Source: Paracyclopina nana (lineage: Eukaryota > Arthropoda > Copepoda > Cyclopoida > Cyclopettidae). From it: a stretch of 64,000 nucleotides of DNA. A program made the translations under genes and the position numbers. Below the pieces are notes generated by a model that saw nothing but the letters and a program-made list of their open reading frames with translations, had not been told where the DNA came from and did not search any database. Position 1 is the first letter of the stretch, and each line of letters starts with the position of its first letter. The stretch lies in the NCBI GenBank assembly GCA_019096065.1, contig JAGUCH010000002.1, positions 15,140,501-15,204,500 of the forward strand, in the 5' to 3' direction. This document shows positions 1 through 64,000 of the stretch, in pieces.

Positions 1-176
1 CAATAAGTACCCAATTACAAATAGCCACGCGCAAAAAAATTACGGGGGAAATGGGTAATTTCAAAGCTCAAGGTTGCGTGACAGCACCTTTCAAATGTTC
101 CGAAATATTAATCGCAGATTTAGTTCATGGAATTAATAAATAATCTTTTATTCCTTTTTTGTTTCTTGCGGAATTT

Positions 177-830
177 TTAATTCCTTGCATATGGAGGAGG
201 ATATTCGGGACGTGGAGCGTAAGCTGGCTTTTTCGCCACATAAGGCTCAGGCTCGTAAGGTCGGGCTTCTCCCTCGTACCTTGAATGTAAAATTTTAAAA
301 TCTAGCAATTGAAGGCAAGGGAAAATATGTTCTGTAAGCTTACTGGACATCAGCCACAAATCCACTTTCGTGGTCAGCGCGATATCTCACAATTTGAGTG
401 CGGCCATCGGGCAATTGCACACGATATTCACCTATTTGAAAGAAATAATTCATTATAAATAGCTATGGCTGTACTCTCATTCTAGAAATTACCATTGACA
501 ACTCCATACTCGTCTTGAGCTTCATTTTTGCTGAAAGCTTGCCCATTGTAGTCAACTCCGCCGTATCCATATTCAAAGGGCTTGGGTGGAATTTTCTCCT
601 CCTGCGCAAGTAATTCTTATTTGACATGAAAAATGACTGAAATTGTGGATATTACATGATATGGAGCTGGCGCTGGTGCATATGGCGCAGGAGCATATGC
701 TGGCTCCGGTTGGTAATATTGGGGCATGCCCAGGGCACATCCTATCAAGGCAGATAGTGCTACATAAAGCTAAAAGGAGATGATAATTAAAAAGGTTTGA
801 AAATGACAAAAATGCACAACTTACCTTCAT
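177..830 (-). CDS. RR-type cuticle protein (chitin_bind_4)
   Basis: Structural cuticle protein that binds chitin in the extracellular matrix. Five exons on the minus strand, 825-830, 656-769, 493-601, 344-431 and 177-279, join in frame to about 139 aa. The first exon holds only ATG-AAG, the usual split-signal-peptide arrangement of arthropod cuticle genes. The signal peptide continues LYVALSALIGCALG, followed by a Tyr/Pro/Ala-rich stretch (repeats of PAYAP type), then the Rebers-Riddiford core with GEYRVQLPDGRTQIVRYRAD and GFVADVQYEGEA, and a Pro/Tyr-rich tail ending PPPYARN. The core fits the RR-2 or pro-resilin-like pattern better than RR-1, but I would not insist on the subclass. A TATA-like box lies upstream at 1013-1018. 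Divergent from the neighbouring PAN-like gene. Confidence 0.9.
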
Positions 831-1012
831 GGCTGTCAATGTAGTTCTCGCAGCTTCCAAAGAGTGCAGTAGCGTGCCAACCACGTGGCTTATTGGAAGA
901 TTGGAAGGGGAGCGCTCGAATCATCAAGGACAGTCAATTTACAGTACAGATACGTGCATTGGCTTATTTTAGTGCAATGGCCTGAAAAAATGCCTTCCTC
1001 TCAATCAACCAG

Positions 1013-1018
1013 TATATA
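1013..1018 (-). promoter_or_regulatory. TATA box of the cuticle protein gene
   Basis: TATATA, read on the minus strand as ACTATATACT, about 180 bases upstream of the cuticle gene ATG. A strong TATA core is common in arthropod cuticle genes. The start site itself is not visible with certainty; a TTCAG initiator-like motif lies about 40 bases downstream on the minus strand. Confidence 0.45.
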
Positions 1019-1124
1019 GTGCGCAAAAAGCTAATTGATATGCATGTTTTTGTTTCAATATTACTTGAGGAAAATGAAAATGACATATTAACCACGTGTC
1101 ATTATTAAATAATAAAGATAAGCA

Positions 1125-1130
1125 TATATA
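1125..1130 (+). promoter_or_regulatory. TATA box of the PAN-like gene
   Basis: CATATATAC about 95 bases upstream of the ATG at 1222, with a TTGTCACTTT initiator-like stretch about 30 bases further on. Position and spacing fit a core promoter; this is inference only. Confidence 0.4.
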
Positions 1131-1221
1131 CTTTTCAATTCATCATTCCTCGGTTGTCACTTTATATTACGCATGGTGTTATTAGTAGTCTGGCAGTCTT
1201 AGATTTCAATTCAAGCGGAAA

Positions 1222-1950
1222 ATGGCTCTCGCTTGGTTCCTACTTTGGCCAATTTTACTAGCTGGCGCCTTATTACAAGAGGGAACTTGGTTCACATCGA
1301 AACTCGTCAGGAATGATCAGTTCAAAATTCTCAAGGGAAATCCAACAACGGTAAAGTCGAAGATTCAATGTGCTTCGGCTTGCACCACAGTGTTGGGCTG
1401 CAATGGGTTCACATTGGATCAATCCACGTGCACATTTTACAATGTGCTTGACATCACGAATGTGCAGTCCCAAACTACAACCAGGATTTTCGTAGATATG
1501 ACTACAATCCGTAATTTGACCATGCACACTTTTACATTCATGTATTAAAGATTAATTTTTAGCTTGCAAACCACTTAGTATTTTGAGTGAATTGAGCATT
1601 AATCCGGGGACGGAGTGCGGATTGACTTGCGATGCTAAAATGAATTATTCCGCATCCGGAGTTTTGCTTGATCAGGATTGCGCCTTAGTCAAAAATAACA
1701 GCGTTTGGCTTGGGTCAGGCTTAGATTCCTATTTTGTACTTGATGCAGGTTGCCTACGCGCCTTTGAGAGGGTGACATTCAAAGGTTTCACCCAAATCAT
1801 CAATGGATATGAATGGTAATAATTCATTTAAGCTGTTGAAAAAGTAGAATTAAAATTACGGACATTTCTAAGGGGAATCCAAGAGGTGAAAATGAAATTG
1901 AGCTTGACTACAACTTTCCCGTCGAGCTCTTGGTACTCAACGTTGTCTGA
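1222..1950 (+). CDS. secreted PAN/apple-like cysteine-rich protein
   Basis: Three exons, 1222-1510, 1563-1815 and 1845-1950, give about 215 aa; the third exon needs the acceptor at 1844, because the AG three bases later would create an immediate stop. The N-terminus MALAWFLLWPILLAGALLQ is a clear signal peptide. Two cysteine clusters follow, CASACTTVLGCNGF...STC in exon 1 and a second C..TC.A pattern in exon 2, resembling PAN/apple folds (C-x3-C, then C-x-G-F). The C-terminal part (CRIKITDISKG...) has no recognisable domain. Probably extracellular ligand or matrix binding. An AATAAA signal follows at 2161-2166. A larger PAN protein with kelch repeats lies at 57-60 kb, but I see no close sequence relation. 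Confidence 0.7.
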
Positions 1951-2225
1951 TTTTTTTCCTGGTGATGCTTGCGGAGATTCAACGTCTACCAAGTTTTCTG
2001 AGGTCAAATTGATCAGATACATGAGAGTTTCTGCATCTCAAATATTTGGAGAAGGACCGGCTTTGGGCTACATTAAATTATCATAACTTCACAGTGTACT
2101 TTTCAAGCATTACATGATTGCATTATTATGATTTTGCTTTTGAACTTTGACCTTGCGTTGAATAAAAACAGGTTTCATCTAAAAAACAACTTGAGTAGGA
2201 GTTCTATCCTTGTTTCTTTAGAATC

Positions 2226-3440
2226 ATGAAGCTCTTGGCATTTAGATCAACTTGGGGACTTGTGGATGATTCTGATGGCCAAAAGGCTTTGGTAAGTTGG
2301 CTGGAATCAGACATTAGATCGTGATATTCATGGTGCATTCTTTAAAGTCACCTCACAGAACCTTTGACACAGCTCTGCCAGCCCTGTCAAAGCTGGGCTA
2401 TGATGGAATCGAGATTCCTCTAAAAGCTGTCATCCATTATGGCAAGGACAAGTTCAAAGCTTTGGTGGCAGACTGCAATCTGAAGGTCATCATCATGGTC
2501 TTCACGGATGGACCTGTGGCTCCCGGAGCAGGTTTGGTCTTTGGTGGTCCTTACCCTGGATTCACACCTCCTTCAAGTCCTGGAGAAAGAGACAAAGACA
2601 CGATTGTCCAAACTCACCTCAAGGTGTTCCAAGAGCAGGTGGAGGCTGCTCAAGAGTTCCAGCCTCACTTGATCAACAGCCACTCCTGCAAGGACTACTT
2701 CACCACTGCAATGGCTTTGAAGTTTTTCACCTCAGCAGTTGATTGGTGCAAACAGAAAGGGTATACTATACTAATTTTGACATTTAAGCACTGAAGTGTT
2801 TCAAATGAGTTTTTAGGTACACTGTCCACCATGAGACCCATAGAAAAAGAGCTCTGTACTCTCCTTGGGTATCAAGGGATTTGGTGCCTCAAGTTGATGG
2901 GCTCAGCTTGGTGGCAGATTTGTCCCATTGGATCAATGTGGCTGAAACTGACACCCAAGACCCTGACTTGACTCAAGTCATTGAAGACTTGGCCTCCAGG
3001 ACCTTCCATGTTCACTGCAGGGTTGGCTATGATCATGGGCCTCAGGTACCTGACCCCAGAGCTGGCCAATGGTTGGCCTATACTGAAGGCCATGAACGGT
3101 GGTGGGATGCTATTTGGAAGGCTGCCCAACACAGAGGAGATGAGGAAGTTTGCTTTTCAACTGAATTTGGGCCACCCAACTACCAAGTAAGAGGAAAACA
3201 CTATCAGTGGCACAAAAAGTAAAGCAATGATTGCTGTAGGTGTGTCATCCTGAGACAGGAATTCCCTTGGCCAACATATGGGACGTGAATCACTGGATTG
3301 CTCTGAGGAGACAAGCCAGATTTGCTGAGCTGTTTGGCCAAGAAAACACCAGCAAACTGAAGCCCAGTGAGAGCCAAGATGAGAGGCCAGAAACTCACCC
3401 AGGAGAGTCAATATTAACAGGAAGAGTAGGATTTATTTAG
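2226..3440 (+). CDS. xylose-isomerase-like TIM-barrel sugar isomerase/epimerase
   Basis: Four exons, 2226-2291, 2348-2760, 2817-3186 and 3240-3440, code for about 349 aa. The sequence reads as a divalent-metal TIM barrel of the sugar phosphate isomerase/epimerase family: LSKLGYDGIEIPL (strand and helix 1), HLINSHSCKDYF, VHHETHRKR (first metal-ligand Glu), ADLSHW (Asp/His), FHVHCRVGYDHGPQV (His) and CFSTEFGPPNY (last metal-ligand Glu). No signal peptide is visible, so it is probably cytosolic. The family includes hydroxypyruvate isomerase and tagatose/xylose isomerases, but the substrate cannot be read from the sequence. The C-terminal 40 residues are polar and probably outside the barrel. The stop codon at 3438-3440 lies inside the end of the gene on the other strand. 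Confidence 0.75.
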
Positions 3441-3944
3441 TTTCTTCTTCATCTAACAATCCTAGCAGAAAATCAACAATTTCTTTTCGAGACGGTCTGC
3501 TGTTTCTTTGGGGCTCAGTTGGACCTCTGACTTGCTCAGCAAAATCACTGAATGAAGGTGGCTCGTTATAATTTTGCACATTGCCTTGCTCATCATACAC
3601 ACAATTATGCTGACTATCATCTAAAGCAACCTGAAAAGAAAGAAAAAATGATTTGATAAAAATAAAAGCTGAACATGGTTGCTCCTTACTTGGATCAAGC
3701 ATCCTTGCTCAAGGTTGGGATGTCCCAAATCCTCCCCTAATTTGCAGGCTTCTAATCTGGCTATAATATCGTCATACACTGAGGAACACTGAGTGGGCAC
3801 ATTTAGGTACAGCCCCAGTTTTCCATTGGCTTGTGTCACCACTGAGGAGTCCAAAAATCGTTTCATTATTCTGGAGCCAAAAGACTCATCAACCAGGATG
3901 ATGACAACAACAACAGTGATAAGTACTGATCTCAATCCAACCAT
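3433..3944 (-). CDS. small secreted protein, function unknown
   Basis: Two exons, 3690-3944 and 3433-3630, give about 150 aa. MVGLRSVLITVVVVIILVD is a strong signal peptide and is why I chose the ATG at 3944 over the one 12 codons upstream. The mature part has five cysteines (CSSVYDD, EACKLG, QGCLIQ, HNCVYD region) and ends with a charged helix-like segment, RKEIVDFLLGLLDEEETK. I recognise no domain. The last 8 bases of coding sequence overlap the end of the convergent TIM-barrel gene. The minus-strand stop is embedded in AAATAAAT, which also supplies an AATAAA polyadenylation motif. Confidence 0.65.
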
Positions 3945-4122
3945 GTTTGTGTTTGCACTGAATTTGAGAGTTGCACACAATATTATGTTTATATTGGTTT
4001 TTCAATGTCATGGGAAATTCAAAAATCACTTCCTTGTTCCTAATATTATTGTGTATAGCATACACACATAGTGGACGCGTTCTCACTTTTAATGGAGAAC
4101 CAGAGCTCAAACAATTCGCACA

Positions 4123-5720
4123 TTAGACAAAAGCTGTGTGGCTGCACAATGCACTCACCACAGCTGAACCAGTTAAAATCCATATGGCCAAGCATGTCAC
4201 CAACACCAAAGCTCCACAAGCCAAAATGATCAAGTAAAGCCATATGTAATTTGGAGCACAATCAAGCTCGTCATAGTAATGGCCTTGCTGAATTTGCTGT
4301 AAACAAGTTGTTGTGGTAACGTTGTCATTTCCCAGAAAATCCAATTGCCCATTGCACTTTTTGTCCAGATTGATGCAAATGCTCGAGATTTCGCACTCCA
4401 GTACCTCGCAGCCTTCATTGAGACATTCAAAGCAAATTGTTGCACTCGTATCATTTAGTCCCTCGTCATAAATGACAATTCCAGAGGTGGCATTTTCGGA
4501 TTTCTCCAATTTTGCGCCAATATTGGAATGCTCCACGTAGACTTCTTTAGTTTTCCATAGCATGAACAACGTGGCCAAGCCAATGACAAGTGCCAAAGTG
4601 AACAGAATCACTTTTCTGGCCACCGTTTGAAGCCTTGAAGTGATGATGGACATGAATCCTAGCAAAATGTAAGATACAGCAGCAAATTGTCCAGGGATTT
4701 TCACATCTTGCAGCACATGGATTTTGTTGTCCATGAAGCCCAAATTTGCTAGATAATTGAAAGCACCAATGACAAGTGCACCACAAGTGATGAGAACAAG
4801 CCCAAACAGGGCAAAGCTCGGAGTGCAGGATTTGGTACTCAGTTGGTAATTTGAAAGCCTGATAGATACCAGCAAGTTGACACAGATGACCAATACAGTG
4901 ATGGAGATGGGGACAAGGAAAGCAGGCAAAGAGCTCAGCAGGGTTGTCATCAAGGCCAAGGGGAAAATTGGGTAGTAAATCAGCTGTTCATCCGGACTTG
5001 AATGTGCCAATCTCGAGTCATTCCGGATGAATGGGAGATCTAGTGCAATGATGATGAAATGGGTATTAAAGGCTATTATGGAGGCGGATACAGCTGAGGC
5101 AAAGGCCAAAATTATGGTGGTTATGATAAGACATCGATTGGATATGGGAGACACGAGGGTGGCCAAACCAGTGAGTAGAAACACTGCGGACAGCCCAATG
5201 AGGAGTTTTCCAATGAGCCAATTGGAGTGCACCGTCAGGATCCAGAAAGTGCATCCAATTTCTGCCAACGCTGACAATAACAATATGAAGCCCAGTGAGA
5301 GGAGCCAGCATGTGGACACTTTCGAGCTCACTTCTTTCTTGCTTCTCATCTGGACAGTCAAATTGTTGTAGTAAATGACAACCTGGAAAGGAAGTTGGCA
5401 TCACTTCTCCAGTAAAAGCACACTTTAAAGTTTACTTACAGAGGACTGGTGATATTTCTTGTACAGGATGAAAACGCTCAAGATTGCAAAAATCACTAAG
5501 CAGAGACTGATGGCTAATCCCTCCAGGACTGATCCAAGCATAAAGACTTCGACAAAGCAGAACGTGAGTGCATATGTCAATAAAATGACTAACAAGAGAG
5601 CGCCAGCTTTTTGCACGTGGATCCACACCTGTTAGGCTTGGGCGGCTCAACATTGCTGAAATCACGGCCAAAGTAGACCTTGTTCAGGTCCTCTGAACCA
5701 ATCGATTCTGTCTCCATCAT
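4123..5720 (-). CDS. multi-pass membrane protein (about 10 TM), unknown family
   Basis: Proposed exons 5679-5720, 5440-5628 and 4123-5382 give about 496 aa. The second splice (5382/5440) is clear; the first is a 50-bp intron and is less sure. I count about ten hydrophobic segments, for example AGALLLVILLTYALTFCF, then pairs spaced like tetraspan modules (WLLSLGFILLLSALAEIG; LIITTIILAFASAVSASI), and a last one, YIWLYLIILACGALVLVTCL. Before the last helix lies a cysteine-rich, N-glycosylation-rich loop (ICFECLNEGCEVLECEISS...), probably extracellular. The spacing suggests an internally duplicated four-helix unit, but I cannot name the family. It is not an innexin, GPCR or SLC type that I recognise. 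Confidence 0.6.
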
Positions 5721-6988
5721 GTCTAAGTTGTTTGCTTGCAGAAAGCCAAGTACTGCAAAATGTTGCAAAATACGAGGTTTGGGCATGCGCACTGGGTAGA
5801 TGCACCACTGGGCGTAGCATTGGGGCACATGACTCTATTATCATACAAAAAGCGACGAAAGTCTCTCTTGTGAGGTTTCCTATGAAATATTCTCTAACAA
5901 AATTGAGGAAACTCTTGATTTGCTGCATAGCTTGAGTAAGCTTAGAGATTTTGCTACAACTTATTGTAGAGAGGGGAAAATGCCAGATGTGGATTTTTTT
6001 AAGGTATTTATACTTTTGGCATTTTTGAGGGTAAATGGCGGAAATGGTTGGGCATCCCTTACAATGTCCGCTACAACAAATCGTAGCTCCATCTCACGGA
6101 TATTATTTCCGTACTTATTTAAATGCAGCCTATAAGGAAGTTTTTCTGGTGCCGAAAAGCTCTCAAAGCATCAAAGCATTTCCTGCTTTCGCTATAAACA
6201 AGTTGTCCTACTTTCCTCAATTATAAAGTCACTTACTATGTTAAAGTACTGTGAGAATAGCATCCAATTTTTAAGAGGACCTAGTGAAGTGCAATGCTAA
6301 GGACTGTTTGCATCGAGTTACGAGAAATGCTCACGTTTCTCAAGTGCAAGCAAAATTTGATGTTATTTTCAAGGCCCATCATATATCAAAATCAAAAGCG
6401 TCTCTGCTCGCACTGTTTATTTTTGTTTTCCTATGATGAGAATGAGGCAATTATTGATCGGCATCTGTACGAATGACCACATTTCGCTATTGATCTGCTA
6501 GAGAATTTATGGGTTGTAAGAATATTGTAGCATCTGCGCAACCAATAAAAGTACGCGGAAGCCACTATCACAATAAAGGAAAAACTGAGTAATCTCATTA
6601 GTGAAATGACTCACACTTATGAAAAAATTACAGCACTGCGTCCCAGCAACAGCAGAAATACCGCAAAAACGAACCAATTGTGATCCCAATTAAGAGCTAA
6701 AATCGGTTGGCTGATATTTGCGACTGTAGGCCGAACTTTCGTGCATTCATTCTTTTTAGCCTTATGGTAACAATTGGAAGAACTTCAGAGAAAAGTGAGC
6801 GCAGTTATTAGAGCGGAGCGAGGTAAGCCGCCGAAGCATCCTTGGTTCATTCTACCCATTCAGTTCTTATTTTAAATGAGTATGTTCTCCTTAAACATAA
6901 TATAGTTTTTTAAAGGATCTTTTCTTAGCGCTTCAAATTGAATCCGCTCAAGCCAATTGTAAAAGTGGGATTTAGCAAATTGATAAAA

Positions 6989-7062
6989 GGCTCTCATTGG
7001 ACTCGAACCTCATACCTCTTGCGCGAGAGTCAAGAGCCACAACATCTGCGCCATTGAGACAT
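6989..7062 (-). repeat. tRNA-derived sequence (SINE head or tRNA pseudogene)
   Basis: Read on the minus strand this contains a good RNA polymerase III A box, TGGCGCAGATG, and a perfect B box, GGTTCGAGTCC, at tRNA-like spacing. A five-pair stem TCTTG/CAAGA sits where the anticodon stem should be, but its loop is nine bases, the acceptor ends pair only over four bases (TCTC/GAGA) and the T stem is broken. It is therefore not a functional tRNA gene. A SINE head or decayed tRNA copy is the best reading. Confidence 0.6.
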
Positions 7063-7084
7063 AAAATCGCATAAAACCGCTCAA

Positions 7085-7131
7085 ATTATCCGAGACTTGA
7101 ATTACATCGTTCCCCGCCTCGGACACCTAAC
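7085..7131 (-). repeat. dispersed repeat, copy A
   Basis: On the minus strand the 18-mer GTTAGGTGTCCGAGGCGG is followed, after an 18-base spacer, by CTCGGATAATTTGAG. The same two blocks occur without the spacer at 62911-62940 in the neurexin IV intron. Two copies 56 kb apart imply a genome-wide repeat family, perhaps the same one as the adjacent tRNA-like sequence. Confidence 0.6.
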
Positions 7132-7466
7132 ATTTGGCAGAATACGCGCCGCTTTTGCTCCTACTACATCACTTTTATTATGAGCGCTTCTTCTCCTCGC
7201 TCCGTCGGCTCTGGATTTCAGTATTGTGATTGCTCTCTAGTGAGCAGCGGCTACGTAAACGTCTCATGGGCGACCCAGCAAGAAACCGACTTGGCTTGTT
7301 CATCCATCACACTGGGGCAACCTGACTGCAAAAGCACCAGCGCGCAAAGTAACAGAATATGATGACAAAATCCCCAAAGCAAAATGAATGCTTTATCGTG
7401 GGATAGCAATAAGATTATCGGATAACACCCAGTGTGCACAGGGGGAATTTTCCCCAGATGCTCCCA

Positions 7467-7497
7467 GTGTGTGTGTGTGTGTGAGTGTGTGCACGCA
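7467..7497. repeat. (GT)n microsatellite
   Basis: Short imperfect GT run ending in GTGTGTGCACGC, about 100 bases upstream of the centrosomin start codon. Confidence 0.7.
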
Positions 7498-7598
7498 CAG
7501 TTCAAGTCTGCATCCAGCCTCAAGAGGATGTAGCCATCGTGCAAATGACAATGAAATCCAGACAGTTAAATCGGAGCTAAGTGGAAGAAGCAGCAACC

Positions 7599-10500
7599 AT
7601 GTTCAGTCCTTTGAGTCCGCGGAAGTCGGCTAAAAATAGCCCAAGAAAGCCGCTGCTCTCGCCTTCCGAGCTCACGCCGTTCAGGTAAGCATCTTTTCAC
7701 AAAGCAAACTTACTCTGCATTGCTAAAACGTGCTTATCGCAACAAAAATGCTCCAGTTCTGCCTGGAATTTGCGTTACTTTTTGCACACAATGGAAAAAT
7801 GAGCCTTCATTGCGTAGGCTGCTCAACTACAGATCTCTTGAAAACATAAAAGTTCATAAACAGGTTTGATCGAAGAAGATTTTTTCCCGCCCACCAATAA
7901 GCTCTGCAAAGCATGGAGCGACCATTATTATTGCTTGAATGGGTGATGCTCCGTCATTAAATAGTATGACAGGAAGCTACAAAAATATGTTGGTGATGGC
8001 CAAAAAGTGCTTTCAACACCCACGGAAGTGCTGATCGATGCTAATCGTCATCTACCATTAGGGCGTGGGCGGTAATCAAATCAAATGTGTTGCTTATTAA
8101 TTAGATATTGGCATTATATGGGCTGTATAGCTATAGGGGTACGTTTCACATGATAATTGCATAGATGGCGTTGATCAATTGAAGGATTAGTTTTAAAGCG
8201 TTTTTAACTGTTAAAAAGATGAGGGAGAGCTACTGTATTAAATTTTTTGCGTTAAATTGTCATGGGATAATATTTTTAGTTTATTCAGTAAATATTCAGT
8301 TTTCCGCCAAATTGTAAGGGGTAAAAAGGGTAGGTGCGCCATCTAATTAAATCTCGCAAATTTAACCTGCTCAATGCCATTTTTGCAACGCTGCCAAGAT
8401 TAACTACGCGTTTCAGAAAAGTTTCTACGAACGCACAATTGAATTTTCTCCCTTGCCAATTATCATTTCAGCTTCAGCTCAGACAACCTACACTTATTTG
8501 ACGATGAGCAACATGGGGCCTCCGCTGCTGTGGTTAATGAATCTGGAATCGTTCCAAGTAAGCGGAATTAATTTAACCTATTTTTGTGGCTTCGCATCAG
8601 TTGAAGAAAAATTGTGCGTACTTTCAGTGTCAATGTCGTTGTCTCAACCCAGAACTCCGACCTCGTCATCGGCCAAATTCAGCCTTTGCATCCTCAGTCA
8701 GCCCCTGGTGGAAGGTCATATAGCCTCAATGGCAGCCTCATTGGTAGCCTTGGCAGCGGCTGCTCAGGGGTCAGAGAGGTGGATGACACTATTCGTGACC
8801 TCAGGAAGGAAAACTTTAACCTCAAGCTCAGGATTTACTTTTTGGAAGAGAGACTTGGCAGCTCTTCCAGGTTTTCCAATTTGGTGGGCTCCAAAGAGGA
8901 GATTTTGCAAGCTAACATGGAGCTGAAAGTGCAATGTGAAAGCCTGAAATATGATGTCAAAGAGAAGACTGAGCTTTTAGCCGAGGCTGGCAAAGCATTA
9001 GACCACATGGAGGCCAGATTGACCTCGTTGACCTCAGAAAGGGAAGAAGAACGTAAATCCATTGAGGAAAAGCTGAAATTGCTGGAAGATCTGCCTAGTG
9101 ACCATTACGGTGAGGAAAAATAGGTGAATTTCATTGTCTTGAGTGTTTATATGGATACCTTTTCAGACGAGGATAATTTGCTATTACACGAAGTAGAACA
9201 AGAGCTGAAAGGAGTGACAAGCAGAATTCGTCCTGAAAGAGGCTGTCAAACAGATACTGGTAATAGGTCAGTATTAGTGGCTGTCCCTGAGGAGAAAGAT
9301 GTGGAGCATTTGGCTTCCAAGGTGGAAGATTTGGAAAGCAGCGTGGAGCAATTGACAATTGTGATCAACGACACAGAAGCTTGTTTGCATGAGGCTCAAC
9401 AAAAGGCATTCACACTGCAGCAAGAATTGACCAAAAGAGAGGCCCAAATTGAGGCCTTGGCCAAAGAGAGTAGAACAAAAGCTGAGGCTGCGGTCAAAGC
9501 TCAAAAAGTAAAGAAAAGATCAAAATGCATGACTCATTTAATAACGCTCTTTTTCATGCAAGGAATTGGCTGATTTGGCAATTAGGGCTACTGACCAAGC
9601 CGAGGAGAGTGAGTCACGAGTCAAGGCTGTAAAAGTTGAGAAGGAAACTCTGCTCAAATCATTTGCTGATGAAAAACGCGAGCTTTTAGCAAAGTTGAAG
9701 CAACTTCAAGAGATAATCAACGACAAGGATCTGCAACTCAAGGTAAATTGTGTTCGAGAAAGCACTCGATTTAAAGTGAAAAATAAGCAGTTTAACTGGG
9801 AAGTTGAGTAACCGTAGCAGCAGCAGTTTTGCATATCAGTTAAACTGTATAGTCTTGGGTCACAATGTGCACAATGTGTATGTGTAGTATGCAGTGCATG
9901 TGCTGCACATAATTCTTGAGACAAAAATCACCCTCATATAGCTACTACAAAGTTACTCACTGCAGCTCACGAAAGCCATAGTAATAGGGTGTTTTGCAGA
10001 TAACCTCCAGTATTTATGGCCTTTTTACGTGATTTTTGCTCGCCATTTCCAGAATCTCTCACTCGAGTTGGAGAGCAAATGTGCTCAACTTGAAGTACTC
10101 AAGGATTTGAACGAATCCTCTGGAAGCACAAAAGGCTGTGAGATCAATGTGAAAAACTACTCCGATCACAATAAGGTAAATAAACTGTCAAGCCGCTATC
10201 AAATGTATTGTAAATACAAGGCTCAACTATTTTCTGTAAAACTAAACATGAGCCCTGTTGATATGTATGTGTGTGAACATCGAGCTTTTAGGTGAAGAAA
10301 CTGTGTCGAATTTTCTGATCAATCAACTTGAGCCCCCACCAAAAAATAGATAACTAATGTAGCATACTATGGTAAAAACTCACTACTCTCTAAATTGCCT
10401 TGAGCACCATACCTATAACATCCATGATTACTATCTCTATAAAAGTAATGCTTTCACCAATTCAGGTTAAGGTCTTGCGAGCAGAAACTGCAATAACCAA

Positions 10501-13478
10501 AACACTACATTAATCTTCTCTGTAATAGCTTTTCTTGCAGCAAAAATGAAGGCGCAACATTAATTGAATCTTTTTTCAGACCACAAGCAGCTGCTCTTCC
10601 CCTGATGGAGGATACAAAATTGTCCACCAATCAGTGCCCTCCTTGATAAATCAAAGACACTCTCAGTTGTCACTCAGTACCTCCATGTGCCCCCAAGCCC
10701 TGAGGCATCTGACTCAACAGCTGAGTTGGAGAAGCTGAGAAAAGAGGTGAGAAAGCTGAGAGAGTATGCAAGGCTAAGTGTTCAAGACCGAAAAGTGCTC
10801 ATCCACAAAATTGGTGCCTTAAAGGACAAAGTTCATGAGACACATGCCAGAAAATCTCTGTCACCAGGCAGAGTTGGGGCAACCAGTGAGGCTTCAATAC
10901 AATGCAATTTGTTGGAGACCAAAAACTATTGGGTGAGATTTGCCAAATTGCAGCAGAAATTAGTGAGGTTCAGCGAGGCCACAGATTTGATGAGAAGCCA
11001 GCTGGAAGTGACATGTGAACTTTTGACTCCAGCTACTCAGGAAGTTGCCAAGTATAACAAAAACATGGCTGCAACTCTGTCCAACATATGCAAAAGCAAC
11101 TCTGATTTGCTCCAATCTGTGGAGCTGTCTTTAGAAGATCTCAAAGACTCTTCTTCTGCAGGAGAAGATGAGCAAGACAATCAATTTGCTACCAGACCAA
11201 GTTCAGCTTTGTCCAATGAAGTTCTACCAGACCCATCTAATCTTGATCTTGAAGCTTCCTCTGTGCAAGCTTTAGAGCTTCAAGTTGAGCAGAAAAGCAT
11301 GGCCATTTCAGCTTTAGCAGATCAAGTAGAGCAAAAGGACAGGGTTATTAGGGAGCAGGCTGAACATCTGGACAGGTACAGAATGGAGATTTTGCATTTG
11401 AGGGCGAAAGCCAAGTTGCGGTGCATCAACAGCAACCTATCCTCAAGGTTCCAATCATGAGGCGCAGCAAATGTGCCAATAAGTCAGCTACCAACACCAC
11501 AGAGAATTTGGAAGAGGGTGAAAAGCCAGCAGCTGGGAGTGATGAAGAAGACTCTTGGAGTGAGCCTGGTAAGCAGATTTTCAATTAGACTCCAAAATAA
11601 TTGTAAGTTTTCGCTTTTTGTGCGTAAGCAGATGTGGCTGCTTCAAGAAAGAGAATGGGCCTTTCACAGCATGTGCTCTCGCTAATTGAGAAAACTGGAG
11701 CATCTTCCTCGTCCTTCTTGCCTTCTCGGAGCATCATCGACTCTTCTGAGACTGAGGAACAATGCAGACAGCGATGTAAGTTTGTTGCTGAATCTATTAT
11801 AACTCCACATGACTACTATATGCAAAACATATGCGCAGTAAAAAGGTTCTACGCTTTGGACTATACCGAGCAAGATTTCTCAGACAGCAGCAGCAACTGC
11901 AGCTCTAAAATACAACAGCAGGAAGCGAGCAAAAACGAAGGTTAAAAAACGAGAGTGCTTCAGTTAGCTTATAGTTGCAGTAGAAATTAAAATTAACAAC
12001 AGAAAGCTGTGCTATATCTACACTAATCCACTTTTACAATTGATAGCTTCTTTTCACTTTACATCCAACAATTTTGAGCCATCATTGTAATGTCATGCAA
12101 TTGTTCCAGATGAATCACAATGCAAACTTGGAGCTTGGAACTGCTTGTTAAACAGCCTGCAAGAATACTCCAGGATTATGGACGAGCTGTCCTTCCAATT
12201 GAGCTTGTCAGATACTCTGATTGACCACAAAAGCAATGACTCTCCTCAGACCTCAGATGATGAAATGGAAGCACCATATGACACATTGGATGACAGTTCA
12301 CACAGCATAAAACTGGATTTGTGCTACGCTTGCTCCAAATCTCTGCCTATGGAGCTTGAAGACTGCCTCCACAAATGGGCACAGCTTCTCGTGAACTCCA
12401 CGCTAAGCCTCAAGCATTTGAGGAAAAGCTACTCCAAGCTGAAAAGAAAGCTGCGTCAATCCCAAGGGAATGTGAGTGAGAAAAACCTGCTAATCTCACA
12501 GCTAGAGGAAGCTATAAAGCATTTGGGTGCTAAGGTCGAGTCTACGAGCGAAGAAGTGGACAAGAAGAGCAAAGATTTGGCAGAACTGCACCAGAAAATG
12601 AACGAAAACTACAGGCTTGTGGCGGAGCTCAGCTCAGACAACCTCAGGCTTTCGACCGAAAGGCTGCAGCTGAGCAGCTTTTGGATGAAATCCAGCATGA
12701 CAAGTCTTTGCTCAAGGCAGAATTGAACAAGGCCCAGAAAATCATTGAGGATTCCATGGCTGGCCAAGAGAGTTGGCATGCTCGTAACACCACCGTAATA
12801 AGGCCTTCTTCCCCAGAAACTTCCGCTTCCAGTTTCGACTATTTCCTCCAAATTCTCCGGCATCGCACCACAAAGGCCAAAGGCGCCGTGGCTCGATGCC
12901 TCCCGGAGGTCGAGGTCGGGCCAAAACGAATAATAGGAAATGGAAAGGCACCTCCAATTCAGACTATGCATCCGAAGTTGCAGCCAATGAGTCACCTGCC
13001 AGAAGGCGTTCGTTTTCACGTCCCAATGCCAATGCTGGAAGTGATGTCTCCAGTCCAGATTTGGGCGTGGACTTGGGCTCAGATCCGTTTTCCAGCCTGG
13101 AACGATCTAACAGCATAACAGCCGTGACATCTCCAGGTACTAAAATATTATGTAGCAATATAATGACAAGCTCTAACATTGGATTTTAAAGGCGCCAAAA
13201 ATGCTTCCATAGCTGCTATTATGGAGGAGAACAAGAGACTGAAGCAGGACAAGGAGCGGCTGAGTGAAAAGCTGAGCCAGTCCAAAGGTGCCTTGCGTGA
13301 AACTCTGGATAGGCTTCACAAGAAGGACTCGTCCACAATGAGCCCAATGCCATCCAGGAGGATTTTCTCCTCAGCTGTGGCCGCGGCTGTGACCAACCAA
13401 CCCCCACCGACCTTGAAAGAGGAATTTCTGGCATTTTCAAAGAGCCACCGTTTCCACAAGGGCCGGGGGCAACAATAA
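7599..13478 (+). CDS. cnn: centrosomin/CDK5RAP2-like centrosomal coiled-coil protein
   Basis: Scaffold that recruits gamma-tubulin ring complexes to centrosomes. The CM1 motif is explicit in exon 8628-9109: KENFNLKLRIYFLEER, then NMELKVQCESLK and KEKTELLAEAGKAL, the hallmark of centrosomin, CDK5RAP2 and myomegalin. Long coiled coils follow. Working exons are 7599-7684, 8628-9109, 9167-9507, 9563-9742, 10053-10175, 10580 or 10678 to about 11375, 11468-11568, 11632-11775, 12110-13136 and 13192-13478, for roughly 1000 aa or more. The C-terminus is basic and Ser/Pro-rich. Five places need attention because the coding frame slips by one base: a possible 86-bp exon at 8472-8557, near 10690, near 11420, near 12656 and near 12841. 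Each can be rescued by one extra base in a short homopolymer or by an alternative splice site, so exact exon ends are uncertain. Confidence 0.8.
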
Positions 13479-15710
13479 GCAAACTAAGAACAAATAATCA
13501 TACCTTTCTACACATGATGCGTGTATATGCCACTATTTTGAACAGCGAGATGCAATTATAAAGGCTCCAATGAAAGTTATGCTAAAATCACTTACTTGCT
13601 AAAATCGGCAGTCTTGTTTGTGTTGGGCGCCTTGAACTTGATCAGGGTAATTTCTGAAGATGTTGGCCGTCTTTCTTTGCGCTTGAACAACACGGAAATC
13701 TCGGTCCATTGTTATCATGGTCAGCTCTGCAACGTGACTAGCTTTTTCTTGGAATTTGAATCCGAACCAATTAATTGAGCTTGATCGTAAGTGAAATGGC
13801 AGTGTCGAGTGGTCATTTTTGGAAGTCTCGGCCATGTCTTTCTCCGAAAGATTTCGATTGTAATGTTTGTTTTGCCTTTTCCTAATTTTCATTTGACACC
13901 AGGGTGACCAGAAAATTAGAGCGGGTTATAGCCAGATTTTCCCCTAAAATAGCCACGTTTGGCTATCTCAGAAAAATTGATTATAATAGCCACAAATTGG
14001 TGAAAAATAGCCACATTTTTAGGAATTTTCAAGATAATATTTGTTATTCTGAAATTTTTCCCCGACTTTTGGAATTGCTGTGGATGAAATCAAGGATTTA
14101 ATAATGATTTTCTTCATATATTGGTGGCAAAAGATCAAAAAAATAAGTTGGCCAATTTTGCAAATTTCATTTTTTCCCCTGCTTTTTTGATGATTTTCAA
14201 GCGTTTATTACTTTTCAAAAATAGCCACGAATGGCTATGGCTATTCGGCCTAAATTTCCGTAGCCACACATGGGTAAAAAATAGCCACTTTGGCAATAAA
14301 TAGCCAAATCTGGTTACCCTGTTTGACACTGCACTGATTTGCCGGAAAAAATAAAAAATCGAGTTTAGTTACTGACTCAGTCGGTCTCAGTTCACTCAGT
14401 TGTAGACTTGAAGTCACGGCAGTGCTGCCAGTATTTTTGCTTAAAAGTCGCCGAAAAACCGTGAAATATTTAATTCTTCTTTTCGTTTGTCATTAAACAA
14501 GTTTGCTGATTAAATAGGACAATTTTCAGCCGACTCTTTGTAACAGGTTTTTTTCCAAATTATATATTCATATTTAGCGTAGGAATGAAGAACGGAGACG
14601 TCAAAAAACTGAAAAAGAGCATTATTTTTAATTTGTTCATGCTCTTTTTCAGTGTGTTTATCAACTTTTGCTTAATGCAGAAAGGATCTAAAATGCTACC
14701 TTAGAGACTTCATTCAAGGCCAAGCCTGCTCTGCCCTATATTTGTCTTTTGGTGCCAATGAGCACATGGCGAACCGTAATCGATTTAACTTTTAAGAATC
14801 AAACCTGAATTTCAGGATCTTTTTTTATATCACAGGAAATGCGTTAAGCTATTTGCAGTTTTCCATGGCAAATTGGTTTGTGTCACAGTTAGGCAATCCA
14901 TTTGAGCTAGGGCAATGGCATATTGCAGGGGGAATTGAGTACACCAGCACAGTGAGAAAAAGTACTTAAAAATAGCAATTTTGGTCTTTATGCACGATTG
15001 AACTAAGCAAACCACGGTGATTAGTACTCTAAATCTGCTTCACGTGATTGAAGATCCTGAAGGTAAATTGTTGTTTCATTTTTAGCCTATATTCATCTAT
15101 TTTTTTTTGCTTCTAAAAGGCTAATATTTGATGTAAAATCAAAAAGTACCAATGCACTGCAGCCAAGCCCTAATAAATGGTAACCTTGAAAATCTCAGAC
15201 ATAGTCTCGGCAGCAGGCAAAAAATCCTCTTGATTCCTACATGAAAACAAAAAAAAATCATTTCCACATCTGCAAAACGGCTGGTTTTTAGCCATCCTCT
15301 GGGAAAATGAATGAACGGCAAGTATGATATCTAGAAAATTTCCCTCACTTCTCATGTGACGTGTGGAAGCTATGTATAATGTGCTGCGGTCAATTCTCTT
15401 TCCAAATCGCCAAGAGCTAAAGGAGGAAGCAAGGCCACGAAAAGTCAAAACCAGTTGGGTCTGGTTATTCGGCAAAATTAACATGAAAAAACTCCTCCCT
15501 TTATTTTTAAAAAATGGCAAACAATTGTCTTTATGTCAGGTTTTGAATCAATTGGTTTCCGAATCTTAAAAGGGAATGTTTACACATTTACCCATATAGT
15601 ATTATTGCAAGCGCGTCACTAAGGGAAATAAACGCGCGTGCGCGCTCATGTGTGACGCGCGTAGTGCGTCAGGTCAACAAGTTTAGTTTCCGAATCTACC
15701 ATGACGCAAG
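13479..15710. other. intergenic region, one TIR element, no gene seen
   Basis: About 2.2 kb between the centrosomin and PLB1 genes. Apart from the inserted element at 13900-14321 it is AT-rich single-copy-looking DNA. The 116-codon open frame on the minus strand at 15170-15520 has no coding features. A GC-rich alternating tract (GCGCGTGCGCGC and CGCGCGTAG) lies at 15630-15665, just before the PLB1 start, and may be promoter sequence. Confidence 0.6.
13900..14321. mobile_element. hAT-like MITE with 8-bp target duplication
   Basis: The ends are inverted repeats, CAGGGTGACCAGA on the left and TCTGGTTACCCTG on the right, one mismatch in 13. The same 8 bases, TTTGACAC, flank both ends (13892-13899 and 14322-14329). 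An 8-bp duplication with a CAGGG start is typical of hAT transposons. At 422 bp without coding capacity it is a non-autonomous (MITE-type) copy. The interior carries many copies of AATAGCCAC in both orientations, including subterminal ones. Confidence 0.85.
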
Positions 15711-18635
15711 ATGTTGCTCTCATGGTTCCTGTATACTATTGTAGTGATAGTGGGAGCCACTCAAGTTACAGCCCAGTTTAGCAGCCAGCGCAGCATTCTC
15801 ACAGATGGCGTTAGTGCGTTCAACGCCATGGTTCTTTCGGAAGTAAAGGGTTGACTTTTCGGCCGCTAGATGGCGCTACTGCATCAGCCTGTTTTTCTTT
15901 GCAGCGACCCAGGAAGCAATGTCTGATTTTTGAGGGCAAGTCAGACATGTTTCCCTGCCATTATGTGAAGAAATCCCACTACAAGCCTGAGAGCGTGCAT
16001 AGATTGCAGCCTGGGGACATTGATGTGGTGGCAGCTTTGGGGGATTCCCTCACTGGTGGAACTGGAGCTTTAGGAAGAAATCTAGGCAATTTGAGGACCG
16101 AGTTCAGAGGAGTGACCTTTAGCATAGGCAAATATGGCGGTGCTTTTCCCATTCAAGCAACCTAAATGTCTCGTTTTTAGGTGGCCTTGGGACTTGGCAA
16201 GAGTACCTGACTTTACCCAACATTTTGAAGAACTTCAACCCCAATTTAAGGGGGATGTCCATCAAAAACACCCAGGTGTACGGGATGTCTTTGGACGGCT
16301 ACAACATGGCCATTGGCGGGAGCAAAACGTTCAACTTGACCATGCAGGCTCGTCGCCTGGTGGACAGAATGAAGCAGGATCCCAACGTGGATTTCTACAA
16401 CGACTGGAAAATGGTCACCATCTTGGCCGGTCACAACGACTTGTGCTCTGTGGTCTGCCGCAGAGAGAGCAAGAACTACGATCCCAAAGTGGAGCTCAGG
16501 CACATTGCCGAGGCGCTGGACCTTCTTCATTATGAACTGCCCAGGGCTTTTATCAACCTCATGCCTCTTGCAGGTAAAATCACTGCGTATATACTTCCCT
16601 TGTATATATGGAGCAAGTTCAAGTGATGCAATAGTCCAAAGTCATATCACTGGCAAAGCTCAAAAGGGAAAACGGCCATTCTACCTTTTGCCTCGCTGAA
16701 TAAGATATCCTTAGAAGATTTGGGCATTTTGGACGCAGGGTTTTGTTTATCAATCCTTCAGGACGGAATTAGTGATTTTGCGTTTGTGACTGAATGTTTA
16801 TTGTCAAAAACGCCAAAACAATCATTTAGTGGAAAAATCCCCTTCCGGTAATAGCCCCTCTCTAAAGTGGCGCCATCCAAAGTAGTAGCGTAAAAAGCCT
16901 AAACTAACTCTAGTGATCTTGGCTATGGCCAGGTCATATCAAAGAAAATAGCGCTAAAGGATGCTCATTAGACGGGCATGGGCAAAGCGTTAAAAGGATA
17001 AATCGCTAAATATTAGCACCTATATGTGTGAATTTTTGCGTTTTATTTTTGGGGTAAAAAGATAAAATGATTTTTTTTCTTATCACGCTGACCATTCTTT
17101 TTTACTAAAGTTTTCGTACTCATGATTAATCAAAACATTTAAAACTCATACGACCAAAAGAGGTGGGAAAAGTGGTCTACTTAAAGCCATCAGAAGTGAG
17201 TAAAAATGATCAGTACTGAAATAGGAGGCTAAAGTAAAATGCAATTTAACGGTAGGAAAACATTTCTTTTATAGGTCAACACAGCAATATAAGACTAGCA
17301 GTTTAAGGCTTTGAACTCCAGAAGCAAAAATATTGCAACTTTCCAATGTAATTGTTGGAAAGCTAAATAAGGGTTTGTAGTCTTCTCATCTTGCCATCTG
17401 GCTCCACAGATACTGAGCAAAATAACTAAAAGCTCCCACTCCCTGATATTTCAATTATTTTGCTACAATCAAAAACCTTTTTTATGTGAAATATGCAGCT
17501 TCAATTTTCCTTAACAAATTTTTTGGAATAGAATTGTTCCATTTCATCGATAAATTGACTATAAAAATAAAACGCAAAATTTCACACCTAAGCGCGAATA
17601 TTTATCGTTTTCTCGATTTATCTCTTTACCCATGCCGTCATTAGACTGAAAAGCTGCTTCATCTGACTGTGGCAACTTTAAATGCTATAAATCATATACC
17701 ACATTCAAATATATATGACAATATATTGATGTGAATATGTTGTGCTATACAATTTTAAAGGGCATCTTGCATATGATGGAGAATATATATCAATGTATGG
17801 GAAATAACTCACGTGTTTTCACTGATTGCAAAAACTTGACCTAGCATTCCTAGCTACATAATGTACGGTGGTTAAAATTGCCATGTAACAAAATTCCATG
17901 TTAACAGATCTTGGCCAATTGTTTGATCTGAGGAGCCTCCCTTTTGCCTGCTTGTTGCTCAGAAAATGGCTGTGTCCTTGTTTGTTCGGGCCGTTCGAGG
18001 AGAAGACCTTCTCCAAGTACGAAGTGAAGCATTGGCTCAACAGCTTTGCTCGTCAACTGGATGACTTGATTGTGTCAGGTCGATACAACGACAGGGAAGA
18101 CTTCACTGTCGTTTTGCAGCCCATCCTCATTCAAGGCAAAATCCCCAACACAAAAAGGGGCAAACCTGACTTGTCATACCTTGGGCCTGACTGCTTCCAT
18201 TTGGCCCAAAAAACGCATGCTTTGAGTGAGTATGAAATTGCGAAACCATTTCCGCCAAAAAAACCGCCGAAAACGCCAAAAAGCAAAAATCCACTTTGGG
18301 TATTTTTGGCCCACTCTTCAGTGGCGCCACCCTAAGTGGTAGCGACAAATGCCCGAACTAAATCTACATATCTTCATTTATGTAGGCAGAATCTAAAGTA
18401 TATGATGATTTTTAATTTAGTTGCGAGGGGACTGTGGAATAACCTGTTGCAGCCCATTGGCCGCAAATCTACAACCTATGAGAGGACCACAGCTTTCTTC
18501 TGCCCGAGTGAAGAGAGACCTTACTTAGCTACCTATGCAAATAGCAACTTCATGACCTCAGAACTTACCTCAAACATGGAAGAATTCATTGCCATAATGG
18601 AGACGAGAGGAAGAGGAATGTCTTGCCCCATTTAA
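15711..18635 (+). CDS. phospholipase B1-like SGNH/GDSL lipase, single repeat
   Basis: Hydrolyses acyl esters of phospholipids; vertebrate PLB1 is a brush-border enzyme with four tandem repeats, while this protein has one. Exons 15711-15842, 15905-16139, 16181-16573, 17908-18225 and 18421-18635 give about 430 aa. MLLSWFLYTIVVIVGATQVTAQ is a signal peptide. Catalytic blocks are ALGDSLTGG (nucleophile Ser), AGHNDLC (oxyanion Asn) and GPDCFHLAQ (Asp and His of the triad), followed by LWNNLLQPIGRK, which is PLB1-specific. No C-terminal membrane anchor is visible, so it is probably secreted. Introns 3 and 4 carry repeat sequences. An out-of-frame ATG lies 10 bases upstream of the chosen start. Confidence 0.85.
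16859..16913 (+). repeat. degenerate repeat, copy 1 (PLB1 intron 3)
   Basis: Core GTGGCGCCATCCAAAGTAG followed by TAGCG and a CTAAACTAACTC-type tail. A related copy lies in the next intron at 18314-18367. The match is roughly 70-75 percent by eye. Confidence 0.45.
16974..17637. mobile_element. TIR element with 8-9 bp target duplication (PLB1 intron 3)
   Basis: Both flanks carry TCATTAGAC (16965-16973 and 17638-17646). The arms are long imperfect inverted repeats: the left begins GGGCATGGGCAAAG, and the right, read on the minus strand, begins ACGGCATGGGTAAAG. The match continues through GATAAATCG...AAATATT...TGTGAA..TTTTGCGTTTTATTTTT on both sides, about 85 bases in all. No coding capacity in 664 bp. 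The duplication length suggests a hAT- or Mutator-type source, but the terminal bases are not diagnostic. Confidence 0.75.
18314..18367 (+). repeat. degenerate repeat, copy 2 (PLB1 intron 4)
   Basis: CTCTTCAGTGGCGCCACCCT then AAGTGGTAGCG, partner of the copy at 16859-16913 and in the same orientation. Identity is judged by eye only. Confidence 0.45.
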
Positions 18636-18688
18636 AACCAGCTGACTTAAAAAAGCAACAACTCAAAACCTCTATGCATGTTCATAAT

Positions 18689-20855
18689 TCATGCTTCAAA
18701 CAAGTTATTCAGCTCGAGACTCTTGGTAGTCATTTCCATGTCATCCTCCTCCTCGTTGTTGTCCCCTCCAGTCTCAATGATATCAATTTCGTTCTCGTAC
18801 TGTTGCTCCAGATTGGTCAGAGCCACGGCCATTTGCAGCCCTTCTTGCACTCTCTTCAGCTCTCGTGACATCTTCTCCAGAAGAGTCACCTTGAACAAGT
18901 ACTCATTCATGTCCTTTTCAAAGTCGCCATCGTTGGACACTTTCTCCTTCAAATACTTGACATACTTCCGCATCAGCTTGGGCGCAGGATTGATGGGTTG
19001 GATCATGAAGTTGTCACTTTTCTGCCCAAGCTTGTCAATGCTCCAGATTTTGAGCTCGTGCAGGTTCCTTCCGTTGGTCGACTTTTGATTGATGGCTCCT
19101 TTGGCAGTTGAAATGACCACAGACTTGTCATTGGTGTCTATGAGCTCCACAACGTAGGTCAATTCTCTGGACGCATCCCACTGCGCATTGAAGTTGTACA
19201 AAATGTCATTGTCCTCGACTGCCAATGACCATGAGGATTTGAGTTTCCTTGGAGGTCCAGGACAAGTGAGGATGTCATGGTAGACATGCTCCGAGACTTC
19301 TTTGCCATCAAAAGTCACTGAAAACTCCATGGAGTAACTTTGCCCTTCAAATGAAAAAATCAATAAGGCTGGATTTATAAGAATGAGTGCACATGTACCT
19401 GGATCCAAGTCATCAAACTTGGCGTAGAACGTAGCGCTGCTGTATCCGTGATGGACAGCATAGACTGCGTTCTCCAGGTCAGATTTAAGATCATCCAGGT
19501 TCTTCTGCTGGAAAACCTCGATTTTTCGTTTCCCATCGGGCATAATGAGAGAGACGACATACATCAGCCTCTTGGAGTACTTGCTCCCAAGGAATTTGGC
19601 AATCATGGGAGCCTCAAAGGCAACCTTTATGGAGTCCGAGGTCACTGACTGGTTGCCCTTGTGCATGAAAATCTTCCACATGGTGCCAAATTCCACGTCA
19701 GTCAGGGCCATGATTCGCAGGGCCACTTCCACTCCCAAAGTTTCCGAGAGCAGATCCAAGAGAACTTCCACATCAGGAGACTTGAGGCCTCCGAAAACGT
19801 CCTCGACAGCCTCCAAATCAGCCCATTTGACGGTGTGCTCCTTTTTCAACTCTTGCTTGTAGGTATGCACAAGTCGGGACAATTTGCGCAGGCGTTTAAA
19901 GGCCAGCCAGAGAAGAGTGTACAAGTTGGCCAGGACGTACACCGAGGCCATGCAAAGGCCAATGATGAGAATGTAGAAGTAGAATTGAGTGTTTGGAACA
20001 ATGCAGACGAAATCAACGTTGGCCAGTCTGCACTCCTTATAGTAGACCACTTTGAACGATTTGTCCATAATTGTACCGTAGCTGCGGAAAAAGAGCCAAA
20101 TGCCAAAGCTCAGGGCCACGAGGAATTCCAGGATATTCTTGAGCACGTAGCTAATCAAGTATGATTTAGAGTGGCGAAATTCCGCCTGGAACTCCTTGAA
20201 TGCGGCAACATTCGAAGTCCTCCAATCACCTAATGAAAAGAAATGAAACAAGTGAATAATACTTTATTTTGTAATTGTAACTTTACTCAAGTCTTCAGTT
20301 TTGCTGGTGGCTCTCACGATCAAGTTGTACATTTGATTGGCCTTCAGTCCTCCGGCCGATCTAAAAACCGCATACAGTGTCATGTTAAAGGTAAGTTTTG
20401 AAAGTATTTTAACCTGGTGAAAAACTTTTCTATAATTATAAGTGCCAATGGACCCAAGAGAAGTGCATAGGGGAAGAATGCCAGGAACAGAGACATTTCT
20501 TCGGCAGTACAAAATCCATTGGTGAACCTGGATGGGGCCTTAAAAAATCATCAATTAGCAAATCAATTTAGTGGATAATGGTAGATTGCTTACGATCGAG
20601 CTAGAAGTAACATTTGGATATTTGGGGGCACATTCCATCAAGGAATTAGTTGTGGGGAGTGCAAATAATCCAATAAGTATGTTGGCATACACCACATAGT
20701 TCTATAATTAGATCAACTTAATTACTCGCGAAACACTGTACTCTCTAGCAATTATTCACCTGTAATTTGTCCCACCAAGGATAGAAAGCAGCAGATGCAT
20801 CTGTGGTCTGCAAAAGCTGGTCTCGAGCCAAGGTGTTGCCAAGAAAAAGCGCCAT
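18689..20855 (-). CDS. pannexin/LRRC8-like four-TM channel protein with FN3-like and coiled-coil tail
   Basis: Exons 20760-20855, 20594-20701, 20414-20538, 20287-20360, 19399-20229 and 18689-19344 give about 629 aa. The N-terminal half resembles the pannexin-like domain of LRRC8 anion channels: AAFYPWWDKLQ before TM1, FLAFFPYALLLGPLALIIIEKFF as TM2, ILEFLVALSFGIWLFF as TM3, YILIIGLCMASVYVLANLYTLLW as TM4 (split across the bilayer edge), then LLDLLSETLGVEVAL as in the LRRC8 linker. No leucine-rich repeats follow. The rest holds a beta-rich stretch, a fibronectin-III-like segment around CPGPPRKLKSSW, and a C-terminal coiled coil. An 18-codon stretch at 19345-19398 is open but has perfect splice signals and is treated as an intron. 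The ATM stop codon is only 128 bases upstream. Confidence 0.65.
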
Positions 20856-20983
20856 TTCGTATTGATTCCCTACACAAAGTACGGTCGCCTATGACCACTG
20901 TGTCGTATGATTCAGAACAACGAAACATAAATAGTAGGACATGTATTATTGACGCATATCGACTAAGAACCGAAGTAGAGGCT

Positions 20984-23900
20984 TCAGACGTAGGCTTGCC
21001 AACCGCTGTACATGACAGCCAAATTGGCAGGATCGGTGGCTTGTTGAATCAGAGCATTAACTTGGCCCTCTATCGACATGTGGTATCCCTCCTCCATGCC
21101 TGTCAGCTTGTGGGAGACGCGAAGCAAAGCCCTCTCCGCTAATTTGTTGGTGTTCCTCGACTGGGAAGACATGGCCCACTGCTTCTTCAAGGCTGCACTG
21201 GCCTCCTTGCGAAATTGAATTTTGTAGGCTTTGGCCGGGGTCAAAGACCAATTATAGAGAGGGTCGAACATGAGCACCTCCAAAATGGTCAAAATGCTCT
21301 CTTTATTCGACCTGAGCACCTGCAAAATTAATCAAGGCTAAAAATAGAAACTTTAAAGTATTTTTTTCGTTTACCTTGAGCGTTTGCTCTGCGCACTTTC
21401 GAAAAGTGCCTTCCACACCGCAAGGTCCGAAGCCATCAATTATATCCCGTGTCAGCCTGAATGGCACCATTTCCGGGGTAGGCAGTATTTTGCCCTGCTC
21501 AAAAGCAATGCCAAGATCGATATGCACCACCTCAGCGCTATACTTGTCAATCAGGATATTCTGAATGTGTCGGTCGCCCAAACCGAGGACATATCCGATC
21601 ATGGAGGAAGTAGCGCAAGACCGAGTGAAAGCAAGCCTTCTCTCTAAATGCTGCTCTGGGCTGGGGAAGTTCTCGTAGAAGAAGTGCCTGAAAACGGGCT
21701 TGAACAGCTTGCAGACATCCTTGAACTCTTGAATTCGTCTAGCTTTGGCCGAGGGCTCCATGTTGTTTCTCACGCCTGCAACTTTGCCTATCCTTTCTCT
21801 GCACTTGGCAGCGGAAATATCACCGGGGTTGTATCTGGCATGAGCTCCGTCCAGTCCATTGCCAATGAGAAACAAGCTGATGGGTTCAGTGTTGACGCAC
21901 CATTCGAGAATTCCAGATCTCTGAGACAATGGCACGACCTTGAAAGTCCTCATTTGCAGCTTTGATTTGGGCAAAGACCTGGAAAAAATCATTATCATAA
22001 TATTGACAATAGTTTCACAATATCAATCGAATTTTAAACTTCATTTCCTTTCATGCAGCATTTTATATAATGTGCGTTTTTTATTGATTTTATTTTCATT
22101 TTTAAAGCTTTATTTGGGGTCAATTTCAAAATGTAAAATAAAAACTTACTCTTTCAAAAGTTGATTCATAAGGCCGAAAACCTGCTGCATCACTGCGTCT
22201 TGCCGCAAATCGTCTCGGCCCTTGAGCAATTGAGGCCTAGATAGCCCATCTGTTCCGATGCAAGATATCTTCTTTGGAGCGTTCACGCCTCCAACCATCG
22301 CGAACTCGTTCGTGAACCCTTGGATGCCACAAAACTCGGAAGACTTTGCGTATGCGCCGTCCTTGATCACGGGCAAACTGTGCGTTGGCAAAAGGACATT
22401 TTCCATATCTCTCAGCTTGAGCAAAGCATGTCCGCTCCTGATGGGGTGCTTTCCACTTGCGCCCAATTTTGAGGGCGTCGGAGCGTAAGCCAACTCTATC
22501 AGAGCCAGCGAACATTTTTCAGTTTTATAGGCCAAGTCGCTCAAGTTGCGATCCTGATTTTGCAGTCTCTTCAGCATGGCCGTTGCTGCCTTTGACCTGT
22601 CATTTTGGTCATCAGCCGCTGCTTCCTTTTCTTCTGCATTCGAATTGGCCAAAGCCAACAAAATGGGAAGAGTGTGATAGGGATGCTTGATGCCACATCG
22701 GAAAATGATGCTATTCAAGGTATCCTGGAATTTTGAGCTCGTTGTGGTCATACGAGCACACAGCTGATACAACAATCCCACAAACTTGTACTCTGGCACC
22801 GATTGAGCCCAGTTTCCAAAGGCCTGGTTCACCGACTCGATTTGACAGTTGGCAAACCACAGAGAGATCCACCGATACATTTTCATGTCATGCTTGTCAC
22901 TTCGCACCAGAGCTTTTGCATAATTTTCCAGAGCCAATGTCAGGTAGGATATCTTCTCTTTGGCTCGGTTTTCCAGCTCGACTTTATCAAGCTTAGAGTT
23001 CCTCTCTAGAATCACTGAGACAGTGCGGGCATTTCCTTCCTTGTCGATGCCTTGCTTTTTCCGGATCTCGTGATCCTGCGAGATTTGGTCAAGTATGGCC
23101 TGCTTGTCCTCAAAGTCTTTCGAGAGCATATAATTGTTCATGTGAGTGTACTGCTCGTCGCAAAAAGATCCCAGTTTGTTGTACGCTTCGGAGATGTCGA
23201 CACTCAGTTTCTGAGCACGAGCCAGATCTTTGGCCTTCTCTGCTGCCTCCAAATTGACCTCGAACAAATCAACAGATTTTGAATAGTACTCTTTGAGAAT
23301 GGTGTCTGCACTTTCTGACCTGGATGACCACAACCAGGAGCCCATCACGTTTAGTGCTTCAGGCAACAAGTCACGCCTAAAAAAAGAACTGTTTTAACAG
23401 AGCAAAAATTAGGAGAGCTACACAACTCGACCCACTGATTTTCCGGGATGTTGTACTAAAATACGTGACAAACGCGAAAACCGCGACATTAGATTGTAAT
23501 CTACTAATTAACCAATATTCACGACGCTAACAAATAATTACAGTCTGCCCGTTCAATATTTGACGGTGTGGGAATCTAAACTTTGTGATACATTATCAAG
23601 AAATAATGTACTTAATTGATGAGTCTTTTTCCCATCTTTTTTGTTAAAATTGAAAAAATTATTTCAGACGAGAAAAAACGAGGAAAAATTCAATTTTCCC
23701 AAGGCAACCCAGAAAATTATCACGAATAATACTGATGCATCATTTATTTTTTGCTGTCATGCACACGCGCAATTCTAGTGAATATTTTTCATTCCGACTA
23801 TTTCATTCCAATTTTGAACGGTCGGACTGCATAATTGAACTAAATAATGGTTTTTCTTTCGCTATTTGCTTACTCTGCATTTGATATGACAATCATCCCA

Positions 23901-26900
23901 CTATAAATGGATACGTTAAGGGTAGGTTTCGTTTGCTACCAAAATTTGACCATATAATGAATGGTTTGCTCGAGAGCCAACGCTACAGTTAACCCTCGTC
24001 ATTTTAGGCCTTAGTGACGGCACCCAAAAATATCTCGGTCAATAGGCCGAAGAAAAAAAGAGGTTTTTTTAGGACCCGCTTCTTCATGTTTCCTCCCTGA
24101 TTCAATGGGACTCAGCTTGCTGTACACATTCACTTTGGCAAAGGACCTAGTACCTAACCCAAACTACTTACAACACCCAATAATTAAATAAAAACGTTAT
24201 GCGCAAAAACGGCGCATTTTTGGGGGTTAGTTAGCTTCAATGACCCCCACTAAAATTCAAAAATAAAACTTAAATTATTTCATAGTAAAATGGCTAGGAT
24301 TAACAGAAACGGAGTCATAGCTATGATAAAAGTTGGTTACTTTCAACTTCATTAATTTTGAAAAATAAGTTTGGCAGCAAATATCTCATTTTGAGTGCAT
24401 TTTACAGACTTGCTAATGAAATAAAAAAGTTAGATCTTCTTTTTTTCAGAGGGGATTATTGCTATTAATAACCTCCAAAAATAATTAACTGTAGGTGCTA
24501 GACGTTTTTTAAGATTTTATGTTATGGGAAGCCATAAGCCAGGATTTTTAAATTGCAACCAAATGAATACTAAGAACATAAGCTTTCAGAAAATGTATAT
24601 TTTGTGGGTATTGTGAAGAGTTTGGGTTAGGACCTTCTTCAAGTTAATGTGTATAAAAAAGGCCGCCCAAAATGCACGTCTAAAAATCAGAATAACTTTT
24701 GGCAGAATTTTAATTGATGTTTATGAAAAAGGCTCGCTAAATAGGTCTCAAGAATGAGCAAAAGTGCTACGGTGGTGTTGACTCATCCATACCGTTTAAA
24801 GCTATTTGTTTTAAAAAAAGCCAGGAAATAAATTAATGAGAAAAAAATGACATGTTCAAAGCTGGGACCAGATGAAGTTTCAAGCACCAATTTGCGTTTT
24901 TCTGCGCGAGAAAATCAGCTTGAGTCTGGCAAATAAAATAGTAAAAGACTTACGAATTTTCGGCAGACGACATAGCCTTGATGACATGCTTCAGCTGCAT
25001 TTTGGCAATATCTTTTTCGCCCCATGCCCAAAACAAAAGGGAGCTTTGATACTTCATCTCCTCCTCAATCGATTTCCAAGAGGCCTCACTGCCAACAGCA
25101 CTGCTCACTTCACTGCGGCACCTTTCTATAAAGTGCTCCATTGAGGCCAAGTTTCTATAGGCAAAGTTGTAGTCTTCATTTTCTCGAGCCATTTTACATA
25201 AAGCAAGACAGTTCTTCACAAAGGCTTCAATGGAGGCTTTTTTGATCTCGGTCACCTTTGCCACGCGATATTTCAAGGGACTGTTGCTCAACTTGTCCAG
25301 GTGCCAAAAGGGCAATTCCGCCAAGATGGAACAACGTCTCGACATGACTGGTTTGAGATAAGCATACTGCTGGCCTTTGTCATTGAAAAGGGCCTCAAAG
25401 GTCAGCCTTGCCGATTCATCCCTTTCCAAATCAACGGCCCTCGCGATGCCCTTTAACTCGGTGATTATTTTGAGATCGGCCAATGACTCGTACACACTGG
25501 CCATGACTCCGTTATTCGAGAGCCTCTCTGACTGTCCAATGCTGAATGCCTTGACCTTGTCCTCGAATTGACCAAGGCTCCTTTTGCGCAGCATATCCAC
25601 AGCTTCATCGTAGGCAACGTCAGACCAAGATGTCAAACTGTCCATGCAGCCTTTTTGGTACGTTAGCAACGTATGGTTGAAGCCAGCATCTCGCATGGCC
25701 TTTAAAAGGCCTTCCTTGTACTTGAGCCGGCCCAGACTCAAATGAGCATCAAACATGGCCATGGCCTTTGAGTGGTGGTTTTCCCTCATTAAATGCTGCA
25801 CTTGCGCTTCGTAGTCGAGAATCCGGTTGGATCCACAGCCGTCCACCGCAGCCTTTTCGCCCAAGGCCAAATAGGAGTCAGCCAGGAGACTTTGGCACAT
25901 TTTCACATCATCTAGTTGGTTTGGTTCGTTCTGTGAAAAATGATCGTAGAGGCTGTCCAACAAAGGTGTTGACAAGCAGCTGAGTGCAAAGCCTTCCTGG
26001 AGACGCTCGGTCTTTGCCAGCAAATCTTGGCACCATAAATCACAAAACAAAATGGTCGACAGAACTTCGCCATTTTTGTACGATGCGTAGGCCACGTGTA
26101 AATAATTGATGTTCACCAGCCAAAAGTTGTCCTCCCATGGGGTATCCAACCCACGGCTTTGACAGCGCAAAAACTTGACCATTTCCAGCATGGACTCCAA
26201 ACACTTTTTGTCCTTGATAGCCTGAGCATGGTAAAACTTGGCAAAAAATGTGGAGAAAAGGCCCGATAGTTGGGCAGCAATCGGTGGGCAGCTACGAAGG
26301 ACGTCGTGAACGAGGCATGGGAATATTGCAGCACAAAACTTGGGCCTTTGCAGGGCTAACGGAAGAAGATGCCTTCCAAACATAGAGGCCTTTCCCAAAT
26401 GGCCTTCCAACACTTTGGGGTAGCACTGCAATAGCTTGACAACGATGTGCGAAATCCAATTATCATGGTTAGCATTCAAGTCACACAAATTGATGCTTTG
26501 AATGGCCGAAAACAATTGTTCTTCTTGAATCACCAAAGAAGAGGAAGATGGCTTGTCAGCTTGAGGAAACACTTTGAGAAAGGGTCTCAGCAATATTGCA
26601 AACTTCTCGTCACTGTGCACCAAAGTGCCCACATGTTTTGAGCTCAACACACATTTCAGGGCAAATATAGCCGAGATTGACGCTTCATGCACGTGGTCGA
26701 TTACGTAAGACAACAAGTGCCTCACCAAATTGACATTGGCACCCTCGAAGCTATCCGAGAACAACACCATTGTGTTCAAGTCAATTGGTCCTACGAGACC
26801 TAGGCAGTCATTGGCCAGCACACGCAGATCATCACTCTTGTTCTCGTCTTTTGATAGCCGCACCAAAATTTTTATCGCCTGGTGCAGAACGCTAGAATCG

Positions 26901-29900
26901 GCATCTTCCGAAAAACCAAGGCCTTTAAGGGCTGATTGCATTGAGGCCAATTCAAGCCTCGAGTCTCGAAGCTTATTGCTCAGCACACGCAAATTTTCCA
27001 TGCCCGGGTCTTTTTTGAGCACAAAATGCTTGAGCTCGTCGAGGAGGCTTTTTTCCAAGTCCACAGATTCGTATTTGTCTACAATCACTTGAACGTCACC
27101 GGACGTAGCCGCGATCAAGTCACTGAACATGGGCTCTCTGGGAAATGGCCCAACCAGACACTTGAGGCTCCTCAATTTGTGTCCATTTTCAATTATGAGA
27201 AGATGAAGGAGATTCAAGGATGGCGTCATTGACTTGGATTTAGCCAAACATTGGTCGACTAATGCATTGGTGATTGGTAAGATGGTTTCAGCTATTGCAT
27301 TGCCAGCGTAAGCCCAATTGTCATCCAAAAAGGCATGAATCAGTACAACTTTTTCCACCACTTTGATTGCCATTAATTGGATCTAAAAAAATGATGTACA
27401 AAATTATAAGCCAATTCATTGAGGCTAATCAGAATATTTTGTGCTAAAACTTCCCCTCTCAATTATTTTGACCACCTTTAAAAAGGTCAGTTCGAAATGT
27501 ATATATTGATATTAGTTGCCCAAAAAGCTATTGCGAGCACTTATGGAGTGAAGGTTAAGAAAACAACTTACAGTTTCGCTTTTGGAGGTTTTCAATAAGT
27601 CCACCAAGCAATGGAGTATAAACCATGACAAGTAGTCCATGCACGAGTCTAGACCACTGACGTCGGTTTTTAGTTCATCGGCGACGAGCTCCAAAATCAC
27701 AAAGAGGCCATGAAGCGCAACCACAACTTTGGGATCCTCAAGTTTAACAGCCTTGAGAGGCTGGCACACTTCCGAAAAAAGCCGCTGCAATACGTCTTGG
27801 TGCACGGTAGTGAGACTCGCGAAGAATGTCGATTCAGAATCATTCTGCAGGTACTTTCTCAAGTGCTCGATGACTTTTTGCACTTTGATCACAGTCAAGC
27901 TAGGGAAAATCTGCACTGGCCTGAACAAATGCACGTCACTGAAAATGTCCATTTGGAAAATAGCACGAGCACTGTCATCATCGTCAAGCCTTTTGAGAGC
28001 CAGCCCAAGAATCTCAGCAAACTTGTCATTCAGCAGCTGGTGATGTTTCTCCTCCGTAAGCACTTGGTACATCAATTCCAACATAGGATTGTTCTTGGGC
28101 TCTCGTGTTTCGTTACGCACACAAATGTCAGGTAGGTAGATGGCAGACAGTGCAATAAAGTTATCCACTAACAGAGCCCTCTCTTTCTTGGCCAGTATTT
28201 TGCACAATCTAGCTAATATATGCTTGGAGCAATCATAATGCCACAACAGCACTGGAACCACACTTTGCTCATTCTCCTGAATGAATTTGTCAAAGGAGTC
28301 AGCAAACAGACCATAGGGAAAGGCCTGTATATCACCACAGTAAGACAGCACATCACAAATCAAATGGTCTAGGTAAGGCTTCAAGTATTCTTTGGGCAAC
28401 CTTTCCGGTGAAAGCGTACTAAACACAGCCTTCAGTGGCTCATGTGGCATGGAGTGCCTTATGGCAACTTTGATGATTTGCTGAAGCACTTTGAGCTCTG
28501 AGGACGGCCTCAAGTGGACAAGAGGGAGTAAAACGAGCAGTTTGGAGGCTACAAGATTAGCGTGGCCATCGGTGTCCAAATCATCGAAATTCCAATTGTC
28601 CATAGATTCTCGGATATGGTGAAGCACCGTTTCCTCTTCAGTAAACAAGTGGTCCCTCAATAGCCTATGCAGCAGCTCGATGGCAGCCTCTCTCACAAAA
28701 TGGCTAGGATTTCTTGAGAACTTTGACAAGGCCAACAAACAGGATAACGTCTCCATTTCCACTAGGTCAAGCCTATGGTCATCGTGTGAAATGGACTGGT
28801 AATTTTTCGGTGAAATTCCACTCAAGCCAATGGCTGCCAAATTGGCAAAAAGGCTGCATAGCTCAACCTGGAGGTCTAGAGAAAACCTCTGGTAGTTTTT
28901 TTGCAGCTGGACAAATCCCATTGCGAATCTCGTGACATTATTGCGATCTGTTGTCCAACCTTGTTCACGGTCTTCCTCCATTGGTCTAAGCTCCTCAGAA
29001 AGATGTCCAACACTATTGGCAACAGATTTGATGAGGAACTTCATAAGTTGAGCATCAAAATTGGCTTCATTCTTCTTAGAGCACAGCACTCGCGCGAGCT
29101 TTTGGAGAATTGGCAAGACCTCATGATTGGCCTCGTAATCCGTGCGTGACTTGAGGCCATCGATGAAAGCCTCAATGCCTTGAAAAATGCACTTGATTAT
29201 GGCTTCAGATGTGAGTACGTCAGAGTTGGCATGCTTCACTGCTAAGTCACTCAAAAACGATAAGCATTTTTCAGCTTGACCAGCCTCAGTATAACTCAAG
29301 GCTATCAAAGTTTTCTTGAGCAAACTTCCAAGCCGTGATTCCTGATCCTCATCCTCTTTCATTTCCACGTCCATGTCACCGCTATTGTTCCGACTAGTGG
29401 CGTTCATATTGTCGAGGTCAAAATCGTCATCATCACTATTGACAAACAAATCATCAAGCTCGTCCTCACGAGGCTTTGCCTTCTTTTCTTTGAACAAAAT
29501 CAAGGAAATTTGCGCTAATAGCCCATTTATGGCTTTTCCAGCTTGCGTCAATCTGACATCTAAATCGGCGACTTTGCAATGTTTCACTTCCCTCAAAAAT
29601 GATGTCCAGTGATCCAAAACCGTGATTGTAGGCTCGTGCTCTGAAGCACTCACTAATCTGGTAAGCAATGTAATGGATTTGTCAAGCAGGTTAAGGGCGA
29701 CGTCGAGCAGCCTCTTTTCAGTCATTGCGAGACCATAGCTTGACGGCAAATCCAATAAGGTAAGGACCAACTTCGAGTGGCAAAGTGCCAAGTTGAGGCT
29801 TTGAGCATCTGGATCCGTTTGAAGTTTTTGCAGAATCCCTCCACTTTTTTGAATTAGCACATCTTTCGTTTTGGATTTCATCCTTTCGCATAGCACAAGC

Positions 29901-31956
29901 TTTGGCTGTTTAGAGAGGACTTCGCTCTTGAGACAAACTCGGCTGAGTCTTACTTGACAAGTCTCTAGAATCTTTCTTTCTAGCTCCTCAAAGGTATCTT
30001 CCTTTGGCGTAAGGCTCGGCCTCAAGTCGGTTGAGCAAGTAGGATGCATCATGAGAGACAAGAGTAACCGTGGTAAATGACAGTCTTGCTGAAGGACCAA
30101 AAGGTCCCAATGTTGCGAAGAGACATGTTCAGACTCATCTCCGTTTTCAGAAATGCCGGTGACCCATGAGAGCAAGTCATGTCTTCCAAGCTCGCTTTTG
30201 GCAATTAGAAGAGGACGCTTTTGCAGTATCCACAGTAGCGTCAAAATCGAAGAGTTTCGACAATTGATCCTCTTCTGGAGGTAAAGTCTGATAAGGTCGT
30301 CAAGATTTCTGTCCAAATTTCTGTCCATCATCCCTCTCAAGAGGGCGTGGCCAATATTCATACACTGATTGAGGCCAATTGAGTTGACTGTGGCGTCCCA
30401 GACAAATGGCCAGTCATCGAAATTTGAATGAGACTTCAAAAAGGCAATGCAACACTTGAAAAGCTGCTCTTTCACCGTTGTTGTTCTACACGTTTTGAGC
30501 AAATCAAGGATACACTTGAAGGCAGTGTTGCAAAGTTCCAAGTCTTCCTCCAAGGATGAGACGAGGACAGAGACGATTTGGAGCCATGGAACAAGAACTT
30601 CCTCCTCCTCGTCTAGATTTCGCTTCAGTTTGTCAAGAATATTGCTCTTGAACGTGACTTCCATTCGTCTCCTTTTGGCTGGTGGCATTTGAGTTTGGGT
30701 GGTATCAAGGGGAATGATCTGGGTCAAATCTACACCCTTGTCACTATTCACTTGAAGACAATTAGCAAAAAATAGCTGCCTGCAAATCTGCTTCGCCAAA
30801 TCCAGCATACTTTCATCCAGTTCATAATTTTTCGTGCCTCTGTGACGATTTTGCCGTTTACGATTTGCGATGTGAGTATCTATCAAATTGGCATAAACTC
30901 TGGCCAAATTTTGAGCCCAATCGTTGTTTTCTTGGTCAAAGAAATGCGCTCCTTCAGATGCGTTTCGAGCACCGAGGGGATGATGTAGGCTCATCTGCAT
31001 TCGAAAAAACTTGATGACTTCTTCACTCGTTTTGCTCTCTTCGTACAAACCTAGCACGGAGTTGACAGTTTTCTCGCCCACTTTGCAAAGTAGATGGCGA
31101 TTTTCCCTCTTTAGCAAATCTTGAACAAAATTGACCATCTTCAAAACAACCAACTTGGTATCGGACGAGCTTCGTTGAAGTTTCTCTGATTCTAGCAGCA
31201 TAATGAAGTGGTCCAATCTACCTTGGATTATTTTCCAAGTAGACGAATAGTTATTGCTGAGTTGAATGACCCTGTGCAAAAATTCACACTCCAAATGAAA
31301 TGTCAGCCCATCCATGTTGGATTTGGGCAAATCAAATCCAATGTTGACAAGTGCGTTCCATTGGTTGGACTCATCGGAAGTACCCACAGAGACACCACGG
31401 CAATATTTCGGAAAAATGAAGACTCGTTTTAGAAGAATATCAATGATATCTGCGCCAAAAGCATTCTTCGTTCTCACGGCTGCCATGGAAACGGATAAAA
31501 ACGCGCACAAAGTGTTGATGATAGTTTCAGCATTGATGAGGCATTTGTCGCATTTCTTCAACACCGTTTTCATCAACGATGTCACATTGGATTTCTTCCC
31601 CATAAGCGTCCCTGAAGAGCCAGCATTTACTTTACTGTTGTGCTTTTCCAAGTCCTTCAGCCATTTATCAATCTCTTTGTGAGTGTACAGCACCACTGCT
31701 TGCCAGAGTTGAGTCCATGTAAAAAAAGGGGAGGCTTCTTTGCTCGAATCTTCATCCAAAAGTTGAATGACATTTTTATTGTTCAAGAGCGATTTGAGAC
31801 ATTCGTCAGCTTTCTGTAAGGAATGAAGGGTCATCAAAACTTTCATGTTTGAAGAATATTAACCTATTATAAAACTATTACCTTTCGAACAGTGATCTTT
31901 TCGCTGGCAAGATCATTGGCCTGGGCCTTTAGATCTGAAAGCCAAGTAGACACCAT
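20984..31956 (-). CDS. ATM: ATM serine/threonine kinase (PIKK)
   Basis: Master kinase of the double-strand-break response, phosphorylating S/T-Q sites on checkpoint and repair proteins. Six exons, 31882-31956, 27572-31813, 24954-27382, 22150-23376, 21375-21978 and 20984-21319, total 8913 bases and about 2970 aa (human ATM 3056). The N-terminal TAN-type motif spans the first intron ([16 protein letters not shown]). A HEAT-repeat solenoid follows, then FAT. The kinase has [34 protein letters not shown], catalytic loop [14 protein letters not shown]-equivalent [12 protein letters not shown] and [12 protein letters not shown]. The C-terminal FATC reads [18 protein letters not shown] and ends [29 protein letters not shown] and the FATC distinguish ATM from DNA-PKcs, ATR and mTOR. 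All introns are canonical. Shares a head-to-head promoter with RCE1. Confidence 0.95.
24122..24653. repeat. inverted repeat, probable decayed TIR element (ATM intron 3)
   Basis: The left arm (24122-24180) contains TACACATT..ACTT..AAGGACC and CTAACCCAAACT..T.ACAA.ACCCA; the right arm (24601-24653) is the same on the other strand with a 6-base gap. The host intron is 23377-24953, by far the longest in the gene. No target duplication was recognised. Confidence 0.5.
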
Positions 31957-32429
31957 TTTTGAGTGGCGCTCGTTGCTATTAAATGGCATTCAATCCCATG
32001 TCAGTTTCGCGGAATTTTTTGGTCAACGACGGATTGGGATTGCAGAAAAAGTTTCGCGAACTGAAATCAAAACAAATCAGAGTTACCAGAGTATATTACT
32101 GACTACTTGAAAAATCAGTACGTGACGTTTCATGCTTTATTTCTTAAGAATAGCATAATATCACAAGAATTATCCCAATATAAAGCAATTATCTTAATTG
32201 AGTTAATAACCAGAATGCTTAATGCTTGCCCATGCTTAGAAATAACCGTGAAAATCTAAACGTAATTTCACCGCTTTGAATTTTCGCGGCTTTTCGCAGC
32301 CCTCAGTTTTCATTGCAGTTATAAACAAACTCAGTAATCAGTCAGACAGTCACTCAAGCCAAGGCTGTCAAGACTACGGAATTAAGCTCGTAGAATAGAA
32401 GAAAACTCGAAAATGATTATGACCTCAAG
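31957..32429. promoter_or_regulatory. bidirectional promoter region, ATM / RCE1
   Basis: 473 bases separate the divergent start codons of ATM (-) and RCE1 (+). No TATA box is evident near either start, as expected for housekeeping genes. Exact start sites cannot be read. Confidence 0.55.
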
Positions 32430-32433
32430 ATGA
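32413..32433 (+). other. six-codon uORF overlapping the RCE1 start
   Basis: ATG at 32413 opens a peptide MIMTSR whose stop TGA (32431-32433) overlaps the RCE1 ATG (32430-32432) in an ATGA arrangement. This geometry can support leaky scanning or re-initiation. Whether it is in the mRNA depends on the unmapped transcription start. Confidence 0.5.
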
Positions 32434-33324
32434 TGGCAATGTTCAAGGCCACAGCAGCGGCCTCTTTTTTAGGCTTCGCCTACGTCGGCGGCCTTTACAT
32501 ATGGAAGTCGGAGCATCACCGTGACCACCCCGAAACAATCAAGAGGAGGTTCCTCTCAGCGTTTTTCACGTCATGCCTCTGCCCGCCTCTAGTCCACTTT
32601 TTCGGCGACTCGGAACTGCTATCCAGCTACACGTTGTCCGAAGTCATTGGCGTGCGTCGACCCGGCCTCGAGGCTGCTCTTGTCATTCCCTTAGGACTCA
32701 CTATGGTCCTCTTCTTGGGCCCCATAGCCATGCTGGTATCCAACGACAGGATTCGTTGGCTGATTCATCCCTCATATTGGTCCCAATGCTTGACCGACTG
32801 GATTTGGTGGCGGAATCACGTGGTTGCTCCGTTCACTGAAGAATTTGCATTCAGGTAACGACGCTTTTAATACCTCTACAGCCACTTATTGGCTATTGTA
32901 CTTTTGCAGGGCCTGCATGGTCCCCATACTACTGAGCTATTATAGTCTCTCCGGAGCTGTGATCATGTCTCCCCTCTTCTTTGGAATCGCTCACTTTCAT
33001 CACATGATTGAGCGAATTCGAAGGGGGCAAGAAGTCAAGTCAGCCTTTTTCGTTTCCACTTTCCAATTTGCGTACACTACCGTTTTTGGCATGTATTCAG
33101 CCTTCCTCTTCGTTCGTACGGGTCACCTTGCGAGTTGCGTGGTTGTACATGGATTTTGCAACTTTATGGGCTTTCCCGATGTCGTTGAGTTGATTCATCA
33201 GGAGCCGAAGAAAAGGGCTTTGCTCTCGGTGCTGCATATAATTGGCCTCGGCCTTTTCTATCTAGCCTTGATTCCAGCAACCGAGCCTGTACTGTACAGT
33301 AACAACATATTTATTACCGCCTAA
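32430..33324 (+). CDS. RCE1: CAAX prenyl protease 2 (RCE1)
   Basis: Endoplasmic reticulum glutamate protease (CPBP family) that removes the -AAX tripeptide from prenylated CAAX proteins such as Ras. Two exons, 32430-32854 and 32910-33324, give about 279 aa. Motifs are APFTEEFAFR (the paired catalytic Glu and the Arg, split by the intron), PLFFGIAHFHH (His) and VVHGFCNFMG (second His and Asn), all in the family order. About seven hydrophobic segments are present. A second ATG follows immediately at 32433, and either could be used. Length is close to the human protein (329 aa) minus its N-terminal extension. Confidence 0.92.
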
Positions 33325-33402
33325 GATCTTAATTAGGCACCAAAGATATTATGTGTAGTTTTACACTTATGTGAGTGCCATAATAATCAATACATTTTCT
33401 GA

Positions 33403-33831
33403 CTAATTGTGAGCATGCTCCGCACCAAAAGGGACCGTCACATTGACCACGTGGTGATACACTTCTTGCGTTCTGTTCATTGGCCCATTGGTCATGAATC
33501 CGAGCAAGTACATGGGTGCCACTATCGAGAGTATTGCCATAGTCGACACTGGCGCTCCCAAAGCTAGCATACCCATCCCTAGGATTGGCATGCCAAGTGC
33601 CAAGCCCATAAACTCCATCATGTGTGTGTTATGCATTGCGTCCGACATTGAGTCTCGTATCTCGTCCACCCTACCATTCATATGCTTGATGACAGCATTG
33701 TCACTCTTGTCTATCGAGTCAAGGCCATGCTCAATCATTTTGGTCATCTCGCCGGAAAAAAAGTCGAGCAGAGTGTGATTCTGCAACAAAAATCCAGTTA
33801 CTTGGAAGCCCCTAGCTTTACTGGGTGACAT
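33403..33831 (-). CDS. small hydrophobic-segment protein, paralogue of cluster neighbour
   Basis: One uninterrupted frame of 142 aa on the minus strand starting MSPSKARGF. Its middle part, GLALGMPILGMGMLALGAP then AILSIVAPMYLLGFM, is a Gly/Ala/Met-rich hydrophobic hairpin that closely resembles the segment near the C-terminus of the 967-aa protein at 35390-38293. Potential N-glycosylation sites (NHT, NRT, NVT) suggest a secreted or membrane protein, but no signal peptide is visible. An acceptor-like TTTTTGTTGCAG inside the first 30 codons means the true 5' end could lie on an unseen exon. No known domain. Confidence 0.5.
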   Translation of the reverse strand: MSPSKARGFQVTGFLLQNHTLLDFFSGEMTKMIEHGLDSIDKSDNAVIKHMNGRVDEIRDSMSDAMHNTHMMEFMGLALGMPILGMGMLALGAPVSTMAILSIVAPMYLLGFMTNGPMNRTQEVYHHVVNVTVPFGAEHAHN

Positions 33832-33945
33832 AAGCTACTTAACTGCTTTAAGCTGTGCATAGCAGTCCGAAAAATGCTCAAAAATAAAAGGACAGACTAG
33901 TAAGGTAAGTTAGTTTATTAGAAAGTAAGTGCTTTTGGTATAGTT

Positions 33946-35312
33946 TTAAGCTCCACCATTGTTCAAGTAGGGAGAAACAGTTTTATACAGGTTCAAGATG
34001 CTTTGGGATAGCTTGAGTGCAATGATAGCTGTATCTTGGAGAGTGACACTTTTCTTCTCTGCACTCGGCTGTTGTTGTTGGGCATCATCTGCATAATCAA
34101 CTCTCGCATTATTCACCTTTTGTGCAGCTGAAGCGACCGCCCCTTGTCTTTGCTCCACTTGCTTCTGTGGGAAAATGTCACTATTTGTGTAGAAAGATTC
34201 TGGCAGTGGCTTTTGGCTCTCACTCCTTAATCCAGTGGCAGGTTTGTGGTAATAGCGGTCGGTTTTGGGGTATGGAGTGAGAATGGGTGTGGTAATGGCT
34301 GGTGCTGGTTGGCCAATGCTCATTTTGGTCTTGAGCATGTTGGTGTCAATCCTGTGATGGGCAAGCAGGGATTGCAGAGAAGTTGCTTCAACGGGAGCTC
34401 TTTTTTTCCTGAAATCCAGACCGCGGCCGAAATTGTTATTATTATTGTTGTTGTTATTCCCTCCTGAAACCGTAGTAACAACCCCTGTGGCATTAGATGC
34501 CAGAGCAACACCTTGAAATACTGGAGCCACTTGAGGCCTTAGTACTAGAGGCCTTGAGACAACACCGCCATTAGCAGAGTTTGAAGTTGACGTGGATGAC
34601 CCTGCTGCGGCAGCTGCTGAACACCCTCGTGGTCCGCACGAGGTTGAAGTTGAGGCTGAACCCTGATTAGGATTGGGTCTGGTCTGTTGCAGGATGGCAT
34701 CAAGGTAAACTTGGTTGAGCCAAAATGGTACCAAGCCATTGATTTGAATGTTATCAAGGGTCGTTCCTCCGGATGAGGATCCAGTATTGGAGCCTGTCCC
34801 AGATCCGCTGTTGGAACCAGAGTTGCCCATTTCCATTTGAGATAAGCTACTAGGTACGATTACTCGTTCGTTCATTTGATTGCGATTCTGTGGAACATTT
34901 GTTATGCGAGTCAGCAGATCTTCAGTCTGGACGGATTGTGGCTTAAAGGTAACCTTGTCAGAGGGCACAAAAGTGTCATCAGCGATTTGACGTGGTCGTT
35001 TCTTGAAGAACGTCAACGGTGACCACCTCTTCTTCCGGCTCAAGCTTTCGTCAGACCTCTGTTTGAGGAAGAAGGGAAACACATCCAAATCAGTCTTTTC
35101 CGCCTTCTTTCGAACCACATTTACAACTAAAGGTCGAGCATTGGTGTTCTGAGTCACGTAATCTTCTTTCCCACTCTTCAGTTTGACCAGGTTATTCTGC
35201 AGGAATGGCGAAGTCACTACTGCAATGTGGCCTGGGGAATTGTCTGGCCTTTTCTGCCCTGGCCTCGGCGTGACCACAAACGCTGGGAATCCAGGAAAAT
35301 AAGTGGCCACTC
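33946..35312 (-). CDS. Ser/Gly/Asn-rich secreted protein, start exon unresolved
   Basis: A single open frame of about 455 codons, from an acceptor-like TTGTTCGCAG (first coding base 35312) to a stop at 33946. It begins GVATYFPGFPAFVV, which looks like the end of a signal peptide. Dibasic/tetrabasic sites RKKRW and FRKKRAP suggest proprotein cleavage. Low-complexity blocks are Gly/Ser, poly-Ala plus Ser/Thr, and nine Asn residues. No ATG lies in frame before the open region: a minus-strand TATATAG at about 35367-35373 followed by a T7 run occupies the space to the next gene. Either a short first exon was missed or the T7 run is miscounted. Ser/Thr/Ala blocks resemble those of the neighbouring 967-aa protein. 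Confidence 0.55.
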
Positions 35313-35389
35313 CTGCGAACAAACAAAAAATGAAGCTGTACAACCCAAAAAAACCTTCTAAAGCCTATATAATGTAAAGTGCAAAGCAT

Positions 35390-38293
35390 TTATTTTCTTC
35401 CAAAATGATGATGACCATGGCTATGATCGTGATCAGCCTGCCTGGTTTCCCCAGTGCCATTGATTCTAGCTGCATTTTGCTCTACACGGAAGTGACGGAC
35501 TGCATCGATGAGGCCAGCAATTCCTCGTCGCGGGTGATGATGATGACCAGCTGCTCCTTGCCTTGAATTTGTGTTGCTTGGAGTCGTTTCAGTGAAGGCC
35601 GAAAACAGGAATCCAGGAATCAGAGTGGCCAACGGAGCTATGGCAAGGGTTGGTGCTCCCATCGTGGCCATGGCTAAGGCTGTCATAGGCACGCCAAAAA
35701 CCATGCCAGCCAGCATTCTCCTTCTCGTATCCATTGGCAGCTCTCTGACCATGTTAATAGTCCTCGTGACCACATCCCTGGTATCCACCTCTTCAGTATC
35801 GTTCAAGGATGGCCTCGAGTAAACCTGGTGCAAATGCTGCTGATCTGGCCTCAAAAATGGGAAAATGTCGGACAAGGGTTGGCCAGCATTGTGGCCCAAA
35901 ATTGAATTGGTTGGTCCCACTGGTGTCCCATCCGGATTGATCAATGGCAACCCGTCAGGGCCCAAAGGAATCAAGTGGGGAGGAATTGTGGTGCGTGATT
36001 GGCTTTGATCATTTGATATGGGCTCAAAGGGAGTTTTGATGTTGAATATGGCCTGGCCTTGTACAGGTTCATCCCCAAAATGGTGGCTGACCGCGTTTTC
36101 GAAGAACGCTTCCTCATTGTCTTCACTGGTAGGCGTCACTCCAAATGTGCCCATTTGGCCAGCCCCAAATCCAGGAGGAAAACTGTGCAGGCTAGACTGA
36201 TCTACAACTGGTGAAGAGGTATTACCTTGATCCCGAGTGGCGTTCAAGAGGTTGATCAACGAGCCCAATGAGTTGATGAGCTTGTCCAACTTTTCCTCGG
36301 AGGAGGACGAGCTTCCCTCAAAGAGCAAAGATCCTTCCGGAGAGAACACTGGACGTGTCACGATCCTGTCACTTGGCCTCTGGATCACTGTTGCATCCCT
36401 GTACTCCTCATAGTCGTAGAAAGGCTCGTCCAAGTAGACCTTATCTTGCTCCTCCTCATTTTCCACTTGCAAGCACTCCTCCATAGTTGTACAGTTGAAA
36501 ACGGGGACCAAAGGAGATTCTGTTGTCGTCGTGCTGGTAGAAGTTGTACTGGAGTCTTCGCCAAAGAGCTGCTCAAGCAAAAGATCATCGGCATCTTTGT
36601 AGTCATCGATGAACTCGTCGTTGCTGCTTACAGGATCGCAGCTTGCGTCCAGGCATGGATAGAACACATTATTATTGGGTGTTTCTACAAAGAGTTCCGG
36701 ACTATCGTTGATTCCTGTGCTGGTTGATGTTGAAGTTGAAGCTCCTGCACCCGCAGCAGCTGCAGATGAGGATGAAGAGCCATTTGGACTTTTTGAGGCT
36801 GAAGTTGACGTTGAGCCCACTGGCTGAGGACTATAGTTGTACGTGTTCACCCCACCCACGGTTAAAACGGCTGGTCTTTGTCTCGTCACAGGGCTGCTAT
36901 TATCATCATTACTAATCTCAGGTGCAAGAGGAGCCAAAATGGGTTTGCCACTCTGCTGAACCAGATTCTTGATGAAATTCGAGTTAGGTATGGAAAATCC
37001 CTGGTCTAAAGCTGGCGCTCCACCATCTTCATTATTAATGCCAGTTGTTTTTAGCAGAAGGTCTTCAGGATTAAACGCTTGCACAGCTGGTCTTGAGTTT
37101 TCAGAGCCTAGTTGTCTTTCTTGCAAGGATATGTCAAAGACATGCTGAGGGGCCGTTTTGTAAAGGAAGCTATTTTCGACTTCGTTTGAGTCGTCTACTC
37201 TTCCCGCCTTTTCAGGGGTCTTTTTCACAATGTACTCGTTTGATATGCCCCCCAACGAAGGTTTCTGCTTGAGGTTTTCTCGACGTGTTAGGAGGTAGAA
37301 GGGATCTTTGGTTGGTGATAATGTTGGAGGGGGAAAATAGGTCCTGGGTGGTATAATTCCAACTTCCGCATCTTGACTGAATGATGCCTCTTCTTGAGGA
37401 ATTCCCACCTCTTCCTCTTCAATAAGAGGAACTTCATTGTTTTTCGAGTCTGCTAATTTCTGAGCTTCTATTGCTTTGACGTATTCCAATTCTGATAGGT
37501 ATACAGGTTGGGAGTCTTTGAAATTGAGGACAGGCCCATCAAGATCCTCGTAGGTCTTGAAAGGCACATATCCCTCGTCTCTGGCCCTGTATGGATTTAG
37601 CACATTCAAATAGTTCTCCTTATACTCTTTCGAATTGGACCATTTGACCCATTCTTCTGGGCTCCAGCTTTTCCAGTTTTCATAATCAAATTGTGAATCT
37701 GCGGTTCCTTCTCCTCCCGAATCAGCTGGATTGTTCAGTTTCTCCTTGATTTTTTGCTGCATTTGCTTTTGAAACCAGAAATTTGGATGATTTTCCTTAA
37801 AGTAGTTAAACCAGTCCTCCTTTTTCCAGTCTGGCCGATTTGGCAGAGGCGTCGGAGTTGTGTAGGGCGTGAACGAGATAACGTATGGGGGCCTGGTTCG
37901 AGGTTTTCCTTCTGCTGAGAGTGGATCCCACAGAGGATATTTCGTTGAAGTCTCCGCAATTTCACCCTGCGTCTGACCTGTAACTCTCGTCAACAAAGCT
38001 TCATTGTTTACGGGAGTTATGGGCGCCTTTGTTGACACTTCCGTTTCCTCCTCCAAATCAGCTGTTGTCTTTGTTATCTCTTCCGGTTCCTCGTCTCCCA
38101 GTCTACCTAGCCGTTCTTTTACTGTGTCACTCGTCAGGTATTTGGAGCTCATAAGTTTCTTCAGTAGCAATGACACTTTGCTCTCAAAGTCTCCTTGTGG
38201 CGATTTGCTTTTATTCTGATCCTCGGCACTGATATTTAAGGCATGCAAATGATAGCAGCAAATCAGGCAGAGCAGGACTTTTTTTGCCTCCAT
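35390..38293 (-). CDS. large secreted Ser/Thr-rich protein with hydrophobic hairpin and His-rich tail
   Basis: An uninterrupted 967-codon frame. MEAKKVLLCLICCYHLHALNI is a signal peptide. The body is acidic and Pro/Ser/Thr-rich (probably O-glycosylated), with YENWKSWSPEEWVKWSNSKE and two Ser/Ala/Thr low-complexity blocks. Near residue 870 comes MLAGMVFGVPMTALAMATMG then APLATLIPGFLFSAF, a hydrophobic hairpin shared with the 142-aa protein at 33403-33831. The tail is His-rich (HHHHPRRG; DHDHSHGHHHFGRK) and may bind metal. I recognise no catalogued domain. A cuticle, egg-shell or gland-secretion role is possible but unproven. A TATA-like CATATATATG sits at about 38639-38648. Confidence 0.7.
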   Translation of the reverse strand: MEAKKVLLCLICCYHLHALNISAEDQNKSKSPQGDFESKVSLLLKKLMSSKYLTSDTVKERLGRLGDEEPEEITKTTADLEEETEVSTKAPITPVNNEALLTRVTGQTQGEIAETSTKYPLWDPLSAEGKPRTRPPYVISFTPYTTPTPLPNRPDWKKEDWFNYFKENHPNFWFQKQMQQKIKEKLNNPADSGGEGTADSQFDYENWKSWSPEEWVKWSNSKEYKENYLNVLNPYRARDEGYVPFKTYEDLDGPVLNFKDSQPVYLSELEYVKAIEAQKLADSKNNEVPLIEEEEVGIPQEEASFSQDAEVGIIPPRTYFPPPTLSPTKDPFYLLTRRENLKQKPSLGGISNEYIVKKTPEKAGRVDDSNEVENSFLYKTAPQHVFDISLQERQLGSENSRPAVQAFNPEDLLLKTTGINNEDGGAPALDQGFSIPNSNFIKNLVQQSGKPILAPLAPEISNDDNSSPVTRQRPAVLTVGGVNTYNYSPQPVGSTSTSASKSPNGSSSSSAAAAGAGASTSTSTSTGINDSPELFVETPNNNVFYPCLDASCDPVSSNDEFIDDYKDADDLLLEQLFGEDSSTTSTSTTTTESPLVPVFNCTTMEECLQVENEEEQDKVYLDEPFYDYEEYRDATVIQRPSDRIVTRPVFSPEGSLLFEGSSSSSEEKLDKLINSLGSLINLLNATRDQGNTSSPVVDQSSLHSFPPGFGAGQMGTFGVTPTSEDNEEAFFENAVSHHFGDEPVQGQAIFNIKTPFEPISNDQSQSRTTIPPHLIPLGPDGLPLINPDGTPVGPTNSILGHNAGQPLSDIFPFLRPDQQHLHQVYSRPSLNDTEEVDTRDVVTRTINMVRELPMDTRRRMLAGMVFGVPMTALAMATMGAPTLAIAPLATLIPGFLFSAFTETTPSNTNSRQGAAGHHHHPRRGIAGLIDAVRHFRVEQNAARINGTGETRQADHDHSHGHHHFGRK

Positions 38294-39371
38294 CTTGTTC
38301 TCATTTCACTTTGAAGTGCATAACTGGACTGCTGCTGAACATTTTACTATGATGGCACACAAACGCATCATTTCAGTACAGTTCCTTGCTTAGGATTGTG
38401 AAGTAAAAATGATCACTTGCTTTGCGCAGGGTCGTGCAAAAGTGTGAGCGAGGGCCTAATGCCAAAACTTTCATGTAAACGACCCTGCCAGGATAGTGTA
38501 TATGCGTGAAATCATGGCACCGTAACCGTTTTCCCAGCGAAACTATCCAGACTATTTGAACAACCACCAAGGTGTGAAGGAGGGGACGGTCACTCAAATC
38601 CTGGTCGTCCTTTGTAATGCGTTTACCAAAGAGAAATCTGCATATATATGTACCAACTTCAGCCAATAAACTCGTTCACTTGTATCATATGTTTGCGGCG
38701 GCGGCGGTGGGTGGGAAAACGACCAGCTAAATATAGCTCTAAAAATAGAACATTGAGAAGAAATCTTTATCATGTTGTTGCCGTCATGCAGCAGCAAAAG
38801 TTGGCCGAATTTCGTAAAGTGAGTTGAATTGTTGCGCAGAGCAGTGCCCGAGTGGGCCAGTTTATACTCGACCTGTTCAACTTTGTATAACTGTACCTGT
38901 TGGCTCTCTGCTAGAAGAAAATGTTTCATGTCCTATGATGCTTATCATCGCATTCTTCTCCTCCGTTGGCTCGTGGTGCACATCGATGATGTGGGGAGCC
39001 TCAAAAGCATTACAAATCGCGCAAATTCCGCCAAATGGTCGACCTTCCTTTGTGCCATTGTAGCAGGGTCGGCACTTTCGCGGAATTCACTTGTTTTCAT
39101 ATTTATCCTATTTATGCTGCTATTCGATTACCTACTTGGTAATATGCACTAATTTCGTGTGAAATATGTGTCGAAAGAACTCGCTATCTGCCGACTCGGG
39201 AAATCTGTCATGGTAGCGAAATTGCGACTGCAACGGAGAAAGTGAGTTGGTGAGCTTTAACGCCGTTTACGTATGTGCTACTATAGACAGACCGCAGCAC
39301 ACACGCATAACATATACGAAGAAGAGGGCCCAAAGTGAGAGTTGGCACCAACACTTTCAGTTGCTCATAAG
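38294..39371. other. intergenic region, divergent promoters
   Basis: About 1.1 kb between the 967-aa secreted protein (-) and the chemosensory protein (+). It contains the TATA-like CATATATATG near 38640. Open frames at 38824-39150 have no coding features. I see no repeat or RNA gene. Confidence 0.5.
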
Positions 39372-40514
39372 ATGTTCAGGGCCATCTTCATCATTGGCCT
39401 TGTCTCCAACATCGAGGCTGTGGGGCCAGTAGTGTCCAATAACGAGTGGACTCCAGTGCATAACTCGCAGAGGGTGCATATCCCCAAGGAAGTTTTGGAG
39501 CAATATCGCCAGCAAGAAGCCCAAGAAAGGTGAATGACCCACTGTGCCCAGCAACGCTAACTTTCATTACAAGCGAAAATATTTCTATAGGTACGATGTG
39601 GTTGACTTGAAAGACGAACAGGACCAGGTTCTGGCAGATCAGGAGAGCAGCATCGAATACGAGGTCGGTTTCGAAGAGGATGGCCCAGTGACGGAAGAGT
39701 CCTCCGTCTTTGTCGAAAATGAAGGCTACATCGATGCAAGTCCCCAGGAGGCGACGGTAGTGCGCCACCATGAAAACCATAAAGAGGAAGTAGATGAAGA
39801 GACACCCGTCATTATCTACCCAGAAGGAACCGTCCCAGACTACAACCGACCTCCACAATATGCTAGCAACGCACCTCCGCCAGTGCCCAACTACAGACCG
39901 CAGCCAAGGCCGCAGCCTCCCAATCAGAGAAGGCCTCCATTCCCTCCCAATTTCAGAAGGCCCCCGCCACCTCCTCCTCCCCAGTCGAATTACCCAAAGG
40001 CCCTGTCGAGAAATGCCTATCCCCAAGAAGATGAAGATGTTCAACAAGGCCCACCTCTTCCCCCGCCCCCACAAAGGAGGCCACCCCCTCCACCGCCCCC
40101 TCGAAGGCCCGCCCCAAGGCCCAATGAAGGCGGAATTGTGTCTTCAATCGGCTCAAGCATAAGCAGCTTTGTCACTGGCGTGAAATGCAAAGCTGAAGAC
40201 TTGGCCGCTGATGTGAGGCTGCAGGATGAAGCGTTTGTTAGGTCGCAGCTTGACTGCGTTCTTGACCAAGGCCCTTGCGACCAACTTGGCGATACGCTAA
40301 AACGTAACCATATTCAGATCCTCAGTATTGAGAAAATGCTTTAGAAATGGGTTATTTTTTGTATTTTTCAGGTATGGCTCCAGATATAGTGCGTGGACTC
40401 TGTCCGCCGCCATGTGACCAATGCACAAAAAAGAGCATTCAAAAGGTCATGTCCATCATAGCTCGCAAATACCCCCGGGAGTGGAATGAAATACTGCAGA
40501 ATGTTGGTAGATGA
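39372..40514 (+). CDS. chemosensory protein (OS-D/CSP) with acidic/proline-rich extension
   Basis: Exons 39372-39529, 39591-40303 and 40372-40514 give about 337 aa. MFRAIFIIGLVSNIEA is a signal peptide. Residues about 55-130 are acidic; about 140-230 are extremely proline-rich (blocks of P3 to P7 with QRR and NYRP spacers). The C-terminal 100 residues are an OS-D fold: FVRSQLDCVLDQGPCDQLG gives the first C-x6-C, CPPPCDQC the second C-x2-C, and KKSIQKVMSIIARKYPREW the conserved helix ending in Trp. Canonical CSPs are about 110-130 aa soluble carriers of small hydrophobic ligands, so the 200-residue extension is unusual. The intron inside the CSP fold after TLK resembles the conserved CSP intron. 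Polyadenylation signal at 40528-40533. Confidence 0.85.
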
Positions 40515-40527
40515 TTACACTTAGTTA

Positions 40528-40533
40528 AATAAA
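40528..40533 (+). promoter_or_regulatory. polyadenylation signal of the CSP gene
   Basis: AATAAA 14 bases after the CSP stop codon and 18 bases before the convergent ACTR5 stop. Cleavage would fall inside or next to the ACTR5 coding end, so the two transcripts probably overlap. Confidence 0.6.
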
Positions 40534-40550
40534 GGGTTCTTTCATTTTTT

Positions 40551-42763
40551 TCATGCATTGTTGCTACAGCAATGCCTCTTGAACACATGCGGACCCTGTT
40601 CTTCGTACTCAGCTTTTGTGATCCATGCTGACGGATCTTTGACCTTGGCGAATTTTTGCATGCCTTGGAAAGCGTCCAAAGTGGGATCAGAGGCCATTGT
40701 CACCTTGGTCTCGCTCTTGAAAGGCCTCAGCGAAACTAGGTCACTGGCGATGCGATCTATCAGGCCTGGAAGTTTGGCAGCTGCGCCAGTCACGAAGACG
40801 TTCGCAGCCAATTGAGAGCTCGTTTCATCATCATACTTCTTCAAGATGAAATCCAACGTCTCAGAAATGCCCGCTTGATCGCACCCAATTATGGAGGGCT
40901 GGAAATAGATTTCTGGCACTCGTATCTGCTCGGTGGCAAGGTGTAGCTGATACCACTCAGGAGAATCGCTGCAAAAAAGGGAAGATTATTAAGCAACCGC
41001 ATATCACACAAGTTGGATGCGCGTACCGTGAAATCTCCTCTTTTTCTTCATCATCGTCAAAATTTGGGTCATGTTCACGCAACACTGACTCGTACTCGGC
41101 CAACTTTTCTTGCTCTTCTTCGCTGTCCGAGTCTCCCACGTCTTTACGGATCTTTTTGTACACATCCCAATCATCGTCGTTCATGCCGAAATTGTCCTCT
41201 TTTTTGGTGTTCTTGGCCAATTGACTGATCATTCGCATTCTTTCTTGGGAGGCAGCGGTTCGCCGTTTTGTCAGTTGCTGCTTGCGAAAGTGCCGAGCAG
41301 ATCGCTTGTCGAGCAATTTTTGCCTTTTTTGGCGAACTTCGTCAAGCCAGGAATCAAACTCACGCCTCTCTTCCTCAGACATGTCCTCTCGCCGTTTCTT
41401 CGCCTCTGGCTCCTCTTTTAGGGCTGGAGGCTCATGCTCCTTCTTCCTGTTGGACGCTGCTTTGGCCTTTTCAATTTTAGCTTGAGTCTTTTCAATTAAG
41501 GCTTGCACTTCTTTGACATTTTTGGCCACCACACTGTGCTTAGCTAGCAAACGCTTCACTTTCTCATTGTAGCCTTGCTCGTAGTAGTCCAGAGCAGTGT
41601 TGAGCGTTCTTAGTAACGCTTCATCCTCAATAAGTTTTTCCTCCCTCTTTTTTGCATTCATTTCGACCAGCCTTTTGGCCATTTCTTGCCTACGCTGCTT
41701 GAGCACTTCAGGGTCAACAGGAACTGGTTTCGGGGCTAGAGTGAATGGAAGCTGCATGCGCCTGACATATCTTTGGTAGTAGTCGGGATCAGCCCACTGG
41801 CGAAGCTCCGGCCCATAATCACGCACCACGCGACAATGATCAAAAATTATTTCTTCAGCACGACCAATGGTGATATTGTTTGCGTTTGCCGTGTACTTTA
41901 ACTGAAGACCTCGATGCAAAAAGTTGGTCAGATGAAATCCTCCAATATTTAACCTCCTCAATTGTGTGGCATCAAGCTTTCCGTTGACAACTGGCATAAA
42001 GTGTACCGTGTGAAATCCCAGAGAAATTACCATGGCGGTAGATTTGCTTTTAGCAAAGTTCGGCTACGGAAAAAAATCCATGAGCTCGTTTCTAATTTAA
42101 TTGTAAGTTATTACCTGATTTTTCAACAGGCTGAATAGTCCATCAATTCCGTAAGTTAATTTTGGAATGGAAAAGCACTCAAAAAGTAGCTCATTCATTG
42201 CTGCAACAGATTTGATTTGGAAAAAAGCTTAGATTCTTAACTGAAATTGCATTACATGCGCGTGAAGATTTGGGATTTGCTGGCGCCTCAGACATAACAA
42301 TGGGATGATTAATGCGTGCCTCAGAGTCGATGCCCAAATGATGAAAGCCATACTCGAGCATCACCTCTTCGTGTTCGAATTGCGTTATAATGTTTCTGTC
42401 AAAAGGAGTTTTCAAACTAAACCTGACGGCTTCGAGGTTAGGAATGTCATTGGCCACCTAAGTAAAATCAATCTCATTACCATGCTCCAGCCTTGAAAAT
42501 ATCGATAACATTACGTGTAGCTCAGATTCTTTGCCTTTTTCTTTGCGAGTTTTCACCATGACACTTTTAAACACGAGCCCTCGCGCTTCCAAAGAAGATG
42601 CGTGAAAAGGAGTCGAGCTATCCCAGCCCATTCTACAATTGTATGAGCCATTGTCGATGATCAACACTGAATCATTCTTGCTCTTATCATAGGTCAGAAT
42701 TGGATCTGGTGGAGCCTTGCAGTCACGGAATGGGAAAACGCTGATGACTTTCTCCTCTTCCAT
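40551..42763 (-). CDS. ACTR5: actin-related protein 5 (INO80 complex)
   Basis: Nuclear actin-related protein that, with IES6, docks the INO80 remodeller on nucleosomes. Exons 42515-42763, 42256-42457, 42115-42200, 41027-42063 and 40551-40968 give about 663 aa. The actin fold is recognisable: [15 protein letters not shown] (phosphate 1), [68 protein letters not shown] (phosphate 2), [16 protein letters not shown]. It is split by an Arp5-type insertion of charged coiled coil (about residues 270-480), and the actin fold resumes with [13 protein letters not shown] and [14 protein letters not shown]. This order is specific to Arp5. Tail to tail with the CSP gene, 36 bases apart. Confidence 0.93.
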
Positions 42764-42957
42764 TTGGCGGAAAATTTGCTCTGTTTATGCTCAAAATTGG
42801 TTTTGTTTCGGGAAGAGTTTCAATGTTGACAAACAAAAACAGCGCTACCCGATGTATGTTTCTTTACACTGAAAAAGCCATTTCAAAGCTTCATTTATTC
42901 TGTAAGTCATACGAAGGAGGAATAGTATGTATATTTTTAACGATTAGTGCGTGATTA

Positions 42958-45140
42958 CTACAATTCAACAGAGCTAACTCGTCGGACCGCTGGAATGAGA
43001 CCAAGATTCATGTATTGTGGATTTTCCACTATCCTCTGGAAGGTGGCCATGAATTGGTTGGCAATGTTTTCATCAATAAATCTTCTGTCAAAGGACAAAG
43101 TGGCCCTCATGGCTGTATAAGGTTTTCCAGAGTCTGCGTCGATTTCAGTACTTCCAGCCCCTACGGCCATGATAGCCCCTTGAGGGGGGTTGATAATGGC
43201 TGTGAACTCTTTGATGCCCATCATGCCCAAATTGGAAATTGTGAAGGTGCCACCTTGAAACTCTTGCAGTTGAAGCTTTCCATCACGTGCTCGTAGTGCA
43301 AGGTCTTTCGTGGCACTCGAGATCTCAGGAAGGCTTTTGTTCACAACATCTTTAACAATAGGAGTGATGAGTCCATTGGGAGTTGCTACAGCTATGGAGA
43401 TATCCACATTAGGCATAAATTGGTAGTCATCCTCTCCGACCACATTTATGTTGACTTCAGGAACCATTTGCAAGGCAGTGGCCGCAGCCTTCACAACCAA
43501 GTCGTTGAGAGAAATCTTTATTCCGCTACCTAAGAAGTCCTTTCTTATGGCATTGAGACTATCAATGTTGCATTCAGCAGTGGAATAGCCATGAGGCGAG
43601 GTATTTTTGGATTGGCTCAACCTCTTGGCAATCACTGTTCTCATTGAGGTCAAGGGGATGTCAGTGTACCTGAGGTTTTGAGCTGATGAGCCCACTGATG
43701 CTGGCTTACTGGCAGCTTTCTTGGGCGCAGGAGCTGACACAGGCTTGGAAGTGATCTTGAGAGGTGTCAGCTTGTGCTCAGTCACATACTGCATGATGTC
43801 ACTTTTAAGCAAGCCTTTGGGGCCTGTAGGTGTTATTTTTGAGGGGTCAATGCCATACAACGCACTGAGGAGCATGACAGCAGGGCCTGCTCTTGGAACG
43901 GGGGCCACATGGGACTCGGTCACTTCTTTAGCCTCCGCTTTGACTGGCTTGGATGCCTGCACTGCCTGAGCGGGGGCATCATCATCTTCAGCAGGAATTT
44001 GCACATCTTTCCAGTCCTCTCCTTCGTTCACCATGAGGGCAATCAAGTTGTTGACTTTAACACCGGATTCACCTTCAGCAACTAGAATCTTGGCTAGTAT
44101 GGCATCATCGTCCCATTCCATAGCCACAACAGCTTTGTCAGTTTGAATTTCACAAATGACATCACCAGCATTTATCTTTTCGCCCTCCTTGACGTTCCAT
44201 TTGACTATGGTTCCCTCTGTCATGGTGGGTGATAGTGAGGGCATTTTCACTTCAATTCCCGGGGTCGAGCCTCCAGATGCAGCCTTTTTGGCCTTTTTCG
44301 GAGCCTCGGCAACTTGTGTGGCGCCGGGAATCTGCACATCCTTCCAATCCTCTCCCTCTGCAACTGTGAGTGCAATCAAAGTGTTGACCTACAGAGGGTA
44401 ATGAAGGTAACTTAAAAATGAAGAGCATTGGTAAAAGTAATGATCATACTTCGATTCCAGAGGAGCCTTCAGGGACAAGGATTTTGGCCAGAATTCCATC
44501 ATCATCCCATTCCATAGAGACAACAGCTTTATCTGTCTGGATTTCGCACAAGATGTCACCAGCGCTAATTGCCTCACCCTCTTTTTTGCACCATTTGACA
44601 ATCGTGCCCTCTGTCATGGTGGGCGACAAGGAGGGCATTTTGACCTCAACTCCAGGAGTGGAACCTCCACCAATGGTCTGTTGACTTGAAGGCTCGGACC
44701 TGACGCTTTCATCAGCAGACTTGTCACTTACTTCTACGTTCCTCCAGTCTTCGCCATCCTCAGCCAAAACTGCAATCAACGTGCCCACCTGGATGGTGCC
44801 AGAATCTTGGTTTTTCACGATTTTGGCCAAGGTTCCGTCGTCGTCGACTTCCAGAGCAACAACAGCTTTGTCAGTTTGAATTTCACACACGACATCACCA
44901 GCGCTGACAGGGTCTCCTTCGTTCTTCATCCATTTCACAATTGTACCTTCTGTCATGGTGGGAGACAAGGAGGGCATTTTCACCTAAAAGTTGAACTTTA
45001 TAATTTATGCTCCTTTTGTGATGACCCAAACTTGGAATTACCTCGATGGCATGCAAGGCTGCAGCAGTGTGAAGTCGGTTCAGTGAAAAGGCCGTTGAGG
45101 TCGCCTTTTTGGCCGCTGAGGCCACCAGCCGGCTCAACAT
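42958..45140 (-). CDS. pyruvate dehydrogenase E3-binding protein (PDHX-like), three lipoyl domains
   Basis: Mitochondrial core component that anchors dihydrolipoamide dehydrogenase in the PDH complex. Exons 45042-45140, 44450-44983 and 42958-44388 give about 687 aa. The N-terminus [20 protein letters not shown] is a mitochondrial presequence. Three lipoyl domains follow, each with [18 protein letters not shown] and the lipoylation site [10 protein letters not shown] peripheral subunit-binding domain comes next ([19 protein letters not shown]), then an acyltransferase-fold domain ([38 protein letters not shown]). The E2 active-site motif DHRxxDG reads DRRFIDE, lacking His and Gly, so transacetylase activity is not expected. 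That is the E3BP state, though vertebrate PDHX has one lipoyl domain. Divergent E2 with lost activity is the alternative. Confidence 0.85.
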
Positions 45141-45795
45141 GGCGCCACTTCAATGTCAGAAAGATAGAAAAGTGACTTTTGAAGTTCTGCTTCAAAAGCA
45201 AAATATCAGTGAACACAAAACAAATCATAAATAGCCTCTAGCTGAAAATTAGTATAAGTTCTTGAGAACAAAGTAAGAAATTAGTGCTAAAATAACTTTC
45301 GATTCTTCATGCTGATATTTTTGATTGCACATTTTTGTAGCGGTGTGGCATTTCAGAAAACAGCAGGATTTATGGTGTCTTTTCAGTTTTCAGAGTTTGC
45401 CCTAAAAATTACCATTAGCCTCTATTCGCCATTAGCTTTCGATCCGTTAAGCTCAATCCACAAAATGATATGTCTATCAAAAAGGAAACTTTGTTAGGGT
45501 ATGTAAAACATAAGGAAATGAAATCTGCTCCTTGAATTCGATGCAATTATGAATTAATAACCCATGGAATATCGAATGATCAGTTAGAAGTTCGTACATC
45601 AACATTAAAATAAATAAATTATTATGCCTTAGAATATGCTGGCCGCTCCGTATGCATGTTACGTAAATAAACAATTGCGATAGCATTGGAAACTTTCCTT
45701 TACAAAACTTTTGAAAAGTATTGAAAGAAAGTTCGTCAAAACATCACTCGTTAATCTTTGCCGCTACTGATATCACTTTTCATTTTTTGGAAATA
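45141..45795. promoter_or_regulatory. divergent promoter region, PDHX-like / COX17
   Basis: 655 bases between two head-to-head nuclear genes for mitochondrial proteins. No TATA box or repeat is evident. Short open frames here show no coding character. Confidence 0.45.
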
Positions 45796-45972
45796 ATGCC
45801 AGAAGAAATTAAACCTGTTAGTGAGGAGAAAAAGCCCTTGAAACCCTGCTGTGCTTGTCCCGAGACCAAAAAGGCACGAGATGAGTGCATAATTGAGAAC
45901 GGTGAAGAGAACTGCCAGCCTTTAATTGAAGCTCATCTGAAGTGCATGAGAGACCTGGGATTCAAAATCTAA
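45796..45972 (+). CDS. COX17: COX17 mitochondrial copper chaperone
   Basis: Carries Cu(I) to SCO1 and COX11 for cytochrome c oxidase assembly in the intermembrane space. Intronless, 58 aa. The copper site [16 protein letters not shown] and the twin CX9C motif (C-x9-[12 protein letters not shown]; then [11 protein letters not shown]) are complete, and the end MRDLGFKI is almost identical to the animal consensus. The stop codon is followed after 3 bases by the start codon of the next gene, so it is the first cistron of a dicistronic unit. Confidence 0.97.
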
Positions 45973-45975
45973 ATT

Positions 45976-46313
45976 ATGGCTGAAGCTAAAAACAATGTGA
46001 GTAATTCTTTACTAAACTCATGTCAAGCCGTCATTTTACACTTTTTCAAAATTATTTGCAGAATCCGTGCTTTGCCGAGAGCCAAGCATCGCTTCAATGT
46101 CTGAGTGAAAACAGCTATGACAACTCGTCCGATTCGAAATGCCAGCTTTTTTTTGAGAACTACAAGAGGTGCAAGACTTTCTGGCACGAGGTCACAGTTG
46201 CCCGACGAAAGGCAGGTCATCAACCTTGGATGCCGGAAAAGAAGGACTGGCCAGCATACCTCGAAAAGTTCAAACAGACACGAAAAGTTCCTGCGACAAT
46301 TGATGACGATTGA
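45976..46313 (+). CDS. CHCHD7: CHCHD7/COX23-like twin CX9C protein
   Basis: Intermembrane-space protein linked to cytochrome c oxidase assembly and copper homeostasis (Cox23 in yeast). Exons 45976-45996 and 46062-46313 join to 90 aa. MAEAKNNNPCFAESQASLQC gives the first C-x9-C, and CQLFFENYKRC the second. KTFWHEVTVARRKAG and MPEKKDWPAYLEKF match CHCHD7/Cox23. Its ATG lies 3 bases after the COX17 stop, so no separate promoter can fit. It must be translated from a shared mRNA by re-initiation or leaky scanning, or from an internally started or alternatively processed transcript. Confidence 0.92.
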
Positions 46314-46518
46314 GTTTGTTACGCTCGTTGAAGACTGCAGTCATGAATACATAGTCAATTTGACGATTTGTGTCGTCACACGAATTTCATACTAATCAAC
46401 TTTTATTCTGAAGAAGGACTGATGGAGTTTTCATAATTTTGATATATTTAAACTTCCCAGTTTTAAAGCAAGCCATTTTTGGTTTAGTTTTCACAGACCT
46501 GAAGTAGGAAAATCATTT

Positions 46519-47693
46519 TCAACGCCAACGACTATAGAAAGGAAAGGCAAATCCTTGATACTCGCACGTTTCATCATCATCATCATCCTCGTCGTAGTTT
46601 TCATTTTCGTAGTTTTCATCGTCGAAGTCTTCGTCAGAAGAGTCATCACTGACTTCGATTCCATGATCTTCCTCGACGTGCTCTTCGTCATGATCAACCT
46701 TTTTGATGTCATCGAATCCCAAGGCCCTTGCCTTCTTTTCCAACTTGCTAGCTTGGCATCTCAAAATCTGGAATTTACACTTGCAAACGCCTTTGCGGTC
46801 CATCCTAACAGCCATTTTGCGCAACTCAAGAGCTTCTTCGGCCAAAGCCTTGCCATCTTTCTCAACGTCAAAGACAGAATTGGGAATTTTGACACCATAC
46901 TTCAGAGCCTCTGAAACAAGCCCTGAAACATACGGATACCGGTGGAAAGATGGAAAGATGGTGGAAAGAGCCAATCCTTTTCGATAAAAATTAATTAATA
47001 ACACTTTTTCAAGGAGTATTGACTGTTTTTCAAAAAGTACATACTTTCAGCGAGCATTAACTTAATTTTCAATAAATAATTACTTTCAATAAAAGTACCT
47101 ACTTATTATCAATTAGTACTTATTATAATAAATTATTACTAACTTATTCAAAAAGTGAAGGGCCAACATTTTTCAATAAAAATTAATTAAAAACACTTTT
47201 TTCAAGGAGTATTTGACTGTTTTTCAAAAAGTACCAACTTTCAGCGAGCATTATCTTAATTTTCAATAGTAAGTGCTTACTTATTTTCAATTAGTGCTAA
47301 TTATAATAAATTAGTACTAACTTATTTTCGTTAAGTACAAATGTTTTCAATAAGTACTAAAACTGCTTTCTAAAAGCATTGACATGTTTTCAAAAAGCAC
47401 TTACTCTTTTTCTCCACGTCAAACGAACCGAGTTTTCCATTCAAGAGGTAGAATCGGATTTGCTTGAACAATTTGGGGCATCGATTTGGATAGGCCACCG
47501 GATCTTGCCTTGACAAGGCTTTGAACAAGGACGACGATTTGGCGAGTCGTTCTCCGGAAAGAACACCTTTCTTTATGTAGTAGTCTCCAAACTTGGACGG
47601 ATCCATGTCTTTCTCGCAACCTGGCTTGACAAGCCTAAAATGGAACGTGATGCCGCCAACAATTACGCTGGTCTTGGTCGTTGAGTTTTTCAT
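46519..47693 (-). CDS. unknown protein with very acidic C-terminus
   Basis: Exons 47405-47693 and 46519-46922 give about 230 aa. The N-terminal half starts MKNSTTKTSVIVGG and contains FHFRLVKPGCEKDMDPSKFG and PNRCPKLFKQIRFYLL, which suggest a compact domain. The second half has DRKGVCKCKFQILRCQASK, then an acidic, disordered tail (DDSSDEDFDDENYENENYDE type) ending FAFPFYSRWR. No signal peptide and no domain I recognise. The intron (46923-47404) contains a tandem duplication. Convergent with CHCHD7, 205 bases apart. Confidence 0.55.
46979..47345. repeat. tandem duplication of a ~190-bp AT-rich unit
   Basis: Two direct copies, about 46979-47169 and 47170-47345, share AAAAATTAATTAA, TTTTTCAAGGAGTATT, GACTGTTTTTCAAAAAGTAC and CTTTCAGCGAGCATTA in the same order. 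The pair fills most of the intron of the acidic-protein gene. Confidence 0.7.
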
Positions 47694-49216
47694 TGTAACG
47701 GTTCTCTCGACTCGCTCTAATGAAATTACTTAATGAGATGGTGAGAATTGACTATCAGAGTCCTAAGATGAAAATGGAATGAATGATGGTTGAGTCTTGA
47801 ATCATCAATATTCTTATAGTGAATTAAAGCGCTGGATGTACGTAGTTCACACGCTGCCTTTAGTGCCTTAGGAATAAGAACGGTTAATCAATTTGAAGTG
47901 GAAATCTTGACCGGCCAGCCTGCTGGGGCGTCACAAAAACAGAAATTTACATCATAAAAAATTTTCATTTTTGTATAGTCTTGAAAAATATCCAAATATC
48001 ATTTAGTTAAAAAATATTTTTTTTCAGTGGTAATTTTCATTTTTTGTTAGTCCTTTGGGATGAGCTCGATTTTATAGAACTGCTGATTGACTTAGTTGAG
48101 GCTTTGCAATTTGTAAAGCATTTTATCCTTAAAATGTGAGTAAAAACTAAAACAAAGGAGCAGTGCCATTCTAGAACTAACAATATAACAGAAAATTCAA
48201 TGTAAAGTGAAAAGTAAAGTCACTTTCTTAAGTTATTCTTTTGCTAAAAGCCTTAAAAATATAAGCACAAAGATGGTTTCCACTTATACCATAGCTACTT
48301 TGAGCGCACGCTTCCTCAAAAACCGAGATCGTCCGTTCTTATTCTCTAGTGAGTGACGTCACTGACTAACACGTACATACAGGTCTTTAGTGAATCGAAA
48401 ATCCTGATCAAACGCGATTCTTCTGCATTGCTGACTTGCTGTCTCCTGATCGGAAATAATCGGAATGATAGCTTAGAACTGATACGAAACCTGTTAATCT
48501 CGAGCGCTCATCGAAATGATGAGTCGAGTTGGAATTTTTGTGGCTCCAATTTGTAAAATGCTATTTTTAATGAGGGCCTCTCACTTTTTGACAACTCAGA
48601 AGTCAAATATGTTTGTTTTTTAATTTTCGCTTGATCAATCTTTTTTCCAATTTAATTTTTTTCGATCGAACTAAGGCAGAGAAGCCTTTTTGTTCAAGCC
48701 GAAATATTGGTTCGAAGTTTCATCAAGCCGAGCCAAATCTTGGACCTACCGCTATAATCTGTTACTCGCCGTCTCTGAAGCCATAGCTAAGATGAGAAAA
48801 TGAATCTTTTAAATACTAATTTTATTCTATTTCTTTTCCCTAAAACTTGACGAATTTATTTTACATCTTTAAAAGATTCTTAAAACCTTTAAGATCAGAC
48901 ATCGGACAGATTTGGCCGAAACTATAACGAAATGTCGGCTTTACTTCTCAACTGATCAAGCATTTGAAAAATGGTGCACTATTTGAAAAAAGAATAACTA
49001 GAGAATAAGGATTCGCTTTTAAATTACCGCACCGAGAGCCAATTTGACAACTTTCTTTTTCTGTCGCCGAAATCGCCAAAAATGTAAACAAATCTGTTTC
49101 GGGTTAACGAACCGAAGTGAAGCGAAGATAAAAAAGGCTTCTTCGAAGGAAAACGGAACGAAAGAAGGCAAATAATCATGGATTCATAGCAATTAGTCCA
49201 GGCTCGAAACAATCTC
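47694..49216. other. intergenic region, nothing recognised
   Basis: 1.5 kb of AT-rich sequence between divergent genes. A palindromic CRE-like TGACGTCA lies at 48354-48361, about 860 bases before DCAF7. I find no coding frame, TIR or RNA gene. Confidence 0.5.
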
Positions 49217-50421
49217 ATGATTCCTGGAAACATGGCGACTTCGAGCGCAAGTGGGGGCAGTTCCAGTGGTGGAGGCGGCGGGGGCGTCAAGCGCAAAGAA
49301 ATCTACAAGTACGAGGCTCCTTGGACCGTGTTTAGCATGAACTGGTCAGTGAGGCCGGACAAACGATTTCGACTGGCATTGGGCTCTTTTGTTGAGGAGT
49401 ACAACAATAAAGTACAGATTGTCAGCTTGGACGAGAATGCCTCCGAATTTGCTGCCAAATCCACATTTGACCACCCGTACCCCACGACGAAAATCATGTG
49501 GATTCCAGACACGAAGGGGACCTATCCTGATTTGCTAGCCACGTCTGGCGACTACTTGAGGGTGTGGAGGGCTGGCGAGCCGGAGACAAGACAGGAGTGT
49601 CTGCTGAACAACAATAAAAATTCTGACTTCTGCGCTCCCCTCACCTCGTTTGATTGGAACGAAGTGGATCCCAACTTACTGGGAACGTCGAGCATTGACA
49701 CGACCTGCACCATTTGGGGCCTTGAGACCGGCCAAGTTCTTGGCAGGGTCAACATGGTGTCGGGTCATGTGAAAACTCAACTGATTGCTCATGACAAGGA
49801 GGTGTATGATATAGCTTTTAGCAAAGCGGGTGGAGGCCGCGACATGTTTGCTTCAGTTGGAGCTGATGGTAATCTTACAGTTTTTTTTGTTATTTCGCTA
49901 CCTAATGACATCCTTTTCTATATTCTATAGGGTCAGTGAGAATGTTTGATTTGCGGCACCTGGAACACTCCACCATCATTTATGAAGATCCCCAACATAC
50001 CCCCTTGTTGCGACTGGCTTGGAATAAGCAAGACCCGAATTACCTGGCCACAGTTGCAATGGATGCTTGTGAAGTTATCATACTTGATGTACGAGTTCCC
50101 TGCACTCCTGTTGCAAGGCTCAACAACCACAAAGCTTGTGTCAACGGCATCGCCTGGGCGCCTCACTCATCTTGCCATATTTGCACCGCAGGTAACAAAC
50201 AGATAAAAAAATCCTTAAGCAATGATTCTTCAGCTCGTGTTGTAGGTGATGACCATCAAGCTCTCATATGGGACATTCAGCAAATGCCCAGGCCAATCGA
50301 GGACCCGATATTAGCCTACAACGCAGCTGAGGGTGAAATCAACCAGATTCAGTGGGGAGCCACTCAACCGGACTGGATCGCCATTTGCTACAACAAGAAT
50401 CTCGAGATTCTCAGGGTGTGA
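49217..50421 (+). CDS. DCAF7: DCAF7 (WDR68) WD40 protein
   Basis: WD40 scaffold that binds DYRK1/HIPK kinases and DDB1-CUL4 ligases. Exons 49217-49868, 49931-50191 and 50246-50421 give about 362 aa, or 357 from the second ATG at 49232. Conservation is near-complete across animals: [96 protein letters not shown] and the end [13 protein letters not shown]. The N-terminal Ser/Gly run ([15 protein letters not shown]) replaces the short vertebrate leader. Tail to tail with the triple-repeat secreted gene, 127 bases apart. Confidence 0.97.
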
Positions 50422-50548
50422 ACTGTGAAGCCACCACCAAATCACACGTTCGTATCATTTGACTAGATTTTATTCCCAAAGCAAAGGATTGATTTTTTGC
50501 TCTCTTCCTCTCATTTTCTACCACTACACATATATACCCGCATGACTT

Positions 50549-52005
50549 TTAATAATAAAATGTACAAGAGATCGACAACGTTGTGTCTATTGCCCATTTT
50601 TGGCCATCCCATACCCTGAACCCTCCCAAAGTGTTGGCATCGGTCAAGCACATATTCAAAGGGAACGCTTTTTCCACGCTGCCTGATATGATGGCTTTGT
50701 AGCTTGGGTCTCCCAATTGCCCCGAAATTCGCCACTCCATACCTGAGTTGGGTCCCCAGTCGTGCAAGTAGATGAGGTATTTCCCTCTATTTTGCCTGTA
50801 CACCCTCCGACCAGAGACCTGATACTGGCTGTCAAGCTGGTAGGAGCCCATTAAGTGGGGGTAATATTGAGCTGCGATTGAATTCGAGGTCACTTCGATT
50901 GTTGGGCAACACTGTTGCGATTTCGCTGCGTCGAAGCACTCGATTCTCAAAGAGTTATCTTCCTTCCACCCTCTGGCCTCGTCCATCACATGGTGAGGAA
51001 ACTTTGTGTACACTGTGAATTGAGCCATGTCAGTGACACACGTCCTATGACCGGAGATTTTCTCCGACTCAATAGCATGGCTTTCTTGCGTGTAATTTGT
51101 GCCAATGAACCTACAAAATACTGTAAAGTAATCATGCTATATCGAATGTGTTCTATGTCTACCATTTGTCTACCCCAACTTCATTTCTCCACGCATATAG
51201 GTTACTTCCCGGTCCATTTGAGTTGATTTGCTCATAGACCAATTGCCCATTCATCCTTCCTACTGCTTTGTAGTAGCCCATTCGGTGCTTTTGATGCTGC
51301 ATGGACAAAGAGTTGACATTGGCACTAGCAACACGAACCATTTCGCAGCAGCCATCGATGATTTCTTCCAACCTGTCGACTGAGCATGCAATCTCAAAAG
51401 TGTCATCATCGAGGAACCTTTTGCCATCCCAGACCTTGAACGGAGACCTATGAGGTCCATAATTTCTTCTGTCCACACCGACCTCGAGTGGACATTTGGA
51501 TTGGTGCTCTTTGGCAGGAGGAGGGTAGAACACGATGGGTCTGCTAAAAAAGCTGGCAGTAATTGTTCTAGGCTGGTCGTTTCTTTCCTTGACCACTTTT
51601 CGTGGCCATGACACTTTGAAGGTGGTTTTGGTGTAATCCTCGCCAATAACCCACGTGGGCCCTATTAATTAAAGGAAAATAAGCAATGGCTTTTCCGCCA
51701 AATGGATCGAGTGCATTTCGCGGAATATTACGCTTACCATGCTTGAGATTTATTGGAAAAATGAAGCTTGCAGGATTGGTGAGGTGCCTATAAATTGAGT
51801 CTTTGACCAGCCTGTAAGATCCCAGAAGTTGAGGGTGGAATTGTGCCGCAAATCCTGCCGATGACACCTTGATCACTTCGCAACAGGCTGCATCTTTCGC
51901 AGCCTTGTTTCTCCGCCGCTGACACTCGGCTTCATTAATTAGAAGCGCAAAAATGTAGACGCAGTAATAAATCAGGAGGAGAATGCGTCGTTTTCCAACC
52001 ACCAT
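50549..52005 (-). CDS. secreted protein with three copies of an uncharacterised Cys/Tyr-rich domain
   Basis: Exons 51738-52005, 51163-51661 and 50549-51110 give about 442 aa. MVVGKRRILLLIYYCVYIFA is a signal peptide. Three repeats of about 130 aa begin CCEVIKVSS, CCEMVRVAS and CCPTIEVTS. Each has Q....MG.Y (QLLGSYRLV; HRMGYYKAV; HLMGSYQLD), an aromatic middle with W-I/F-I-G (WVIGEDY; WFIGTNY; WRISGQL), a CP or CL cysteine, and in repeats 1 and 3 a C-terminal KVWDGKRFLDDDTFEIAC or RVWDGQKWAIDTTLSISC. Similar domains are, as far as I recall, scattered in invertebrate extracellular proteins without a settled function. Repeat 2 is cut short and runs into a linker. Confidence 0.7.
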
Positions 52006-52972
52006 GATCGTGTATATGTGTGTGCAAAGTGGATGGCACAATTAACCGAACTGCGGCCGTTCATTTCCAAAAAAAAGTGTCGCAATGTGTAATTCAATCA
52101 CGTCATAGTTCCGCACTTCACGCCCTCGGTAGTGACCTTTTATGCCATTTTTTAATGCACATGTGACGTATGCTCGCATATATGAATTCGCAATAATTGG
52201 GGTTGAGCAATGATACTCTAAAAATGGCTCTACATAAGAGCAATGTGTTTATTCATTTTAAATAAAATACAAATGCAGTACAAAATCTAGATTTCCCTTG
52301 ATGATAATGCAACATTTGAACTAATATAAGAGGCATATGATCACGGAAGCGTTAATCGTGTCCGTGCAGCGTCTCGCCTAGATTACCTTCAGATTATCAT
52401 CGCACTTCAAATATTTCTTGAAAAACCAAAAAAATATGACGAGAGGCTCAAAGTGTGACAGATGAAGTCCGTTCTTTTGCATATAGCCAGGTGTGAGCTC
52501 ATCGGGCAAAGCCACTAAAAACCCAGTACGCGCAGCCAGCCCATAAAACACCCACGCAAAATCCAATGCAGGATATTTTTAAGATGTTCTTATAAAAATG
52601 AATAGTGCAAACATTAAGTACTTATGTAAATGCGCATTCTTTTTAGAGTTAATGCATGGTGACTTGAGAAAAACGATGTGACTGTGTTTTCGGTGGTTCC
52701 GCGCGCGCATGCACGGACTCCGCATAGAGCTTTGGTACCATATAGCAGAACGTAACCATTAGCCAACAAGTTGGTGGCCAAAGCAAAGACAGGATTTTCG
52801 GGAAATTCTGGGGGAAAGTGATCATTCAAAGGTCAGCAATTGAACAGATTGTCAGAGTTGCACCATTGCTCACCCCCGGCTCCGCTCAAAAGTGGCAATT
52901 TTCGCATTGCATACTGAATAAAGGCCACGATTAAGCCCAGGTGCGCGCATATATTGGCCATATCATCGCAAG
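52006..52972. other. intergenic region, divergent promoters
   Basis: About 970 bases between the triple-repeat gene (-) and hillarin (+). Contains a GC-alternating tract, CGCGCGCATGC, near 52700. No coding frame with support; no repeat recognised. Confidence 0.45.
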
Positions 52973-55959
52973 ATGGACGCCATAGCGAGGAATGCGAAGA
53001 GCGAATCGAAGCACTTTACAAGCTTGCAAATCTTCACCAGCCATGCTGAGCCTGCTTTGGACGAATTTCTGCCCAGAAAGGAGCAACAGGCCTTGGAGCA
53101 GAAGCAACGAGATGAGGAGGATAAATTATACAGGTGAATTAATTTCTATATTAATGATTCGTTCGGCATTGAGAACTGTAGCCTTGCTGAGGCAGCACTT
53201 TAATTCATTTAATTAATTATAAGCAGATTGGAATTCGTGAAATTGAATGTTTGGCGATTTACATGCGAAACGGGTCATTTTCACATTAGCTCCAATTTTC
53301 TTGACCCAGTTTAAATCATGATGCTTTATTGGCATTGCCATGCCTACAATATCGGCTGAATGCGAAAATCAGCATAAAATGTACGATAATATTTGCAGGA
53401 AATTCCTTGAAAGGCGTCGTGAGGAGGAAGACAATATCACCCAAATGGAGGAGGAAGAGAGGGAAGTTTACCTGAATCAACTCACAGCGGAGGAGAGGTC
53501 AAAAAACATCAAATTGACGGAGAAGCATAGCAGGCAAATGATGGACTTGATTTTCAAGAAGAAAATGGAGTACTTCAAATCCGGCGGGGACGACTGGAAA
53601 GAGGTGCTGGAGAGGTCCTACCCGCGGGATCCTCCCACTATTGAGCCTCCGCCGTACAACAAAGAAATGGTGTACGAAAACAACCACCACGTTTTCGAGG
53701 TCGTTGATGACGACGCCATGCGAGTGGCCGAAGACACGTACTTGTCATACACGAGCCTGGTCAGAGATCTGGTGGGCAAGTGCACGTCCGATATCGAGAA
53801 GGCGAGAGCCCTGTTCAGATATCTCACTGAAAAGCAGCTCAACCACCAATCTTGGTTTCTCTTCTACCCGGAGGAGGGCAATAAAAGGGGAGCTCCAACG
53901 CAATTGCTCCGAGGCGTGGAATTCGGCATTGAGACCAAGGCTCTTTTGTTCAAAAGACTCTGCTCGTATGCCGGCCTTCATTGCGAGGTCGTCAAGGGCT
54001 ACAGCAAATCCACTGAATATTTGCCAGGCGAAGAGTTTGTCGACACGCGATACCGAAACACGTGGAACGCCGTGTATGCCGCGGGTGGTTGGCGACTGGT
54101 CCAATGCAATTGGGCCATGTTGAATTTGCACAGGTTCGTATGAATTTCGCCTTTGAAGTGTGATGCATCGTCATTTTTGCAGCCGTTCCGAGAGGGAAAC
54201 GAGGAAGTTCTACCAAGACCACTACTTCTTGACTGATCCGGACAAGTTCATCTTTGAGTTTTTCCCCATCAACTCGGAGTGGCAACTTATGGAACGACCC
54301 ATCACCGTTCAAGAATTCGAGGACCTGCCCCTGCTGAGGTCGACGTTTTTCCACTTTGGCCTCGGCCTTGAAGGTAACAGCAACGCGGCCTCCATCATCG
54401 ATACGAACGAGGCTGGCGAGGTCAAAATCCTGCTCCTGAGTCCACCAGATATCGGCTTCCACTACGAGCTCTCCTTTTTCAAGTCGGGAAATACCACGGT
54501 GGACACCGACAATTTGGGCAAAGTTCCACTAGCCAGGTATACAGTCTGTCCCGTAGATTTCTATACACTTTGAAATCCAAAGTTTGTGTCAAAACTTCTG
54601 GAAATACTGGATACAATGGATACCATTGGAAAGCTTGAAACTTAAGTCATCTTTTTTAGTTTTGAGATTTCCAAAAAGTATTAATTCAAATTTTGATTAA
54701 GACCACAAAATTGATAGTTACTCTAAATTCACGCCTATTTTCACTGATTTTTTTGATGAAAAGCCACTTTCACAAAAAAATTATTTATTCAATTTCACAT
54801 AAAATTGGTTAAACATTTGATCTTGATAAACAAAAAATCCCAAAGATGTGATGTTTAAAACACCAATTTTGAAACTTTTTTAGTAAGCAGTGACCTTATT
54901 CTTTTTACTGAAAAATATCCTTTCCAATCAACCTCCATTCTGATGAGCCAGCACAGTGCTCCAAGATTTTTTTTCATGAAAAAATGTCAAAAAATAGCCA
55001 TGATTAGCTTAGCTGAAAATTTGGTCAATAATAGCCGGCATTTACTTTTTTGGGAGAAAAATTAAGGGGTACCTCAGGAAAATTGAGTTTTCTCATTTTT
55101 TTACTTTTAATTTCTTTTATCCATTGAAGCAAAAAAATATGGCAAAAGATTGAAGCTTTCCAATGATATCCATTGTGTCTAATATTTCCCAAATTTGTAA
55201 CACAAACTTTTGAATTCTAAGTGTGCAGAAATCTCCGGGACAGTCTGTATAAGTTAGACAGGCGCCTCCTAATATATAAAAGTGCAATAATTGCATCGAT
55301 TAAAATCCATTCAAGGTACCTGATGATGTCAACCGAAAATGACACCACCACCTTCCACATGTTGGCCCCGCAAAAAGGCACCTATTTGCTGGACATTTTT
55401 GCCGCAACATACCCCAACTACGAAATGTGCCAGAAGAAAGAGGCCACCAAGTACATCAACGTCTGCCGTTTCCGCATCAATTGCAGAGGTGTGGACAAGG
55501 TCAACGTGCCCCTGCCTGAGTGTGCACCAGGAGAATGGGGACCCACCAAGGCTGTCAAGTTGGTGGGCCTTTTGCCCACGAGCCACTTGTATCCGGTGAT
55601 CAATGCAGCCCCAGACGCCCATGTCAACCTGCAAGAGGACAAACCGCTCACGCTGAACATGGAATTCGAAATGACCAAGCCAATGCTTGATTTTCTCATA
55701 AGGCTGCACAAAAATGGTGACAATCCTTACGATGAGGTACGCGCTTCCACTTTAGTACAGCCCAACTTTTTTTTAGCGCGTCATTTTACAGCAAACGGGG
55801 AAAACGAGAGATGCAAGGTACCGAATTCGCGATAACTATTTGCTGGTGGACGTCAAAGTGCCCCAAGATGGCCAATATGGACTGGACATTTTTGCCAGAG
55901 AGAAATGGGACGACCAGATGGTGCATTGTTGTAAATACCTCATTAACTGTGATGTCTGA
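52973..55959 (+). CDS. hillarin / KY-type transglutaminase-like protein
   Basis: Cytoskeletal protein related to Drosophila hillarin and vertebrate kyphoscoliosis peptidase, associated with septins and the cortex. Exons 52973-53133, 53399-54133, 54183-54536, 55316-55736 and 55792-55959 give about 612 aa. It opens with a charged coiled coil (about residues 35-110), then a transglutaminase-like core with GVEFGIETKALLFKRLCSY, HCEVVKGYSKS, RYRNTWNAVYAAGGWRLVQC, then two beta-rich repeats, each with a FHYELSFFKSG or GTYLLDIFAAT-type motif. The core lacks a Cys in the usual nucleophile place, and the His and Asp positions read Thr and Gln (NTWNAV; LVQCNW), so catalysis is doubtful. Intron 3 is almost entirely a transposable element. 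Confidence 0.85.
54540..55249. mobile_element. TA-duplicating TIR element (Tc1/mariner-like MITE) at a splice donor
   Basis: The left end TACAGTCTGTCCCGTAGATT and the right end, read on the other strand (TACAGACTGTCCCGGAGATT), start inverted repeats of about 110 bases. They share TTTGTGT, AAATA, ACAATGGATA and CATTGGAAAGCTT in order. TA flanks both ends (54538-54539, 55250-55251). No coding capacity. The left boundary lies 3 bases after the exon end at 54536, so the element starts inside the 5' splice site. Confidence 0.85.
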
Positions 55960-57158
55960 TATTTAACACAATAATAAAGGCTCATCTTTCCGCGAAACCT
56001 GAAAAAGGTATTTTTCCCCACTAATATTGATCGAGATAAAAATATCGATTCAAGACGAGGTGACTACTCGCATTAATAAAGCATATCTTCGCAACCCCTA
56101 CAATACACCCTTCAATTCATATTCTGGCCTACATTGTAAGCATTGATTTTTTGAGAGGGTTGCTTTATATTATAGCAGAGAGCGCGAAACGCTCATATTT
56201 TTAAAAGCATCGACCTTGCTTCGCTAAGCATTAGCTGATTAAAAGGTTGAACATATGAATTTTCAGCTGGAAAAAAGGCCTATGATAATTAGCCGATTGT
56301 GCGCGGCGTAGAAAATTCAAATCAAAGGAAAGGAAACGATGCTGACTCGACACATTTTTCGAGCAAAATCCCTAATTAACCTAGATATGCGTCATTATCA
56401 AGGCAATCACGAGAATAATAGCATATAGTATGCTTAATAGGAGCGAAATTGAGAGAAGGGATTTCTTAGCTGTCATGAAAAGTGGCATGGTCGATAATAG
56501 CAGTCTTGACGGATTAATTTACATTAGATGATCGTCATTGATTATGAGGGGTCGGGGGAATGCAGGTACAAACCAAATAGACGTAAATAGCCATGCCACA
56601 CTCTTCAAACAGACGAGGGGATCGACGACAAAAACCAATGGCTTTCTAAAACAACCGAAGTATTTGTACCTACGTGTGCTGTCCACTTAGTCATAGATTA
56701 ACACCACGATATTGACCGGTCGGAAAGGGAAAAAAAACGCGTAATTTGATGCCACATCAGCTTTTTAATGCAAACTTTTCCCTCAGGTTTTGCAGTGTCT
56801 CGGGTGACCTGTTCCTCTTTTTTAAATGCCTTTTGTTGTACTTCCGCAGCATTTTCTACCTCTAGCATATATATTGCCCACCATGCTATATAGCAGTTTT
56901 ACATTCTGGCTGCATCGATTAAAGGTGGAGCTAGTAAATTATTCTGCCGGGCGGTCACCGCCATATTTTCGGTGGATATAAACGAAGTCGTCGTCGGCCT
57001 CCACACCGCGTGGTGTCCTCGGAGGCTTGCTAGTCTTGCACGCGGTTTGACAACGAGCCACACAGTATATAGAGGACGCCAATCACGACACCGAGTTTCA
57101 CTGTTGATTCGCCTTTGAGACTAGCAACAACTTTTTACACACAACTCGGTAGTACAAA
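55960..57158. other. intergenic region with downstream core promoter
   Basis: 1.2 kb between hillarin and the PAN-kelch gene, same strand. No gene or repeat recognised except the core promoter of the next gene at 57066-57103. Confidence 0.55.
57066..57103 (+). promoter_or_regulatory. TATA-Inr core promoter of the PAN-kelch gene
   Basis: TATATA at 57066-57071 is followed at the textbook distance by an arthropod initiator-like TTTCACTG, with A at 57100 about 30 bases downstream. The ATG follows at 57159, giving a 5' leader of about 59 bases. Confidence 0.65.
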
Positions 57159-59888
57159 ATGCTGACAATAGCCACCGTACTGGTGTTGTCTTCATCCCTC
57201 GCCCATGGGCTTCCGATGATGAGGACAGCACCCATGGAGTGTCCTTTGGAAGACGGCAATTTGCTCGATGTCGTCCTCTTTGCAAAAAGTGACAAAGAGT
57301 GCCGCCAATACTGCCAAGACAACGAAAAATGCATCTTCTACCACTTCTACGAGGGAGCAGGCAACGACAGGGCTCTGGATGCGGAAAAGGTGGAAAACCA
57401 ACCAGCTCAATGTTTTCTGTACGACATGTGTAACAGAGAAGTTCTACCAGCCACAGACGATTGCCCATTAACCAAGTAAGTGCACTATTATTCAATGAAG
57501 AGCATTCCTACTTTATGCAATGTATTGCTATAATGGCATGTCTGGCTGGCTAAAATGGTACTTTATTGCAATGAAGGAGGCCTACACTATTGCACATTGG
57601 CAATTTTTCAGTCACGAAAGCTCTGAACATGGCGTCGCGCCACACAGATTAGCTCCTTTTTTAATTGGATAAAAAAGGCATTCATGTACAGAATTTGCTG
57701 CGAAAAAATATGAGGTGCCATAAGGTTGGTTTTCCGTCAAATGGCCATATTTGCTATGTAACACTGTCATTTCGCGGAATTAGCGACGCGTCCGTAAATT
57801 CTCGCCAAATAACTGAGCGCCCATGGGAATTTCTTTCGAGTTGCATGCTAATTTAGGTCGTTGCACTTCTTTGATGACGAATTCGGCTGTGAAATCGATA
57901 GCATGTTAGACATGCATTGTCAAGGCAATTATGGTTACGTTGTCTCCCGCCTGAAAACCATTACGTTCGGGAGAAAGGCGCGCGCCATACTTTAGCCTTT
58001 TCAATCAGAAATGGAGGCCATCGAGCATAATTAAGGCCCGCACTACTGCATTATTTGTAAGGAGACCGGGACCGATCTGGTTTGGAATCTAAGATTAATC
58101 GCCTGATTTTGTTGCAGGGAAAACACTGTCAACGTGGAGCCTTTCGTGCGGAACGCCGACGAGTGCAAAAAGTCCTGCTCAGACAATGCCGACTGCGGCT
58201 ACTTCAAGTATTTCCCGTTCAATAACGAGAAGCAGCCTCTGTTCTGCTATCACTTGAAGAAGTGCGCGCCGCGTGTGATCCGGAGGTCGGAATGTCCTCT
58301 GGAGCGCAACAACTACATCGACCACTTCCTCTTTGTTGGCACTCAAACGGACTGTCGCCAAAAGTGCCAGGATCACACCGAGTGCCGATTCTGGTACTGG
58401 TATCCCATAGACTACAGCCCCGCCCCGTTGTACTGCTACCTGTACAGAAGCTGCGAAGGAGGAGCTGACGAACAGGTTAATTTCCTCAGTAGTCGGTCGT
58501 TTTTCTATTCAGCCTACAACGTAGATGTCGTTTTTCAGACGGTGGGATTTGTCATTGGAGGCAGACATCCCGGATTCTACTTTTTGGAGCAAGACGAGAC
58601 TCTGGACGTGGTAAGAGTCAAAATCACTCAGCCTTTGTTGATATGCTATGCAATAATATAATACGCACAATAGGTGAAGGGTGGCTCGGTGTGCCCCAAA
58701 TCCGTGACAGACAATACAACCTCCATTGCCAGAGGAGCGGCTGTTGCCGAATTTGTGGGAGACGAAATCCTGCTGTGTGGAGGTCGTGACAAGAATAATT
58801 TTGTGTCCAAGTCTTGCCTAGGTTACCATATCATGAAAAACGAGTGGGACGAGCATAGCGAATTGATTGACTTGAGAGAGGAGGCAGCCAGCGTCGTCTT
58901 GTCGGGACAGGTGCATAAAAAAGGCCAATTTATGTGGCATATTGCTATTGCATTTTACATAAATAATTGTCGCAGATGTTCATCATGGGAGGATTGGTGA
59001 ATGGCGAGCATGCGAGGAGCTCCGAAAAGTTGAGTGGCACCAATTGGACCGAGGGGCCCAATTTGCCCGAAGGAAGAGCCAGGTAAGGACTTTCTTGTGG
59101 CATGCTTCTACTCACGCTAAAGCAATCACACTCTTCAGGTTTTGTGCTGTGGCTTTGGATGATAGCTCAATTGCAGTATTGGGTGGCGAAGTGCCTGGCA
59201 CTGAGGGCATTCTCATTTCAGGCGAAATGAAAACGTACAACATTGACAATGATGAGTGGACAACGCAGCCAGGTAACGGTTCTAACACGGCTGCAACAAC
59301 TCACTTTAGCCTCAATCGTATTATTTAGATATGCTTGTCAAGAGGAAAGATCATGCTTGCTCATTGGTGAAAATTGACGATGAAAGAGGTGTACTTGTCA
59401 GCGGAGGCGTGGATGCTGATGACAACCTCTTGGACTCTGTCGAGTTCTTCAACCTAAAAAAGCAAGAGTGGGAGGAATTGAGTCCGTTGAAACGAGCCAG
59501 GACAGAACATGGTAATCACTAAGCATATAGGTGTGCAAAGCGGAGAGCAGTGCATACCTGTCTCAGATAATTTGAGCACTAGCTAAACAGGATATTTTTA
59601 CCCATAAACTTAATAATTAAGCCTCTGATTTATCAAGGTATGGCAATGATTGGTGGACTTGTCACTGTGGTGGGTGGAGTGTCAAAGACCGAGTTTTTGT
59701 CATCCATTGAAGTGCTTGACAATTCGCCAGACTCTGATGCTCCCATGGGCTTCGACTGGAGAGTTGCAGCACATGCTTTGAGCCAACCTCGTTATGATTT
59801 CGCACTGACAGTGGCACCAGTGAGCACGCTCAAAGTGGAGGAGAGACATATGGATCAATGCACCATCAAAGATGTCATTCACAGCTAG
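57159..59888 (+). CDS. secreted PAN/apple plus kelch-repeat protein
   Basis: Eight exons, 57159-57475, 58118-58475, 58539-58610, 58674-58910, 58976-59082, 59139-59272, 59329-59511 and 59638-59888, give about 552 aa with every phase closing. MLTIATVLVLSSSLAHG is a signal peptide. Three PAN-like modules follow (CRQYCQDNEKCIFYHF; CKKSCSDNADCGYFKYF; CRQKCQDHTECRFWYWY), each with a later C-F/Y-x-Y/H-L-x-x-C pair. The C-terminal half is kelch-like: ILLCGGRDK, MFIMGGLVNG, IAVLGGEVPG, GVLVSGGVDA, VTVVGGVSKT as beta-strand GG motifs with W at intervals, forming one beta-propeller. Extracellular kelch proteins with PAN domains are uncommon. Likely a matrix or glycan-binding protein; the partner is unknown. 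Confidence 0.8.
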
Positions 59889-60184
59889 CTATTTCAGCAG
59901 TAGAGTCCTTAAGAAGAGTATGTCTGGTTCCTATGCTAGTATACTACTAAGTACTAAAAATCTCCAAGGTGTACAGCAGCAATAACTCAAAAAACATACC
60001 ACAATTCAATTTTCACCTAGAAAACTGGTGCAAACATATACTTTCCCTGTTAAACTATGCTTTTCTCCATGAAATACAAGTAAATTATGAAACGGTCATT
60101 CACTTTCAACTTAAAAAGCACAAACAAGGGAGCAATTTTCAATGCCGACCAATGATAGATCACATTGGCTAATAAAAGGGGATC

Positions 60185-61905
60185 AACTAAAATATGCGAC
60201 AGTTGCGATGCACGCGACAACTCATGAACGCGACAAATTAAATCAACTTATTTTCTTAAAAATGCGCGACACGCTTGGCTAAAATAGATAATGCACGAAA
60301 TAGCCGACTACTTTATGATGCGAATATGGATGCCTATACCAGGAACTACAAACAAAACGCACGCAAAACTACAAATAACGGACGCGCACATGGGAATGTA
60401 CTACCTAACCGCAAATCCACCTAAACGCAATCCACTTTTACGCAAATCTGCTTTTACGCAGTCCACCTAAAAGCAGTCCACTTAAACGCAGTCAACGCAT
60501 AGTTATTAAACATTCCAAGCTTTTTAATATGAGTACAGAGTATGAGTATGCAGAAAAATCTTTAATTACTCAAACTTAGATACTTGTACTGAGTAGGTAG
60601 AAAACATAGCAGGCTTTTTCAGATGAGCTCATATTTGGTTAGTTATAACCAATTGAAAGAGTTTGTTGCCTAAAAACTAATCTGCAAGACTCTCAAATGC
60701 TCAGAACCAGAAATATTCAAGCTCAAACTCTATTTGACTGAGCAATAAACTTACTCAAAGAAACCAATTTCTTATGAAGTCAATTAACTTTGATAGCTGA
60801 ATTTTATTAATTTTAATGATTTTAATTCATATCACTAATTTGTTTTGTTCACAAATATTGTGAAATAATTATGTCTGTGTATTGCTGTTGACTGCGTTTA
60901 GGTGGACTGCGTTTAGATGGACTGCGTTTAGGTGGACTGCGAATAGGTGGACTGCGTTTAGGTGGATTTGCGGTATGGCAGATATACCGCACATGGATCT
61001 ACAAAACTTTTTTTTATAAAACCAACCGCACCCAAGCTACATTTAGCAGATACGCACTTGAGCCTACATAAAAAGCTGTTAGCACAATGAACACAGATGA
61101 TTCGCACATGAAACTACATTTGACTAAACGCACGGACTATTTGGACTTTTTTGACTAATTGGAATTTTTGGTCAACTGGCTTTTCTGCCTTCTCTGACTT
61201 GGGACCATATAAAATGCCAAAATGGCCCAATATGGCCCAAATAGCCCAAAATTGGCTAATTAAGCTTTTTGGTCTATTGACTTTTCTACCTTTTCATACC
61301 AGTAAGACTTTTTGGACTTTTCGGACTATTTTCACTTTTCTGCTGCCAGCTATGGAATCTAGAGACTCAGCAGAACAACTTTTCACTTCAATTTTTCAAT
61401 TTTTAGCTAAAAATAGTCAAAAGTTCTTTGACTTGAATTAGATAACCATCTTTAAAAAGTTTTATAAACTATTTAAGGATAGTCTTACTCTTACTCTTGT
61501 TGATTCTTGTGTGCTTGGTTCATTGTATATTGGTGTGCGTTCATTCTGTTGCCCAAGTACTCTTTGATTTGCTTGTAGTTTAGTGTGCGTTTCCGTCATT
61601 TGTAGTTCATGTGCGATTAGTTGTATGTAGATTCATGTGCGATTGGGGTTGTTTACATTCTGGGCCAAAAATCTTTGTTGTCTGACGTGCGCACTGTTTT
61701 GTAGGTTTATGTGCGATCGGTTGACTGTAGGACAAAGTACGCGCCCCCGCGAATATTACCAAATTAGTCTAAAGCACATTTCTATGCTACAAACTACTCC
61801 GTGTATTTCTCCTGCCTTTGTGCTCGTTACAGGATTCAGTCTGGTCGTTTAGTAGATTTGTCGCACATGCCGCGTAATTGAGCATATTGTCGCGTAGACG
61901 CCCGT
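60185..61905. mobile_element. large inverted-repeat region, probable non-autonomous DNA transposon
   Basis: The left part carries ATGCGACAG, ACGCGACAACTCATG and ACGCGACAAATT; the right end at 61850-61905, read on the other strand, carries ACGCGACAATATG and GTGCGACAAATC. Inside, CGCACATGAAACTACATTTG on the left matches CATTTGTAGTTCATGTGCG near 61600 on the other strand. No transposase and no clear target duplication. The boundaries are approximate. Confidence 0.55.
60408..60974. mobile_element. fold-back-like element with inverted arrays of a 15-bp unit
   Basis: The ends are ACCGCAAATCCACCTAAACG and its complement (GGTGGATTTGCGGT at the right). The right arm holds five tandem copies of GGACTGCGTTTAGGT with few changes (60890-60964). 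The left arm holds about five more degenerate copies on the other strand (60415-60500). About 390 bases of AT-rich DNA lie between. A possible TA duplication flanks it with a one-base irregularity on the left. Confidence 0.75.
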
Positions 61906-62526
61906 TTTTTTCCTTAAAAATGGCGACAGAAAAAATAAAGCTTACCTCACAGCCTTTTTCTCTATGTCCGCTAAGGGCTTTAATATCCACGGCCACGGGT
62001 GAAATTTCACTTCCTTTCTTAGCTGAATCTGAATATTTCCAGTTTGAGCTTGAATTTCAATGAAAGTTATTTGATCGTTATTTTTTTTTCTCGCTCAAGA
62101 CACAAATGTGGCTTTTTTGAATAGTAAAAGGTGGATTTGAGTCTTGGCGTAGAAAGTCTTCGAATCCGGCATCAAATGTAAACAAAAATAGTTAAAATAC
62201 TGAAGGAGCAAGAACTAATCGGAAAGTGGTGTGAAATCTTCAAATGCGATCAAACGAAGATAGCGTACAAATGGAGCAAAGAGGTAAGAAGTTCCTTTTG
62301 ATTTGCGTTTATTTTCAAACAGTTCCATGTGTTGCTACAATAATCCAGCCTCAATTTTGGCAGTCGTAGTCCAAAAATGCCCACACATTTCTGTTTCTTT
62401 GCTCTTTCTCGATGTCTATTTTAAAAAGGTTTATTAGTTATTATTTGAGGCACTTTTGCAAAAAATGGAAGAAAAGAATTCTTAATTTGAGATCATCACA
62501 GCTCTTCTTCAGTGTTTTCAGTGTGT

Positions 62527-64000
62527 TTAAATGAACCACTCTTTCTTTTTCTCCACTTGATGGCCTGTTCTTCCCTGGAGGACCGCAGTGTCTGCGTCAA
62601 ATGCGTCATGGGCGCCCTCATCTTCCCTGGTGAGGTATTCACCCTTGTGCCTGTTCATGAACTTGCCAATGAGAACAGCCATGATGACCATAGCAACAAA
62701 GAGGAATGCCAGCACTGCTCCTAAAATGGCAGAGTTGGTGGTCTGGTACAAATGCTCAATTTTCTCTTCATCCACATCTGGCGGCCTTCTGGTTTCCTCT
62801 TCTTCTGGTGGCAAGGTGACAGGCTCAATGCCGCAAAAGTCCTCAGTAATTGTCTCAGGAATGGCCTGCAATTGATACCAACATTTTACTGCATCCCTTT
62901 TTAGAACTAGGTTAGGTGTCCGAGGCGGACTCGGATAATTCGAGTGGAGCACTGAGCTTCATTGGAACGAACATAAAAATAAGGGTTTTTTTTGCGCAAT
63001 TTGCCAAAAATTAGCCAAGATGAGAGTGGCCACCTTTTTTGAGAATCCAAAAGTAGATTTGACTATATCGCTTCGCTCGGCTACTAAGCCTAGCTCACTT
63101 TCTAATTAAGTATTATGGCTTACCTGAATGTTGGAAAGAGGGTCTTCTTGGAAGAGCAATTTCAGTGGGATGATCTCGTCGAATTCCACTCTGGAGATGC
63201 AGCCAACGAAGCCTTCTCTCATGGTCTCATTCCTACCTATGTACAAGTAGTTGATGTTGTTGAACTGTGCATCTGCAGAGGACTTGAGAGACTCGGAAAA
63301 GTCAAACACGACTGGCTCATAGTTGTCAATTTTCATCATCAGTTTTCGCCCCTGCTCAAACCTCTCGATGCGCACATCATGGAACTGGCCAGTCAGGAAG
63401 TTCTGATCAGTGAAGACCATTTCTTGCCGCTCGAAGCCAAAGTCAAAGACCAGCCTCAGATGGCCAGAGTTGGAGACCATCAAGGTCAAGAACTCCTTGG
63501 ACACGTCTGAGTAGGCTCCCAGGAGGAAACCACGTGGATCTGTCGTGGTGAAGCCCACGTGGATCTTCTCTGCAATGGTGGACTTGTAGTTGCCCTTGAA
63601 GTCATACTTGATCATGTAGTTGGTCCTCATGTTGACACCGATCTCGTCAGCGCAAATGGGCCCCTTGAAGGGTGTCCATCTGCAGTCGCATTCAAAGTGG
63701 TCGTAGCCTTCTTTGCACACGCCTCCATTCATGCAAGGGCTGGACGAGCACTTGCCAGTGCAGCCAACACCGACGCCGTAAAGGCCCCAAGGATACTTGG
63801 TGGCTTCACCAACAAGATCGACATTCACGCCGTTGAGCATAAGGGCTCTCATGCAGCCCACGAAGCCATCGCTGAAATCTCGAGTGGCTCCGATGAAAAG
63901 TCCGGAATCGAGCAGCATCGGTCTGACAGGTCCTCGAGGCTCCTTGACTTGGCCTTTACGAGCACCATCGACAACTATCATGGCCTCTTGGCGGTTCTTC
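62527..64000 (-). CDS. Nrx-IV: neurexin IV (Caspr-like), 3' end, truncated by window
   Basis: Septate-junction adhesion receptor. Two terminal exons are visible, 63124-64000 (open to the window edge) and 62527-62865. They encode the end of a laminin-G domain (GLFIGATRDFSDGFVGCMRA), an EGF module (CSSSPCMNGGVCKEGYDHFE), a last laminin-G domain (YLYIGRNETMREGFVGCIS), the transmembrane helix ILGAVLAFLFVAMVIMAVLI, and a short tail. The tail has the band-4.1/Coracle-binding motif HKGEYLTREDEGAHDAFDAD and a C-terminal PDZ ligand EWFI. All are signatures of arthropod Nrx-IV. The 5' part lies beyond position 64000. The intron carries a copy of the repeat at 7.1 kb. Confidence 0.93.
62911..62940 (+). 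repeat. dispersed repeat, copy B (Nrx-IV intron)
   Basis: GTTAGGTGTCCGAGGCGG directly followed by ACTCGGATAATT. Same two blocks as at 7085-7131 (opposite strand), with the 18-base spacer absent. Confidence 0.6.

Follow-up and report, generated by a model that had tools for sequence, protein, structure and literature searches.

Three bases separate a COX17 open reading frame from a predicted gene for CHCHD7 (COX23) on one strand of the genome of the copepod Paracyclopina nana. Does a single mRNA carry both frames and, if so, how would ribosomes reach the second one? We addressed these questions in a window of 64,000 nucleotides (the whole stretch of DNA that was analysed) and in the genome assembly from which it comes (91,952,342 bases in 10 contigs), which was searched for copies of both genes. 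The cuticle family PF00379 has eighty matches in this assembly, as suits an arthropod.

Identity and layout of the two cistrons

The first cistron is recognised by the Pfam family PF05051 (82 bits against a cut-off of 24.9), finds its best match among solved structures in human COX17 (2rn9, 9.2e-24) and contains the CCxC copper motif (C18, C19 and C21) together with a twin CX9C motif (C21-C31 and C40-C50). The second cistron, once the predicted splice is made, encodes a product of 90 aa with a twin CX9C motif, whose top solved-structure match is human CHCHD7 (2lqt, 4.6e-15, the runner-up standing at 0.19). In Pfam it was matched by COX6B, CHCH and other general models, all under their cut-offs, and the NCBIfam profiles gave no match to either protein. 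We name the second protein CHCHD7 on the strength of the 2lqt match, and it is their homologies that lead us to take both frames as real. Each gene has one match in the assembly (searches at E 1e-3 and at E 1), and the two proteins align weakly with one another (20 bits).

The initial annotation had placed the end of the COX17 stop codon at 45972 and the CHCHD7 ATG at 45976, both intact and on the same strand, which is right to the base (Table 1). Its 65-base intron after seven CHCHD7 codons is borne out as a prediction, namely a GT-AG intron of phase 0 at 45997-46061; the donor agrees with eight of nine consensus positions (counted by hand), the sites are near-consensus and the length is usual, the introns inferred for the DLAT-like, Sloth1, PTRH2 and MTO1 genes measuring 58-62 nt. 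It had also described both proteins as twin CX9C factors involved in copper handling. The motif is indeed present in both, but only for COX17 does the sequence support copper handling, because the CHCHD7 protein has just four cysteines (C10, C20, C34 and C44), all belonging to the twin CX9C, and lacks a CC pair.

Upstream of COX17 lies a divergent gene for a lipoyl-domain protein, which we take to be DLAT, and the interval between the two start codons is a possible two-way promoter region for mitochondrial genes. Elsewhere in the window, two adjoining ORF groups on the reverse strand (33403-38305), ending near 35390 and 33403, have by eye similar hydrophobic C-terminal stretches and are perhaps a tandem duplicate. 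A tRNA scan of the window with the bacterial code found none.

Table 1. Features of the COX17-CHCHD7 locus (window coordinates) and of other CX9C-type loci in the assembly (contig coordinates)
Feature	Location	Strand	Details
Divergent neighbour, lipoyl-domain gene, DLAT-like	42958..45140	-	start codons of this gene and COX17 655 nt apart
COX17 ORF, first cistron	45796..45972	+	58 aa, single exon, uninterrupted; TAA stop at 45970-45972
Candidate alternative 5' splice site in COX17 (speculative)	45817..45822	+	CCT/GTTAGT, phase 0; joined to 46062 would give MPEEIKP-NPC...
Sole out-of-frame AUG within COX17	45881..45892	+	3-codon ORF (ATGAGTGCATAA)
TGGGA, core of TURBS motif 1	45956..45960	+	ends 15 nt before CHCHD7 AUG
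Inter-cistron gap	45973..45975	+	ATT, 3 nt between COX17 stop and CHCHD7 ATG
CHCHD7/COX23 coding exon 1	45976..45996	+	21 nt, 7 codons, MAEAKNN
CHCHD7 intron, predicted	45997..46061	+	65 nt, phase 0; donor AAT/GTGAGT, acceptor TTATTTGCAG
CHCHD7/COX23 exon 2	46062..46313	+	twin CX9C; TGA stop
COX17-CHCHD7	window 45796-46313	+	gap +3; CHCHD7 first exon 21 nt, intron 65 nt
COA4-like-PTRH2	contig C2:7457500-7464000		stop/start overlap TAATG; PTRH2 first exon 26 nt, intron 58 nt
CMC2-like-MTO1	contig C7:3605500-3613500		8-nt overlap; MTO1 first exon 17 nt, intron 62 nt
COX19-like-PPCDC	contig C2:7005500-7012500	-	8-nt overlap in the spliced reading; PPCDC first exon 5 nt, intron 105 nt
CMC4-like, 135-aa ORF, NDUFAF8-like, NUBPL-like	contig C1:9217000-9225000		four same-strand ORFs; spacings +14, +66, TAATG
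Inositol-kinase ORF, COA6-like, methyltransferase ORF	contig C2 near 3193330	-	gaps of 34 and 117 nt

One mRNA or two

It is very probable, judging from the sequence, that COX17 and CHCHD7 are carried on one dicistronic mRNA. This reading is by far the likeliest because three bases are too few for a promoter, a poly(A) signal or a good splice acceptor, and it is further favoured by the single copy of each gene and by the comparable gene pairs found in the same genome. When positions 45701-46700 were scanned for nine poly(A) signal variants (AATAAA and eight others), none lay between the cistrons; the scan found two sites, one near the beginning of COX17, at 45808, and the other past CHCHD7 (AATACA, 46346). 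One point against a single mRNA is that neither AATAAA nor ATTAAA occurs downstream of CHCHD7 as far as 46700. The spacing is dicistronic in the FlyBase sense, the 3-nt gap falling within the -34 to 319 nt of fly polycistronic-only loci.

We infer a single mRNA, its splicing, a translation route for the second cistron and an excess of the first product. A single capped pre-mRNA would be transcribed from one promoter that lies upstream of 45796, perhaps in the region shared with the DLAT-like gene; the second-cistron intron would be removed from it, and the mature mRNA would then consist of COX17, three bases and CHCHD7. Most ribosomes would make COX17 and a minority would reach the CHCHD7 AUG, and two cytochrome oxidase assembly factors would be co-expressed, with COX17 presumably in excess. 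The likening of this unit to a bacterial operon in the initial annotation fits as far as co-transcription goes, but the second cistron needs a eukaryotic route of translation. Its further suggestion, that retention or alternative splicing of the second-cistron intron controls the ratio of the two proteins, finds no support in an intron with near-consensus sites and usual length, the retention of which would yield a 42-aa frameshifted peptide.

The operon could alternatively be resolved by spliced-leader trans-splicing, CHCHD7 receiving a capped mRNA of its own. Trans-splicing occurs in some crustaceans, and acceptor-like sites are found just before downstream ATGs of tight clusters in this genome (scoring 13.5 at the COA6-like, 12.0 at the methyltransferase-like, 11.3 at the NDUFAF8-like and 10.0 at the COX19-like gene). 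At CHCHD7, however, no AG within 60 nt upstream of the ATG scores higher than 6.3, whereas five inferred cis acceptors reach 8.8-12.5. The score is a simple ad hoc one, not a trained model, and separates poorly, an AG before the ATG of the bicistronic control MOCS2B scoring 10.6, inside the range of the inferred acceptors. Scores of at least 11 stand before 7-8% of the ATGs in the window, of at least 12 before 2-2.5% and of at least 13 before about 0.3%. The 60 nt upstream of the COX17 ATG contain no AG at all. The CopepodSL core (with up to 3 mismatches) had no match in the assembly, other leaders being possible, and nor did an amphipod-type SL pattern that we made from published leaders (with up to 1 mismatch); of the 47 5S matches, four loci were inspected and showed no obvious SL gene. 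Trans-splicing at CHCHD7 is very improbable.

Somewhat better placed, though still unlikely, is the production of two mRNAs by alternative splicing, in which splicing from a donor inside COX17 or in a 5'UTR to the acceptor of CHCHD7 (46061) would skip COX17, and the translation problem would then disappear. The candidate donor at 45817 keeps the frame and the length of the seven-codon leader, MPEEIKP replacing MAEAKNN, but it agrees with only six of nine consensus positions, against eight for the real CHCHD7 donor, and it may be a chance occurrence, since 6 of the 15 candidate ATG-donor pairs scanned within 1.2 kb score at least 6. A CHCHD7 promoter inside COX17, which would make the two genes ordinary overlapping neighbours, is improbable: 177 nt of conserved coding sequence would have to accommodate both the entire promoter and the 5'UTR. 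Least credible of all is readthrough of the COX17 stop codon into a COX17-CHCHD7 fusion. The two frames do agree across the stop (TAA ATT ATG), but CHCHD7 has a good AUG of its own, TAA is the least leaky of the stop codons and no readthrough context is apparent here.

Translation of the second cistron

Assuming the single dicistronic mRNA, we slightly favour termination-reinitiation over leaky scanning as the route to CHCHD7. Reinitiation would have a little less than an even chance, leaky scanning is quite possible, and any other route is less likely than either. The preference is based on two features: the COX17 AUG cannot be called weak, whereas the first ORFs of the MOCS2 and Sloth controls described below have weak starts, and the COX17 stop and the CHCHD7 start lie close together. 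The COX17 AUG is preceded by GAAATA, with A at -3 and C at +4, while the same positions around the CHCHD7 AUG are A and G; the weak ORF1 start followed by a stronger ORF2 start that would be a sign of leaky scanning is therefore not seen. In the controls, by contrast, the ORF1 starts lack a purine at -3 (MOCS2A follows CACCC and both Sloth1 frames follow TTTTG), as would suit leaky scanning. COX17 contains two internal AUGs, one in frame and one out of frame, the latter count comparing with 2.65 expected from synonymous recoding, a difference that is not significant (P 0.16).

Against reinitiation, 58 codons are long for the ordinary form of this process. Shortly before the CHCHD7 AUG stands a TGGGA, which is the core of TURBS motif 1 (in TURBS systems a motif complementary to 18S helix 26), but it may be there by chance, since it is encoded by Leu-Gly codons common to human COX17 and lies nearer to the AUG than the viral elements do. 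RNA folding around the COX17/CHCHD7 junction revealed no unusual structure (z 0.27). The CHCHD7 exon junction lies 24 nt downstream of the COX17 stop, which is less than the roughly 50 nt from the stop usually quoted for junction-dependent mRNA decay.

Control bicistrons are found in the same genome. MOCS2A-MOCS2B is present with a 6-nt gap, the MOCS2B cistron lying within one open frame of 324 codons and having no short first exon. The Sloth1-Sloth2 layout occurs twice, near 2204344 on contig C6 (14 nt) and near 7893577 on contig C4 (12 nt), with Pfam support; the C6 Sloth1 would require a much longer intron. Judged by these predicted pairs, tight bicistronic layouts belong to the repertoire of this genome.

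Related loci and known systems

Three family searches, together with the COX17 search, gave a partial set of CX9C-type loci rather than a full census. It comprises nine recognised ORF loci, eight with a twin CX9C and one COA6-like with CX9C-CX10C (cysteines 25, 35, 46 and 57); four further matches (L023, L024, L025 and L036), where no open frame with the twin motif is found, were left out. A same-strand neighbour lies within 120 nt at six of the nine loci, and four of the downstream genes there begin at the upstream stop or no more than 8 nt from it (Table 1). The CHCHD2-like, NDUFA8-like and CHCHD3/6-like loci have no such same-strand neighbour in the ORF lists, which were inspected by eye. 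The genes of these clusters are supported in Pfam by PTH2, GIDA, Flavoprotein, NUBPL-type ParA, IPK, Methyltransf_32, Cmc1 and COX6B, and the orthologue names that we give them are presumptive.

The stop of the COX19-like gene and the start of PPCDC share ATGAGTAA in the spliced reading, and unspliced COX19 would reach 94 aa. A long coiled-coil-type ORF, presumably CCDC174, ends 20 nt upstream of the COX19-like gene. We take fly CG30290 to be PPCDC, and the COX19-like-PPCDC pair is likely, by analogy, to be the counterpart of CG30290. In the CMC4-like cluster the predicted CMC4 start and the CX9C frame differ by one base, be it through an assembly error, splicing or decay, and the 135-aa ORF, which sits in a 138-codon open frame, matched no Pfam family. 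The NDUFAF8-like and NUBPL-like genes of the same cluster presumably encode two complex I assembly factors. A NUBPL-like first exon of 19 nt is possible, although its acceptor is ambiguous and several readings are equal (with introns of 43-88 nt), and this gene was left out of the count of short first exons. Directly before the ATGs of the COA6-like and methyltransferase-like genes, the strong acceptor-like sites (13.5 and 12.0) may possibly reflect trans-splicing or 5'UTR introns. The idea that second cistrons undergo intron loss by mRNA decay was set aside, because MTO1 seems by eye to contain additional introns.

Five pairs raise the idea that twin-CX9C assembly factors in this lineage might head stereotyped coupled bicistrons: COX17-CHCHD7 (+3), COA4-like-PTRH2 and NDUFAF8-like-NUBPL-like (both TAATG), and CMC2-like-MTO1 and COX19-like-PPCDC (both -8). 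In all five the stop and the AUG lie within 8 nt, and at least four allow a reading in which a tiny first coding exon (5-26 nt) precedes an intron of only 58-105 nt, a tentative generalisation that we regard as rather doubtful, the splice readings with short first exons having been chosen for frame and the regularity being post hoc and without a background of first-exon lengths. If such a class were true, it would suggest termination-coupled reinitiation, the exon junction sitting so near the first stop that junction-dependent decay is avoided; alternatively, the intron might decide between mRNAs for the first cistron only and mRNAs for two proteins. The recurring anatomy of the CX9C pairs is the part most worth following. 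It raises the question of whether arthropods couple the assembly factors of respiratory complexes via bicistronic mRNAs, and a second one, whether stop-start overlap together with a tiny exon is a mark of termination-reinitiation.

In yeast, loss of COX23 is rescued by overexpression of COX17 together with copper, a pathway link that favours the dicistronic reading (PMC7909247). If the dicistronic reading were confirmed, two genes that are genetically linked in yeast would be found fixed on one mRNA; a point against this reading is that, according to the same review, COX17 and COX23 do not interact (PMC7909247). Among the open-access matches listed we found no COX17-CHCHD7 bicistron, though it could be present in supplements such as FlyBase File S1. 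Viral and prokaryotic contigs contained pattern matches, but tblastn identified no relative in them, a result that is silent on synteny in other arthropods.

FlyBase release 6.04 contains 159 dicistronic pairs (PMC4528330), and COX17-CHCHD7 would, by analogy, be an addition to a well-populated class of animal dicistronic genes. MOCS2A-MOCS2B resembles it in placing one pathway on one mRNA, but encodes two subunits of one enzyme, unlike COX17-CHCHD7 (PMC2276209, PMC4528330). Hayden and Bosco reported twin-CX9C upstream ORFs in fly CG9865 (uORF1 and uORF3), CG30290 and CG9288, the main ORF of CG30290 being a putative flavoprotein enzyme (PMC2276209). By our own matching, the apparent counterparts of these upstream cistrons here are the CMC4/NDUFAF8-like cluster and COX19-like-PPCDC. 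In the fly cases the twin-CX9C protein is the upstream cistron, whereas in COX17-CHCHD7 both cistrons are of this type, and the pair is not named in the part of the fly uORF work used here (PMC2276209).

As for translation, the bicistronic genes of green algae have close ORFs, the second of which is translated off the same mRNA, as we propose for CHCHD7 (PMC11291117). They use leaky scanning, with a weak ORF1 start and AUG depletion; COX17 lacks the first of these features and the second is not significant. The UAAUG reinitiation of influenza B M1-BM2 is similar in its close stop and start and its upstream TGGGA, but the viral signal is an element of 45 nt with tested motifs, whereas the TGGGA of COX17 is a sequence match that may be due to chance (PMC3035654).

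The closest analogue of COX17-CHCHD7 in both function and build is fly Sloth1-Sloth2 (SMIM4-C12orf73), in which two small mitochondrial proteins, related to each other and both assembly factors for a single respiratory complex, are encoded on the same strand and on one mRNA, with a 5-nt gap (PMC9681215). In jawed vertebrates such as mammals, the two Sloth genes are on different chromosomes (PMC9681215). The start of the fly Sloth ORF1 is non-optimal and reporters support leaky scanning, whereas the COX17 start is not weak; furthermore, the fly Sloths serve complex III, unlike the complex IV factors considered here (PMC9681215). If confirmed, COX17-CHCHD7 would be the complex IV counterpart to the complex III pair Sloth1-Sloth2.
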